Assembly (NCBI RefSeq): GCF_000158095.2
Contig: NZ_CM011002.1
Coordinates: forward strand, 2,637,203-2,701,202
DNA: 64,000 bases
Source of the DNA: Roseibium alexandrii DFL-11
Lineage (GTDB): Bacteria; Pseudomonadota; Alphaproteobacteria; Rhizobiales; Stappiaceae
Direction: 5' to 3'
Both the position numbers and the translations under genes were made by a program. Below are positions 1 through 64,000 of the stretch, one piece after another. The number at the start of each line of letters is the position of its first letter. The stretch's first letter is position 1. The notes under the pieces are model-generated. The model was not told where the DNA came from, did not search any database, and saw only the letters and a list, made by a program, of their open reading frames with translations.

Positions 1-776
1 TACATTGTGGCAAAGACTGCCAGCAAAAAGAACTTGATCCAGAGCTTGTTGCGCCCTTCAAGCAAGCGCTTGTCCGACCGGATGATCAGGGAGAACGCTT
101 CGCCATGAGAGAACTCGTCGTTGCACCACTCTTTGAACCACTTAAAGATCGGGTGGAACCGGAGCTCTGGATGCTTCTCTAAATGCCGGTAGATTGTGAT
201 GTACCGGGCGTAGCCGATCTTCTCTGACAGGTAAGTCGCGTAGTAGATGAATTTCGGCTTGAAGTAGGTGTATTTCTTCGCCTTGGCGAGGAACCCCATG
301 TTTACGCCGATGCCGAAATCCTTAAGCGCGTCATTGATGAACCCGGCATGACGGGACTCATCCCGGCTCATATAGCCGAAGAGCTCGCAGATTTCCTGGT
401 TCTTGCCGCGCCGTTTCATTTCCTTGTAAAGCACGCAGCCGGAGAACTCCGAAGTCAGGGACGACACGAGGAAATCGACCAATTCTTCGCGTAGATCATC
501 CGGCAGGGCGTCGATGTCAATGTCATCCCACGCCTCTGTGCGCTTGAAATGTCCCCGATTGGGGTCGGATCGCATTTGAGATATCAAGGCATCCCACTCT
601 TCACGGACGGGCTCGACATTGATCTTGTCCATTTCGTCGAAGTCGGTGGTGTAGAAACGCGGTGTCAACATCGTTGAGACCAAGGCGCTCTTGGTCGTAT
701 CGTTGACAGCGGCCCGGCGCTTTTCAAGGGTCGGTTCGTTCGAGGCCAATTCGGTTGGCGATACGGGTTTGTTCAT
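1..776 (-). CDS. acsF: Mg-protoporphyrin IX monomethyl ester oxidative (aerobic) cyclase, 3' end cut off
   Basis: Diiron enzyme that forms the isocyclic E ring of bacteriochlorophyll using O2. The first 258 codons are present; the frame is open to the window edge, so the C-terminus (about 100 residues in the family) is missing. Translation shows the diiron ligand motifs: SEFSGC with Glu110, RDESRHAGF with Glu140 and His143, and [10 protein letters not shown] with Glu221 and His224. The ATG at 776 overlaps the stop of orf101 as ATGA, so the two are translationally coupled at the distal end of the bchF superoperon. Presence of AcsF points to pigment synthesis under oxygen; no anaerobic cyclase bchE lies in this window. 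Identity is seen from motifs; function follows from the family. Confidence 0.96.
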
Positions 777-1078
777 GACAGCGCCCTTTCCGTGAAGCTG
801 AATTCACACAATTCCATCATTTCAAGATCGCCGGTTGCACGGGTCCAGGCTCGTTCCAGACGTCCGGCCCGGCGGATGGTCGCCTCGCGCTGGAAACTCT
901 GGCTCTCGCCGTAGGGAATCGAAACTGGCGCACCATGGACCAAGACCTCGTCGCCAGGATGCACCACCACACCATTGTCAAGGCGCAGATGCGCACCGAG
1001 TTGATCAAAAGTGTTGTTGATCTCCACCGTGCAGCTGACGGTTTCCTTCCGGCTCATGAGATTGAAAATCGCGTTCAT
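773..1078 (-). CDS. Small conserved-type protein between puhC and acsF (orf101)
   Basis: A 101-residue soluble protein with no signal peptide or membrane segment. It is rich in beta-type sequence: [20 protein letters not shown], then a [12 protein letters not shown] stretch suggestive of a small barrel, then a basic [15 protein letters not shown] region. It is coupled by ATGA overlaps on both sides, with puhC upstream (1075-1078) and acsF downstream (773-776). I recall small uncharacterised genes at this place in other alphaproteobacterial photosynthesis clusters but cannot assign a function. Its position suggests a role with the reaction-centre assembly factors or as a partner of the cyclase AcsF. 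PuhE, often nearby, is not seen between puhC and acsF here. Confidence 0.85.
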
Positions 1079-1569
1079 TTGCGCGCTCCTTCCCGGGTTT
1101 CAAGCAGGGCTGCAAAGGCCGCTGCATTATCTTTTCCAAAAGCTTCCAGATAGATACGTTCGCCGATTGCCGTGTCCGACAGGCTGACCGCACCGGTCTC
1201 CCATTGAATGAGCCGGTAGGGTGCCGTGGCCGGAACTTTCGCCACCATCCGCATGCGTTCGAAAGCGCGCAGCGAGCCGCGGACGAAGCCCCCGTTGTCC
1301 TTTTCAAAGGCTGAAACAACAACACCGCTTCGCGCGTCTGTGACAGTGACGATATCCGCCGCATCCCGCGTGATCAGAATGTCCCGGATCGCGACCGGCG
1401 CACCGGTTTGGTGCTTGACGACGCCAATGCCGGTTGTCTGACCAAAAACCACCGCTGCGACTGCAAAACTCAAAAGCAATGCCGTCCCGATCAGGATCCT
1501 GCGCGGAAACTGTTTGCCGCGCCGTCCTTTGCGGTCCGAGAAATATCCGAGATGGGAAACCGAAGGCAT
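1075..1569 (-). CDS. puhC: Photosynthetic complex assembly protein PuhC
   Basis: A 164-residue protein with a basic N-terminus (SDRKGRRGKQFPRR), one membrane helix at about residues 24-44 and a periplasmic C-terminal domain. This is the size and layout of PuhC, which helps reaction-centre and LH1 assembly. The ATG at 1569 is preceded by a GGAG about 8 bases upstream. It follows puhB after 9 bases and overlaps orf101 by ATGA. Sequence of this family is poorly conserved, so the call rests on length, topology and the puhA-puhB-puhC order. Confidence 0.88.
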   Translation of the reverse strand: MPSVSHLGYFSDRKGRRGKQFPRRILIGTALLLSFAVAAVVFGQTTGIGVVKHQTGAPVAIRDILITRDAADIVTVTDARSGVVVSAFEKDNGGFVRGSLRAFERMRMVAKVPATAPYRLIQWETGAVSLSDTAIGERIYLEAFGKDNAAAFAALLETREGARK

Positions 1570-1578
1570 CGCTCGCTC

Positions 1579-2256
1579 CTACTCCGCAGCTTCTACAGAC
1601 GCCGAAACTGCGCCCTGCGGTACGGTGTCATTGTGAGCCAAACGCGAATGACCAGAGGTCACAGCCGCATTCTGGCTGATCGCAAGCGCAAGGAGATCGG
1701 CTACTTTCCTGGCGTCGGTCAGGCAGATAAGGCTCGGCTCGACATTCGCAAACCGCCACCCGCGGACATGCGGCCATTGCACCAACCAGGAGATCTGATG
1801 CCCTGGCAGGACCTGGATCGCAACATGTCCGGCACCACCGGGAAGGTCGGCCATCGAGATTGCTGCCAGCTGCTTGAACGGCAAATTGAGCGTCATGGAA
1901 AACGCGACACCAAAGCGGATGACAACGCGCTGCGTTGTGATGGTGTAAAGCGTCGTCTTGTGGACAGCCCAGGCAAACAACTCCAGCATACCGATCAAGA
2001 TCGCGGCCAATGCGGTCAATACGGCGACTGAGAACACGATGCCAGCCAAGGGACGGCCATCATAAAGACCGCCAAACACCGCCCATGCTGCCAGGATCAG
2101 GAAGTAGCCTGATATCCAACGGTTCTTGAGGAGATGGCGGGCAAGTAGGCGCGTTGAAGGCCGCCCCTGCCACAGCATTTTTTCACCGTTCGGCAGACGT
2201 TCAGGCAAACCGGGAACCGGCTCCATTTCATGTTCCCGCGCAACAAACTGTTTCAT
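1579..2256 (-). CDS. puhB: Photosynthetic complex assembly protein PuhB
   Basis: A 225-residue membrane protein. Residues about 48-66 and 71-97 form two or three membrane helices. They are followed by a PH-like domain beginning LYTITTQRVVIRFG, the typical bacterial PH-domain signature of PuhB. The family acts as a reaction-centre assembly factor at the cytoplasmic membrane. The ATG at 2256 overlaps the puhA stop as ATGA. The alanine-rich tail after about residue 195 is likely disordered. Confidence 0.92.
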   Translation of the reverse strand: MKQFVAREHEMEPVPGLPERLPNGEKMLWQGRPSTRLLARHLLKNRWISGYFLILAAWAVFGGLYDGRPLAGIVFSVAVLTALAAILIGMLELFAWAVHKTTLYTITTQRVVIRFGVAFSMTLNLPFKQLAAISMADLPGGAGHVAIQVLPGHQISWLVQWPHVRGWRFANVEPSLICLTDARKVADLLALAISQNAAVTSGHSRLAHNDTVPQGAVSASVEAAE

Positions 2257-3032
2257 ATCAGCGGCTCCCCACGGTTTTTCAACGCATAGAGGAGACCGGC
2301 GCCGAAGTAGGCCGCAATCTTGTCCTCTTCCAGCAAGGTTACCGTGCCTGGTTTCGCATGCGCCGGGACATCAGCAAATTGCTCGGATGTGATTGCATGG
2401 ACATAAAGATACGGCTTGTTGCCACGGCCACGCTTGATGACGACAAAGTTGTTCGGCAGAAGAACCGTTTTCTCGGCGCCCTCAATCTCAACCTCATAGT
2501 AGCGGATCAGAAATTCTGCCCGATCGACCCAGACGTCCTTGACGGTTCCTGCAGAACTGCTGTCACAACCCACAACCGGAAGGCCAATGGGGTCAAGTTC
2601 ACCGTCAGCGATCGAAAATCCTTCCGCCTCGTTCATCGGGACAATCCGGGCGTCGCCATGAGCGGTCAGATCCGGCGTATCTGCGCGCTCGGCCCATGAG
2701 CCGGGCCCAACGCCTGCGAGCAGAGGATTGCCTTCCGGCTCCATCGGATATCCAGGTGCTGGAGAAACCCGTTTGGCATTCAAAGGGCGGTCGTCGCGCT
2801 TTAAATCCGGAACCTGAACGGTCCCATGACCGTGTGGCAGAACGAACGTCTTTTTGTCTGGAACAAACAGCCACGGGTCCTTGTTGAACCTGCCTGTGAC
2901 ATCATCTTCTAGCGGATAGCCTTCGCGCCGGTCTTCCTGACGGATGTACCAGATCAACCCGGCGAAAAAGACCCAAAAGACATAGAGCACCACTTGGGCG
3001 ACATCTATGCTGCCGACGATAGAACCGGTCAT
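2253..3032 (-). CDS. puhA: Photosynthetic reaction centre H subunit
   Basis: A 259-residue protein, matching the usual length of about 260. One N-terminal membrane helix (IDVAQVVLYVFWVFFAGLIW) is followed by the diagnostic RQEDRREGYPLEDD and a cytoplasmic PRC-type barrel domain, with YYEVEIEGAEKTVLLP near residue 190. The subunit caps the L/M core and tunes the QB site. Start choice: two ATGs lie 6 bases apart after an AGGAGG at 3040-3045. The first leaves only 1 base of spacing, while the ATG at 3032 leaves 7, so the latter is chosen. It follows lhaA after 34 bases. Confidence 0.96.
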   Translation of the reverse strand: MTGSIVGSIDVAQVVLYVFWVFFAGLIWYIRQEDRREGYPLEDDVTGRFNKDPWLFVPDKKTFVLPHGHGTVQVPDLKRDDRPLNAKRVSPAPGYPMEPEGNPLLAGVGPGSWAERADTPDLTAHGDARIVPMNEAEGFSIADGELDPIGLPVVGCDSSSAGTVKDVWVDRAEFLIRYYEVEIEGAEKTVLLPNNFVVIKRGRGNKPYLYVHAITSEQFADVPAHAKPGTVTLLEEDKIAAYFGAGLLYALKNRGEPLI

Positions 3033-3066
3033 GGTCATTCCTCCTAAAACTGGTGCCGATCCGGGA

Positions 3067-4506
3067 TCACCCGGGTATTTCGGCAAGGCCAAAGCGCCTG
3101 TCGTCTCCGCGCTCTTGCCGGTATTGGTGCCCGGCCAAGGGACCAAGAACGGCGAGACAGATGAAAAGAAGCGCGATTTCAATATGGTAGACAGCCAGAT
3201 AACCGGCAGCCTCGTTGTTCATTGCAGATCCGAGCAGCCCATCCAGCGCAAGGATGTTGACGCCATTCTTGATCAGACCGCCCAGCAACAGGCTGACGCC
3301 GATGGCGGTCGCCTGGACCGCTCCCCAGGCGCCAACAAGAATGCCGCTGTCAGCGCGTTTCGAAATGCTCATGGCTGCCAGCATGGTGCAGACTGCAAAA
3401 AGACCACCGCCAAGCCCGACACCCGCGGCACCGCCGTAGAACAGCATGTCAGTCTCAAGCGGCGATGCAAAAACAATGGCAGAGAAAGCGGCAATACCGA
3501 TCAAGAGGCCACGGGCGGCGATCCTGTACATGTGGGCGCCGCGGTTAAGGCTGTGCGCTGCCCAGGCAAATCCTGCCATCGTGCCAGCGGCCCAAAGCGC
3601 CGTCAGCAGCGTGGTTTGGCCGACCGTCATGCCAAGGATCTCGCCACCATAGGGCTCCAGCAAGATATCCTGCATGGAAAACGCTGCAGACCCGATCGCG
3701 ACAGCAATCAACAAGCGGACGGTGCCCGGTTCGCACCAATAGTCGGCCAAAGCCTCAAAGAACCCGGCAACTTTCCTGTCGTGAGACGTTCGGGCCGGAT
3801 TACGCGCTTCCTGCTTCCAGGCGGAAATCACGTTGAGCGCCAGGGTTAGAAGCGCTGTGCTCTGGATCACCTGAATGAGCCGTTTTGGCGAAAAGTCGGC
3901 GAGGAAGATGCTGTAGAAGATCGAAGCGGCGATCATACCCGCCAGCAGCATCACATAAAGCAGCGCAACAACACGGGGCCGCTTGTCTTGCGGAACCAGA
4001 TCCGTTGCGAGCGCAAGACCCGCAGTTTGCGACATGTGCAAACCAAAGCCGGCGAATAGAAAGGCAAGACCTGCCAGCACGGTTCCAGCCCAGGCCGGTC
4101 CAACACTTTGGGATTCGAGCAGCAAAAGCGCGAACGGCATGAAGGCCAGTCCGCCGAACTGCAAGATGGTGCCGAACCAGAGATAGGGAACACGCCGCCA
4201 GCCGAGCACCGACTTGTAGGTATCCGAACGATAGCCGAAGAAGAGCCTCAAGGGTGCTGCCAGAACCGGGATTGCCACCACGGCAGAAACCAATGCAACG
4301 GATACCCCGAGCTCGACAATCAGAACCCGGTTGAGCGTTCCGGTCAAAAGCACCAAGACACAGCCCGCAGACACCTGGAAGAGCGCGAGGCGAAGAAGAC
4401 GTGACAGCGGCACGTCCTTTGTTGCCGCGTCCGCAAACGGCATGAAGTTGACCCCGGCGGTCTGCCAGAAGCCGATCATCCTGTCTGATGCGGACTTGAA
4501 CATCAT
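3067..4506 (-). CDS. lhaA: Light-harvesting 1 assembly protein LhaA (PucC family, MFS fold)
   Basis: A 479-residue polytopic membrane protein of the PucC/LhaA family, with about 12 predicted helices. The family landmark TLNRVLIVELGVSVALVS occurs near residue 57, followed by RLFFGYRSDTYKS. LhaA assists LH1 antenna assembly around the reaction centre and may deliver pigment. The ATG at 4506 overlaps the bchM stop as ATGA and has GGAGG 10 bases upstream inside bchM, so an upstream in-frame extension to 4578 was not used. A second family member lies downstream of bchG at 16994. Position between bchM and puhA is the classical lhaA place. Confidence 0.95.
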   Translation of the reverse strand: MMFKSASDRMIGFWQTAGVNFMPFADAATKDVPLSRLLRLALFQVSAGCVLVLLTGTLNRVLIVELGVSVALVSAVVAIPVLAAPLRLFFGYRSDTYKSVLGWRRVPYLWFGTILQFGGLAFMPFALLLLESQSVGPAWAGTVLAGLAFLFAGFGLHMSQTAGLALATDLVPQDKRPRVVALLYVMLLAGMIAASIFYSIFLADFSPKRLIQVIQSTALLTLALNVISAWKQEARNPARTSHDRKVAGFFEALADYWCEPGTVRLLIAVAIGSAAFSMQDILLEPYGGEILGMTVGQTTLLTALWAAGTMAGFAWAAHSLNRGAHMYRIAARGLLIGIAAFSAIVFASPLETDMLFYGGAAGVGLGGGLFAVCTMLAAMSISKRADSGILVGAWGAVQATAIGVSLLLGGLIKNGVNILALDGLLGSAMNNEAAGYLAVYHIEIALLFICLAVLGPLAGHQYRQERGDDRRFGLAEIPG

Positions 4507-5222
4507 GGCCGGATCACCTCCATGGCCTGGGAGGTGTAAAAACCGACTGAAATCCGGTGCGTTCGGCCACTCGTCCAACCGGCCATATGCGGCTGATGCA
4601 CGAGCTGGTCAACCAGCCGCTCCGGGTTGGCCGGATAGATGGCCGGGGCCCTGTCGGCCCGCGGAAATGCCTTGCCGATCATCAGCATGGCTTTCAGGAG
4701 ATGCGAACTCGGGGCCAAAGTGAACAAAAGGCTCTTGCTGGTGCGCTCGGCAAACTGCTCGAGCACCTTCTTGGCATCCTCGGGGGCGTAGTGAATGAGA
4801 ACGTCCATGGCGACGACCGCATCGAACTGTCCCAAATGCGGATCCAGCATATCCCCGCTTTTGAACGTCACGGTTCCGTGCGGATGGCCGTTGAGGCGGC
4901 TCATCTGCTCAGCGGCACGCTGGCGGGCGAAGGAAACCATCTGCGCCGACAGATCAATGCCAACCACGTCCGCCCCACGTGCGACCAATTCCATGGACAA
5001 CACGCCAGAACCGCAGCCGGCGTCGAGAATGCGCCAACCGGTGAGATCCTGCGGAAGCCAGCTTGCCAGGGTTGACCGCATGTCTTCACGGCCCTGGCGC
5101 ACAGTAGCCCGAATCCCGCTTACCGGCTGATCGCCGGTCAGCTTTTTCCAGGCATCGAGCGCCGTGCGATCGAAGTAATGTTCGATCTCACCGATCCGCT
5201 GTGTGTAGCTGGCCCGTGTCAT
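4503..5222 (-). CDS. bchM: Mg-protoporphyrin IX O-methyltransferase
   Basis: A 239-residue SAM-dependent methyltransferase. The SAM-binding motif LDAGCGSG is at residues 66-73 and the acidic loop VVGIDLS follows. It methylates the C13 propionate of Mg-protoporphyrin, giving the substrate of AcsF. It lies between bchL (17-base gap) and lhaA (ATGA overlap), the standard order bchFNBHLM-lhaA. Confidence 0.96.
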   Translation of the reverse strand: MTRASYTQRIGEIEHYFDRTALDAWKKLTGDQPVSGIRATVRQGREDMRSTLASWLPQDLTGWRILDAGCGSGVLSMELVARGADVVGIDLSAQMVSFARQRAAEQMSRLNGHPHGTVTFKSGDMLDPHLGQFDAVVAMDVLIHYAPEDAKKVLEQFAERTSKSLLFTLAPSSHLLKAMLMIGKAFPRADRAPAIYPANPERLVDQLVHQPHMAGWTSGRTHRISVGFYTSQAMEVIRP

Positions 5223-5239
5223 ATCCGGTTCAAACCTTC

Positions 5240-13322
<8,083 letters not shown>

Positions 13323-13390
13323 TCAACCCTCCCCCCAAACCCGACATTGGGTTCAGCAGATGAGTGAGGGTAACGCCGCAACTGCAAAAG

Positions 13391-13408
13391 TGTCAACTTT
13401 GATTGACG
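13391..13408. promoter_or_regulatory. Candidate PpsR/CrtJ operator between bchF and ppaA
   Basis: The 18-bp site TGTCAACTTTGATTGACG fits TGT-N12-ACA with one mismatch (ACG for ACA) and has outer arms TGTCAA and TTGACg. It lies in the 173-bp divergent region of bchF and ppaA-ppsR, so it could repress both directions and give PpsR autoregulation. The motif is known for PpsR/CrtJ; binding here is inferred. Confidence 0.75.
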
Positions 13409-13495
13409 TATATTTTTGTTTACATCACATCAGCTGAGAGTCATGCTTAGTGGGCTCACGGTGCGAATAACAACAATAAATGCGCACGCCGGAGC

Positions 13496-14521
13496 ATGAC
13501 CCCTTTCCGCAAGGCCAGGGAGGCCGACCGCGAAATGAGGATGAACGGCACAACTGAATTGCCCATTGAAACCGTGGCCGCCCGCCGGATAGAGCCCGCC
13601 GACGGCAATATTTATGTTTCTGACCAGGCAAATATGGTAAAGACATCCCGGCTTAACAGCGGCGAACAAGAGACGCTTCGCAACCTCATCCAAGGACCAG
13701 TAGCAGCAATGGCCGCAGAGCAATTATCTGGCCTGCTGGATGCAGGTCTTGAAACCGACATCCGCTACAAATCTGTCATCGCAGAAATGTACGAACGTAT
13801 CCTGGCACCAGATGCCCGCATAAAGGATCACCTTGCCTTTCTGGACGGGGAAGTGCGCTCCAGGTTCAAATCAAATGGCAACCCGGTAGCACTTCCGCCC
13901 ACCGCTATGAAAGTCATGCTTTTAGAAGCGGTTGCGCGCGAACTGGGCAAGAACTGGAGCTGCGATGCGGCCAGTTTCATCGATGTCACGATCGCATCAG
14001 CCCGGCTGCAAGCCATTGCTCAAGCTCTCACTACGGAAGCTGCGCGGGACCGCTCTGGATCGACAGCACCGTTCGCCGTCATCTTTCTGCCCGTTGATGA
14101 ACAGCACAGCTTGATGTCTTACCTCACAGGTGCCCTTTTTCAGGCGCTTGGATGGCAGCAACAGGTTGTTCCGCACGAATCACTGAGTGAATTTGAGTTT
14201 GCCAAAGTGGTGACCCAAGCCGATGTTGTGTGCATTGCGTGGAGCACCACATACCTCAAAAGCAACGCAATCCAACTGATTAACAACATCAGATTGTACT
14301 CCAGCCACAAAACACTACCCATAATTGCAGGTGGTGCAGCTACCCTTGATTTTATCAACCCCCTTGTGGAAATGGGCGTCGATTGTATTTGCGATAGTGC
14401 GCTTTCAGCGGTAAAAACCGCTGAGAGTTTCTACAATTTGGAAAAAATCAATCACTTTGCCGCGCAGGAAGGCCGCGATGCAAAAAGAAGAAAAAGCAGC
14501 ATCGATCGGCATTCCCAATGA
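13496..14521 (+). CDS. ppaA: PpaA/AerR-type B12-binding antirepressor of photosynthesis genes
   Basis: A 341-residue protein directly upstream of ppsR, the classical place of aerR/ppaA. A helical domain has ELGKNWSCDAASFIDVTIAS (about residues 149-168). A Rossmann-like B12-binding domain follows, with EQHSL (His204, at the position of the cobalamin axial ligand) and LPIIAGGAATL. In Rhodobacter, AerR binds light-exposed cobalamin and antagonises CrtJ/PpsR. The usual glycine two residues after the His-x segment is absent here (HSLM), which is noted separately. An alternative start at 13535 has GGGAGG upstream. The stop overlaps ppsR as ATGA. Confidence 0.9.
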   Translation: MTPFRKAREADREMRMNGTTELPIETVAARRIEPADGNIYVSDQANMVKTSRLNSGEQETLRNLIQGPVAAMAAEQLSGLLDAGLETDIRYKSVIAEMYERILAPDARIKDHLAFLDGEVRSRFKSNGNPVALPPTAMKVMLLEAVARELGKNWSCDAASFIDVTIASARLQAIAQALTTEAARDRSGSTAPFAVIFLPVDEQHSLMSYLTGALFQALGWQQQVVPHESLSEFEFAKVVTQADVVCIAWSTTYLKSNAIQLINNIRLYSSHKTLPIIAGGAATLDFINPLVEMGVDCICDSALSAVKTAESFYNLEKINHFAAQEGRDAKRRKSSIDRHSQ

Positions 14522-15954
14522 CCTCTCCCTCGACACATGGCGCGCTGCAAGATATCGGGGTTGGGACTGATTTGCTTGATTTGCTGGGTGCAGACGCCTT
14601 AACAGCCTTGATCGGATTGGGTGCCGATATCGTCGCATTAGTCGATGAAAAAGGTGTCGTAAAGCGCCTCCATTACCGCAACACCGATCTGGATGCGTAC
14701 GGTTTGTCGGCCATTGTCGGCAAGCAATTGCGCGACTGCGTGACCGTGGAATCCGTTCCGAAAATTGACGCCCTCCTTGCTCCGGCAAGAAAACGGCCGG
14801 CCCGTGGCTATCAGGTCAACCACAGCGCCAGCGGACAGCCCGATCTTCCGGTCGCCTACACGGCCAGCAGGACCGACGACTTTCCCTTCACCATTGTTGT
14901 CGGACACGAAATGCGGCAGCAGATGCTGGACCAGCAGCGTTTGGTGGAAGCGCAGATCGCAATGGAGGCCGACTACCGCGAACTTCGTCAGGCCGAAGCG
15001 CGGTACCGGACCGTCTTCAAGATGTCCGAAACAGCCCTTGTCGTAATGGACAGTGAAAAAAGGACAATTCTGGAAGCGAATACGGCAGCTGTGTCTCTCT
15101 TGACCGGCGCTTCTGGCAATCTAACCGGAAAGGCGATACGGGATCTCTTCAAGAAAGGAGACCGGGAGCGTCTTGCAGACGCGATCGGCGAAGCCCGCCA
15201 CAGCGGAGAACCTGTTCAGCTTGCCAACCTTCACAGCAGCGCTGGAAGTACGTTCGACGCAAAACTGCGCGCCTATAGAGAACACGGGACCACAAACCTG
15301 GTCATTACCCTTGAGAACTCCCAGGAAACGGACAGGGTTGATGCAAAACGCTCAAGCGATCGGCTCAATGGCACTCGTGTTGATCTGGAACTGCTGCCCG
15401 AAGCCGCGTTGACGATTGATGGTGAAGGCACTGTGTTGTCGGCAAATACCCTGTTTCTGGACCGTGTTCATGCACCGACCCTCAATCAGGTGGTCGGGCG
15501 GAATGTGTCAAACTGGCTCGGCAAATCCACCGTCGAATTGAGCGTTCTTTTCACCCGCGTCCGGGACGAAAAGACCCTCAGCGGGTTCTCTTCTGTTTTG
15601 ACCGATACGCTCGGCGAGAGTCAGGATGTCAGCCTCTCCGCCCATTACAACAAAGAGACCGACACCACACAGCTGCTGGTTATTCTTCAAGCGGCCAGTG
15701 CCGGTAAAATGACCTTGCCGCCGCCAGCGACAGCAGATCAGGCGGAGGGGTTTGCGAGCCTTGTTGGCAAGGTTCCCTTGAAGGAGCTGATCCGCGAGTC
15801 ACTGGACGTCGTTGAGCGGATCTGCATTGAAGCCGCCCTTGACCAGACCAACAACAACCGCGCCAGCGCGGCTGAGATCCTGGGTCTTTCCCGCCAAAGC
15901 CTCTACATCAAGTTGCGCCGGCACGGGCTCGAAAACTATCGTCCCGGCAAGTGA
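14518..15954 (+). CDS. ppsR: PpsR/CrtJ transcriptional repressor (PAS-PAS-HTH)
   Basis: A 478-residue regulator of the photosynthesis regulon. PAS-type domains cover about residues 25-130, 160-270 and 285-390. A Fis-type HTH lies at the C-terminus (NRASAAEILGLSRQSLYIKL, about residues 446-465). Only two cysteines are present, Cys74 and Cys436. Cys436 lies just before the HTH, like the redox cysteine Cys424 of R. sphaeroides PpsR, but no counterpart of Cys251 is present. It is translationally coupled to ppaA. Candidate target sites are at 13391, 16011 and 20550. Confidence 0.95.
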   Translation: MTSPSTHGALQDIGVGTDLLDLLGADALTALIGLGADIVALVDEKGVVKRLHYRNTDLDAYGLSAIVGKQLRDCVTVESVPKIDALLAPARKRPARGYQVNHSASGQPDLPVAYTASRTDDFPFTIVVGHEMRQQMLDQQRLVEAQIAMEADYRELRQAEARYRTVFKMSETALVVMDSEKRTILEANTAAVSLLTGASGNLTGKAIRDLFKKGDRERLADAIGEARHSGEPVQLANLHSSAGSTFDAKLRAYREHGTTNLVITLENSQETDRVDAKRSSDRLNGTRVDLELLPEAALTIDGEGTVLSANTLFLDRVHAPTLNQVVGRNVSNWLGKSTVELSVLFTRVRDEKTLSGFSSVLTDTLGESQDVSLSAHYNKETDTTQLLVILQAASAGKMTLPPPATADQAEGFASLVGKVPLKELIRESLDVVERICIEAALDQTNNNRASAAEILGLSRQSLYIKLRRHGLENYRPGK

Positions 15955-16010
15955 AGCTTCCGGCTGACCGTCAACCCTCATTTACACTCGCATTTTATGG
16001 CCGCTCAATG

Positions 16011-16028
16011 TGTCAATTTTAATTGACA
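16011..16028. promoter_or_regulatory. PpsR/CrtJ operator in front of bchG
   Basis: TGTCAATTTTAATTGACA is an exact TGT-N12-ACA site and an almost perfect palindrome, with arms GTGTCAAT and ATTGACAC around TTTA. It ends 21 bases before the chosen bchG start, so a bound repressor would cover the initiation region of the bchG-pucC2-bchP-orf89 operon. Confidence 0.88.
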
Positions 16029-16049
16029 CTTTTTGGAGCGCCGCCTAGC

Positions 16050-16970
16050 ATGTTTGGTATGGAACTCACCCGCCAAACACCACAAGCCAACTGGCCAATG
16101 CCCGGCGCAATCGTTGCTTTGCTCAAGCCGATCACCTGGTTTCCGCCAATGTGGGCCTATGCGTGCGGAGCAATTTCCACGGGCCATGGGATGGATGGGC
16201 GGCTGGGGTTCATCTTCCTCGGAGTTCTCTTGGCCGGGCCGCTTTTGTGCGGCACCAGCCAGGCGGTCAACGATTGGTTCGACAGACATGTTGATGCGAT
16301 CAACGAACCGGACCGGGTGATCCCCTCCGGCCGCATGCCGGGACAGTGGGGTCTTTATATCTCTATCATCATGTCGGCGCTCTCGCTTGTTGTCGCCGGA
16401 CTAATGGGCACGTTCATTTTTGCAGCAGCGCTTCTCGGTCTTGCCTTTGCCTGGGCCTACAGCGCGCCGCCATTCCGCTTCAAGCAAAACGGCTGGCTGG
16501 GCAATGGCGTTGTCGGCTTCAGTTACGAAACTTTACCTTGGCTGACAGCCGCGACCGCCATGACCGGCCTTGTGCCGGAAGCACCCATCTGGATCGTTGC
16601 TTTGCTCTATGGCCTTGGTGCCCATGGCATCCTGACGCTGAACGATTTCAAGGCGATCGCAGGCGACAAAGAAATGGGCATCCGGACCCTTCCCGTTCTG
16701 CATGGGGAACGATCGGCAGCGCTCATCGCTTGCGCCGTCATCACCGTGGCTCAGGCGGGTGTTGTCCTCACACTCTGGATGCTCAGTCTGCCGGTCTATG
16801 CCTTGGCAATTCTTTTTGTTCTGCTGCTGCAGATGGTCTGCATGGTTCGCTTTGCCCGTAATCCCGTGCGGTTCGCAGTCTGGTACTCGGCCATTGGCGT
16901 CGGGCTCTACGTCACAGGAATGATGATCACAGCATTTGGGCTGCGCACTCTGGTGCCAACCATCTCTTAG
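16050..16970 (+). CDS. bchG: Bacteriochlorophyll synthase (chlorophyllide esterification)
   Basis: A 306-residue UbiA-superfamily membrane prenyltransferase. The Mg-diphosphate motif NDWFDRHVDAINEPDR is at residues 74-89, and the second aspartate motif (DFKAIAGDKEMG) is in the C-terminal half. It attaches the geranylgeranyl tail to bacteriochlorophyllide a. A TTG start at 16023 would sit inside the PpsR palindrome and is unlikely. The ATG at 16050 with GGAG 12 bases upstream is chosen, and an ATG at 16059 is also possible. It is first in an operon with pucC2, bchP and orf89. Confidence 0.95.
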   Translation: MFGMELTRQTPQANWPMPGAIVALLKPITWFPPMWAYACGAISTGHGMDGRLGFIFLGVLLAGPLLCGTSQAVNDWFDRHVDAINEPDRVIPSGRMPGQWGLYISIIMSALSLVVAGLMGTFIFAAALLGLAFAWAYSAPPFRFKQNGWLGNGVVGFSYETLPWLTAATAMTGLVPEAPIWIVALLYGLGAHGILTLNDFKAIAGDKEMGIRTLPVLHGERSAALIACAVITVAQAGVVLTLWMLSLPVYALAILFVLLLQMVCMVRFARNPVRFAVWYSAIGVGLYVTGMMITAFGLRTLVPTIS

Positions 16971-16993
16971 GCTTTTTTAAAAGGGAGATCCCC

Positions 16994-18364
16994 ATGATCG
17001 GTCGGGGAGACGCCAATCAGCAAAACTCCGCAGCCGTGAAAGGGCTGAGTTGGGTCTCGATTTTACGTCTTGGGCTTGTACAGGCGTCACTGGGCGCCAT
17101 TGTGGTTCTCACCAACTCTACGCTGAACAGGGTCATGATCGTTGAGCTCGCCCTGGCAGCCGTCATTCCCGGCTTGCTCGTCGGGCTTCATTATGGCGTG
17201 CAGATCTCCAGACCCTTGTGGGGACACCGGTCGGATATCGGAAACTCGCGGACCCAGTGGATCTTGGGTGGCTTGGCGCTTCTCGCCCTAAGTGGGACAG
17301 CGGCCGCGGCAACAACGTTTCTTTTCGAGATCAGCTTTGCAGCTGGCTTGGCAGCGGCCGTTCTTGCCTATGCGCTTATCGGGGTCGGCATTGGCGCAAG
17401 CGGCACGTCCCTGCTCACATTGATTGCGACCAAAACGGCACCAGAACGCCGGGCCTCGGCAGCCACGATCACCTGGATGCTGATGATTGCCGGCATCGTG
17501 GTGACTTCAATTGTCACCGGCATCAACCTTGAGCCCTATTCGCATCTACGGCTTGTTACAGTCACCGCCCTCACCGGTGTTGTGGTTCTGGTTCTATCGG
17601 CCATCGCCGTTGCCGGAATTGAACGCAAACCAACCATGGTGGGCGAAACTGGCCGCGAGAAGCCGGGCAGTTTCCGCGAAAGTGTCCGTGAAGTCTGGAG
17701 CGATCCGGAAGCGCGCCTTTTGACGGTATTCATTTTCCTGTCGATGCTGGCCTATTCCACACAAGACCTGATCCTGGAACCGTTTGCCGGCTTGTTGTTC
17801 GGCATGTCTCCGGGCGAGACAACAAAGCTGTCCGGAACTCAGCACGGCGGTATCTTTGCAGGGATGGCACTTGTTGGGATCGCCGGATGGCTGTTTTCAA
17901 AACGCAAGCCCGGCCTGATGAAGATGTTCATCGTTACCGGCTGTGTCGGGTCGGGCATGGCGCTCACCGGCCTCGCCGTCTCGGCGTCCTTTGCACCCGC
18001 CTGGCCGCTTGAGATCAACATCTTTGTGCTCGGCTTCATGAATGGCGCTTTCGCCGTTGCGGCCATCGGCACCATGATGATCCTTGCCGGGGCTGGAAAA
18101 AAAGCCAACGAGGGTATGCGGATGGGGGTTTGGGGAGCGGCTCAGGCCATCTCTTTCGGCCTTGGCGGACTAGCCGGAACGATCGCTCTTACCCTTGGGC
18201 GATGGGCAACGGCCCAGGACAGTACCGCTTTTGCAATCGTCTTTTCAATGGAAGCCGTCCTGTTCCTCATGTCAGCTGCCATTGCGTTGCGGATCGGCGG
18301 CGGTCAAGTTGCCCAACCTCGTTTACCCGTACACCGGGAACCATCGGCAGTGCCCGCCGAATAG
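16994..18364 (+). CDS. PucC/BCH2-family membrane protein (second LhaA paralogue)
   Basis: A 456-residue, roughly 12-helix MFS-type protein of the PucC family, with TLNRVMIVELALAAVIPG near residue 48 and PLWGHRSDIGNS after it. It lies between bchG and bchP, the place of the bch2 (ORF428) gene of Rhodobacter. The family is linked to antenna assembly and pigment handling; the exact role of the bchG-bchP-linked member is not settled. GGGAG precedes the ATG. Downstream, bchP follows after 28 bases. Confidence 0.92.
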   Translation: MIGRGDANQQNSAAVKGLSWVSILRLGLVQASLGAIVVLTNSTLNRVMIVELALAAVIPGLLVGLHYGVQISRPLWGHRSDIGNSRTQWILGGLALLALSGTAAAATTFLFEISFAAGLAAAVLAYALIGVGIGASGTSLLTLIATKTAPERRASAATITWMLMIAGIVVTSIVTGINLEPYSHLRLVTVTALTGVVVLVLSAIAVAGIERKPTMVGETGREKPGSFRESVREVWSDPEARLLTVFIFLSMLAYSTQDLILEPFAGLLFGMSPGETTKLSGTQHGGIFAGMALVGIAGWLFSKRKPGLMKMFIVTGCVGSGMALTGLAVSASFAPAWPLEINIFVLGFMNGAFAVAAIGTMMILAGAGKKANEGMRMGVWGAAQAISFGLGGLAGTIALTLGRWATAQDSTAFAIVFSMEAVLFLMSAAIALRIGGGQVAQPRLPVHREPSAVPAE

Positions 18365-18392
18365 GCGCAAACCTCACACCAAGGAGCCTGCA

Positions 18393-19598
18393 ATGAAATC
18401 GAATTTTGATGTTGCTGTCATTGGAGGCGGTCCTTGCGGCGCAATTGCTGCGGAGCGCTTGGCGCAGTCCGATCATTCTGTTGTTTTGGTCGACCCGGAC
18501 AACAAGATCAAACCCTGTGGTGGGGCGATCCCGTCCCGCGCCCTGAAAGACTTCGAAATCTCTGAAGATCAGCTGGTGGCCCGGGCCAATGCGGCACGTG
18601 TCATTGCGCCGTCCGGGAACGCGGTGGAAATGCGGATTGGCGACATAGGATTTGTCGGCATGGTCGACCGGGAAACCTTTGATCCATATTTGCGTGCCCG
18701 TGCTGAACAGGCGGGAGCCCGATTTGTCAGAGGCAAGCTGGCTGGCATAGACACAGGACAGAACGGCAGCCTGGATCTGAAAGTGGACGGGACCGATCCG
18801 CACAATCCGGGAACTACAGAACACCTCAATGCGCGCATGGTAATCGGTGCCGATGGTGCCAATTCCGCTGTCAGGCGGTTGATGTTCCCTGCGAAGAAGA
18901 AGCCGCCTTACGTTTTTGCCTATCACGAGATCGTGGAAAGCCCGGCGGTTCCAGACCCAGACATCTTCCAGCGCGACCGCTGTGACGTTGTCTATGATGG
19001 CCGGATTTCTCCAGATTTCTACGGCTGGGTCTTCCCGCATGGGGGACAAACATCCGTCGGCTGCGGCTCTGCGGTCAAGGGGCATAACCTCAGGGATGCC
19101 ACGTCCGACTTGCGCGACCGTGCAGGGTTGACCGGACAACGGACGATCCGGCGCGAAGGGGCTCCACTGCCGCTCAAACCAATGCGGCGGTGGGACAATG
19201 GACAGAATGTCCTACTTGCCGGCGATGCTGCAGGCACAGTCGCCCCATCGTCAGGCGAAGGCATTTACTACGCAATGCTGTGTGGTAACCTGAGTGCAGA
19301 TGCCGTTGCTGAGTGCCTTGCAACCGGACAGGCATCGGCGCTGCGCCAGGCACGGCGAAGGTTCATGGCGGAGCATGGCCGTATCTTTTTCATTCTCGGC
19401 ATCATGCAAGCGGTCTGGTACCGCAGTGATGGGCTGCGGGAGCGGTTTGTCACAATGTGCGCCGATCCGGACGTCCAGCGCCTGACCTGGGAATCGTACC
19501 TCAACAAGCGTCTGGTCCGCCGTGATCCGCTCGGCCATATACGGGTCTTCTTCAAAGACCTCGCACAACTTGCAGGCCTGCCGGCCAGCCAGAAATGA
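18393..19598 (+). CDS. bchP: Geranylgeranyl (bacterio)chlorophyll reductase
   Basis: A 401-residue FAD-dependent reductase. The N-terminal dinucleotide fold is VAVIGGGPCGAIAAERLA, and the second FAD motif NVLLAGDAAGTVAPSSGEGI is near residue 275. It reduces the geranylgeranyl tail to phytyl. An open frame runs upstream to 18195, but the ATG at 18393 has AAGGAG 6 bases before it and begins exactly at the FAD fold. The stop overlaps the start of orf89 as ATGA. Confidence 0.96.
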   Translation: MKSNFDVAVIGGGPCGAIAAERLAQSDHSVVLVDPDNKIKPCGGAIPSRALKDFEISEDQLVARANAARVIAPSGNAVEMRIGDIGFVGMVDRETFDPYLRARAEQAGARFVRGKLAGIDTGQNGSLDLKVDGTDPHNPGTTEHLNARMVIGADGANSAVRRLMFPAKKKPPYVFAYHEIVESPAVPDPDIFQRDRCDVVYDGRISPDFYGWVFPHGGQTSVGCGSAVKGHNLRDATSDLRDRAGLTGQRTIRREGAPLPLKPMRRWDNGQNVLLAGDAAGTVAPSSGEGIYYAMLCGNLSADAVAECLATGQASALRQARRRFMAEHGRIFFILGIMQAVWYRSDGLRERFVTMCADPDVQRLTWESYLNKRLVRRDPLGHIRVFFKDLAQLAGLPASQK

Positions 19599-19864
19599 AC
19601 CTGCTTTTGACGTGGCTGCAGTCCGGATGGTTGCCGTTCGGCGCAGTTCTGTTCCTTTGGATAGAGTTCGCCGTTCTTTGCAGGTTTTCGAACGCACCTG
19701 GCGAGCGGTTCAAGTTGCTGCTCGCCAATGTCCTTGCCGGAAGCTGCCTGATGGCCGCGCTTGGTTTTGCTCTGCGCGGCGAGGCATTGTTTCTTGTGCT
19801 GTTGTTTCTAAGCCTCGCCCTGATCGCACACATTTGGGACCTGGTCACACGGTTGCGTGTTTAG
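19595..19864 (+). CDS. Small three-helix membrane protein coupled to bchP (orf89)
   Basis: An 89-residue, highly hydrophobic protein with predicted membrane segments at about residues 13-31, 39-58 and 62-84, and basic residues in the loops. It overlaps the bchP stop as ATGA and is the last gene of the bchG operon, so it is made together with BchP. I do not recognise a family, and no chlorophyll-binding LHC motif is seen. Its TAG stop is the first three bases of the 19862-19894 palindrome. A role as a BchP or BchG membrane partner is only a hypothesis from coupling. Confidence 0.8.
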   Translation: MNLLLTWLQSGWLPFGAVLFLWIEFAVLCRFSNAPGERFKLLLANVLAGSCLMAALGFALRGEALFLVLLFLSLALIAHIWDLVTRLRV

Positions 19865-19894
19865 AGCGTTTCACGCGCTTATTGAAACGCTCTA
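19862..19894. terminator. Perfect 12-bp-arm palindrome spanning both stop codons of orf89 and tspO
   Basis: Arms TAGAGCGTTTCA and TGAAACGCTCTA match perfectly around a 9-base loop. There is no U-tract, so it is a candidate bidirectional terminator or 3'-end stabiliser rather than a proven one. The outer three bases on each side are the TAG stops of orf89 (plus) and tspO (minus). From memory, similar TAGAGCGTTT palindromes are common between genes in Hyphomicrobiales. Confidence 0.7.
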
Positions 19895-20338
19895 GGCCTC
19901 CGGATTCAGCTGCTGGACCGAGCGGTTAAGCAGTCCGGCAGTTGTTACCCAGGCAAGATAAGGCACGAAAAGCAGCGCCGCGAGTGGTGAAACGGGCCAC
20001 GCGGTGACAATAAACCCTGCAATTACCAGCCAGAGAAGACCGACATCAACAAGCGCCAGATCCATGCGCCGCAGTCCGAAGAACAACCAGGACCAAGCCG
20101 CATTGAGCACGATCTGCAAGGCCCAGAATACAATCGGCAATGACCAGCCGACCTTGGACCAAACACTCCAGCCAGCATAGGCGATCATGATGTAGAGAAG
20201 TGTCCAGACAACCGGGAAGGCCCAGTTCGGCGGCGTCCAACTTGGCTTGCGCAGTTCCTCATACCAAGGTCCTGGTTTGAAAACAGCGCCGCTGGCTGCA
20301 GCCAGAAAAACGACACCAATAAAAACTGCGATGGCCAT
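19892..20338 (-). CDS. tspO: TspO/MBR family tryptophan-rich sensory protein
   Basis: A 148-residue, five-helix outer-membrane-type protein of the TspO (CrtK, peripheral benzodiazepine receptor) family. It has the family motif WYEELRKPSWTPPNWAFPVV near residue 26 and many tryptophans. In R. sphaeroides, TspO binds tetrapyrroles and lowers photosynthesis gene expression. The ATG at 20338 has GGAG 6 bases upstream; a TTG one codon earlier was not used. It is convergent with the bchP operon and divergent from dxs. Confidence 0.95.
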   Translation of the reverse strand: MAIAVFIGVVFLAAASGAVFKPGPWYEELRKPSWTPPNWAFPVVWTLLYIMIAYAGWSVWSKVGWSLPIVFWALQIVLNAAWSWLFFGLRRMDLALVDVGLLWLVIAGFIVTAWPVSPLAALLFVPYLAWVTTAGLLNRSVQQLNPEA

Positions 20339-20515
20339 CAAAGGCTCCGTTCCGGGGATTTAGACCCTGCATTAGATAGAAGCGCGGGTTCCGCAATGAA
20401 GATCTGCGGAGCATTTGCGAACAGTCACACTGGATTAAAGGGCACCTCGCAGGAAAACAAGCCCACCGCCGCTTTGCTCATGACAGCCCGAACACGTGCC
20501 GCGACCCGCTTAAAC

Positions 20516-20527
20516 TGTCAACTTTGA
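20516..20527. promoter_or_regulatory. Degenerate PpsR-like half site upstream of dxs
   Basis: TGTCAACTTTGA is identical to the first 12 bases of the bchF site at 13391, but the right half then breaks down (CGCCAT). It lies 34 bp upstream of the full dxs site, a spacing at which PpsR tetramers could bridge two sites. Inference only. Confidence 0.4.
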
Positions 20528-20549
20528 CGCCATATTTTCGAACTTCATG

Positions 20550-20567
20550 TGTAAAAAAAAGTTTACA
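20550..20567. promoter_or_regulatory. PpsR/CrtJ-type operator upstream of dxs
   Basis: TGTAAAAAAAAGTTTACA is an exact TGT-N12-ACA site. It sits inside a longer inverted repeat, with outer arms TGTGTAAA and TTTACACA, covering 20548-20569. It is about 115 bp before the dxs start and could also act on tspO. Confidence 0.72.
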
Positions 20568-20683
20568 CATCTATAAAGATCCTCGAGAATACCCTAACGA
20601 CATCAATGTCTACTGGTGGGCCTCGCAGCTGGCTGAAGCACTGCACCACCAGAGGGACGGAACCATGCGGTGGAGGAAACGCA

Positions 20684-22579
20684 ATGAGCTCCAACTCCAA
20701 CAGGACATCCACAACCCCATTGCTGGATACCATCCACACGCCAGGAGACCTGAAAAGCCTTAGTGATGGCGAACTCGCCCGGCTTGCTGATGAACTTCGG
20801 ACAGATGTTATTGATATCGTGTCAGAAACCGGCGGGCATCTGGGATCTGGTCTCGGCGTTGTCGAACTCACGGTCGCCCTCCACGCGGTGTTCGACACAC
20901 CGGAAGACACCCTGATTTGGGACGTAAGCCACCAGTGCTACCCGCACAAAGTCCTGACCGGCCGGCGCGACAGAATGCGGACCTTGCGCAAAAAGGACGG
21001 CCTTTCCGGTTTCACTAAACGCAGTGAAAGTCCGTACGATCCATTCGGCGCTGCCCACTCTTCCACATCGATCTCTGCCGGGCTTGGGTTCGCCGTAGCC
21101 CGGGATCTTGAAGGAAAGGACGGCCATGTCGTCTGTGTAATCGGGGACGGCGCGATGACAGCCGGGATGGCCTATGAGGGGTTCAACAACGCTGGCCACC
21201 TCAACAGCCGCATGATCGTCATTCTGAACGACAACAACATGTCGATTTCGCCGCCGACAGGCGCATTATCGGATCATCTCAACACACTCGCCCAATCCGA
21301 TACAGTCCAGCGGGAACGCAGCTTCTTTGAGAATATGGGATTTGCCTATCATGGCCCGGTCGACGGGCATGATATTCCAACTCTTTTGGCGACACTGCGC
21401 CACTTGAAAGAAGAAGGCACGGGCCCTGTCGTTTTGCATGCCATTACCCGCAAAGGTGCCGGCTATGTCCACGCGGAAGCGGCAAGCGACAAATATCATG
21501 GCGTTTCGAAGTTCGACGTTCCGTCTGGAAAACAGTCCAAGTCGGTTCCAAAGGCACCGAGCTACACCAAGGTCTTTGCCAACGCTTTGATTGAGGAAGC
21601 ACGGCAGGATGACCGGGTTATCGCCATCACCGCAGCCATGGCCGAGGGTACCGGTGTTGATCTGTTTGGTAAACAATATCCGGATCGCAGCTTCGATGTC
21701 GGGATCGCCGAACAACATGCCGTAACGTTTGCCGGAGGGCTTGCCGCCGGCGGCATGCGGCCGTTCTGCGCGATTTATTCCACCTTCCTGCAGCGTGGTT
21801 ATGATCAGGTCGTGCATGACATTGCCTTGCAAAACCTTCCCGTGCGCTTTGCCATTGATCGTGCAGGTCTTGTCGGTGCGGACGGCGCGACCCACGCCGG
21901 AGCATTCGACATAGGCTTCCTGGCAAATTTGCCGAACTTCACCGTGATGGCCGCCGCCGACGAGGCAGAACTGGTCAACATGGTCAAGACCGCGGCCGAA
22001 CATGACCTTGGACCTATTGCTTTCCGGTATCCGCGCGGTGAAGGAACGGGTGCACAGCTTCCCGTTCAACCGGTTGCCCTGCCGATCGGAAAGGGCCGGA
22101 TCGTCGACATCGGGCACACAGCCGCGCTGTTGTCTTTCGGCGGACGGCTTGAGCAATGTCTTGAAGCCCGAGCTCTCTTGTCGGCACTCGGCATATCCGT
22201 CACGGTCGCTGATGCCCGCTTTGCCAAACCACTCGATACGGAGCTGATTGAGGACCTCGTCGAGACCCATGAGTTGCTGGTGACAGTTGAAGAAGGTGCG
22301 ACCGGCGGCTTTGGGGCACTGGTTTTGCATCACCTTGCAGATAAAGGGTTACTGGATGGACGCTGCGGAGTGCGCACGATGACACTGCCCGATACGTTCA
22401 TTTCGCAAGCATCACCGTGGGAAATGTATAATGAAGCCGGGTTGAATGCGCGCCAGATCGCCGATCTCGTCCGTGTGACCCTGTCACGCATGGGTCACGG
22501 GTCACAGGTGACACTCGGTGGCGGGACAACTCGAATACAAGATCGCCCTTTATGGACGCACCACGCGGAGGACCGTTGA
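20684..22579 (+). CDS. dxs: 1-deoxy-D-xylulose-5-phosphate synthase
   Basis: A 631-residue thiamine-diphosphate enzyme that condenses pyruvate and glyceraldehyde 3-phosphate to DXP, the first step of the MEP isoprenoid pathway. Catalytic His52 is in [10 protein letters not shown], and the ThDP motif GDGAMTAG...NDN starts at residue 154. C-terminal transketolase domains follow. GGAGG lies 7 bases before the ATG at 20684, so a longer in-frame start at 20606 was not used. The PpsR-type site and location at the edge of the pigment cluster suggest a phototrophy-dedicated copy; whether another dxs exists elsewhere cannot be seen. Confidence 0.96.
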
Positions 22580-22702
22580 AGACGGGCAAAGATAATTTCG
22601 AAAACGAGTAGGTGATCTCAATTGGCGGGGGAAAGGTTGTATAGTACGGTCTTTTTGCTTGGAGGAGCTTGACCGCCTGGGCCGAGACATCGGGAGGGGG
22701 AA

Positions 22703-23632
22703 TTGGCCAACAATTACGACGGCGAACAACCGACGGAAAATAACAAGACACCGTCGACACTTGCTGACAATGGCCTGACGATAACGGCAGATGAAACTGC
22801 CAATTTGTCCGTACAGGATCTCACTGTTTTGGAGAGGTCTGTGCGCGGGCAAGTGTCCGGTTTGGTTGGCGCACTGCACCCTAACATCAAAAACCGAACG
22901 TTGAACGGCACCTCGGTGTCGCGTCTTGATCTCCGTTTGCATCCCGAATTGGATGAGCGAGCACGCCAGATGCCGTCCATGGATGTGGCAATTTCCTATC
23001 GGGTGCCATTCCTGAAGGCGCTGATCGACCCCGATCCGCGCCATCACCGAGACCTCATCGAAGAGCTCGTACAGACAAATATCCCTCTTCAGACACTCGC
23101 AATTCATCTCCTGTGCCCCATCGCTACGGAGCTCGGCAATTACTGGTGTAACGACGATGCCGATTTCATGCAGGTCGCGGTGGCTTCGACACGGTTGAGC
23201 AATATTGTCAATCACCTGACCCATGCCGGACCTCGGCCGTCCGTTCCAAAAACCGAAAAACGTATCCTTCTGGCACGCTCGCGCGGGACAAAACATACAT
23301 TAGGCGTCACCCTTGTCAGAATGTGTTTCCAGGACTTGGGATGGATAGTCGATGGCGGAGCCGATATGGAAATCGGTGACACAATGTATATGCGCCTCTC
23401 TGCCCGGTCTTATGATTTGCTTGGCCTTTCGGTCGGACGGCTTGAAGAGGCCATTGATTGCAAGGAAGCCATCGAGCGCTCCCGATCGGAGATTGTTACG
23501 GAAAACACCAAGATCGTGATTGGCGGCGCGGCCGTGCTCACACATCCGGAAGGTTTTCAGAACACTGGTGCCGACTTCGTCACGCGTTCTGCGTTGGAGG
23601 CCATCACTTTGGCCGAACAAGCCGTTGGATGA
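22703..23632 (+). CDS. Second PpaA/AerR-like B12-binding regulator
   Basis: A 309-residue protein homologous in layout to the PpaA at 13496. A disordered N-terminus of about 40 residues is followed by a helical domain with TELGNYWCNDDADFMQVAVA (about residues 142-161), matching the PpaA ELG-x2-W-x2-D-x3-F-x2-V pattern. A B12-binding domain then has KHTLG (His198) and KIVIGGAAVL. It starts with TTG at 22703, preceded by GGGAGGGGG; no ATG is available before the conserved region. It follows dxs after 123 bases, with a possible own promoter. AerR-type proteins sense light through cobalamin and antagonise PpsR; that this one does so is inference. Confidence 0.85.
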   Translation: MANNYDGEQPTENNKTPSTLADNGLTITADETANLSVQDLTVLERSVRGQVSGLVGALHPNIKNRTLNGTSVSRLDLRLHPELDERARQMPSMDVAISYRVPFLKALIDPDPRHHRDLIEELVQTNIPLQTLAIHLLCPIATELGNYWCNDDADFMQVAVASTRLSNIVNHLTHAGPRPSVPKTEKRILLARSRGTKHTLGVTLVRMCFQDLGWIVDGGADMEIGDTMYMRLSARSYDLLGLSVGRLEEAIDCKEAIERSRSEIVTENTKIVIGGAAVLTHPEGFQNTGADFVTRSALEAITLAEQAVG

Positions 23633-23831
23633 TCTCGTCCTGAACTGAAAAATCCATTGCATCACTCAACGGCAGCTTTGCCAACTAAAGGCCTGCTTGG
23701 CGACTCAAGCGTTGCCAGGTAACCAATGCGTCCCAAACCAAATCTCTCAGCGCCTCTAAAATGTCCCTTTTGTTCTCAAAAGGGGAGAGGCTCAGCCGTC
23801 CAACACGCTTTACACGCTGCAGGCATGTCGG

Positions 23832-24221
23832 ATGTCGGACACTCGAGAAGAAGAAGAACAGAAAAGAGACCCATCGGTGACTACCGGTTTCACAGACGGC
23901 AAAGGCCCTGCAACCAAACTGATCAAAATGTGCCTCGGCCTCGAACCGCATGGCGAGCAGGAAGTCATTGAACTCGGCCATGCGCTCTACCGGCAGTGGG
24001 AACAGTTTTACCGGCCCACCAGCGGGACTATCGCGAAAACGCCGGACGAGATCCGGCAGATTACGAACCGCATGCGCGATTTTGTGACAAGCCTTAGGGT
24101 TTTGCAGTCCCATGGCGCACTCCCGCACCCCGACGACCCCGATCCTGGCACCCCCTACCCGGCTTTGAGCCTGGGCTTGATTAATCAGTGGTGGCATGGC
24201 ATCGGCGACTGGAAGGCATAA
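23832..24221 (+). CDS. Hypothetical protein (orf129)
   Basis: A 129-residue, mostly helical soluble protein with an acidic N-terminus, a KLIKMCLGLEPHGEQEVIEL segment, a central basic helix and a C-terminal INQWWHGIGDW. I do not recognise a family. The reading frame is supported by the strong terminator that begins right at its stop codon. An open frame on the opposite strand (23685-24281) is judged a shadow. It follows the AerR-like gene in the same direction after 199 bp. Confidence 0.65.
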   Translation: MSDTREEEEQKRDPSVTTGFTDGKGPATKLIKMCLGLEPHGEQEVIELGHALYRQWEQFYRPTSGTIAKTPDEIRQITNRMRDFVTSLRVLQSHGALPHPDDPDPGTPYPALSLGLINQWWHGIGDWKA

Positions 24222-24253
24222 AAAAGGGCGGCAGAGATCTTTGCCGCCCTTTT
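24222..24253. terminator. Bidirectional intrinsic terminator
   Basis: Arms AAAAGGGCGGCA and TGCCGCCCTTTT around the loop gagatctt. It ends orf129 on plus and lies about 50 bases past the acnB stop on minus. Confidence 0.9.
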
Positions 24254-24303
24254 CGTATTGGACCTGGTAGCCGGAAAACAAGCCGCCTGAGTGTCTTTCT
24301 CGC

Positions 24304-27096
24304 TTAGAAGTGAATCGATTTCGGATCGAGCGGCTTCTGGCTTGGTGGCGCGAACTTGGTCAAGTTGATGCCTTCAACCGCTTCCTTGTACTCCTCCATG
24401 GTCGGCGTCCGGCCAAGGATTGCCGACAATACGACAACCGGTGTCGAGGCAAGCAGGGATTCACCCTTCTTGGTTTCGGAATCCGCAACCACACGGCCCT
24501 GGAACAAACGGGTGGATGTCGCCAGAACGGTATCTCCCTTGGCCGCCTTTTCCTGGTTGCCCATACAAAGGTTACAGCCGGGACGCTCAAGATACAGGAT
24601 GTTCTCGTACTCGGTCCGGGCTGCTGTCTTCGGCGCGTTGTCGTTGAACTCAAAACCGGAGTACTTCTGCAGAACGTCCCAGTCGCCCTCTTCCTTCAAC
24701 TCATCGATGATGTTGTAGGTCGGAGCCGCGACAACGAGCGGCGCCTTGAAGTCGACCTTGCCACGCATCTTTTCCAGGTTTTTCAGCATTTGCGCGACGA
24801 TCTTCATGTCGCCCTTGTGCACCATGCATGATCCGACGAAGCCCAGATCGACTTTCTTCTCACCATGGTAGAAGGAAACAGGGCGGATCGTATCATGCGT
24901 GTACCGCTTGGAAACATCCGCATTGTTGACGTCCGGATCGGCAATCATCGGTTCATCGATCTCATCCAGATCGACAACGACCTCTGCGAAGTATGTCGCA
25001 TCGGTATCCGGCGTCAGAGCCGGCTTTTCACCGGACCGGATTTCGGCAATGCGCTTGCTCGCCTTATCGATCAGGCCCTGAAGAACCTTGGCGTCGTTGT
25101 CCATGCCCTTGTCGATCATGGTCTGAATACGGCCTTTGGCGAGTTCCAGAGATCCGATCAGGGTTTCATCGTTGGAGATACAGATGGAGGCTTTTGCCTT
25201 CATTTCCGCAGTCCAGTCGGTGAAGGTGAAGGCTTGGTCTGCAAGCAGCGTGCCGATGTGCACCTCAATGATACGGCCCTGGAAGACGTTGTCACCGTGC
25301 TGTTGCAGCATCTGAGCCTGGGTAGCATGCACGACATCGCGGAAATCCATGTGATCCTTCATGGAGCCCTTGAAGGTCACCTTCACGCTTTCCGGGATCG
25401 GCATGGACGCCTCACCGGTCGCAAGTGCCAGAGCCACGGTTCCAGAGTCAGCTCCAAAGGCAACGCCCTTGGACATGCGGGTGTGGCTGTCGCCGCCGAT
25501 GGTGATGTCCCAATCGTCGACAGTGATGTCGTTCAGCACCTTGTGAATGACGTCCGTCATCGGGTGGTAGACGTTCTTCGGATCACGGCCGGTGATCAGA
25601 CCAAACTTGTGCATGAATGACATCAAGCGCGGCGTGTTGGCCTGAGCCTTCAGATCCCAAACAGATGCGGTGTGACAGCCGGACTGATACGCACCGTCTA
25701 CGAGCGGGGAAATCACCGTTGCGGCCATGGCTTCCAGTTCCTGGGAAGTCATCAGACCAGTGGTGTCCTGCGAGCCGACAATGTTAACCCGAACGCGGAC
25801 ATCTGAGCCGGCATGAAGAACTTTGCCCGGAGTCGAGCCGACTGCGTTCTTGTTGAAGATCTTTTCAACGGCAGTCAGGCCCTGGCCTTCATGAGACACT
25901 TCCTTGGACGGTGCAAAGACCGGCGGTGTTTCGATGCCGAGCGTTTCCGCGGCCAGTGTCTGCAGCTTCTTGCCAAAAACGATGGCATAAGAACCACCGG
26001 CCTTCATGAACTCCATCTTTTGCGGAGTGAACGAAGAAGACATGTCGACCAGCTCTTCGTCGCCAGCCTCATTGAAAAGTTTTTGCTTCTTCGTGTTGAT
26101 GGTCAGCACTGTGCCGGTCTCGACAGAGTACTTCTGCTCCAGAACCGGATTGCCATCGTTGTTAAGGATCGGGTTGCCGTCCGTATCGAGTTTTTTGACC
26201 CAGTTTTTCAGGTCGACACCGATACCACCGGTCACCCCAACCGTCGTCAGAAAGATTGGCGAAATGCCATTGGTGCCGGCAACAATCGGAGCAAAGTTGA
26301 CGAACGGCACATAGGGGCTGGCCTGTTTGCCGGTCCAAAGTGCCACGTTGTTGACGCCGGACATGCGGGACGAGCCCACACCCATGGTGCCTTTTTCGGC
26401 AATCAGCATCACGCGCTTGCCCGGATGCTGCAGCTTCAGCGCTTCGATTTCCTTCTGCGCCTTCTCTGAAATCATGCACTTGCCGTGCAGTTCACGGTCG
26501 GCACGCGAGTGCGCCTGGTTGCCCGGTGACAGCAAATCTGTGGAGATGTCGCCTTCGGCGGCGATGAAGGTTACGACCTTGATTTCTTCGTCGAGGTCAG
26601 AAAGCTTTGTGAAGAAATCGGCCCGCGCATAGCTTTCCAGGATGTCCTTGGCAATGTCGTTGCCGGCCTCATAGGCTTCCTTCAAGCGATCGGTATCTGC
26701 ATCGTATAGGAATACCTGGGTCTTCAGGACTTCAGCAGCGTCCTTCGCGATTGCCTCATCATTGCCAAGAGCGAGATCCAGTAGGACCTCAACGGACGGG
26801 CCGCCCTTCATGTGCGACAACAGCTCGAATGCAAAGGCCGGTGTGATTTCCTCAACCACGGACTGGCCGAGGATAATGTCTTTCAGGAACTTTGCTTTTT
26901 CACCCGCGGCGCTCGTCGTGCCCGGCAAAGTGTTGTAGATGAAAAACTTGAGCGAGTCGGCACGGTGTTCGTTGCCAGCGTCCTTGATCTGAGCGATCAG
27001 CTCGGCAACCAGAGCCGCCTCTTCGATCGGCTTGGGGTGCAGCCCCTGCTCTTTGCGCGTTTCGATCTCGGCGAGATAATCAGTATAGAGACTCAT
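24304..27096 (-). CDS. acnB: Bifunctional aconitate hydratase 2 / 2-methylisocitrate dehydratase
   Basis: A 930-residue AcnB-type aconitase, somewhat longer than E. coli AcnB (865). An N-terminal HEAT-like domain is followed by the swivel domain and the 4Fe-4S catalytic core. The core has SGCHTASVWD, SCMVHKGD and the C-terminal CNLCMGNQ cysteine pair. It interconverts citrate and isocitrate in the TCA cycle. The open frame extends to 27267, but the ATG at 27096 begins the typical MSLYTDYLAEIETRK N-terminus. Direct repeats about 100 bp upstream may be an operator. Confidence 0.96.
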   Translation of the reverse strand: MSLYTDYLAEIETRKEQGLHPKPIEEAALVAELIAQIKDAGNEHRADSLKFFIYNTLPGTTSAAGEKAKFLKDIILGQSVVEEITPAFAFELLSHMKGGPSVEVLLDLALGNDEAIAKDAAEVLKTQVFLYDADTDRLKEAYEAGNDIAKDILESYARADFFTKLSDLDEEIKVVTFIAAEGDISTDLLSPGNQAHSRADRELHGKCMISEKAQKEIEALKLQHPGKRVMLIAEKGTMGVGSSRMSGVNNVALWTGKQASPYVPFVNFAPIVAGTNGISPIFLTTVGVTGGIGVDLKNWVKKLDTDGNPILNNDGNPVLEQKYSVETGTVLTINTKKQKLFNEAGDEELVDMSSSFTPQKMEFMKAGGSYAIVFGKKLQTLAAETLGIETPPVFAPSKEVSHEGQGLTAVEKIFNKNAVGSTPGKVLHAGSDVRVRVNIVGSQDTTGLMTSQELEAMAATVISPLVDGAYQSGCHTASVWDLKAQANTPRLMSFMHKFGLITGRDPKNVYHPMTDVIHKVLNDITVDDWDITIGGDSHTRMSKGVAFGADSGTVALALATGEASMPIPESVKVTFKGSMKDHMDFRDVVHATQAQMLQQHGDNVFQGRIIEVHIGTLLADQAFTFTDWTAEMKAKASICISNDETLIGSLELAKGRIQTMIDKGMDNDAKVLQGLIDKASKRIAEIRSGEKPALTPDTDATYFAEVVVDLDEIDEPMIADPDVNNADVSKRYTHDTIRPVSFYHGEKKVDLGFVGSCMVHKGDMKIVAQMLKNLEKMRGKVDFKAPLVVAAPTYNIIDELKEEGDWDVLQKYSGFEFNDNAPKTAARTEYENILYLERPGCNLCMGNQEKAAKGDTVLATSTRLFQGRVVADSETKKGESLLASTPVVVLSAILGRTPTMEEYKEAVEGINLTKFAPPSQKPLDPKSIHF

Positions 27097-27708
27097 AAGG
27101 ACCCCGGCGTCTTGAAGTTGGATATCGCTTAGTCGCCGGGTCGCACAATTGCTGGCTCGCCGGGTAAGCTCGCTGCGCACTACATAATTCAGTATACAAT
27201 GGTATGCAATATTGTTCGCTGAATTAATTGCGGTTCGATTGCTTCTTAACCGCACACCACTGAGCAAGTCTTAATGGGCCCTCGAAATCATGCGCCTACC
27301 GCGTGATGCTTTCAGGTGCGGCGCCCAATTCCTGCAATCCTCGAAGCCTTTCTAAACTAGCATTTTTTCATGGCCAACGGAATGAAACCCGTTCCGAAGG
27401 GTTGTTCCAGTAGGGCGTGCATAAATCTGGGTGCGGTGGACTCCAGACTGGGGGACGAGCGGTATGTTGCTCCGTACCGGAGACCATTTCCTTGCGTTTT
27501 TTCTCGCAAGGCCACGACACAAACCAGCGACACCATCCAGCTTGCAGCCCGGCGCTGCGGTCGCCGTTTACTCATGCGATCCACGTCCGCTCACCTCACC
27601 ATTCCAAAGCAACAGCACTTCATCGCATTCGACCAAACGCCGCGTGCACTGGCGTTTTGGCGATACCGCACGTTCCGTCCCATCCAACAATAAAATCAGG
27701 AGCCTGAG
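27097..27708. other. acnB-peroxidase divergent intergenic region
   Basis: 612 bp without a supportable gene. It holds the 9-bp direct repeats GTATACAAT (27192-27200) and GTATGCAAT (27202-27210) inside a larger inverted repeat AATTCAG/CTGAATT (27186-27225), in the acnB promoter side. A CCTTGCG/CGCAAGG hairpin with a T-rich loop lies at 27491-27512. The purine-rich AGGAG before 27709 is the peroxidase ribosome binding site. Confidence 0.7.
27186..27225. promoter_or_regulatory. Candidate operator upstream of acnB
   Basis: Two 9-bp direct repeats with 10-bp period (GTATACAAT, GTATGCAAT) are enclosed by the arms AATTCAG and CTGAATT. They lie 90-130 bp before the acnB start. A repeat spaced by one helical turn is typical of a protein binding site; the regulator is unknown. 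Confidence 0.4.
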
Positions 27709-29778
27709 ATGCCTCGGTCCAGTCAAGATCAACGCCGCGATCAGCAAAATCCGGATCAACCCCAAAACCAGCAAAGCGCGTCGAACACTTTGGCTCAGAT
27801 TCAGGCAAACCTTGTCGCGGCTCTTGAAACCCGGTCCATTGACGGATCCTCCAGTCATGAGACCAATATCGACTGGGGATCTGCCGGCCAGCAAATGCTG
27901 CGCCTGACAGATGCGAACTACACAGACGGCATCGGCTCTATCGCAACAGACCTTCCCAACGCCCGAGCGGTCAGTAATGCGGTTGCGCAGCAAACGGAAG
28001 ACGAACCCAATTCCTTTGGCCTAAGTGACATGTTCTGGGTCTGGGGCCAATTCATCGATCATGACATCACACTCACCGGAAGCGAGGGATTTGAATTCGC
28101 GCCGATTGTTGTACCTGCTGGCGACAGCGACTTTGACCCGACCGGAACCGGTGAAGCGATCATACCGTTTACACGCGCGGGATTTGATGATGTAACCGGA
28201 GCCACGTCCGCACGGCAATACAGCAACGAAATCACCACATTTATCGATGCCTCCATGGTCTACGGATCAGATGCCGAAACTGCCGCCGCGCTGCGCGGGG
28301 ACGGTGGAACGTTGCGCCTTACGGACAACGATCTCCTCATTGAACCGGAAACAGGTGGCGTGTTGGCCGGCGAGGTGCGCGCAGCGGAAAATGTCGCTCT
28401 GACATCCATGCACACTCTGTTTGCCCGCGAGCATAACCTCTGGGTGGACCGGCTGGCCCGCCAGGACCCAAGCATGAATTCAGATGAGCTTTACGATGCC
28501 GCACGCATCATCATTGAAGCTGAAATCCAGGCAATCACCTATAACGAGTTTTTGCCGCTCCTCTTGGGAGAGAATGCCATCACGGACTACGCCGGGTATA
28601 ATCCAGATATCAATCCTGGCATTTCGGTCGAATTTGCAACTGCGGCTTTCCGCTTTGGCCACAGCCTCTTGTCATCCAGCATTCAAAGGTTGGACCGGGA
28701 TGGCGATACCATTGCCGCCGGAGATCTCTCTTTGAGTGAAGCGTTTTTCAACCCGTCGGAGATCGCAGAGAATGGAGGCATCGATCCCCTTCTGCGCGGA
28801 CTTGCAGATGGCATGGCGCAAGAGTTGGACACACACATCGTCGAGGATGTGCGGTCCTTCCTGTTTGGCGCTCCAGGCTCTGGCGGCCTGGACCTGGCCG
28901 CCCTGAACATCGAACGCGGCCGGGATCTTGGGGTCGCCAGCTACAACGACCTGCGCGAGGCTCTTGGCTTGCAACGCGCAGCAAACTTCTCGGATATAAC
29001 GTCAGATGCCACATTGGCCGCACAACTGGCCAGCATTTACGGATCCGTCGATCAAGTCGATGCCTGGATCGGCGGACTTGCAGAGGACCCTTCGGGCAGC
29101 GGGATTGTTGGAGAGTTGTTCGCCACGATCCTCCTTGATCAGTTTTTGCGGTTGCGCGACGGCGACCCTTTCTGGAGCCAGGGCCTAGATCTTCCTCAGG
29201 CTCAGATTGACGCTCTGTGGTCCACCACGCTGGCCGACGTGATCGAACGCAACACGGACATCCGCTCCATTCAGGACAACGTGATGCTCGCTCACGACCG
29301 CCTCGGCGGAACCAATCGCGATGATGCTCTGGTCGGTTCGGAAGAGAGAGACCTGATCCTGGGCAATCGCGGCAACGACGTTCTGGACGGCGCCGGCGGA
29401 GACGATCAACTGGAGGGACAGGACGGAAACGATGTCCTGTTCGGCCAGGCCGGAAACGACATTCTTTATGGCGGCGATGGCAATGATGTGCTGGTCGGCG
29501 GCACGGGCAACGACACCCTCGATGGCGGGCGCGGCAGTGACGCCTTTGTTTTTGACGGAGCTTTCGGATCAGACACTGTGACCGATTTCAGCACCAGTAA
29601 CCGCAACGGTGACATCCTTCAGATCGGGGTCGCAGGTTTCTCGTCATCTGCCGAAATCCTGGCGCTCGCCGCGGACACCGACGCCGGGGCCGTTCTCAGT
29701 TTCTCAGACAACCTGTCGATCACCCTGCTGGGCGTTTCCGTTTCGCAGTTGGACGCATCGGATATTCAGATCATCTGA
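27709..29778 (+). CDS. Animal-type haem peroxidase with RTX calcium-binding repeats
   Basis: A 689-residue protein of the peroxidase-cyclooxygenase superfamily. The Q-rich N-terminus has no Sec signal. The distal His is His118 in [10 protein letters not shown], the catalytic Arg is Arg240 in FAREHN, and the proximal His is His318 in FRFGHSLL. After about residue 540 come GG-x-G-x-D RTX nonapeptide repeats. These features indicate a type I secreted, Ca2+-stabilised extracellular peroxidase (a peroxicalcin-like type), possibly oxidising halides or thiocyanate. No type I secretion genes are nearby. AGGAG precedes the ATG. Substrate cannot be told from sequence. Confidence 0.92.
29341..29541 (+). 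repeat. RTX nonapeptide repeat block in the peroxidase gene
   Basis: Encodes about seven imperfect copies of the GG-x-G-(N/D)-D-x-L type (for example [18 protein letters not shown]). They form a calcium-bound parallel beta-roll in known RTX proteins and accompany a C-terminal type I secretion signal. Confidence 0.9.
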
Positions 29779-29837
29779 TTACAAAGAACTGAAGGACGTC
29801 TTGCTGCGATCGGATCGACGAAGAGAACCGGCAGCCG

Positions 29838-30719
29838 TTAAAGCAGGCTGTCGGGGATTTTCTGTTCCGCGGCCGTATTCGCCCGCCGGAAGATCAGCGT
29901 CACCAAAGTCGACGTGATCACAATGAACAGGGAATAGAGCGCCGCCACGGCCATGATCCCTTGTTGTTCGTCGCTTGGAAAGGTTAGGGCAATGATGGCA
30001 ACAGCAAGCGGTCCATTCTGAATGCCGGTCTCCAAGGCGATGGTCCGTACATTGCGCGGATGAAGTTTTAAGGACCGGGCGAAAAGATAACCAACCAAAA
30101 TCCCGAAGACGCCGAGCATGATCGCCGCGAAATAGGTTGCCGGCGTGGTTGTCAGAAGGAATTGCCAGTTCCGCGGGATCCAGGAGATCGCGATAAAGGC
30201 GATGAAGAACAAGGCCAAGGCCGATCCGAAGAACTCTGTTACTGCTCCGATATTCGCACTGATTTTCCGCAATCCCATACCGATCGCGACCGGGACCAAC
30301 AGGATCACCAGGGTTGCGATGATATTTTCCCGAGGGATTTCGAGATCCAGCGCCGTTGCGTAGATCACAAGGACAATCGGAATGAGGATTACGCCAAATA
30401 CGGTCGAGGTCACCGTCATGAGTACCGACAGTGCCAGATTGCCTTTGGAGAAATAGGCAAAAATGTTCGAAGTCGTGCCGCCCGGCATGCAGGACATGAT
30501 CAAGAGCCCGATAGCAATCGGCTCGGGCAAAGCCAAAGCCAGTGTCATCAGGAAGCCGATGAACGGCATGAAGCCATATTGCGAGACGACGCCAACGGCG
30601 AGACCATAGGGCCGGCGCAGTGCCAAATAAAAGTCGCGCGGGGTCAGGGACGCGCCCATTCCAAGCATGATGACAAAGATCATGGCCGCCAGAAGCGCCT
30701 GTTCAAATGGTCCGACCAT
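29838..30719 (-). CDS. BASS-family (bile acid:Na+ symporter-like) transporter
   Basis: A 293-residue membrane protein with about nine or ten helices. It has the family features ASLTPRDF after the first helix, the conserved SCMPGGTTSNIFAYFSKGN segment near residue 77, and ALETGIQNGPLAVAI near residue 232. BASS proteins move organic anions (bile acids, 2-oxo acids, pantoate) with sodium. It begins 6 bases after the stop of the acyl-CoA ligase, so the pair is likely one transcript: import plus CoA activation of a carboxylic acid. Confidence 0.9.
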   Translation of the reverse strand: MVGPFEQALLAAMIFVIMLGMGASLTPRDFYLALRRPYGLAVGVVSQYGFMPFIGFLMTLALALPEPIAIGLLIMSCMPGGTTSNIFAYFSKGNLALSVLMTVTSTVFGVILIPIVLVIYATALDLEIPRENIIATLVILLVPVAIGMGLRKISANIGAVTEFFGSALALFFIAFIAISWIPRNWQFLLTTTPATYFAAIMLGVFGILVGYLFARSLKLHPRNVRTIALETGIQNGPLAVAIIALTFPSDEQQGIMAVAALYSLFIVITSTLVTLIFRRANTAAEQKIPDSLL

Positions 30720-30725
30720 GTAATG

Positions 30726-32441
30726 TTACTCCGCCGCCTGCTGGTCTTCTGCGCGCAGGTCTTTTCTGAGGATCTTGCCAACGTTTGATTTGGGCAGGTC
30801 GTCCCGGATCTCAACCCGTTTGGGCACCTTGTAAGCCGTCAGGTGTTCCTTGCAATGGGCCCGGATCGCCTCTTTGGTCAGGCTCTTGTCATTCAGAACA
30901 ACATACGCCTTCACCGCCTCTCCAGTGGTGTCATCGGGAACGCCAATTACGGCAGCTTCAAAGATGCCCGGATGCAAGGCAAGACAGTCTTCGATCTCGT
31001 TCGGGTAAACATTGAAGCCCGACACGACAATCATGTCCTTCTTCCGGTCAACGATATAGAAGTACCCGTCCGTCTCCATCACGCCGATATCACCGGTGAG
31101 AAACCAACCATCCCGCATGACGATCGCGGTCTCCTCCGGCTTGTTCCAATATCCAGACATGACCTGTGGGCCTTTTGCCGCGATTTCTCCGCGCTCGCCC
31201 TGCGGCACCGGATTGCCGTCATCGTCCACACACCGCAACAAGGTAGACGGCAACGGTATCCCGATTGAACCGTCCCGCGTCTTGCCGATCGGGTTGAAAC
31301 TGAGAACAGGTGAAGTTTCGGTCAGCCCGTAGCCTTGCAAAACGGGCCGGCCTGTCACGTCCTCCCATCTGCGCGCAACATCTGCCTGCAAAGCCATGCC
31401 GCCGGCCGAGGAAAACTTCAGATATTTTGGCGGGCTGTCGAGAAACCATGTTTCGTTGCACAGACCGTTGAACAAGGTGTTCACCCCGCTCATCCAGGTA
31501 ATCTTGTAGTTCTCAAACGCGCGTTTGAGATTGGTTAGCGGCCGGGGATTCGGGATCAAAATGTTCCGCGAGCCAATCCAATAGAAGGCAAGCAAATTCA
31601 GCGTGAACGCAAAAATATGATAGAGCGGAAGTGCAGTAAGTGCGACCTCCTCACCTCGTTGCACCGCCGGACACATCTCCAGCGATTGCTCCATGTTCAT
31701 AAGCAGGTTCTTATGGGAGAGCATCGCGCCCTTCGCAACACCCGTCGTCCCGCCAGTATATTGCAAGCAGGCCACATCGTCCGGTTCGACGGACTGGTGA
31801 TAGGCATCAACTTCGACATGGTCGCGGGTTTTGTGTTCCCGCCCCGCGGCGAGCGCTTCAGGAAAGCGGATGTGCGGGACTTCGATCGGTTTGACCGACC
31901 GGTCCCAGTATTTTTGCACCAACCCAATGATGCCGCGCGGCAATGAGGGTAAGAACTCCGCAACCCGCGTGACGATGATGTTGGGGATCGGGTGCCCTTT
32001 TGTTGCAGCCGGGATCTTGTCGGCAAACATGTCGACAATCACCAGCGCATGCGGTTCCGCATCCTGAAACTGGCGCGCCATCTCTTCTGCTGTGTAGAGC
32101 GGGTTGACGTTAACCAGGACACAGCCGGCCTTGAAGACACCAAAGGCGGCAATTGGAAACGAAAGGCCATTCGGCATTTGCAATGCCACGCGGTCGCCCT
32201 GCGCAAGTCCCGCCAACTCCCGGAGATAGACCGCAAAGGCGTCTGACATTTCATCGACCTGCTCGAAGGTCAAAGTGCCGTTCATGCCATTGTGCATGCA
32301 GGTCGTGAAGGCCGGGGCGGACTTGTAAGTGTCTGCTGCAGACCGGATCAAATCACTGATCGTGCGGTAGGATGCCGCCTCTATGTCGGACCGTACATTA
32401 GGTCCATAAAACGCGGTCCACGGACGATCGCTTGATGTCAT
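30726..32441 (-). CDS. fadD: Long-chain acyl-CoA synthetase (FadD type)
   Basis: A 571-residue ANL-superfamily AMP-forming ligase. The P-loop is YTGGTTGVAKGA, the core motif is GYGLTETSPVL, the hinge lies around DRKKDMI, and the catalytic lysine is in PKSNVGKILRK near the C-terminus. It activates carboxylic acids, probably fatty acids, to CoA thioesters at the inner membrane. It is in an operon with the BASS transporter. A 290-bp upstream region separates it from puuD and holds a TetR-like palindrome. Confidence 0.9.
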   Translation of the reverse strand: MTSSDRPWTAFYGPNVRSDIEAASYRTISDLIRSAADTYKSAPAFTTCMHNGMNGTLTFEQVDEMSDAFAVYLRELAGLAQGDRVALQMPNGLSFPIAAFGVFKAGCVLVNVNPLYTAEEMARQFQDAEPHALVIVDMFADKIPAATKGHPIPNIIVTRVAEFLPSLPRGIIGLVQKYWDRSVKPIEVPHIRFPEALAAGREHKTRDHVEVDAYHQSVEPDDVACLQYTGGTTGVAKGAMLSHKNLLMNMEQSLEMCPAVQRGEEVALTALPLYHIFAFTLNLLAFYWIGSRNILIPNPRPLTNLKRAFENYKITWMSGVNTLFNGLCNETWFLDSPPKYLKFSSAGGMALQADVARRWEDVTGRPVLQGYGLTETSPVLSFNPIGKTRDGSIGIPLPSTLLRCVDDDGNPVPQGERGEIAAKGPQVMSGYWNKPEETAIVMRDGWFLTGDIGVMETDGYFYIVDRKKDMIVVSGFNVYPNEIEDCLALHPGIFEAAVIGVPDDTTGEAVKAYVVLNDKSLTKEAIRAHCKEHLTAYKVPKRVEIRDDLPKSNVGKILRKDLRAEDQQAAE

Positions 32442-32715
32442 TGCTTCCCCCCGGCATCAACGGCCTGTTCCTCAAACAACCTTCAGTTGCCTCCTCAAGC
32501 AGTGAAGATTGTGCCTCAACCATAGATGCGGGACGGCCTTAGTAAAACCCCGTGACGCAAGGGCATAGGCAAAGTTTTTTATTGGGAAAATTGACGAATG
32601 ACACAAGTCTTCAATTGACAGACACGAACACTGAATACCGCCGCCCCCCGAATTAAAGCATTGGAGGCCGGCGCGTGCTGTTTAACAAGCGTTATATTTC
32701 ACGCATGAAAGAAAT

Positions 32716-32733
32716 TGACCGACCGGTCTGTCA
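32716..32733. promoter_or_regulatory. TetR-type palindrome between puuD and fadD
   Basis: TGACCGACCGGTCTGTCA is an 18-bp palindrome with one mismatch per half. It overlaps the puuD stop codon and lies 275-292 bp before fadD. GACCGACCGGTC-like sites are typical of TetR-family regulators; the target and regulator are unknown. Confidence 0.5.
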
Positions 32734-33990
32734 GCGCGCTCCAATCCAGAACGGCTGGTCTTTGGTGGCGTTCCGGTACCAAGCCACAATGGCGCGCCGT
32801 TCGCTCTCTTCCATATGAGACACATTGGCCGGCGGCATGGCGTTGGTCACACCGGCCTGCAAGTAAACCTGTTTGGCTGAGCGCACGACATCAGCTTCCG
32901 TCTCAAGAAGCACATCTTTCGGCGCCCAGTGGATCCCCTCGTAGAAGGGCTCCCGGGCATGGCACATGGCACAACGGCCCGGCACGATCGCCATGACCTG
33001 TTCAAACCCTTCGGCATTGGCAAAGATCCGTTCAGTCTTTGTCAGCGGCCGCGCTTCGGACGCTTCGTAGGTATCGTGCTGAAGAGGAGCCATCGACAAC
33101 CAGATAACCCCGAGGAACAGAAGCGCGGTCACCAACCAAGTCCAGGTCGGATTTCCGGTTCCGGCATGGTTGGAGTTGAAGTAGTGCCGGATGGTGACAC
33201 CCATCAGGAAGACAAGCGCTGCGATCACCCAGTTGTACTCCGAAGCAAAGGCCAGCGGGTAGTGATTGGACAACATCAGGAAGATGACTGGCAGGGTCAG
33301 GTAGTTGTTGTGCGTGGACCGCAGCTTGGCAATCTTGCCGTATTTCGGATCGGGCGTCCTACCCGCTTTCAGATCCGCAACGACGATCTTCTGGTTCGGA
33401 ATGATGATGAAGAACACATTCGCCGACATGATGGTCGCCGTAAAGGCACCCAGATGCAGCATGGTGGCCCGGCCGGTGAAGACCAGATTGTAGCCATATC
33501 CCATTACCACTAGGAGGGCGAACAGGAGCACCATCAGGAGGGTCGGATTGTCGCCGAGCTTCGACTTGCAGAGGAAGTCATAGACAAGCCAGCCGATCGA
33601 CAGGGACGCTGCGGAGATCAAGATGCCCTGCCAAAGCACAAGGTCCGCTTTTGCCGGGTCGATGAGATAGAGTTCGCCGCCGACCCAGTAGACCATCATC
33701 AAGAGGGCCGCGCCGGACAACCAGGTCGCATAACTCTCCCATTTGAACCAGATCAGATGTTCCGGCATGTTGGCGGGTGCAACCAGGTATTTCTGGATAT
33801 GGTAGAAGCCGCCGCCGTGGACCTGCCATTCTTCACCATGCGCGCCTACGGGCAAATGCGGCACTTTTTTAAGGCCCAGATCAAGCGCGATGAAGTAAAA
33901 CGACGAGCCGATCCAGGCGATCGCGGTGATGACATGAAGCCACCTGACGGCAAACATCAGCCAGTCCCAAATGATGGCGATATCCAGCAT
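32731..33990 (-). CDS. puuD: Membrane urate hydroxylase with cytochrome c domain
   Basis: A 419-residue protein with eight or nine membrane helices (DUF989-type urate oxidase domain, starting IWDWLMFAVRWLHVITAIAW) and a C-terminal cytochrome c domain with CAMCHARE near residue 345. PuuD oxidises urate to 5-hydroxyisourate and feeds electrons to the respiratory chain. It is divergent from the LysR gene and next to the other ureide genes, which fits purine catabolism. Confidence 0.94.
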   Translation of the reverse strand: MLDIAIIWDWLMFAVRWLHVITAIAWIGSSFYFIALDLGLKKVPHLPVGAHGEEWQVHGGGFYHIQKYLVAPANMPEHLIWFKWESYATWLSGAALLMMVYWVGGELYLIDPAKADLVLWQGILISAASLSIGWLVYDFLCKSKLGDNPTLLMVLLFALLVVMGYGYNLVFTGRATMLHLGAFTATIMSANVFFIIIPNQKIVVADLKAGRTPDPKYGKIAKLRSTHNNYLTLPVIFLMLSNHYPLAFASEYNWVIAALVFLMGVTIRHYFNSNHAGTGNPTWTWLVTALLFLGVIWLSMAPLQHDTYEASEARPLTKTERIFANAEGFEQVMAIVPGRCAMCHAREPFYEGIHWAPKDVLLETEADVVRSAKQVYLQAGVTNAMPPANVSHMEESERRAIVAWYRNATKDQPFWIGAR

Positions 33991-34014
33991 TCCAATCCCT
34001 CCAAAAACTTTGCC

Positions 34015-34034
34015 ATCAACCTAGTCGATCAACC
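34015..34034. promoter_or_regulatory. Direct repeat in the puuD-LysR divergent promoter
   Basis: ATCAACC occurs twice with 13-bp period (34015-34021, 34028-34034), in the 103-bp region between puuD and the LysR gene. It is a candidate LysR binding region; the sequence evidence is weak. Confidence 0.3.
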
Positions 34035-34093
34035 AATTTTCTGGTATCCCGACATAATCCAAGCAGTTTCAAAAAATCCGGAACAATCGCCAA

Positions 34094-35011
34094 ATGGCTT
34101 ACCTGGAGAATATCCGCACCTTCTTACGTGTCTATGAGCTCGGTAACATGTCCGCGGCCGCAAGGGACCTTAGAATTTCGTCTGCGGTCGCGTCGTCCCG
34201 GATTTCTCAACTGGAAGAACACCTGAATGTCCGGCTGTTTCAGCGTACAACCCGCGCCCTGAGCCCGACAGAACAGGGCAATATCTTTTACCGCGGTGCC
34301 ACAAAAATCATGGAAGCGGTGGAAGAAGCGGAAGCGGAAATCACCAACATGACCCGCTCACCGCGCGGGACACTGTTCGTGGCCGCTCCCATCAGCATGG
34401 GGCAAAGCCTGATTGCCCCAGCCATTCCGACCTTCAAGGCAGACCATCCGCTGATCGATATCCGGCTGCGCTTGTCTGACCGGAAGGTCGACCTGACAGG
34501 CGAAGGCCTCGATGCGGCGTTCTTTTTGGGAGTTCCGGAAGACTCGAACCTGAAAATCCGCAAGATCGCCGATTGCCAGAGGATTCTCTGCGCTTCGCCG
34601 GACTACATCGCCAAGACGGGACAACCGGCATCGAGCGCCGACTTGTCGACAGGAAAATTCGACTGCCTGAACATGCGCTATCCCGGCGCGCCGGAATTTC
34701 AGTGGCCCCTTGAAACACCCGAGGGTGTGAAACGCATTCCGGTCAAAGGCCCTTTTGAGTCCGACCACGGTGATGTACTGACCGCCTGGGCGCTGGAAGG
34801 TCATGGGATTGTTCTAAAACCGGTGTTTGAAGTGGCGGAACACTTGAAGTCCGGGCGCTTGGTTCAGGTTTTGGAAAGCGCACCACCGATCCCCGTTCAA
34901 ATGGCATGCCTTTACACCCACCGCCGCCGTCAGGATCCAAAAGTCCGCCTCTTCATCGATTTCATGGTTTCACACATTCAGGACGAACTGGCGAAAACGC
35001 CTTTGGTCTGA
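34094..35011 (+). CDS. LysR-family transcriptional regulator, likely of purine catabolism
   Basis: A 305-residue LysR protein. The N-terminal winged HTH covers residues 1-60 (LGNMSAAARDLRISSAVASS) and a periplasmic-binding-like effector domain follows. It is transcribed away from puuD and toward puuE-uraD, so it could control both units. The effector (urate, allantoin or another ureide) is a guess from context. Confidence 0.93.
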   Translation: MAYLENIRTFLRVYELGNMSAAARDLRISSAVASSRISQLEEHLNVRLFQRTTRALSPTEQGNIFYRGATKIMEAVEEAEAEITNMTRSPRGTLFVAAPISMGQSLIAPAIPTFKADHPLIDIRLRLSDRKVDLTGEGLDAAFFLGVPEDSNLKIRKIADCQRILCASPDYIAKTGQPASSADLSTGKFDCLNMRYPGAPEFQWPLETPEGVKRIPVKGPFESDHGDVLTAWALEGHGIVLKPVFEVAEHLKSGRLVQVLESAPPIPVQMACLYTHRRRQDPKVRLFIDFMVSHIQDELAKTPLV

Positions 35012-35099
35012 AGCTGGAACTGTGAAGCACTTTCAAGAATTATCGAAAACTGATTACCCACGCGCTGTTTTATAAGACCGGAAAGCTTGGAGGTCTGTC

Positions 35100-36515
35100 T
35101 TGAATCGCTATCCCCGCAATCTTCGTGGTTATGGTCCCACGCCGCCGAACGCAAACTGGCCGAACAGTGCCAAAGTCGCTGTGCAATTCGTCTTGAATTA
35201 CGAGGAGGGCGGCGAGAACTGTGTCCTTCACGGCGATCCCGCGTCTGAAGCGTTCTTGTCAGATATTCCGGGCGCTGCGCAATGGCCGGGCCAACGCCAT
35301 TGGAACATGGAATCCATGTATGAGTACGGCGCACGGGCCGGTTTCTGGCGGATCCATCGGCTCTTCACCGGCGCAGACATCCCGCTGACCATCTACGGTG
35401 TTGCAACGGCACTCGCCCGCAATCCGGAACAGGTTGCTGCTATGAAGAGCGCCGGCTGGGAAATTGCCAGCCATGGTCTGAAATGGATCGAACACAAGGA
35501 CATGGACCCGGAGACCGAACGCGCGGCCATTGCGGAAGCGATCCGTCTTCACACTGAGGTCACAGGCGGGCGTCCGCACGGCTGGTACACCGGGCGCTGC
35601 TCGGAGAGCACGGTCCGGCTGGTCGCGGAAGAAGGTGGCTTTGACTACATCTCCGACACCTATGACGATGACCTGCCCTATTGGCTGGACGTGGACGGTC
35701 GCAATCAGCTGATCATCCCCTACACGCTGGAGGCCAACGACATGCGCTTTTCCGTGTCGCCGGGATGGAGCAGCGGTGAGGATTTCTTCGAGTACCTGAA
35801 AAACGCGTTCGATGTCCTTTATGCCGAAGGTGAGGCAGGTGCACCGAAGATGATGTCCGTCGGTCTGCACTGCCGCTTGATCGGCCGACCGGGCAAGATC
35901 GCGGCCTTGAAGAAGTTCATCGATTACATCCAGAGCCACACGGACGTTTGGTGTCCGCGCCGGATCGAGATTGCTGAGCATTGGGCCAAACACCATCCGC
36001 CGCAAGCCTTTGAGCGGCCGAGCCAGATGGATCGCGACACGTTCGTCGCCAAGTTCGGTGGCATCTTTGAACATTCGCCCTGGATTGCTGAGCGGGCGTT
36101 TGATTTGGAACTCGGCCCAGCGCATGACTGCGCGGCCGGGGTCCACAATGCGCTCTGCCGCAAGTTCCGGACGGCGAGCGCAGACGAGCGGCTGGGCGTT
36201 TTGACCGCGCACCCGGACCTTGCCGGAAAGCTGGCCGCAGCGGGGCGCCTGACAGAAAAAAGCACAAACGAACAAGCCGGTGCGGGTTTGGACATGCTCA
36301 CCGACGACGAGCGGGAGACCTTTACCAAGCTCAATTCCGACTACGTCGCCAAACATGGCTTCCCATTCATCATCGCCGTCCGCGATCACACCAAGGCGTC
36401 CATCCTGGCTGCTTTTCACGAGCGGATCGGCAATGATCGTGAAACGGAATTTGCCGAGGCCTGCCGGCAGGTTGAGCGGATCGCGGAGTTCCGGCTGATG
36501 GATGTTCTGCCATGA
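35100..36515 (+). CDS. puuE: Fusion of allantoinase PuuE and OHCU decarboxylase UraD
   Basis: A 471-residue two-domain enzyme. Residues 1-305 form a polysaccharide-deacetylase-like, metal-independent allantoinase (FVLNYEEGGENCV, EIASHGLKW). Residues about 315-471 form a UraD domain (FGGIFEHSPWIAERA with the catalytic His, HPDLAGKLA, FPFIIAVRDHTK). UraD makes (S)-allantoin and PuuE opens it to allantoate, so sequential steps are joined. It starts with TTG at 35100, with GGAGG 6 bases before; no in-frame ATG fits the family N-terminus. The stop overlaps allA as ATGA. Confidence 0.94.
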   Translation: MNRYPRNLRGYGPTPPNANWPNSAKVAVQFVLNYEEGGENCVLHGDPASEAFLSDIPGAAQWPGQRHWNMESMYEYGARAGFWRIHRLFTGADIPLTIYGVATALARNPEQVAAMKSAGWEIASHGLKWIEHKDMDPETERAAIAEAIRLHTEVTGGRPHGWYTGRCSESTVRLVAEEGGFDYISDTYDDDLPYWLDVDGRNQLIIPYTLEANDMRFSVSPGWSSGEDFFEYLKNAFDVLYAEGEAGAPKMMSVGLHCRLIGRPGKIAALKKFIDYIQSHTDVWCPRRIEIAEHWAKHHPPQAFERPSQMDRDTFVAKFGGIFEHSPWIAERAFDLELGPAHDCAAGVHNALCRKFRTASADERLGVLTAHPDLAGKLAAAGRLTEKSTNEQAGAGLDMLTDDERETFTKLNSDYVAKHGFPFIIAVRDHTKASILAAFHERIGNDRETEFAEACRQVERIAEFRLMDVLP

Positions 36516-37000
36516 CCCATTTTCTGACGCCCGCACCACTGACAGCTGAGGCCTTTTCTACCTATGGCGATGTGATCGAGGTATCCGGTGAGCCGGACAA
36601 GATCATCAATCAAGGCATGTGCGGGCGCCATCATGATCTGGCAAAGGTTGATTTTGGCAGCGGGCGCGCCGGGATCAGCCTATTCGATGCAAAAGCTCGG
36701 ACCTTTCCCTACACGGTCGACATGGTTGAGCGGCACCCGGACGGAAGCCAGGCATTTGTTCCGCTGGACCGTGTTTCGATGCTGGTGATTGTCGCCGAAG
36801 ACAAGGACGGCGCGCCGATCAATTTGAAAGCATTTGTCACCCAGCCAGGGCAATCCATCAACCTTCACCGAGGCACGTGGCACGGTGTTCTCGCACCAAT
36901 CGAACAACCCGGCCGCTATATCGTCGTTGACCGGATCGGTGACGGTACGAACCTGGAAGAACACTGGTTCGATACGCCGTGGATCATTGAGTCGGTTTGA
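36512..37000 (+). CDS. allA: Ureidoglycolate lyase
   Basis: A 162-residue cupin-fold enzyme at family length, with the INLHRGTWHGVLAP active-site strand near residue 112 and the C-terminal EEHWFDTPW. It splits ureidoglycolate to glyoxylate and urea. It is coupled to puuE-uraD by ATGA. Its stop lies 1 base from the stop of the convergent gap gene. Confidence 0.93.
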   Translation: MTHFLTPAPLTAEAFSTYGDVIEVSGEPDKIINQGMCGRHHDLAKVDFGSGRAGISLFDAKARTFPYTVDMVERHPDGSQAFVPLDRVSMLVIVAEDKDGAPINLKAFVTQPGQSINLHRGTWHGVLAPIEQPGRYIVVDRIGDGTNLEEHWFDTPWIIESV

Positions 37001-37001
37001 G

Positions 37002-37985
37002 CTACCTGGCTGCCATGAGGCGCGCCATGTCGATCATCCGGCAGGAAAAGCCCCATTCATTGTCGTACCAGCCGAAAATACGGACCTGACGGCCCCCAAC
37101 TGCAAGTGTTTCCGGCAGAGCGACAACCAAAGACTCCGGCCGGGTACGCATGTCGGTCGAGACGACATGGTCGTTTGTGAAACCGACAACCGGACTGTCT
37201 TGAAAGATCTTCTGAAGCTGTGCGTTGACGCCGCCTTCGGGCGGCTCTTTCAACGTGAGCGTGACGTCTATTGCCGAGACACTGATTGATGGGACCCGCA
37301 CGGCGGCGCCGCTGACCTTGCCACCCAGCTGCGGCAAAACAACGCCCAAGAGCTTGGTCGCACTGGTCGTTGTCGGAACCATGGACACGCCGCCGGCCCG
37401 ACTGCGCTCCAATGGTCCGCGCGGCGCATCCACCATCGGCTGGCTACCGGTGTAACAATGAACCGTGGTCATGTGACCGGTTTCGATGCCGATCGCATCA
37501 TCAATTCCGCGCAAGAGCGGAGCCAAGGCGTTCGTCGTGCAGGACCCATTGGAGACAATCGTGTGGCTGGCGAGCTGGTCTTCGTTCGCCCCACGCACCA
37601 AGGTCACATCTGCGGCAGCAGACGGCCCGGAGATCAGCACATTGCGGGCCCCGGCCTTTAGGCCCCGGGACGCCACGTCTCTCGTATCTGCCCGCCCGGT
37701 GCACTCGAGAACAACATCCACACCTGACAAATCGAACCCGGAAATATCCGGTGCACACGTGAAATAGATCTCACGCCCATCCACGATAAGGCTGTCGTCT
37801 GTGTGCTCAACGGACCCGGGATAAGGACCGAAGACGCTGTCGTACTTGAAGAGGTACGCACAGGTCTCGAGCGCAGCGATGTCATTGATCTGCACCACAT
37901 CTATGGAGTGACCAGCAGGCAACCGAAGTATTTGACGCAAGACAGTCCGGCCAATACGGCCGAACCCGTTGATAACGATCCGCAT
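37002..37985 (-). CDS. gap: Glyceraldehyde-3-phosphate dehydrogenase, atypical copy
   Basis: A 327-residue GAPDH-family enzyme. The NAD motif NGFGRIGR is at residues 6-13, an aspartate follows the second strand (NDIAA, favouring NAD), the catalytic site is Cys149 in SNGSCTTNALAP, and His176 is in TTVHCYTG. Two positions differ from the usual SNASCTTNCLAP, so this may be a secondary or specialised copy such as an erythrose-4-phosphate dehydrogenase-like enzyme. It sits inside the ureide gene island between allA and allE, with a palindromic operator candidate upstream. Confidence 0.88.
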   Translation of the reverse strand: MRIVINGFGRIGRTVLRQILRLPAGHSIDVVQINDIAALETCAYLFKYDSVFGPYPGSVEHTDDSLIVDGREIYFTCAPDISGFDLSGVDVVLECTGRADTRDVASRGLKAGARNVLISGPSAAADVTLVRGANEDQLASHTIVSNGSCTTNALAPLLRGIDDAIGIETGHMTTVHCYTGSQPMVDAPRGPLERSRAGGVSMVPTTTSATKLLGVVLPQLGGKVSGAAVRVPSISVSAIDVTLTLKEPPEGGVNAQLQKIFQDSPVVGFTNDHVVSTDMRTRPESLVVALPETLAVGGRQVRIFGWYDNEWGFSCRMIDMARLMAAR

Positions 37986-38111
37986 GTAACATGTCCGCTA
38001 TGATGAAGAGCAGCCGGAACACCCGGCAAGGCCGGGGTTGTCACGGCCCGGCGGGTGAAGCTGGACCGTGGTCTTATTGTTATCAATCCATGGCTGCCTG
38101 TCTCGAAAAAC

Positions 38112-38129
38112 ATTGTCCTTAGAGACAAT
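38112..38129. promoter_or_regulatory. Palindromic operator candidate upstream of gap
   Basis: ATTGTCCTTAGAGACAAT has perfect 6-bp arms ATTGTC and GACAAT, 127 bp before the gap start. The TTGTC-N6-GACAA form resembles GntR-type sites. The regulator is unknown. Confidence 0.45.
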
Positions 38130-38133
38130 TATG

Positions 38134-38155
38134 GAAAAGGGCAAGGTAATGCCCT
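38134..38155 (-). terminator. Intrinsic terminator downstream of allE
   Basis: On the minus strand AGGGCA-ttacct-TGCCCT is followed by TTTT, about 30 bases after the allE stop. The 6-bp stem is short, so strength is moderate. Confidence 0.55.
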
Positions 38156-38185
38156 ACCTCTTCTCATTCCGTCTGACGCAGCTGT

Positions 38186-39007
38186 TTAGAGCGCCATGTG
38201 CCGATTGACGTCCTTGTAGAGAAGGTACCGGAATGCTCCCGGGCCACCGGCATAACAGGCCTGAGGACAAAAGGCCCGGAGCCACATGTAGTCACCGGCC
38301 TCCACTTCGACCCAATCCTGATTGAGCCGGTAAACCGCCTTGCCTTCGAGCACATAAAGCCCGTGCTCCATCACATGAGTCTCGGCAAAGGGAATGACCG
38401 CCCCCGGCTGGAAAGTGACGATGTTGACATGCATGTCGTGCCGCAAGTCTTTGGGATCGACGAAGCGGGTCGTTGCCCACTTACCCTCGGTGCCGGGCAT
38501 TTCGATCGGCGCGACATCGTCTTCATGGGTCACAAAGGCCTCGGGAAAATCCAGACCGTCGACAGCTTCATAGGATTTGCGTACCCAGTGAAAGCGCACT
38601 GGATTGGTGCTTTCATTCTTGAAGGTCCAATCCGTCTCGGGCGGCAGGAAGGCATAACTCCCGGCCCGCAAGTCATGGCGCGTTCCCTCGACATTTAGAA
38701 CGGCCTCGCCCTCCACAACAAAGAGAACACCTTCAGCATCCGGATCCGTTTCCGGGCGCTCAGAACCGCCACCTGGAGAGACCTCCATAATGTACTGCGA
38801 AAAGGTCTCGGCAAACCCTGACAATGGGCGGGCCAGGACCCAAAGACGCGTCTCATGCCAAAATGGCAGGTAGCTGGTTACGATATCGCGCATGGTCCGG
38901 CGCGGAATGACGGCATAGGCGTCTGTAAAGACGGCCCTGTCAGTCAAAAGTGTTTCCTGCCCTGGATGTCCGCCGGTGGGCGCATAGTACGACTTCGGCA
39001 CTGCCAT
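38186..39007 (-). CDS. allE: (S)-ureidoglycine aminohydrolase (bicupin)
   Basis: A 273-residue tandem-cupin protein of the AllE/YlbA family (MAVPKSYYAPTGGHPGQETL start). Its second cupin carries IPFAETHVMEHGLYVLEG with the metal-binding His and Glu residues. It converts ureidoglycine to ureidoglycolate, the substrate of AllA encoded nearby. The frame is open to 39058, but the ATG at 39007 (AAGGGA upstream) matches the family start. Confidence 0.92.
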   Translation of the reverse strand: MAVPKSYYAPTGGHPGQETLLTDRAVFTDAYAVIPRRTMRDIVTSYLPFWHETRLWVLARPLSGFAETFSQYIMEVSPGGGSERPETDPDAEGVLFVVEGEAVLNVEGTRHDLRAGSYAFLPPETDWTFKNESTNPVRFHWVRKSYEAVDGLDFPEAFVTHEDDVAPIEMPGTEGKWATTRFVDPKDLRHDMHVNIVTFQPGAVIPFAETHVMEHGLYVLEGKAVYRLNQDWVEVEAGDYMWLRAFCPQACYAGGPGAFRYLLYKDVNRHMAL

Positions 39008-39137
39008 TCTTCCCTTAAATTCAGTTGCAAACGGAAATATGGCCTTCAATGGCCCCATAAGCCAGAGGGGAAAGAGATCAGCAGTTTTTGGTTTTTCAAG
39101 AAAATGGGGCGATTATCCTTCGTGGCAAAGATAATGC

Positions 39138-40991
39138 TTATTTCAGTTCCGCTTCGGGCAGCGGCTTCCAATCAGTCAAAGAAGTTCGTTGACGCGATAC
39201 ACCATGTTCCGTCTTGTTCCAGCGATAGGGTGCTGAGGCCAATTCCCAGACGGCTCTGTAAAAGGCGAAACCCGCAAACATCCAGTAGATCAACACGCCT
39301 GGCGCGTCGAGCAACCGGATGCCATGCCCGCGCCTTCGGGCACCTGTCCACAAAGCAAACAGAGCGCCCGCATAGCCAGCAGCCGCACCTGATACAAACA
39401 TCACGGTCAGCACGATATTGCCGAAGAAATAAGTGTGGTCGTAATACCCAAGGAGAGATCCGGTCAGGAGAACGAAGAAGACAGGATGTAGTGCGATCAA
39501 AAGAAAAGTGCCGAGGAACAATGCCGCCAAAACGGCTGTTCTGACCGCTCCCAGATCGCTCAGTAGCCGTCTCGGTGATCGGGCATGAACGAAAATTGTC
39601 TGCAGCCACCCTTTGTGCCAGCGGGCGCGCTGGGCGAGCCAAGCCTTCAAGGTAACCGGCGCTTCTTCCAATGTCTGACACGGCAAGACACCGAGCCGAA
39701 ACCCCAGCCGTTCGAGCCGGACGCCGAGATCAGCGTCTTCGGTCACATTGTACCGGTCCCAACCGCCGACAGCATGCAGAGCACTGATGCGGAAGTGGTT
39801 GGAGGTCCCCCCCAGCGGAAACGGCCAACGATGCCTGAACAACCACGGCAACAACTGGTCAAACAGGCAGGCATATTCAAGCGCGAACTGGCGGGAGATG
39901 AAGGTCTCGTTTGCATTGTCGACAACCAATCGTGCCTGCAGGCAGGCGAGTTCCGCCGGTCCTTTTGCAAACAGGAACGCCGCCTTCTTCAGCTGGTCAG
40001 GGTCTGGCCTGTCCTCCGCATCGAAGACAGTCACATAAGTTCCGGTGGCTGCTGCCAGACCGTAGTCCAACGCGCGTGGTTTCGTCCGGGGTGTCCCGTC
40101 CGGCACCACCAAGGCTTCGATGTGAGACGGCAGATCTTCAGGAAGGGCTGCTGCGGTTTCGAGATCGTCCGTTTCCATCAGGAGAAGGATCTGAAGCCGG
40201 TCGCGCGGATAGTTCAGTGCGTTTAGGGCCCGTAGCAGATCCGGAACAACACCTGCTTCCCTGTAAAGCGGAACAAGAACCGTATATCTCGGCCAAATGA
40301 TTAGCCCGGAGCTCAAGGGCTCTGGCAAATGGTAGACCAAGTCTTCTTCTTGAGAAGACTGTGCGCAGACAAAACGTATGATCCCGGCTCCAAAACAGGC
40401 CAGCGAAACGACGCCGGTTACAACAAACAGCAAAGCCCCGGAAATCATCTGGCTGACACCCAGCACAAAGACAGCGAGAAAACACAGGATCAAAAGGACC
40501 GCCGGCAACCGGATATGCCTCGCCGAATAAGACGGAAAACGGATTTCCAGTTCTCCGGCCGGTGAATTGGATACATGGGACGCATATTCAATTGCGGCCG
40601 GGGTCGTAATCCGGATTTGTTTGGCAAGTACCGGATGGCGTTCCAAATGGCGGCGAACTTCAAGAAACTGTCCGGGCTCCGGAGCGATCGCATAAAGTGC
40701 CTGGTTTCGATAAAGCGATAACAGGGTCGGGCCGAACTCCGCCTCCCCTATGGCCAATGGCCGGTCATTCAGGGTGCGCAACCGAAACCCGTTTTCCGGC
40801 AAAAACGGTAGATTGCAGAGTTCTGCAAATGCGCTGTAAAGACACTCCGTAGTGACAATGGCGTGGCGAAGCAGATACTCTTCGAACGGGACGCCCTGAA
40901 CTTGGGCCGCGCCATGAGCCGCTGTTAATACCGATCGGGGAACGCCACGTGACAACAGGATTTCAAGAACACCCGGCAGACTGTCCTGCAT
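39138..40991 (-). CDS. Family 2 membrane glycosyltransferase with GspE-N-like N-terminal domain
   Basis: A 617-residue protein. Residues 1-140 resemble the type II secretion GspE N-terminal domain. Two membrane helices follow, then a GT-A domain with VFDAEDRPDPDQLKKA, the TEDADLGVRL acid and QRARW, then three or four more helices. This is the layout of processive-type polysaccharide synthases (BcsA/NdvC-like). No c-di-GMP PilZ domain is seen. The ATG at 40991 is preferred over 41045. It is probably involved in exopolysaccharide or glycan synthesis; the product is unknown. Confidence 0.88.
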   Translation of the reverse strand: MQDSLPGVLEILLSRGVPRSVLTAAHGAAQVQGVPFEEYLLRHAIVTTECLYSAFAELCNLPFLPENGFRLRTLNDRPLAIGEAEFGPTLLSLYRNQALYAIAPEPGQFLEVRRHLERHPVLAKQIRITTPAAIEYASHVSNSPAGELEIRFPSYSARHIRLPAVLLILCFLAVFVLGVSQMISGALLFVVTGVVSLACFGAGIIRFVCAQSSQEEDLVYHLPEPLSSGLIIWPRYTVLVPLYREAGVVPDLLRALNALNYPRDRLQILLLMETDDLETAAALPEDLPSHIEALVVPDGTPRTKPRALDYGLAAATGTYVTVFDAEDRPDPDQLKKAAFLFAKGPAELACLQARLVVDNANETFISRQFALEYACLFDQLLPWLFRHRWPFPLGGTSNHFRISALHAVGGWDRYNVTEDADLGVRLERLGFRLGVLPCQTLEEAPVTLKAWLAQRARWHKGWLQTIFVHARSPRRLLSDLGAVRTAVLAALFLGTFLLIALHPVFFVLLTGSLLGYYDHTYFFGNIVLTVMFVSGAAAGYAGALFALWTGARRRGHGIRLLDAPGVLIYWMFAGFAFYRAVWELASAPYRWNKTEHGVSRQRTSLTDWKPLPEAELK

Positions 40992-41059
40992 TTCCGTTCC
41001 CCCCGCATACTCGATACACGCACTTCTGCCGTAGGGGATTATCAATAAACGAAGCTGAG

Positions 41060-41932
41060 TTGCTGCCCCCCGGCAAACGGGTATTTGGTGTTACTTCCCT
41101 ATATTTAGTTGCATTACTATTAACTATAATCGCTATGGTTGCAACTTCCGATTTAGCTCGGGCAGATCAGCCAGAAATCATCGTTCCCAATTTCTGGGAT
41201 CACAAAGCTGTTTTCGACCGGCCCAACAACATCCCGGACACAATCCAGTTTCTTGCAACGGACAACTTCCCGCCCTTTGTGTTCCGCGATCCGCAAGGCC
41301 GCCTGACAGGGTTCAACATCGACTTGTCCCGGGCTCTATGCCAGGAACTCGCAATCTCCTGTGCATTGAAAATAAAGGACTTTGAGGTTCTGATCCCTGC
41401 TTTGGATGAGGAGGAAGGAGACGCAATCATCTCGGGACTTTCCCGGTATTCCCCGCAGGCCCGCGGTCTGACATTCACCGACGACTACATGAAACTGCCA
41501 GCCCGTGTGATCGTTTCAGACTCAGCGGATACTAACTTCGGCGATTCTCCCAAACCCGGCCAAACAGTCGCGGTTCAAGCCGGAACCCGTTACGAAGCCT
41601 TTGCCCGCAAATTCTGGCCTGGCGCTGACATTCTGGGCTTCTCCTCCACCGCAGAGGCACGAGAGGCCGTGAAAGATGGAACGGCAGACGCTTATTTTGG
41701 TGACGGTCTCAGCCTTTCCTTTTGGCTGCGCAGCCCGGCGGCGGAAAGCTGTTGCCGCTTTGCCGGTGGTCCCTGGCTGGAGCCCGGTTATTTCGGGGAG
41801 GGTATGGCGATTGCAACGCGGAGCGGTGATACGGAGCGGGCTGCAGCGCTGAATTATGCACTGAGGCAGCTGCACCAGAAGGGCGTTTATCAGGAACTGT
41901 ACTTGCGCTACTTCCCGCTCAGCTTTTACTGA
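41060..41932 (+). CDS. Orphan periplasmic solute-binding protein (SBP family 3)
   Basis: About 290 residues with a signal peptide (VTSLYLVALLLTIIAMVA, cleavage near ARA-DQ) and a family 3 binding domain (FNIDLSRALCQELAISCALK, DAIISGLSRYSPQAR). The start is uncertain: an ATG at 40949 would give an unusual long N-terminus overlapping the divergent glycosyltransferase, while a TTG at 41060 gives a normal signal peptide. No ABC permease or ATPase lies nearby, so it may be a sensor-like or orphan protein. It converges on the hydroxylase gene with a 7-base overlap. Confidence 0.85.
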   Translation: MLPPGKRVFGVTSLYLVALLLTIIAMVATSDLARADQPEIIVPNFWDHKAVFDRPNNIPDTIQFLATDNFPPFVFRDPQGRLTGFNIDLSRALCQELAISCALKIKDFEVLIPALDEEEGDAIISGLSRYSPQARGLTFTDDYMKLPARVIVSDSADTNFGDSPKPGQTVAVQAGTRYEAFARKFWPGADILGFSSTAEAREAVKDGTADAYFGDGLSLSFWLRSPAAESCCRFAGGPWLEPGYFGEGMAIATRSGDTERAAALNYALRQLHQKGVYQELYLRYFPLSFY

Positions 41933-42768
41933 TTTTCTGAAGTCTCCTTACGCCGTCCGTATTTCAGAAACGGTATGGCCAGACTGAACGGCAAACTGTG
42001 CGCTTTCGGCGTGAGTTCAGGCCCGAGGCCGAGCTCCATGCCCTCGTGCCCCTGCTCGGGCTGCGGCACATAGGTTCTGAAAATCCGATCCCATACAGAA
42101 AGATTAAAGCCATAGTTCGAGTCTGTTTCGCGGCGCTTCACCGAATGATGAACCCGGTGCATGTCCGGTGTCACGATGACAACCCTCAAGACCCGGTCGA
42201 GCCATCCCGGAAGCGAGGCATTTGCATGATTGAAGAGTGCTGCGCCATTCAACACAATTTCGAACACCAGGACTGCTTCAACCGGTCCGCCGAGCGCGAC
42301 AATGACCGCACCTTTCCAGACAAACGAGAGAAGGATCTCGATTGGGTGAAACCGAAGGGCGGTGGAAACATCGACCTCGGCATCTGCGTGGTGCATCCGG
42401 TGAATGCGCCAGAACAGTGGCACCTTGTGAGACGCCCAGTGCTGGAACCAGACAGCAAAGTCCAGAATAACGAAGGTCAGCAACCAGGCCGCAACGCCCG
42501 ACCAGCCAAGCCAGCCGAACAGGCCCCAGCCGTTGTCGAAGGCCAGCATCGCCAAACCAACACCGCCAATTGGAAAGATCAGCCGGACCAGAGCTGCATC
42601 CAAAACGACAAGCGCCCAATTGGTCGGCCAGCGTTTGCCCCGTCCAAGCGGCTGCTCACGCTTCGGCAGTGCGAATTCAACAGCTGCCATCAGACCAAAT
42701 ATTCCCGCAAAACATGCAAGCCGGATTGTATTCGTATCCAGACCTTCCAGTAATCCAGCCGTCTCCAC
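41926..42768 (-). CDS. Sterol desaturase/fatty acid hydroxylase family membrane protein
   Basis: A 280-residue protein from a GTG at 42768 with GAGG 5 bases before. Longer in-frame starts would run into the divergent hydrolase region. It has four or five membrane helices and the histidine clusters of the diiron family: QHWASHKVPLFWRIHRMHHA, HPIEILLS and DMHRVHHS. It likely oxidises a membrane lipid (fatty acid, hopanoid, carotenoid or ornithine lipid). The substrate cannot be told. Confidence 0.9.
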   Translation of the reverse strand: METAGLLEGLDTNTIRLACFAGIFGLMAAVEFALPKREQPLGRGKRWPTNWALVVLDAALVRLIFPIGGVGLAMLAFDNGWGLFGWLGWSGVAAWLLTFVILDFAVWFQHWASHKVPLFWRIHRMHHADAEVDVSTALRFHPIEILLSFVWKGAVIVALGGPVEAVLVFEIVLNGAALFNHANASLPGWLDRVLRVVIVTPDMHRVHHSVKRRETDSNYGFNLSVWDRIFRTYVPQPEQGHEGMELGLGPELTPKAHSLPFSLAIPFLKYGRRKETSENQ

Positions 42769-42868
42769 CTGTACCTCATTTCCCTGACTTGCTTTCCTTG
42801 CCGAGCATATGTAGTGCACGGACACGATTTCCAGCAATTCACATTCGCGCGGCACAGAAGACAAAACC

Positions 42869-43510
42869 ATGACAGATTTTCTTTGGACCCGGCCGGACAC
42901 AGACCCATTGGCGACACTTCTCCTGGCGCATGGGGCCGGCGCACCGATGGATTCCACGTTCATGGAGAAGCTTGCCGGTGCTTTGGCAGAAAACCGGATA
43001 GCAAGCGCACGGTTCGAATTCGCTTACATGGCTGGCCGCAGAACTGGCGGCCCCAAGAAACCACCGCCGAAGGCCGACAAGCTGATCGGCGAGTTCCAAA
43101 CCGCCCTGCAGAAGTTGATGAGTGAGGCAGAAGGCCCGCTTCTGGTGGGCGGGAAATCCATGGGCGGCCGGGTGGCGGCCATGTTGTCCGGTGGCGGCTC
43201 CTTGCCCTCCCGGGTCAAAGGTGTCGGTTGCTTCGGATATCCGTTCCATCCCACCGGCAAGCCGGATGTCGAATGGCGTCTAGCCCCTCTTCAGGAAGCC
43301 AAACGCCCTGTCATAATCCTTCAGGGAGACCGGGATCCGTTTGGCAACCAGTCGGAGATTGCGGAGATAACCTTGCCGACCAGTGTCACACTGACCTATC
43401 TAGAAGATGGCAACCACGATTTTGGTCCGCGCGGCAAGTCGCCTGCAACACTTGATGGCAACATAAACGCCGCCGCTCAAGCTGTTGCAGAGTTCGCAGC
43501 CGCGCTTTGA
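42869..43510 (+). CDS. Alpha/beta hydrolase of the KANL3/Tex30 type
   Basis: A 213-residue small hydrolase with an LLAHGAGAPMDS oxyanion region, nucleophile Ser in GGKSMGGR, Asp in LQGDRDPFG and His in EDGNHDF. It is a full catalytic triad with a family-typical short fold. Function is unknown. It ends 2 bases before the stop of the RND gene on the other strand. Confidence 0.9.
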   Translation: MTDFLWTRPDTDPLATLLLAHGAGAPMDSTFMEKLAGALAENRIASARFEFAYMAGRRTGGPKKPPPKADKLIGEFQTALQKLMSEAEGPLLVGGKSMGGRVAAMLSGGGSLPSRVKGVGCFGYPFHPTGKPDVEWRLAPLQEAKRPVIILQGDRDPFGNQSEIAEITLPTSVTLTYLEDGNHDFGPRGKSPATLDGNINAAAQAVAEFAAAL

Positions 43511-43512
43511 CA

Positions 43513-46500
43513 CTACTCGGCGGGCGTCAATCCTCGTCCGGTCCCATCTGATGGTGGCACAAGCCTCTGGCGCAGCTGGACAAGACCGGCGATATCGTCG
43601 CCGATTTTCAAGAGTGCGGGAACCAGCACCAGAACCAATGCAGTTGCGGTTGCCAGCCCGAAAACGATCGTGATGGCCATCGGCAGCAGGAACTGCGCCT
43701 GTAGGCTGGTCTCAAACATCAGCGGCAACAACCCGCCGATGGTGGTCATCGAGGTCAGCAATACGGCCCGCAGACGGTCGCAACTTGAACTGATAGCAGC
43801 TGAATCCAGGTCCTCACCACTCTTGCGCCGTTCCTCAAAACGAGCGACCAAAATGATCGAGTTGTTGACCAGAATCCCGGCAAGTCCCAGCAAGCCGATC
43901 ATGCTGAGAATCGTGAGCTTAAAGCCCATCAGGTAGTGGCCGACAATTGCACCGACGATGCCAAACGGAATGATCGACATCACAACAAGAGGCCGGGAAT
44001 AACTGCCGAAGATCGCAGCAAGGATTATATAGATCCCGGCAATTGCCATGAGAACACCGGTCAGGAGTTCGGAGAACGCATTCGCCTGCTCCTCTGCCCT
44101 GCCCGCAAACGAATACTCCAGACCATAGGTTCTGGCGAGTTTGGGCAGGAAGGCTTCCTGAAGCTCAGCAATGATCTGGTTGTTTGACGTCACTGTGCTG
44201 TCGATGTCGGCGACCACGGAGACAACCGTCTTGCCGTCCCGGCGCAAGATCACCGAAAAGCCTTGCGCATCGGTCAGGTTGACGACTTCTGTGAGCGGTA
44301 CGAATTCACCGCCCGTTGTTCGCAAGGACAGCTGCCGCAGGGCGGCCGTACCGTCAACATCGATCTGCTGGCGAACCCGAACGGTCACCTCTTCATCGCC
44401 TTCGGCAAACCTCCGGGCGATATTGCCTTCGAATGCATTGCGAATTTGCCGGGCTGCACTTTCCACCGTGAAACCGAGCGCCCGGCCCCGCGGTGTCAGC
44501 TCAACCAGCAACTCCGGCTTGCCATAGGGCAAATCATCTTCAACTCCGCTGGTTCCCGGGAACGCAGACAGTTCCTGCTGCAGCTCCCGTGCCGCTGCCT
44601 TCAGATCCTGAAGCGATGCGCCGGTCAGCCGGATATCCAGATCCCGTCCTGGAGGACCGCCGCGGCGCTCGGCAATCGCAACGCGCGAGATGCCTGGAAT
44701 TTCAGGAACAGCAGCCCGCCATGCATTCACAATGGCCGGTGTCCTGACAAGTCGCTCCTCGGACCGGCTGAGCTGCACCGTGATGTTTGCGACATTGTCC
44801 CCACGGTTGTTGCCCGCAACACCGAGCGTTGCATAAGTCGCAACGACAAGGCTCGATCCAACACCGCCGGAGAGCTCCGCTTCCGCTTCTTTAAGGGCGT
44901 CCTCAATTCTGATAATCCCGGCGACCGCCTGAACTTCCGGTATGCCCGCATGGAAAAAGATTGAGGCGGTCAGGTTCTCAGCTTCTGGAGACGGGAAGAA
45001 TGTGAAGCCCACCCGGCCGCCACGGACCAGCCCGACAGCCAGCACCATGGCCGCGACCGCCACCGCGAAGGTCACATACCGCCAGTTCACAGCGACTTTC
45101 ACAAAGGCATGGAAGGGATAATCGCGGACCCAGTTGAAGCCAGCGTCAAACCCGCGGCGGAACCAGCTTGGCTGACCGCTGCGGCGGGACCCGGCCCGTG
45201 ATCGGCGCATGACACTCAGAAACGCTTCAAATCCTACCGCCAGCGTGAAACAGACCGCGACAACAATCGCCTCGAACGCAACCAAACCGACTGTGTCTTT
45301 AAGGGCGCGTAAGGGATCATCGATCACATCCAGGAATGGGGGAACGGACATGTCCGGCTGGTTGACCAGCGCGCTCAGGAACAGCGCCGGCGCACCCGCA
45401 AGAAGAACGACGCGCCACCAGTTCCAGCGCGGCCGGCTGCCGAGGGCATGCGACAGATGGCCCGGAAGGATCATGAAACATTCGATCAAGGATGCGATGA
45501 CAACAGCGACCACAACGACGGGCAGCGTTCCCATGATTTGACCGAGCACATCACTGATCAGGAGGATCGGCACAAAGGCCGCAATGGTCGTCAGGCTTGC
45601 GGCAAAGATCGGCGCCAGCATCGTGGTTGCCCCGTTGACAGCCGCGTCTTCAGGACTGTCACCCATGGCTTGCCGGGTCGCTGTATGCTCACCGACCACA
45701 ATCGCATCATCAACAATCACACCAAGCATCATGATGAGGGCGAACATGGAGATCATGTTGATGCTCTCGCCCATCAGCCACATTATCCCGAGCGTTGCCA
45801 TCATGGCGACCGGAATGCCAGCTGCGACCCAAAGCGCGATCCGTGCGTTGAGGAACAAGAACAAAATCCCGACCACAAGCACGAGACCAGTCAGCCCGTT
45901 TTCGACCAGCAGGTTGATGCGGCCCTTCACGGCATCGGCGCGGACATCGTATTTCAGGACTTCCAGTGACTGCGGCAGCTGAGGCGTGATTTCTGCCAAA
46001 TAGTCATCGACGATCTGTGCCGCCTTCAAAGTGTCGGTGGTCTCGGCTCGAAGAATGTCGAGTTCAATTGCGCGCGCACCTTGAGAAAAACCCTGGTTTT
46101 CGCTTTCGTCAAAATCCCGGACGACCGTGCCGATATCCTCAACTTTGGTCTTTTCGCCCGACGCAAAGGACTTCACCTCAACGCGGCCAACAGCCTCCGG
46201 AGACCGGTCCTCAGACAAGGCCCTGATCTGCCGTTCAACACCTCCGTCGAGATTGCCGGCAGGCAAATCAACTGTGTTTCCGGCAATCTGGGTAGACACA
46301 TCCGAGACGGTCAGGTCCAGGCGGCGGAGTTCGCGTTCCGGTATTTCAACGAGATACTCCGGCGACCGGTACCCCTTGAGCTCAACCTTGTCGATGCCAC
46401 GGGCGAGCAGGTCATCGCGCATCTGCCGCGCAAAGACTTTCAGCGCCTGCTCCGGGAATGGACCGCGAAGAGCGAGCGTTGCCACGCCGTCTGTAAAGCT

Positions 46501-46911
46501 TGCCGCCGATACGACAGGCGTTTCGGAATCCACGGGAAGCGTCGTGACAGCGGAGACGGCCTGCTCGACATCCGACAGAGCCTTTTGCATGTCTGTGCCT
46601 TCGAAGAACTCCATCCGCACCGAGGCGCTGCCTTCACGGCCGTAGGACGTCAATTCCTTCATGCCATCAATAAACCGGAGTTCGGGCTCGATGACTTCAA
46701 GAATATTGGACGACACGTCCTCCGCACTGGCTCCCGGCCAGGCAACCGAAACGGAGATGCTGTCGATCTTGACCGTTGGAAAGAATTGCGTGTTCAGCTT
46801 CGCAAGGCCGTATGCGCCAAACAGGACCATGATCGCCATGATCAGGTTGGCTGCATTCGGGTGCCGGACCAGAACTTCCATGATGCCGCGGGGTTCGATA
46901 GGGCGTGCCAT
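43513..46911 (-). CDS. RND efflux transporter permease with an extra two-helix insertion
   Basis: A 1132-residue RND (AcrB/HAE-1-like) inner-membrane pump, about 80-100 residues longer than usual. TM4 carries the proton-relay Asp pair in GVIVDDAIVVGEH; porter and docking domains are intact. Between TM6 and TM7 (about residues 494-580) there is an inserted segment with two extra predicted helices, which I do not know from model RND pumps. It pairs with the adaptor gene 11 bases upstream. The substrate is unknown, and no outer-membrane TolC gene is adjacent. Confidence 0.94.
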   Translation of the reverse strand: MARPIEPRGIMEVLVRHPNAANLIMAIMVLFGAYGLAKLNTQFFPTVKIDSISVSVAWPGASAEDVSSNILEVIEPELRFIDGMKELTSYGREGSASVRMEFFEGTDMQKALSDVEQAVSAVTTLPVDSETPVVSAASFTDGVATLALRGPFPEQALKVFARQMRDDLLARGIDKVELKGYRSPEYLVEIPERELRRLDLTVSDVSTQIAGNTVDLPAGNLDGGVERQIRALSEDRSPEAVGRVEVKSFASGEKTKVEDIGTVVRDFDESENQGFSQGARAIELDILRAETTDTLKAAQIVDDYLAEITPQLPQSLEVLKYDVRADAVKGRINLLVENGLTGLVLVVGILFLFLNARIALWVAAGIPVAMMATLGIMWLMGESINMISMFALIMMLGVIVDDAIVVGEHTATRQAMGDSPEDAAVNGATTMLAPIFAASLTTIAAFVPILLISDVLGQIMGTLPVVVVAVVIASLIECFMILPGHLSHALGSRPRWNWWRVVLLAGAPALFLSALVNQPDMSVPPFLDVIDDPLRALKDTVGLVAFEAIVVAVCFTLAVGFEAFLSVMRRSRAGSRRSGQPSWFRRGFDAGFNWVRDYPFHAFVKVAVNWRYVTFAVAVAAMVLAVGLVRGGRVGFTFFPSPEAENLTASIFFHAGIPEVQAVAGIIRIEDALKEAEAELSGGVGSSLVVATYATLGVAGNNRGDNVANITVQLSRSEERLVRTPAIVNAWRAAVPEIPGISRVAIAERRGGPPGRDLDIRLTGASLQDLKAAARELQQELSAFPGTSGVEDDLPYGKPELLVELTPRGRALGFTVESAARQIRNAFEGNIARRFAEGDEEVTVRVRQQIDVDGTAALRQLSLRTTGGEFVPLTEVVNLTDAQGFSVILRRDGKTVVSVVADIDSTVTSNNQIIAELQEAFLPKLARTYGLEYSFAGRAEEQANAFSELLTGVLMAIAGIYIILAAIFGSYSRPLVVMSIIPFGIVGAIVGHYLMGFKLTILSMIGLLGLAGILVNNSIILVARFEERRKSGEDLDSAAISSSCDRLRAVLLTSMTTIGGLLPLMFETSLQAQFLLPMAITIVFGLATATALVLVLVPALLKIGDDIAGLVQLRQRLVPPSDGTGRGLTPAE

Positions 46912-46922
46912 GTCGTCCCCCT

Positions 46923-48332
46923 TTACTGCGCAACGGCAGCAGATTGATCTGCAGGCTCAGCAGCTACGTTCGCCGCCGGTTGCTCAGCGTTCACATCGCT
47001 GACCAGAAGTCCTTCGCCAGCTTCCGGGATACGCGTCACCAACAAGGTTTCACCGGAATTCAGGTCTCCGCGCACGAGGATGAAACCGTCATCAATTGCA
47101 AGTGCGTTCACTGACCTGGCCTGAAGGCGATTGTCTTCAACGACATAGACAGTCCCCTGACCGTAGTAGGCTGTTTCTGGAATGCGGAAGCTGTTGGCAT
47201 AGGTTCTGTCCGGAACCGCAACTTCAACGAAGGCGCCCGGCCGCAGCGGAACGGCCGCTCCCGATGCATCAATGCGCGCTATCAGATCAACGCCGCCCCG
47301 GTCACTTACGACATCCGCTCCAATTCGCGTAACCGTCGCCGGATAAGTGACAGGCTGATCTCCAAGGTTCCAGATCACGTCGACCGGCCGCCCGACAACC
47401 GTACCGCTGTCTGCCAGCAAACGGCCATACTGGTTGTCTGACAGAGTCAGCCGGACTTCGAATTCGCTGCTGTCGTAGAGTGATACGATAGCATCATTTA
47501 CGCTGATAAGACGTCCCGGCTCTGCCGCCGAAGAGCGCACGATCGCATCGAATGGTGCCGTGAGGACGGTGTTCTCCAATTGGCGCTGAGCGTTTTCAAG
47601 GCGCCATTCGAGCCGATCAACCGTCGCATTTTGCTGAATGACCTTTGCCTCTTCCAGGGCGAGCGTGTTTTCAGACCGCTCCACACTTTGCTGGCGCTGG
47701 GAAACGATCAGCTTGCGGTCATCAACCGTCCGCTCCGTGATCGCACCGCGGCCAATGAGCTCCTCCGCTCGTTCCAGATCGCGTTGTGCAAACTCAAGCT
47801 GTTCACCGGCGCGAATGAGGTTGGCCTTTTCCAGCGCGACCCGGCCCTCGTTTTCCACCAGAGCCGCTTGCGCTTCGGCAAGGTTGGCGCGGGCTTCGGT
47901 CACAGCCCCTTCGTAGTCGAACCTGTCAATCACAACCAGGGTATCGCCGCGCTCGACTTTGCCGCCTGCCTTAAGGTCCGGGTGAACTTCGACAATCTCG
48001 CCGCCAACCAAGGCGCGCAAATCCACCTCCCGGCCAGCCTGGGTCTGCCCGTAAACGGAGATCAAGGGCGCATAATCGCCTTGTTGAACGGTGGTCGTCT
48101 CAACCGCGTAGCTGTTTTCCTGAACGGGCCGCTTTGGCACATCCGGGCGGGTTGCGATGAGCTGGTTCATGCCCTTGAAGGCACCAAAAAGAATGGCGAA
48201 CGCCAGAGCCGTTTGAAGCAGCGCTTTTAAAACCAGCTTGGTGCGCTCCATCGTTGTCCGTGTCCGGCCTGCGGGCGGAAGGACTTCGGGACTTGGCGGC
48301 TTGCCGGTTTCCGGTTCAACGGACTGCAACAT
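46923..48332 (-). CDS. RND efflux periplasmic adaptor (membrane fusion protein)
   Basis: A 469-residue adaptor with an N-terminal membrane anchor (ALLQTALAFAILFGAFKGM), lipoyl halves (VDLRALVGGEIVEVHPDLKA and TVLTAPFDAIVRS), a long coiled-coil hairpin between them, and a C-terminal beta-barrel and membrane-proximal domain. It links the RND pump to an outer-membrane channel. The ATG at 48332 is chosen; a TTG two codons earlier is also open. A TetR-like palindrome lies 140 bp upstream. Confidence 0.93.
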   Translation of the reverse strand: MLQSVEPETGKPPSPEVLPPAGRTRTTMERTKLVLKALLQTALAFAILFGAFKGMNQLIATRPDVPKRPVQENSYAVETTTVQQGDYAPLISVYGQTQAGREVDLRALVGGEIVEVHPDLKAGGKVERGDTLVVIDRFDYEGAVTEARANLAEAQAALVENEGRVALEKANLIRAGEQLEFAQRDLERAEELIGRGAITERTVDDRKLIVSQRQQSVERSENTLALEEAKVIQQNATVDRLEWRLENAQRQLENTVLTAPFDAIVRSSAAEPGRLISVNDAIVSLYDSSEFEVRLTLSDNQYGRLLADSGTVVGRPVDVIWNLGDQPVTYPATVTRIGADVVSDRGGVDLIARIDASGAAVPLRPGAFVEVAVPDRTYANSFRIPETAYYGQGTVYVVEDNRLQARSVNALAIDDGFILVRGDLNSGETLLVTRIPEAGEGLLVSDVNAEQPAANVAAEPADQSAAVAQ

Positions 48333-48471
48333 ACTCAAGCTTTCTCACAGGTGCGAGTTCGACGGCTCTAAACTATACGCGAACCGTGGGCATAAGATTA
48401 CTTTGCACCGCAAAAAATCAAGGTTTTCAGCGCAGAAACGCGCCTTTCAGGCAGGATTTCGTGTAACCAAA

Positions 48472-48487
48472 TGTATCAATTGGTACA
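48472..48487. promoter_or_regulatory. Palindromic operator candidate in front of the RND efflux operon
   Basis: TGTATCAATTGGTACA is a 16-bp palindrome with one mismatch per half, 140-155 bp before the adaptor start. Efflux operons are often controlled by TetR or MarR proteins at such sites. No regulator gene is adjacent. Confidence 0.45.
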
Positions 48488-48494
48488 GTCGGCA

Positions 48495-48512
48495 GGCCGG
48501 TTACAACCGGCC
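48495..48512 (-). terminator. Stem-loop after hslO
   Basis: GGCCGGTT and AACCGGCC form a perfect 8-bp stem just past the hslO stop. No U-tract follows on the minus strand, so it may be Rho-dependent or a 3'-end stabiliser. Confidence 0.4.
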
Positions 48513-48523
48513 CGCTATTGTTC

Positions 48524-49498
48524 TCAGCGGTCGAATTCGTAAGCCGTGCTGCAGAATTCGCAAGTGACAACAATCTTGCCGTCGACCGTGACTGCTTCGA
48601 CCTCGTCTGCGCTAAAGTTTGCCAAAACGTTGGCAACTTTGTCGCGCGAGCAACGGCATTTGTCGGCAATCGGCTGCGCATCGAAAAGCCGGACACCGCG
48701 TTCGTGAAACAGCCGGTAGAGCAACGTCTCTACGCTGACCTCAGGATCCGTCAGTTCCACGTCCTTGACCGTATCGACAAGTGCCTTGGCCTCGACCCAG
48801 GCATCGTCTTCATCAATAAAGTGACGCACGGCCCCTTCCGGCGCGTCTCCCGGATCAATGTCCGCCTGGCGCATCCGTTCCGGCGCCTCCGGCAGAAACT
48901 GGATAAGCAAGCCACCGCCGGTCCATGATTTGACCGGAGCATCCCCGTCCTGACGGGTGTAGAGTTCTCCAACAGCCAGACGGACTTCGGTGGGGATCTG
49001 CTCAGACCGCTCGAAGTATCGGCGCGCGACTTCTTCCAATGAGATACCGTTCAGCTCGACCAAGCCCTGGTAGCGCTGCATATGCTTGCCCTGGTCGATG
49101 GTCATCGCCAGATGTCCATGTCCAAGTAACGCCTCAGGTGTCGCAGTACCGGCATCGATCAATCCTACGACACGCTCTGCATCAAATGTGGCGCATGCAC
49201 GGATCGCGTCCGGAGTTTCAAAATCGACCACCAGCATAGATACCGGACCCTGGGTCTGGGTCTGGAGCGTAAATCGCCCGTCAAACTTCAAAGATGTCCC
49301 GAGCAGGCTTGTGAGGACGATCGCTTCTGCCAGCAGCCGGGAGACCGGCTCTGGATAATCATGACGTCCAAGAATTTTCTGAAGGATGGGGCCGAGCGCA
49401 ACACTGCGCCCGCGGACATCCAGCCCTTCCACGGCAAAGGGCCGGACAGCGTCCAGCCCTACGGGCTTGATGCCCAGTTCTTCCAAGTTCAGTGCCAC
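48524..49498 (-). CDS. hslO: Redox-regulated chaperone Hsp33
   Basis: A 324-residue Hsp33 with the N-terminal chaperone domain and the C-terminal zinc switch (CRCSRDKV and CEFC). Oxidation of these cysteines releases zinc and activates holdase function. It follows argF by 12 bases in an argD-argF-hslO operon, an arrangement common in alphaproteobacteria. Confidence 0.96.
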   Translation of the reverse strand: MALNLEELGIKPVGLDAVRPFAVEGLDVRGRSVALGPILQKILGRHDYPEPVSRLLAEAIVLTSLLGTSLKFDGRFTLQTQTQGPVSMLVVDFETPDAIRACATFDAERVVGLIDAGTATPEALLGHGHLAMTIDQGKHMQRYQGLVELNGISLEEVARRYFERSEQIPTEVRLAVGELYTRQDGDAPVKSWTGGGLLIQFLPEAPERMRQADIDPGDAPEGAVRHFIDEDDAWVEAKALVDTVKDVELTDPEVSVETLLYRLFHERGVRLFDAQPIADKCRCSRDKVANVLANFSADEVEAVTVDGKIVVTCEFCSTAYEFDR

Positions 49499-49510
49499 TT
49501 TGGCTACGCC

Positions 49511-50440
49511 TTAAGCTGCGCCGAAACACCAGGCCAAAATGCCCTTTTGAGCATGGAGCCGGTTTTCGGCTTCGTCAAACACGACAGAGTTGGGGCCGTC
49601 CATGACCTCGTTGGTGACTTCTTCGCCGCGGTGTGCCGGAAGGCAATGCATAAACAGTGCATCACCATTTGCCTCCGCCATTAGGCGTTCGTTCACCTGA
49701 TATGCACTCAGCAGATTGTGACGGCTTTCAGCATCGTCGTCGCCCATCGACACCCAGCAATCGGTGACGACACAGTCGGTCCCTTTGACAGCCTCATATG
49801 GGTCGTCGGTAACCAGAATGGAACCACCCTTGGCACGGGCGGTCTCAATCAGATCCTGAGGTGGAGCCAGTTCGGCCGGGGTTGCGATGCGCAGCTCGAA
49901 ATCCAGACGCGGTGCAGCGTGAACCCAAGACGCCAGAACATTGTTGCTGTCGCCGGTCCAGGCGATGCTGCGCCCGGAGATACCGCCGCGATGCTCTTCG
50001 AAAGTCATGATGTCTGCCATGATCTGGCACGGATGCGAGATCTTGGTCAGGCCATTGATCACTGGAATCGTTGCGTTTTCCGCAAGCTCATTGAGGGCTT
50101 CGTGGTCCAGGATCCGTATCATGACGCCGTCGACGAACCGGGACAGCACCTTCGCTGTGTCGGCGATGGTTTCACCCCGGCCCAACTGCATTTCCGCACC
50201 GGTCAGCATCAATGTCTCGCCACCGAGTTCGCGCATTCCAACATCAAAGGAAATGCGGGTCCGCGTCGATGGTTGTTCGAAAATCATGGCCAGCACTTTG
50301 CCCGCCAGCGGGCCTTCGCCCCGGCGAACACCATCCCGGGTCGCCTTGATCTTCTTACCGGTTTCCAGAATAGCGCGCAGATCGTCACCTTCAAACTGGG
50401 TCAAATCCAGAAAGTTTTTGTACGCTCCGTTGGCGGTCAT
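49511..50440 (-). CDS. argF: Ornithine carbamoyltransferase
   Basis: A 309-residue enzyme that makes citrulline from ornithine and carbamoyl phosphate. It has carbamoyl-phosphate motif [17 protein letters not shown], and the ornithine loop [11 protein letters not shown]. The start overlaps the argD stop as ATGA. Confidence 0.97.
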
Positions 50441-51636
50441 TCGGCCGCTCCTTCCAACAACTTTTCTTCAACAGCAACGGCGGCCTGTTCCAGCCGATCA
50501 AGGGCATCGGCGATCTCGTCTTCCGAGATGGTCAGCGGCGGTAGGATGCGGACAACGTTGTCACCGGCCGGGACCGCAAGAATGCCCGCTTCGCGCGCGG
50601 CGGCGACATAGTCTCCAACCGGCGCCGTGCACTTGATGCCGAGCATCAGGCCATTGCCCCGGACAGCCTCAAACACCTTCGGGTGGCTATCGACCAAACC
50701 GGAAAGCTTTTGCTTAAAGGAGAGGCCCTTCTTTTGAACCTCTTCCAGAAAGCCATCTGCAAGGATGACGTCCAGAACCGCATTGCCAACAGCCATGGCG
50801 AGCGGATTGCCACCGAATGTCGTGCCGTGGGTTCCAGGTGCCAGCGCGGATGCAACCTCTTCAGTCGCAAGACAGGCGCCCATCGGGAACCCACTGCCGA
50901 TGCCCTTGGCAACGGCCATCAGATCCGGATCAACGCCAGTCCACTGATGCGCGAACATTTTTCCGGTCCGGCCGACACCAGTCTGGATTTCGTCAAAGAT
51001 CAGCAGGGCTCCGGTTTCATCACAAAGCTTACGCAGGGCACGCAGGAATTCGTAGTCGACTTCCCGAATGCCGCCCTCTCCTTGGATGGGTTCGATCGCG
51101 ATCGCTGCGGTTTGCGGACCGACCATGGCCTTCAAGGCGTCCAAGTCCCCGCTGGGCACCTGATCGAAGCCCGGAGCTTTCGGTCCGAAACCCTCCAGAT
51201 ATTTCGCCTGGCCACCCGCTGCAATCGTGCCGAGCGTCCGGCCATGAAACGCGCCTTCAAAGGTCACGATTTGATACCGGTCCGGATCATTGCGGTCATA
51301 GTGATAGCGGCGGGCGCACTTGATCGCCGCTTCCATGGCCTCAGCGCCGGAATTCACGAACAGAACCTTGTCTGCAAATGTTGCATCGGTGAGGCGCTGC
51401 GCAAGCCGCGCGCCGTCCGGCATCTGGTGCAGATTGGAAATATGCCAGAGCTTGGCCGCCTGATCCTGAAGTGCCTGAACCAGATGCGGATGAGCATGTC
51501 CGAGCGAGTTTACCGCGATCCCGGACCCGCAATCGAGAAATCGTCGGCCATCACTCGTAACAAGCCAGACACCTTCCCCGTGATCGAATGACAGGTTCGA
51601 TCTTGCGTAGTTTCCAAAAAGCGCGGACGCAGACAT
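50437..51636 (-). CDS. argD: Acetylornithine aminotransferase
   Basis: A 399-residue class III PLP transaminase: [14 protein letters not shown], the PLP lysine in [13 protein letters not shown], and [12 protein letters not shown]. It forms N-acetylornithine in arginine synthesis, and many copies also act in lysine synthesis. It is the first gene of argD-argF-hslO. Its leader holds a promoter-like pair and a terminator-like hairpin. Confidence 0.96.
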
Positions 51637-51718
51637 ACCTCTTTAGTCTCCTCTGGCCACCGGAAGCCCCGCTGGTATCGGACCGTCGGAACTCCAGGGC
51701 ATCGCCTTTAAACAGGCC

Positions 51719-51755
51719 AAAAACGCAATGTGCCGCCAAAGCGGCGGCACGTTGC
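51719..51755 (-). terminator. Terminator-like hairpin in the argD 5' leader
   Basis: On minus, GCAA and GTGCCGCC pair with GGCGGCAC and TTGC around loop gcttt (one A-C mismatch), followed by G and TTTTT. It lies about 80 bases before the argD start, where no upstream minus-strand gene ends, so it may be an attenuator or a 5' stabilising stem. Confidence 0.55.
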
Positions 51756-51761
51756 AAGATC

Positions 51762-51792
51762 CTTATACACTGCCGAGGTCCCCGCCTGTCAA
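51762..51792 (-). promoter_or_regulatory. argD: Candidate sigma-70-type promoter of argD operon
   Basis: TTGACA at 51792-51787 and TATAAG at 51767-51762, separated by 19 bases. The spacer is slightly long, but both hexamers fit well. Transcription would begin right at the base of the leader hairpin. Confidence 0.5.
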
Positions 51793-51911
51793 TGGAAATG
51801 GCCGTTGCCGGGGTTCGGGCTGTTTTATGTAAAAGTCTCAATGACCTCGCATCTGTTGGGGAAAAGTCCGTTCATCCCCAACTCACTGCAGCCTGACGGT
51901 TGCTTCATAAA

Positions 51912-51927
51912 TTAACGTTATTGTAAC
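51912..51927. promoter_or_regulatory. CtrA-like site upstream of gcrA
   Basis: TTAA-N7-GTAAC differs in one base from the CtrA consensus TTAA-N7-TTAAC. CtrA represses gcrA in Caulobacter, so the place is meaningful, but a single degenerate match is weak. Confidence 0.4.
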
Positions 51928-52059
51928 CTTTAGCTAATCAGACACGACATCTCGTGCGGTGTATCAAATAGAGGCACAAGATATGCCATAATGGGCTTGC
52001 GCTTGCATGTCCATTAACGAGATTCTGGCCAGTCACTGGCCTTGGCAAGGGGTGCGGCA

Positions 52060-52605
52060 ATGAGTTGGACGAACGAACGGGTTGAGCTTTTGAAGAAGCT
52101 CTGGGGTGATGGTTTGAGTGCAAGCCAGATCGCGGGTGAGCTTGGCGGCGTTACCCGGAATGCTGTGATTGGCAAGGTGCACCGGCTCGGTCTTTCCGGG
52201 CGCGCGAAGTCTTCTTCCTCAAGCGCGAAACCGCGTCGCCCGCGCACAACAGCCAGCCCGGCGTCTCAATCAGCACCGAAACGTCCACAAACACAGCCGC
52301 AGACCCAAGGCTCCGCAGCGTTGAAGATGGAGCCAACCCCGGCTCCGGTCGCAGAAGTTCAACCCGTTGCAGAACCGATCGCAGATGTGGTCCCGATGTC
52401 CAAGCGGGCAACGATCCTTACGCTAACCGAGCGCACCTGTAAGTGGCCGATCGGCGATCCGGCGACAGATGACTTCTACTTCTGCGGTCAAGTTTCCGAA
52501 GCCGGTGTGCCCTACTGTCCATACCACTGCAAGATTGCTTATCAGCCGGTCGCAGACCGCCGCCGGAGCGCCAACAACAAGACCAGTGTTGCCCAGGCAT
52601 CCTGA
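52060..52605 (+). CDS. gcrA: Cell-cycle regulator GcrA
   Basis: A 181-residue GcrA: N-terminal DNA-binding domain (MSWTNERVELLKKLW, VTRNAVIGKVHRLGL), a Pro/Ala/Gln-rich linker, and the C-terminal sigma-70-interacting region with CKWPIGDP and the cysteine pair in YCPYHCK. In alphaproteobacteria it activates promoters carrying CcrM-methylated GANTC sites. The ATG at 52060 fits the family start; an upstream in-frame ATG at 52042 was not used. Confidence 0.97.
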   Translation: MSWTNERVELLKKLWGDGLSASQIAGELGGVTRNAVIGKVHRLGLSGRAKSSSSSAKPRRPRTTASPASQSAPKRPQTQPQTQGSAALKMEPTPAPVAEVQPVAEPIADVVPMSKRATILTLTERTCKWPIGDPATDDFYFCGQVSEAGVPYCPYHCKIAYQPVADRRRSANNKTSVAQAS

Positions 52606-52621
52606 TCTCGAAATACCCAAG

Positions 52622-52650
52622 AAAAAGCCCGCCGATTTGGCGGGCTTTTT
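52622..52650. terminator. Strong bidirectional intrinsic terminator between gcrA and phoB
   Basis: Arms AAAAAGCCCGCC and GGCGGGCTTTTT around gattt, with a further T. It ends gcrA on plus and phoB on minus. Confidence 0.95.
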
Positions 52651-52671
52651 TGTTTGTCTTGGTAGTCTCGA

Positions 52672-53367
52672 TCAGGCTGCCGTAAATTGGTCGTTGAAGG
52701 CATAACCAGCCCCGCGCACCGTGCGGATTGGATCCTTCGCCTTGCCCTTGTTCAGCGCCTTGCGCAAGCGTCCCACGTGAACATCGACCGTGCGCTCGTC
52801 CACATACACGTCGTGCCCCCAAACGCCATCCAGCAGTTGTTCGCGAGAAAAGACCCGGCCTGGCGCGGTCATCAGGAATTCCAGAAGGCGAAACTCCGTC
52901 GGCCCCAAATGGATTTCCTTGGTGCTGCGCCGGACGCGGTGTGTTTCCCGATCAAGTTCGATGTCGCCGGAGCGCAGCATCGTGGACACCACCTCCGGGC
53001 TCGCCCGCCGCAGGATCGCGCGGACACGAGCCATCAGCTCCGGCACAGAGAATGGCTTGACAACATAGTCGTCCGCTCCGGTCGACAAGCCTCTGATGCG
53101 CTCGGCTTCCTCGCCGCGCGCCGTCAGCATGATGACCGGCAAACGCTCGGTGTCCTCGCGTGCCCGCAGGCGCCGGCACAGCTCGATGCCCGACAAACCG
53201 GGCAACATCCAGTCCAGCAACAGAAGGTCCGGCTGGGTTTCCCGGAGGCGGATTTCCGCCTCATCACCGCGGACACACGTCTCAACGGCGTATCCTTCAG
53301 CTTCCAGATTGTACCGCAACAGAAGGCTCAACGGTTCTTCGTCTTCGACGATGAGGACCTTCGGCAT
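52672..53367 (-). CDS. phoB: Phosphate response regulator PhoB
   Basis: A 231-residue OmpR-type regulator. Its receiver domain has phospho-acceptor Asp52 and VVKPFS, and its winged-helix DNA-binding domain has RTVDVHVGRLRKAL and VRGAGYAF. It activates PHO-box promoters when PhoR phosphorylates it. The ATG at 53367 (MPKVLIVEDE) is the family start. It is last in phoR-pstSCAB-phoU-phoB. Confidence 0.97.
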   Translation of the reverse strand: MPKVLIVEDEEPLSLLLRYNLEAEGYAVETCVRGDEAEIRLRETQPDLLLLDWMLPGLSGIELCRRLRAREDTERLPVIMLTARGEEAERIRGLSTGADDYVVKPFSVPELMARVRAILRRASPEVVSTMLRSGDIELDRETHRVRRSTKEIHLGPTEFRLLEFLMTAPGRVFSREQLLDGVWGHDVYVDERTVDVHVGRLRKALNKGKAKDPIRTVRGAGYAFNDQFTAA

Positions 53368-53453
53368 GAATTCTCGCTCCAATTCCCTCAGCCGGCACCG
53401 AAGCGCCAGCCTACAGTTCCTGCTTCACAGCCGTTCAGGCTGGGCCTGGCAAC

Positions 53454-54149
53454 TCACACAGCGCCGGTTTCATCAACCTTGTTACGGTCTTCCGGAAGGC
53501 GCTCGCCCGTCACCATGAAGAAGACGTTTTCGGCAATGTTGGTTGCATGATCGCCGATCCGCTCGATGTTCTTTGCGCAGAACAGCAGATGGACGCAGGA
53601 GGTGATCACCCGCGGGTCTTCCATCATGTACGTCAGAAGTTCCCGGAACAGCGATGTGTATATTGCATCGACTTCGGCATCTGCGTCTTGAACCTGGCGC
53701 GCCGCTTCAGCGTTACGCCCGGTGTAGGCATCGAGAACCTTCTTTAACTGACCAAGGGCCAACTCGGTCATGTGCTCCACGCCGATTGCCAGCTTCTTGT
53801 TTTGAATGTCGTTATCGATGGCGATTGCCCGCTTCGCAACATTCTTTGCAAGATCACCAACACGCTCCAGATCGTTGGCGATCCGGCTGGCTGCTGTGAT
53901 TTCGCGTAGATCCTGGCCCATCGGCTGACGGCGCACGATCATTGCAATCAGGCTCTCTTCAACTTCTTGGTGAAGTGCATCGAGGCGGCGATCCTGGTCA
54001 ATGACTTGGCGGGCAAGTTCCGTATCGCCGGACACCAAAGCCGACACGGCTTCAGCAAAAGCTTTTTCTGCAAGACCGCCCATTTCAGCGATCCGGCCGG
54101 CCATGACGTTCAATTCGTCATCATAAGCCGTGACTGTATGTTCAGACAT
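53454..54149 (-). CDS. phoU: Phosphate signalling protein PhoU
   Basis: A 231-residue, all-helical protein with two PhoU repeats, each with the acidic metal-binding E-x3-D-type motif. It couples the Pst transporter to PhoR and keeps the kinase off when phosphate is plentiful. The start MSEHTVTAYDDEL at 54149 matches the family; a longer open frame to 54263 would overlap pstB. Confidence 0.96.
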   Translation of the reverse strand: MSEHTVTAYDDELNVMAGRIAEMGGLAEKAFAEAVSALVSGDTELARQVIDQDRRLDALHQEVEESLIAMIVRRQPMGQDLREITAASRIANDLERVGDLAKNVAKRAIAIDNDIQNKKLAIGVEHMTELALGQLKKVLDAYTGRNAEAARQVQDADAEVDAIYTSLFRELLTYMMEDPRVITSCVHLLFCAKNIERIGDHATNIAENVFFMVTGERLPEDRNKVDETGAV

Positions 54150-54180
54150 CCTGTGTCCCTTCGAAAAATGTGCGATCCGG

Positions 54181-54978
54181 TTAACCGAAGCGGCCGGTAA
54201 TGTAATCCTGCGTACGCTTGTCCACCGGGTTGGTGAAGATATCCTGTGTCGGACCTTCTTCAACCAGAATCCCTAAGTGGAAGAATGCGGTGCGCTGAGA
54301 CACGCGGGCGGCCTGCTGCATGGAGTGCGTTACGATCACGATCGTATAGTTCTCACGCAGCTCGTCGATCAGTTCTTCAACCTTTGCGGTTGCAATCGGA
54401 TCGAGTGCAGAACACGGCTCATCCATCAGGATCACTTCCGGGCTGACGGCAATCGCGCGTGCGATACACAGGCGCTGCTGCTGACCACCGGACATGCCGG
54501 TGCCTGGCTCGTCGAGACGATCCTTGGCTTCTTCCCAAAGACCCGCCTTTTGCAGGCTGGAGGCCACGATGTCATCAAGCTCGGCCCGGTTCCGGGCCAA
54601 ACCGTGAATACGCGGCCCGTAGGCAACGTTGTCGTAGATCGACTTCGGAAAGGGGTTGGGCTTCTGGAAAACCATCCCGACCTTGGCGCGCAATTGCACC
54701 GGATCGACCTTCGGGTCGTAGATGTCTTCTCCATCGATCTTGATCGAGCCTTCGACCCGGCAGATATCGATGGTGTCGTTCATACGGTTGATGGTGCGCA
54801 GGAATGTGGACTTGCCACATCCGGACGGCCCGATAAAGGCCGTGACGGAACGTGGCTGGATTTCAATGTCCACGTCCTTGATCGCGTGCGTATCACCGTA
54901 ATAGACCTGCACTTTGTTGGCTGAAATCTTGCTGTCGGTCATATCTGTCGCCTGTTCAATTTTCGGCATGTCATTCAT
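54181..54978 (-). CDS. pstB: Phosphate ABC transporter ATP-binding protein
   Basis: A 265-residue ABC ATPase: Walker [10 protein letters not shown], signature MSGGQQQRL, Walker [14 protein letters not shown], and the PstB-typical [12 protein letters not shown]. It powers phosphate import by PstSCAB. It lies 12 bases after pstA and 31 before phoU. An internal ATG ([10 protein letters not shown]) is an alternative start. Confidence 0.97.
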
Positions 54979-54990
54979 GGGTAGGCCTCC

Positions 54991-56340
54991 TTACCAGCGA
55001 CGCTCAAACCTGCGGCGCAGGATAATGGCGATAATGTTCATAGTCAGAAGGAACACCAGCAGGACGATGATGCCACCCCAGGCTTTCTCGTAGAACGCGA
55101 AGTCTGAACGGGCGGCCCAGGTATAAATCTGCGCGGGCATTGCCGAATTTGGGTCCATGAACCCGGATACAAAGCCGTCCGGATATCCACGGGCAACAAA
55201 GCCGACCATCCCGATAAGCAGCAGCGGGGCCGTTTCACCGAGCGCCTGGGCCAAACCGATGATCGTCCCGGTCAAGATCCCGGGCATCGCCAATGGCAAC
55301 ACGTGGTGGAACACGGACTGCATTTTTGATGCCCCAACACCAAGCGCAGCATCACGAATGCTTGGCGGCACCGCCTTGAGAGAGGCCCGCGTCGAAATGA
55401 TGATTGTCGGGAGGGTCATCAGGGTCAGCACCAGTCCGCCAACAATCGGAGCCGATTGCGGCAAGTGCATGAACTGGATGAACACTGCGAGACCCAAAAT
55501 ACCGAACACGATGGAAGGCACTGCTGCAAGGTTCGAGATGTTCACCTCGATCAAGTCGGTAATCCTGTTCTGAGGAGCAAACTCCTCAAGGTATATGGAT
55601 GCTGCCACCCCAATCGGCAGGGACAGGAACAACACCACCAGCATCATGAAGAACGAGCCGACAACGGATGCTCCGATCCCGGCCCCGCCCGGGTTGTCCA
55701 CACCGGAATCTGCTCCTGTGATGAACGGCCAGTTGAAAACTGTCTCGATAATTCCGCTTTCGACCAATACATCAACCAGGTCCAGATCCGATTTCATGAG
55801 AAAGCGGCTGTCGGTAATGTTGTCCCGGGTCAGGCGACCGTTCATGTACCCATCAACCCGGGATGAGGCAGCCAATTCGAAGACAACCGGCTGACCCAGT
55901 TGGTCTGGATTTGCCCGGTAGAACTCGCGAATTGTGCTTCCCGGCTTACCGACGATCCGCTCAATTGCGGCGATGTCGAACGGTACCTGGATGTTTTTTT
56001 GCTGGAACTGCGAGCTCATGGCCTCGGTGAAGACAGCCTCATAGGCACGCGTTTTGAAGAGCTGGCTTTCAGCATCGTCAAACTGTTCCTGCGTAACCGT
56101 GAATTCGACTGTCAGGACTGTACGGGTGAAAGCCGGTATACCTTCACTGATGATCGAATATGCCATGACCACCAGGAAGACCAACCCGATCAGGATTGCG
56201 GTGATACCGTAGGCTTGGAAGCGCTTCTCGGACGCGTTGCGCTTTTTGGTCAGGTCATCCGTCGCATACAGCGAACGCGGCTGAGTGGTCGTTTTTTCAG
56301 GTGCTTTGGCACCATCTGGAGAGAGAGTTGCGTCGGTCAT
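54991..56340 (-). CDS. pstA: Phosphate ABC transporter permease PstA, long form
   Basis: A 449-residue permease, longer than E. coli PstA (about 295). The N-terminal extension has one helix and a periplasmic domain of the DUF3333 type, followed by the usual six-helix permease core with the ALGETAPLLLIG loop. Its ATG overlaps the pstC stop by one base (TGATG). The long form is common in alphaproteobacteria. Confidence 0.95.
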   Translation of the reverse strand: MTDATLSPDGAKAPEKTTTQPRSLYATDDLTKKRNASEKRFQAYGITAILIGLVFLVVMAYSIISEGIPAFTRTVLTVEFTVTQEQFDDAESQLFKTRAYEAVFTEAMSSQFQQKNIQVPFDIAAIERIVGKPGSTIREFYRANPDQLGQPVVFELAASSRVDGYMNGRLTRDNITDSRFLMKSDLDLVDVLVESGIIETVFNWPFITGADSGVDNPGGAGIGASVVGSFFMMLVVLFLSLPIGVAASIYLEEFAPQNRITDLIEVNISNLAAVPSIVFGILGLAVFIQFMHLPQSAPIVGGLVLTLMTLPTIIISTRASLKAVPPSIRDAALGVGASKMQSVFHHVLPLAMPGILTGTIIGLAQALGETAPLLLIGMVGFVARGYPDGFVSGFMDPNSAMPAQIYTWAARSDFAFYEKAWGGIIVLLVFLLTMNIIAIILRRRFERRW

Positions 56341-57812
56341 CAGTCATACTGCTCCCGGTATTTGCGCACGATGTAGAGCGCGACAATGTTCAAACCGAGC
56401 GTCACCACAAAGAGCGTCATACCCAGCGCAAAGGCCACCAGAGCCACCGGTGAGGCAAAGTCGGCATCGCCCGTTAGCTGGCTGACGATTTTGGCCGTCA
56501 CGGTCGTCATGGCATCGAATGGGTTGAGGCTGAGACGCGCAGCAGCACCGGCACCAAGCACCACGATCATTGTCTCGCCGATGGCCCGGGACGCTGCGAG
56601 CAAGATCGCACCGACGATGCCCGGAAGAGCGGCAGGCAAAATAACCTGTTTCACCGTTTCGGACTTGGTTGCTCCCAACCCGTAAGACCCATCGCGCATT
56701 GCCTGCGGTACTGCGTTGATGATGTCATCCGACAACGAACTCACAAACGGGATGAGCATGATGCCCATGACCAATCCCGCAGTCATGACTGCCGTTCCGG
56801 CCTGCATGATCCCGACCCCGTCCGGACCGAAAATCGACACCAGAAGCGGGCCGACCGTCAAGAGAGCGAAGAGCCCGTAAACGATGGTCGGAATACCCGC
56901 GAGGATTTCAAGAAGCGGCTTGGCAACGGCCCGGACATTTGGACCCGCGTACTCGGAGAGATAAACCGCGGCAAACAATCCAATAGGTACAGCGACCGCG
57001 AGAGCCACAAACGAGATGTAGAATGTGCCCCACAACAGCGGGATGATCCCGAGTTGAGAATTGCCGCCCCGACCGGAAAAGGTCGGCGACCAAGTTAAAC
57101 CGAAGAAGAAATCAAAAGCTGGGTACAGCCTGAAGAATTCAATCGTGTTGAACACAAGCGAGAAAACAATCCCGATCGTAGTCAAAATCGCGATCGATGC
57201 TGCTGCTATCAGCAGCGCCTTGACGCCTTGTTCAACCGTGTTCCTGGCGCGGAAATCGGCTTTTGATTCCGCTAAACCCCACGCTGCACCCGCCATCGCG
57301 GCCAGGATGACCGCAATCGTCATCATTAAATTGCCGGTGGCGTTTTGGATCCGGTATTCCTGCGCGGCCCGGAGGATCGGCTGCGTTATCTGAGAGGTGA
57401 CAACCTGACCCGCCTCTTTCAGCCGCGCCGTGACATCATTGAAGTCGGCACGCGCATTGCGGGCGAAGTCTTCGGTTATCAGACCGGAGGCCACCGCATT
57501 GTCCAGACCACGGGCTGCACGACGGACTTCAGCAAGTACAAGGCCACGGGACGATCCCTCGGCAATCTCGCTGTCCGGGATCAGGCCGGAAATACTGTTG
57601 TTGACGATAAGGGGCTGCGCCAGCAGCCACAAGACCAAGATGAGGAAGGCAGGAACCACCACCTTCATTGCGACGTTTGAGCCGTAGTACGAAGGAAGCG
57701 AATGGAGCTTTATCTGCTCGCCCCCTGCGCTCGCCAAAGCTCGACCACGTCCGAGTACGTAACCCACCACAGCAATGGCGAGTACGATCAAGATGAGCCA
57801 GATCACAGGCAT
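56340..57812 (-). CDS. pstC: Phosphate ABC transporter permease PstC, long form
   Basis: A 490-residue permease with an N-terminal extension carrying two extra helices and a periplasmic helical segment (residues about 60-180). The core permease domain follows, with the RAIGETMIVVLGAGAA loop. It pairs with PstA. It is separated from pstS by 89 bases with two stem-loops. Confidence 0.95.
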   Translation of the reverse strand: MPVIWLILIVLAIAVVGYVLGRGRALASAGGEQIKLHSLPSYYGSNVAMKVVVPAFLILVLWLLAQPLIVNNSISGLIPDSEIAEGSSRGLVLAEVRRAARGLDNAVASGLITEDFARNARADFNDVTARLKEAGQVVTSQITQPILRAAQEYRIQNATGNLMMTIAVILAAMAGAAWGLAESKADFRARNTVEQGVKALLIAAASIAILTTIGIVFSLVFNTIEFFRLYPAFDFFFGLTWSPTFSGRGGNSQLGIIPLLWGTFYISFVALAVAVPIGLFAAVYLSEYAGPNVRAVAKPLLEILAGIPTIVYGLFALLTVGPLLVSIFGPDGVGIMQAGTAVMTAGLVMGIMLIPFVSSLSDDIINAVPQAMRDGSYGLGATKSETVKQVILPAALPGIVGAILLAASRAIGETMIVVLGAGAAARLSLNPFDAMTTVTAKIVSQLTGDADFASPVALVAFALGMTLFVVTLGLNIVALYIVRKYREQYD

Positions 57813-57852
57813 CTGCTTCCCCGGATTTTATATGAAATTTCCAAAAAGGAGA

Positions 57853-57901
57853 AAGGGGCGGCGGAATATGCCGCCCCTTAAATTCGAACCAGAAGGTTCG
57901 A
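57853..57901 (-). terminator. Two tandem stem-loops between pstS and pstC
   Basis: The first is AAGGGGCGGC/GCCGCCCCTT (57853-57879), a 10-bp stem; the second is TCGAACC/GGTTCGA (57884-57901), touching the pstS stop. Such intercistronic stems typically give more binding-protein mRNA than permease mRNA by partial termination or 3'-end protection. Confidence 0.65.
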
Positions 57902-58939
57902 TTACTTCATGGTGTCTTCAGCTTCGATGGAAGCCTGAGTAGCAGCCAGCTCCGGATCGGAAACCAGGCCGTACTGAGCCAGCGGGCCTTGCGGGCCAGC
58001 GATTTCGTCAGCTACGAAGAACTGAGCGTACTCTTTCAGGCCCGGGATAACGCCGATGTGTGCTTTCTTGACGTAGAAGAACAGCGGGCGGGAAACCGGA
58101 TACTCACCAGTCGAGATGGTCTCTGTGGAAGGTGCGATGTCAGACATGGTCGCAACTTTCAGCTTGTCGGTGTTGTTCTCGTAGAACGCCAGACCGAAAA
58201 CACCAACGCCGTTCGGGTTGGAGTCGATGCGAGCCAGGGTCTCGGTGTAGTCACCGTCGATGTCAACGGACTTGCCGTCTGTCCGAACTGCAAGACATGC
58301 GTCTTCAGCGTCGTCTTCCGACATGCCACCGTCCATCATCGCCTTCATGGCGCCGGACTCTTCACAGCCGATGAGGAGAACTTTCTCTTCGAAGACTTCA
58401 CGGGTGCCGTGCTTGGTGCCCGGGATGAAAGCAGCGATCTCAACGTCCGGCAGGGAAGCGTCAACTTCGGACCACTTTGTGTACGGGTTGTCGACGATAG
58501 CGCCATCAACCAGGACCTTAGGAGCCAGGGCGTTGTGCCACTGAACCGGTGTGAAAGCGGTGAAAGCCGGGCCGTCTTTTTGGGATGCGAAAACAATCCC
58601 GTCATAGCCAATGCGAACTTCCATGATGTCGGTTACGCCATTTTCTGCGCAAGCCTTGATCTCTTTTTCGCGAATTTTACGGGACGCGTTTGCAACGTCG
58701 ATGGTGTTTTCGCCAACACCTTCACAGAAGCGCTTCAGGCCAGCAGAAGAACCGCCGGACTCAACAACAGGTGTCGGGAAGTCGGTGTTTTCACCGAAAA
58801 CTTCAGCGACGATAGAAGCGTAAGGAAGAACGGTTGAAGAACCGGCAACCTGAACCTGGTCGCGAGCCTGAGCGGCGCCAACGAATGCAGTGGAAGCAAC
58901 GGCAAGAGCAGTTGCGCTAACGAGGGTCGTAAATTTCAC
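57902..58939 (-). CDS. pstS: Periplasmic phosphate-binding protein PstS
   Basis: A 345-residue protein with a signal peptide cut near AQA-RDQ and the phosphate loops VAGSSTVLPYAS and ESGGSSAGLKRFC. It starts with GTG at 58939, with GGGAG 7 bases before, giving KFTTLVSATALAVASTAFVG as the signal; a longer open frame to 58999 lacks a signal-like start. PHO boxes lie about 90-130 bp upstream. Confidence 0.96.
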   Translation of the reverse strand: MKFTTLVSATALAVASTAFVGAAQARDQVQVAGSSTVLPYASIVAEVFGENTDFPTPVVESGGSSAGLKRFCEGVGENTIDVANASRKIREKEIKACAENGVTDIMEVRIGYDGIVFASQKDGPAFTAFTPVQWHNALAPKVLVDGAIVDNPYTKWSEVDASLPDVEIAAFIPGTKHGTREVFEEKVLLIGCEESGAMKAMMDGGMSEDDAEDACLAVRTDGKSVDIDGDYTETLARIDSNPNGVGVFGLAFYENNTDKLKVATMSDIAPSTETISTGEYPVSRPLFFYVKKAHIGVIPGLKEYAQFFVADEIAGPQGPLAQYGLVSDPELAATQASIEAEDTMK

Positions 58940-59340
58940 TTGACCACTCCCTTTGAATGTCAAGGTTTGCAAATCCACGCTGGACGCGATTTCGCCCAAG
59001 CGCTGCCCGGAACCTAGGCCCGATGGATGAGAGTTCTATGACAGATTTTTTTCAGTTTTATGACATTATAAGATTCTGTATTTATTGATTAATTTTACAA
59101 TTCTACATTTCTTTGTGTCATCCAGCGCTTCCAATTGACACATAATCCATGGAGTGACTGATACGCAGTAGAGAAGCTCTCAGGTCCCCTCACCTCGAGC
59201 CTGCTTCTTTAGGTAGCAGAACACGTCCCAGCACGGTTCGCGTGATTAGCCAGCGAACTCGCCCCGTAAGTCATTCTGACAATGAAGACTTTCGATCCAG
59301 CAACCGGATAAGTCGCGGTTGCTCGGCCCGGAAACAGACA
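58940..59340. other. phoR-pstS intergenic region
   Basis: 401 bp between the phoR stop and the pstS start, with no gene. It holds two PHO boxes (59027-59067) for pstS. About 50 bp further upstream lies an inverted repeat, TGTGTCA at 59114 and TGACACA at 59136, with 15 bases between. The AT-rich tract 59041-59110 is the likely promoter zone. Confidence 0.8.
59027..59067 (-). promoter_or_regulatory. pstS: Tandem PHO boxes of pstS
   Basis: On minus, CTGTCATAGAACTCTCAT (59044-59027) is a PHO box with an 11-bp repeat of CTGTCAT and one mismatch. A weaker one, ATGTCATAAAACTGAAAA, precedes it (59067-59050). This places the pst operon under PhoB. Confidence 0.75.
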
Positions 59341-60657
59341 CTAGCCGGAAATGATCACCTTGAACGTGGCGCCCTTGCCCGGCGCGCTCTCGACATCGAG
59401 CCGAGCGCGATGACGGGTCAGGATGTGCTTGACGATCGCAAGACCCAGTCCCGTGCCTTTCATGGCCCGGCTGGAATCAACATCAACGCGGTAGAACCGT
59501 TCTGTAAGGCGCGGCAAGTGTTCCGGAGCAATCCCTTCTCCGTAGTCGCGCACGGCAAGTTCCCACGCGATCTCGCCCTCGCCCATCTGTTTAGAGGTCA
59601 AACTGACATCGACAACTTCGCCGGTGCTGCCGTATTTGAGCGCATTCTCGACCAGGTTTTCAGTCACCTGAATCAGTTCGTCCCGGTCACCCGAAATCAT
59701 CACCGGCGTCTCGGGGAGATCAAGCCGTATCGTCATTTTCATGTCGCGCGCCAAAGGCCCAAGAGCGTCATTTGTGTGCCGGACGATTTCGCAAAGATCA
59801 ACTGAAGTTTGCGGACGGACATGCGCACGCAGCTCAATCCGGGATAACGATAGAATATCGTCGATCAACCGGCGCATCCGCCCGGCCTGATCCAGCATGA
59901 TCGACAGGAACCGGTCACGTGCTTCAGAATCATCACGGGCCGGGCCTTGCAAGGTCTCGACAAAACCGGTCAGCGATGCGAGTGGTGTGCGCAGCTCATG
60001 GCTCGCATTGGCCACAAAGTCGGTCCGCATGCGCTCAAGTCGGCGGTTCTCCGTCTGGTCCTGGACCACGACAAGAACAAATGCCGGCTTGCGGCTGCTC
60101 GTCTGTCCTTCCTGAGGACCCGGCTCGTGAATGGGTGCGATGTAGGCCTCAAGCCAGGTTTCTGTTGGAACCTTCTCGATCCAATTGATGCGCTCTGCAG
60201 TGCCGTTTGAACAGGCGCGATCAAACGCCTCCAAAAGCGATGGAGCCCGCAAGGAGAACGACAGCGGATCTCCCGGTTTAGCGCCGGGATAAATCTCCAT
60301 CGCCCGTGCGTTTACATACCGAGTGATGCCACGAGCATCTGCGACGAAGCACGGCGTTGGCAAAGCATCGACCGTGACCTTCATGTCCGTTCCGGGCCAC
60401 ATGCGCCGCATTCTGCGCTGCGCATTGATCTTCAGCCGGCGGCTGGCGGAGTTGCGGGGAATTGAGAGCGTCGCTGCCAAGGTGGCGGTAAAACAGAGTA
60501 ACCCTACCCAAACCGGGATTTCATATACAACCACGAGGCCAGTCAGAATGACCGCGCTGGCCAAGAGCGCCCACCGCGCATCCCTCAAGCGGCGTCTTGG
60601 TGTTTCCGCAGGCGAAATCTGAGGGCTGTCTTCAAAAGGCGGTTGAGACACGGTCAT
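59341..60657 (-). CDS. phoR: Phosphate regulon sensor histidine kinase PhoR
   Basis: A 438-residue kinase: two N-terminal membrane helices (residues about 28-65), a PAS domain (VDALPTPCFVADARGITRYV), the H-box NASHELRTPLAS, and HATPase motifs NLVENALKYG and GTGLGLAIVKH. It phosphorylates PhoB under phosphate limitation. It has its own position upstream of pstS in the same direction. Confidence 0.94.
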   Translation of the reverse strand: MTVSQPPFEDSPQISPAETPRRRLRDARWALLASAVILTGLVVVYEIPVWVGLLCFTATLAATLSIPRNSASRRLKINAQRRMRRMWPGTDMKVTVDALPTPCFVADARGITRYVNARAMEIYPGAKPGDPLSFSLRAPSLLEAFDRACSNGTAERINWIEKVPTETWLEAYIAPIHEPGPQEGQTSSRKPAFVLVVVQDQTENRRLERMRTDFVANASHELRTPLASLTGFVETLQGPARDDSEARDRFLSIMLDQAGRMRRLIDDILSLSRIELRAHVRPQTSVDLCEIVRHTNDALGPLARDMKMTIRLDLPETPVMISGDRDELIQVTENLVENALKYGSTGEVVDVSLTSKQMGEGEIAWELAVRDYGEGIAPEHLPRLTERFYRVDVDSSRAMKGTGLGLAIVKHILTRHRARLDVESAPGKGATFKVIISG

Positions 60658-60818
60658 GGGCTTGCGGGTTTGAAACGAACTCTGAGTGTCCGCCAGTTAT
60701 GGTTATTTCGACACCTCACCTTACAGGTTAAAGTGTGAAGGCAGGAAACTTGCACTCCGCCTAGCACAGAATGCATGTCAGCTAAACGACAGAATGGCGG
60801 CTTCCTGACGCAGGCGCT

Positions 60819-61352
60819 TCATTTCCGCTTAAGCGTTTTTGCCGCCTCAACAAGGTTCTTCAAAATTCGTGGCCAGCCGCTCGATTGCATCATGAGCTGC
60901 ATATATTCGCCGCCCGCCTCGCCATGCCGCAGAAACTTGTTGTGTACGACCTCAACCCGCGTCACCTCTCCGGCTTCGCGAAAATTGAGCATGACCCGGC
61001 TTGCTGCAGCCGGATCGGCAATCAAACTGCCATCCTGCGCCACTTGCCAAGAAATCCGAATGTAGAGCGGTTCTTCTATAGAAAGAACAGTACCCCAAAT
61101 GCACCGCTGCCCCTTTTCGTCGATCTGGTAACAGGCGCCGCCAGCAAAGGGTTCTATGCGGACATCAAGACCGCCGCTGTGAGCCTCGCTCAAGGGCGGG
61201 CACCACCAAAGCTCCGGATGGTCGACAACCAGCTTGAACGCATCAAGCCGCGCGAGCGGGATTACGCTCTCAAACCGGCATTCAAACTCTGATGCCGCTT
61301 GGCTCGTCATGGCAGCGTTGTTTTCGACATCTTGTTTCATCGGGTTTGACAA
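60819..61352 (-). CDS. SRPBCC/AHSA1-type lipid- or ligand-binding domain protein
   Basis: A 177-residue protein with one START/AHSA1-like fold (WWCPPLSEAH, GQRCIWGTVLSIEEPLYIRI, SGWPRILKNLVEAAK). The family binds hydrophobic ligands or helps Hsp90; no pathway is evident. Start may be 61352, 61340 or 61310. Divergent from the MBL gene. Confidence 0.85.
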   Translation of the reverse strand: MSNPMKQDVENNAAMTSQAASEFECRFESVIPLARLDAFKLVVDHPELWWCPPLSEAHSGGLDVRIEPFAGGACYQIDEKGQRCIWGTVLSIEEPLYIRISWQVAQDGSLIADPAAASRVMLNFREAGEVTRVEVVHNKFLRHGEAGGEYMQLMMQSSGWPRILKNLVEAAKTLKRK

Positions 61353-61452
61353 GATCCCATGTTTTGGGCTCGATGCTTCATCATATGGCCGTTATCCGAT
61401 TCAAACGTCAATTGCGTGACGTCCGGTCCCATCCTTCAGGAAACATCTTAGC

Positions 61453-62355
61453 ATGAAACATGACCGCTCCTTCGATCCGCGCTATGGGGAACGCGTGGAG
61501 CTCCTGCCCGGCCTTTGCCGCGTGACAGCAAGAAACCCGGGCCCGTTCACTTTTCATGGCACGAACAGCTACATTCTGGGCCAAAAACACTTGGTTGTTG
61601 TGGACCCGGGCCCGGCGGACGAAGAACATGTAAACACCTTGCTTTCGCTGACGGATGGCGCACAGATCGAGGCTATCCTAGTCACGCACACACATGTGGA
61701 CCACTCGCCCGCGGCCAGGATGCTTCAAGAACGGTCAGGCGCAAAGATCATCGGATGCGCGCCGCACCGTGCGGCCCGCCCCCTCATGGAAGGTGAGGTC
61801 AATCCGCTGGATGCCAGCGGAGACAAAGACTACGCGCCGGACCAGGAATATCAGGATGGCGATGTTTTTGAAGCCGCAGCCATCAAGTTTGAAGCCATTG
61901 CCACACCGGGTCATACTGCCAATCACATGTGTTTTGTACTCCCCGGCGAAGACGTGCTGATCAGCGGGGATCATGTCATGGCATGGTCCACATCGATTGT
62001 GGCTGCCCCGGACGGCTCCATGCGCGACTACATGGCTTCCATCGAAAAGCTGCTTGCACGCTCCGAGACAACCTACCTGCCAGGGCATGGCGGCATTGTT
62101 TCTGATGCGCCCATTTATGTTGAGCAGCTGAAACAGCACAGATTGTCCCGCGAGGCCTCAATCCTGAATGAACTTGGCACTCAACCACGCAGCATTCCGG
62201 AGATCGTTGCCAAGCTCTACGCCGATGTAGACCCCAAATTGCACGGCGCGGCAGGGCTGTCGGTTTTTGCGCATTTGGAGGATTTGACCGAACGCGGCCG
62301 GACAACAGCTGACCCAAGTTTGGCGCTGGACGCAACATTCCGGCTAAAGCCGTAA
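61453..62355 (+). CDS. MBL-fold metallo-hydrolase (LACTB2-like)
   Basis: A 300-residue metallo-beta-lactamase-fold hydrolase. The zinc motif is THTHVDHS, followed by TPGHTAN, ISGDHVM and LPGHGG, and a C-terminal winged-helix region. The LACTB2-like group includes thioesterases and nucleases, so the substrate stays open. Confidence 0.9.
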   Translation: MKHDRSFDPRYGERVELLPGLCRVTARNPGPFTFHGTNSYILGQKHLVVVDPGPADEEHVNTLLSLTDGAQIEAILVTHTHVDHSPAARMLQERSGAKIIGCAPHRAARPLMEGEVNPLDASGDKDYAPDQEYQDGDVFEAAAIKFEAIATPGHTANHMCFVLPGEDVLISGDHVMAWSTSIVAAPDGSMRDYMASIEKLLARSETTYLPGHGGIVSDAPIYVEQLKQHRLSREASILNELGTQPRSIPEIVAKLYADVDPKLHGAAGLSVFAHLEDLTERGRTTADPSLALDATFRLKP

Positions 62356-62364
62356 CGATAGATA

Positions 62365-63351
62365 TCAGCCTTCGAGATCATCCAGCTCGAAGGCATCGGC
62401 AGAGAGCCCTTCATCATCCTCAAAGTAGGGTTTGAAACTCGGCAACGGAATTGTTTCCCGATCGCGTTCAAAAACCTCCAGAGGGGCGTCCTCTTGGAGT
62501 TCGGACTCTTCAACCGCTAGACGCTCCAGATCGCCGTAGGTCTCAAGAAGAACACGGTCGATTTCGGACATAAGACCTCGGATGACATTCGCGTTGCCTG
62601 AAAACTCACGTAAAGGCGACTGGGATCTGGAGCGGACGTCAAGGAGCGCACCGACAGGATCCGGGCGGACCCTCAGCGCAATATCATGCTTAAGGCCCAG
62701 CAGTTGGGTGGTTTCCTCGGCCCACAATGCGGTCGGCGCATCCAAGAGATCGGGCGGAAGCTCATCAACTACGCGCCAATTCAGCTCATCAACCGCTTTC
62801 TTTGCAGCTGCGTGCAATTCGCCCGGAGTTATCCGGTAGCGCCGTGGAACAATGTCCGGGTAGAGCTCCAGTTGCAACTCGGCAGCTGACCTCTCGGCAC
62901 GCATAGCCTCCTGGTATTGGATCCAGGCCGTGTTGCGGACATGTGATGCCATCCAGACCAACACAGCCTGATCCGAGTGCGGCAGAGCTTCAACCAGCAG
63001 CGGAGGCTCGTCCGGATCAGTGGTCACATCTGTGAGCTCCGGATCTACGATTAGAAGTCCCAATACGGCTGCAGGCGCACACAGCGCGACGGCACCCAAC
63101 ATGACACCAAGTATGGAAGATCCGATACCGCCGCCACCGCGGCTCCAAATTCGGACAAATGCGATCAGTCCACACAGCATGGCCGTTGCAGCCAACACAG
63201 CTGCCACAGAGAGGGACAAAACGAATGTATCGGGTGTCAGAAGGTCAAAACGCTGCGTCACCAAGGTGACCAAAGCCAGCGCGAACGCAAGCGCCCCGAG
63301 AGTGCGGCTGGCTGGTGCAGCTTTTGATCTGTGAGCCGGGTATTGCTTCAT
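62365..63351 (-). CDS. DUF1499-type membrane protein
   Basis: A 328-residue protein with three N-terminal membrane helices (residues about 18-115), then a DUF1499-like domain (DIALRVRPDPVGALLDVRSR) and a long acidic tail rich in Glu and Asp. Function unknown. It converges on the MBL gene with a 9-base gap. Confidence 0.8.
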   Translation of the reverse strand: MKQYPAHRSKAAPASRTLGALAFALALVTLVTQRFDLLTPDTFVLSLSVAAVLAATAMLCGLIAFVRIWSRGGGGIGSSILGVMLGAVALCAPAAVLGLLIVDPELTDVTTDPDEPPLLVEALPHSDQAVLVWMASHVRNTAWIQYQEAMRAERSAAELQLELYPDIVPRRYRITPGELHAAAKKAVDELNWRVVDELPPDLLDAPTALWAEETTQLLGLKHDIALRVRPDPVGALLDVRSRSQSPLREFSGNANVIRGLMSEIDRVLLETYGDLERLAVEESELQEDAPLEVFERDRETIPLPSFKPYFEDDEGLSADAFELDDLEG

Positions 63352-63728
63352 CTGACCTTGCGTTCAGTTTCCAACCGCCTGTTTAGCATTCCTGACCGTG
63401 TCGGCATAGCGGGCATGTGCGTGAAGTCCCCGGCAATACATCGGCCTACGGCCTGAATTGCCTTGCAACCAGTGCACTCGCTCGGATCGTTAAGAAAGCC
63501 TTACCGCAATTGTTCACGTTTGAACCAAGTTGGTAACAACCTGACATCCTTTTTGAGTAGCCGAACTCGGGACGTCGGGGCATCCTAAGTTTATCCGGGT
63601 AAGAAAATGCGAAAAATGGACAAAATGTCATTTAAGCGCCTTATTCCGGCACCACATCACCGGTTGCGGATCGGAACACTCTTATGCCGCATCGATTAGA
63701 AACTGAGACAGAAAGACGGAACGGAACA
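63352..63728. other. Intergenic region before orf47
   Basis: 377 bp between the DUF1499 gene and orf47. A nested inverted repeat (GGCAAT...GGCC-tac-GGCC...ATTGCC, about 63431-63464) can fold into a hairpin. No promoter or RNA gene can be assigned with confidence. Confidence 0.5.
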
Positions 63729-63872
63729 ATGTCTGATCAAACTGCCCGCCCTGCACAAACTGCACAGGCTGGAGCAAAACTTGAAAGCCTCTACAAGCCA
63801 GTCGGCATTGCAGCCTTGAACGCTGCGGCATTGTGCTTGCGTCCCGTCTCAAAAAAGACCTCCGGAAAATAA
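63729..63872 (+). CDS. Short hypothetical protein (orf47)
   Basis: A 47-residue frame with an N-terminal Ala/Gln/Thr-rich stretch and a C-terminal LYKPVGIAALNAAALCLRPV segment. Support is limited to an ATG, a modest GGAAC upstream, and a hairpin after the stop. No family recognised. It may or may not be expressed. Confidence 0.4.
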   Translation: MSDQTARPAQTAQAGAKLESLYKPVGIAALNAAALCLRPVSKKTSGK

Positions 63873-63890
63873 TCCGGCAGGAGTAATCAG

Positions 63891-63909
63891 AGGCGATCAC
63901 TCATCGCCT
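63891..63909 (+). terminator. Weak hairpin after orf47
   Basis: AGGCGAT-cactc-ATCGCCT followed by a short T-containing stretch (TCTGGTTT). It fits a modest terminator for orf47. Confidence 0.4.
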
Positions 63910-64000
63910 TCTGGTTTCAAAACAAATGACATACCGTCAATGCTTTTTGCGTGAGCGAATAATGTGCGCGCAAAACGCTAGCGTTTGGATGATCCATCCA

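Follow-up and report, generated by a model that had tools for sequence, protein, structure and literature searches.

Two AerR/PpaA-family genes in the photosynthesis gene cluster of Roseibium alexandrii DFL-11: the dxs-linked copy as a putative cobalamin-binding co-regulator of PpsR

Comparative genomic analysis of Roseibium alexandrii DFL-11 revealed two AerR/PpaA-family genes in its photosynthesis gene cluster, one linked to ppsR (ppaA) and one to dxs (aerR2). With moderate confidence, AerR2 is taken to be a cobalamin-binding co-regulator of PpsR produced from a PpsR-controlled dxs operon, giving a feedback loop in which the two copies would share the work of one AerR. The genome comprises 5,462,832 bases on 3 contigs and the window, i.e., the whole stretch of 64,000 nucleotides analyzed, lies inside the photosynthesis gene cluster and holds the following features:

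Upstream of ppaA, reverse strand: puhC, puhB, puhA, bchM, bchL, bchB, bchN, and bchF
13496..14521, forward strand: ppaA, the ppsR-linked partner copy (341 aa), with ExHSLM where D/ExHxxG is usual
14518..15954, forward strand: ppsR, CrtJ-type repressor (TIGR02040, 309.7 bits, cut-off 275.4)
16011..16028, no strand: TGTCAATTTTAATTGACA, second strict palindrome of the dxs-upstream type, between ppsR and bchG
16023..19598, forward strand: bchG, a pucC-like gene, and bchP, between ppsR and tspO
19892..20341, reverse strand: tspO-like gene, divergent from dxs
20550..20567, no strand: TGTAAAAAAAAGTTTACA, TGT-N12-ACA palindrome of the CrtJ/PpsR operator type, before dxs
20562..20590, forward strand: sigma-70-like promoter before dxs, its -35 element TTTACA being the 3' end of the palindrome
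20606..22579, forward strand: dxs, photosynthesis-cluster copy
22660..22702, forward strand: conserved leader directly 5' of aerR2 with ribosome site GGGAGGGGG, in 9/9 aligned close-kin loci
22703..23632, forward strand: aerR2, the dxs-linked AerR/PpaA-family gene (309 aa, TTG start)

Past bchF the order is ppaA, ppsR, bchG, the pucC-like gene, and bchP on the forward strand, tspO on the reverse strand, and dxs and aerR2 again on the forward strand. The names dxs, pucC-like, bchP, and tspO are those we take these window genes to bear, and the family search gave no match for the pucC-like gene. The start codon of aerR2 falls 123 nt past dxs and 6.7 kb downstream of ppsR, i.e., away from the ppsR-adjacent position that is usual for AerR/PpaA genes without defining the family.

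The initial annotation had described an AerR/PpaA-like regulator beside dxs, with the signature ELG-x2-W-x2-D-x3-F-x2-V and a ligand histidine common to both window copies, and this description held. The open reading frame is present, its best solved relative by sequence is Rhodobacter capsulatus AerR (structure 7te2; 2e-13, runner-up 9e-4), and the window PpaA also matched 7te2 (6e-9). The signature occurs in both copies, and His198 of AerR2 (HTLG) and His204 of PpaA (HSLM) occupy the same alignment column as R. capsulatus AerR His145. Pairwise alignment of AerR2 with the window PpaA (26% over 179 aa, E 3e-13) indicates true but distant relatives. Structural models and profile searches, proposed by the same annotation, likewise returned AerR as the top relative by fold and by sequence. 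The predicted models had mean pLDDT values of 76 (AerR2) and 73 (PpaA), with values <50 in the first 35 and 50 residues, respectively; AerR was the top fold match for both, the AerR2 model matching the AerR chain with a fold E of 1.9e-10 and TM of 0.76. Pfam scored the B12-binding domain of AerR2 at 30.6 bits, below the cut-off of 32.1, with a weak helical B12-binding cap (E 0.003), and gave no match at 0.01 for the window PpaA (13496-14521). No MerR-type DNA-binding domain, bilin domain, or BLUF match was identified by Pfam in AerR2.

Three sequence sets were compared: 32 dxs-linked copies, their 27 ppsR-linked partners, and 35 ordinary ppsR-linked copies from genomes or records in which no dxs-linked copy was found. 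A profile of the 35 ordinary copies scored 145.8 bits for AerR2, 137.7 for the AerR fragment (178 aa), and 91.0 for the window PpaA; median scores were 146 bits for the dxs-linked set (116-157) and 100 for the partners (79-128), with overlapping ranges. Median identity to the ordinary copies was low for both (24.4% dxs-linked, 21.6% partners). When the genome itself was searched with AerR2, nothing was returned beyond the two copies and one corrinoid-type protein (E 0.0015). Membership of AerR2 in the AerR/PpaA family was supported by sequence and by fold, and a MerR/LitR or methyltransferase corrinoid identity was ruled out by Pfam, the NCBIfam scores, and the 7te2 match.

Phylogenetic analysis of both copies, also put forward in the initial annotation, placed the dxs-linked sequences in one clade. 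In a quick tree of 108 sequences, one of them wrongly labeled, a single branch set apart 32/32 dxs-linked copies (SH-aLRT 98) and another the 27 partners (SH-aLRT 99); the 35 ordinary copies did not form one group (8 changes), and the R. capsulatus AerR fragment fell among them, beside L152. A careful tree of 52 chosen sequences gave support of 100/99 for the dxs-linked copies (16/16) and 100/100 for 13 partners, with weak support (90/53) for 23 ordinary copies. Both trees were built without an outgroup (no CarH or methyltransferase sequences) and their long branches meet, so that neither a sister pair among the three groups nor a duplication inside this lineage is to be read from them. Neither tree included the ppsR-linked copies L201-L203 (G036, G058, and G011) or the named PpaA proteins of Cereibacter sphaeroides and Dinoroseobacter shibae, and the dxs-linked set did not include the L095 aerR2, whose frame is broken. 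Extra AerR-like proteins (370-398 aa frames) were identified in four Rhodobacteraceae-type genomes (L187 5644-6837, L150, L151, and L197), forming one clade with Glu for the Phe cap and no dxs or ppsR linkage. A very divergent third AerR-like gene was also found in G058 (L058 4042-5028), apart from ppsR and dxs.

The link of AerR2 to phototrophy was borne out by its distribution. An AerR2 match was found in 18/87 genomes of the window's family, and exactly the same 18 genomes carry photosynthetic reaction-centre genes. PpsR was detected in 17 of them, the one without it being a genome of 85% completeness. In all 18, the window included, dxs adjoins aerR2 on the same strand, and in seven of them 41-44 kb separate the pair from ppsR or its partner. 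A copy at the position near ppsR was identified in 17/18, in G011 as a weak partial match only and in G037 next to bchF at a contig end, ppsR being on a different contig. A scan of named genomes gave 22 loci, comprising 20 AerR2-like loci (seven from the same records as the family genomes) and two ppsR-linked copies, with hits in genomes including Labrenzia, Roseibium, Nitratireductor alexandrii, Rhizobium, Ciceribacter, Azospirillum, and Niveispirillum. The gene dxs was upstream in 19 of the 20 AerR2-like loci, and ppaA and ppsR were both upstream in 16, the other four being cut by contig ends; the dxs-aerR2 pair is thus also present in records of Nitratireductor and of Rhizobium-like and Azospirillum-like type. 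In Rhizobium sp. G21 (L095 9722-10984), the conserved position lacks dxs, and the aerR2 sequence next to tspO is divided between two reading frames.

Wider sampling identified an AerR-like match in 26/385 genomes of a class-wide draw, of which four carried the dxs-linked type (own genome, G237, G277, and G373) and 21 of the remaining 22 a ppsR-linked copy. An order-wide search with a narrow profile found 3/397 genomes; because known members, G036 among them, fell below its strict cut-off, this count is no measure of spread. In a Rhodobacteraceae-type draw, 43/249 genomes matched the AerR fragment and 12 of these 43 had two matches, and for 11 of the 35 ordinary copies the genome holds another AerR-like gene elsewhere, not beside dxs. 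Two copies per genome are hence not unique; what is distinctive is the dxs-linked clade with its constant partner.

The cobalamin-site columns were compared with the SAerR ligands as given in the available text of PMC9144470. The equivalents of the lower-ligand His145, of Trp94, and of Gly219-Gly220 were conserved in every sequence of the three sets (32/32 dxs-linked, 27/27 partners, 35/35 ordinary), and that of Phe101 in all but one partner (26/27). The D/E-x-H-x-x-G motif showed opposite losses: its glycine was present in 32/32 dxs-linked, 6/27 partner, and 34/35 ordinary copies, being replaced by Met, Ala, or Thr in 21 partners, and the acidic residue two before the histidine, usual in ordinary AerR/PpaA copies but not a stated family definition, in 5/32, 27/27, and 32/35, respectively, with Thr196 at this position in the window AerR2. 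Acid and glycine occur together in 5/32, 6/27, and 31/35, and the Arg88 equivalent in 1/32, 27/27, and 31/35. The proposal of the dxs-linked copy as the more typical cobalamin binder was upheld only in part: the glycine and the profile scores of the two window copies favored it, and the losses of the acidic residue and Arg88 countered the view that it is simply the more typical of the two. As each copy is short of a different part of a motif that is whole in ordinary copies, the pattern is that expected from one divided function and suggests one sensing job divided between two genes, the residues themselves being compatible with either copy as the B12 sensor.

These counts also bear on two alternatives. 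The first, which we regard as unlikely, is that cobalamin binding and action on PpsR are the same in the two copies, aerR2 serving as a dosage or redundancy backup with unsplit roles. The ligand histidine, Trp cap, and Gly-Gly pair of all 27 partners are consistent with it, as are the requirement of D. shibae PpaA for B12 in PpsR binding, reported in the portion of PMC10890935 available, and the second AerR-like genes that lack dxs linkage in 12 of the 43 matching Rhodobacteraceae-type genomes; it is disfavored by the divergence of two copies that are kept together in separate clades and differ in opposite motif halves. The second, more improbable, reverses the roles, with cobalamin sensing assigned to the ppsR-linked PpaA, in keeping with its position, and AerR2 acting as a B12-independent or differently tuned modulator. 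The invariant acid and Arg88 equivalent of the partners, both rare in AerR2, agree with such a reversal, against which stand the substituted glycine in most partners and their lower median score with the ordinary profile.

A further histidine, His59, lies at the end of the N-terminal segment of AerR2, after a predicted helix, and was conserved in 19/19 closer AerR2 sequences and 0/9 partners in one alignment; in LAerR, His10 is described as preceding its helix (PMC9144470, in part). A loose N-terminal-His pattern matched 25/32 dxs-linked, 0/27 partner, and 22/35 ordinary copies, with none of seven more distant dxs-linked sequences matching, and is weak evidence because it was chosen after looking and matched elsewhere in L091. 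An AppA-like heme site in AerR2 was ruled out, as its histidine is not shifted and aligns directly with His145.

The region upstream of dxs is consistent with control by PpsR. CrtJ binds TGT-N12-ACA (PMC9144470, in part), and the palindrome was assigned to PpsR from this published consensus only. With small changes, it occurs before dxs in 25 of the 27 dxs-aerR2 loci tested, including pairs away from ppsR, with no near match in the other two; the tested set excludes loci truncated close to dxs as well as several additional members. A total of 37 TGT-N12-ACA sites compares with 2.8 expected from the loci themselves, although the loci are kin and so not independent. The overlapping sigma-70-like promoter is weak alone, as the consensus scan of the region found 3 against 2.4 expected. 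The strict form TGTNAAN6TTNACA has eight places in the genome and one for the reversed control: before dxs, in the ppsR-bchG gap, four (2.589-2.625 Mb) no more than 42 kb from reaction-centre genes, before a bchE-like ORF (1447391), and at 230469. It was missing before the second, more distant dxs of the genome outside the window (G000:C1:2736750-2738624) and before the bchP-adjacent dxs of the ordinary lineage L141. Upstream of ppaA, 9/14 loci had no TGT-N12-ACA; of the other five, L080 had a good palindrome and four had poor ones. The bchE-like ORF is presumably a B12 radical-SAM gene, a label read from its sequence alone (G000:C1:1447391-1449100, L004); the PpsR-type palindrome is directly 5' of it and its frame is seemingly broken near the 5' end. 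The true start of the photosynthesis-cluster dxs may be the ATG at 20684, later than the annotated 20606.

A suggested split of duties between ring genes and isoprenoid supply found no evidence, dxs itself carrying the PpsR-type palindrome. A related alternative, held to be slightly less probable again than reversed roles, is that AerR2 acts on a partner other than PpsR, e.g., as a B12-gated regulator of isoprenoid supply via dxs or its product. The constancy of dxs next to aerR2 in the 18 family genomes, even far from ppsR, and in nearly all named loci speaks for it. It is opposed by the known AerR/PpaA family members, which act on PpsR/CrtJ according to the available portions of PMC6199135, PMC10890935, and PMC9144470, by the occurrence of AerR2 within the window's family only alongside the reaction centre, by the lack of a DNA-binding domain in the Pfam results, and by L095, where the split aerR2 frame persists by tspO at a place without dxs.

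The start of aerR2 was identified as TTG in the window and eight other family genomes, behind a GGGAG(G/T)GGG ribosome site, and likewise in Nitratireductor L079, so that kin support the predicted TTG start; ATG stands at this position in 14 other copies compared (Rhizobium/Azospirillum type, G011, G237, and G277). Only the ribosome-site end of the 43-nt leader is clearly kept in Rhizobium/Azospirillum-type sequences. A CCGA-loop-TCGG inverted repeat with a variable loop was observed in the leader of the nine close-kin loci, but a conserved hairpin was rejected since it fails in the Rhizobium/Azospirillum-type sequences. A cobalamin riboswitch before aerR2 was also dropped, as an Rfam search of the window gave no match at gathering level. 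No terminator-like site was identified in the 123-nt dxs-aerR2 gap and, from this and the gap length, dxs and aerR2 are probably co-transcribed.

Against two close relatives, aerR2 had a dN/dS of 0.09-0.10, indicating a gene under constraint, and a dS of 0.94-0.97 versus 0.16-0.33 for dxs, ppsR, ppaA, and bchG. Nucleotide identity was 78-85% over about 22660-23660, stopping near the gene end, and 86-96% in most flanking 200-base steps; other short dips (76-85%) were at about 19860, 20460, 24260, and 26860. The high dS with the local identity drop suggests a likely gene-sized replacement of aerR2 from another lineage by recombination. Past aerR2, a 129-aa ORF (23832-24221) was 92% alike in the three closest relatives, with no counterpart in the other loci compared and no Pfam or NCBIfam match. 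A remnant or methyltransferase-type corrinoid protein with no photosynthesis role is a largely refuted and very improbable reading of AerR2, its weak corrinoid hits (MtbC/MtgC, 20.1 bits versus an NCBIfam cut-off of 350) being far outweighed by purifying selection, invariant site residues, and AerR as top match by sequence and fold.

The preferred reading, of AerR2 as a cobalamin-binding PpsR co-regulator, gives the following mechanism. The dxs operon promoter, with its PpsR-type operator, would drive aerR2, and PpsR, the presumed target of both copies, would repress dxs-aerR2. AerR2, with a predicted helical cap over a Rossmann-type domain, would hold B12 via His198 as lower ligand; the N-terminal helix and His59 could perhaps offer an upper ligand once light removes the adenosyl or methyl group. 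AerR2 would then relieve or redirect PpsR, and the resulting double-negative loop might sharpen the switch to pigment synthesis with isoprenoid supply tied in. The ppsR-linked partner, with its HxxG glycine mostly lost, may act on the same target with altered or no B12 dependence, the two copies together sharing what one AerR does elsewhere. We infer cobalamin binding, PpsR contact, co-transcription, and PpsR control of dxs-aerR2, and hence the loop.

More speculatively, and with doubt, the two genes could correspond to the long and short AerR isoforms of R. capsulatus with opposite effects on CrtJ. AerR2 would be the B12 light-sensing, long-type arm, driving its own synthesis in the PpsR-controlled dxs operon, PpaA would be a B12-independent short-type or redox arm, and Roseibium-like, rhizobial, and azospirillar phototrophs would share the module by cluster transfer.

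The arrangement bears on how PpsR/CrtJ integrates light, oxygen, and B12. The R. capsulatus forms, which act oppositely from a crtJ-linked AerR gene, are hard to separate genetically according to the available text of PMC6199135. Here two versions seemingly occupy two genes, separately removable, in carriers of bacteriochlorophyll genes, and the conservation of the PpsR-type palindrome upstream of dxs opens the proposed feedback loop to a direct test. The cobalamin sensor should not be named by ppsR adjacency alone. No dxs-linked AerR copy appeared in the titles or abstract starts among the literature matches listed, most subscription literature being outside this scope, so this is no proof of absence; the available text of the DFL-11 genome paper (PMC3764935) does not mention PpaA, AerR, or B12, and the passages returned by term searches of papers on photosynthesis clusters and AAP bacteria held no second AerR copy.

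AerR2 resembles R. capsulatus AerR (LAerR/SAerR, 7te2) in fold, lower-ligand His145, Trp94/Phe101 cap, Gly219-Gly220, and location in a photosynthesis gene cluster. In R. capsulatus, the long and short forms arise from one crtJ-linked gene with an internal CTG start (PMC6199135, in part), compared to two diverged genes here, of which one neighbors dxs. A scan of AerR2 for a second, internal start like that of SAerR gave no more than short ribosome-site matches, at residues 43 and 47. The PpaA proteins of C. sphaeroides and D. shibae belong to the same family, with a PpsR antirepressor role reported in the available text of PMC10890935, but are ppsR-linked, whereas AerR2 is dxs-linked and in a separate clade. 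AppA of C. sphaeroides (SCHIC domain) is likewise a second AerR-like PpsR regulator per cell, with a weak sequence match (0.005) and a fold match; it has a BLUF domain and a heme-ligand histidine shifted by two (PMC9144470 and PMC10890935, in part), in contrast to AerR2 with no BLUF domain and an unshifted histidine. In R. sphaeroides, the short form is suggested by the authors of PMC6199135, in the text available, to have been replaced by AppA through gene duplication, and by analogy the two-gene arrangement could be another such case. The CarH/LitR and photocobilin B12 photoreceptors have the B12-binding domain fold in common with AerR2 and differ by their MerR DNA-binding and bilin domains.
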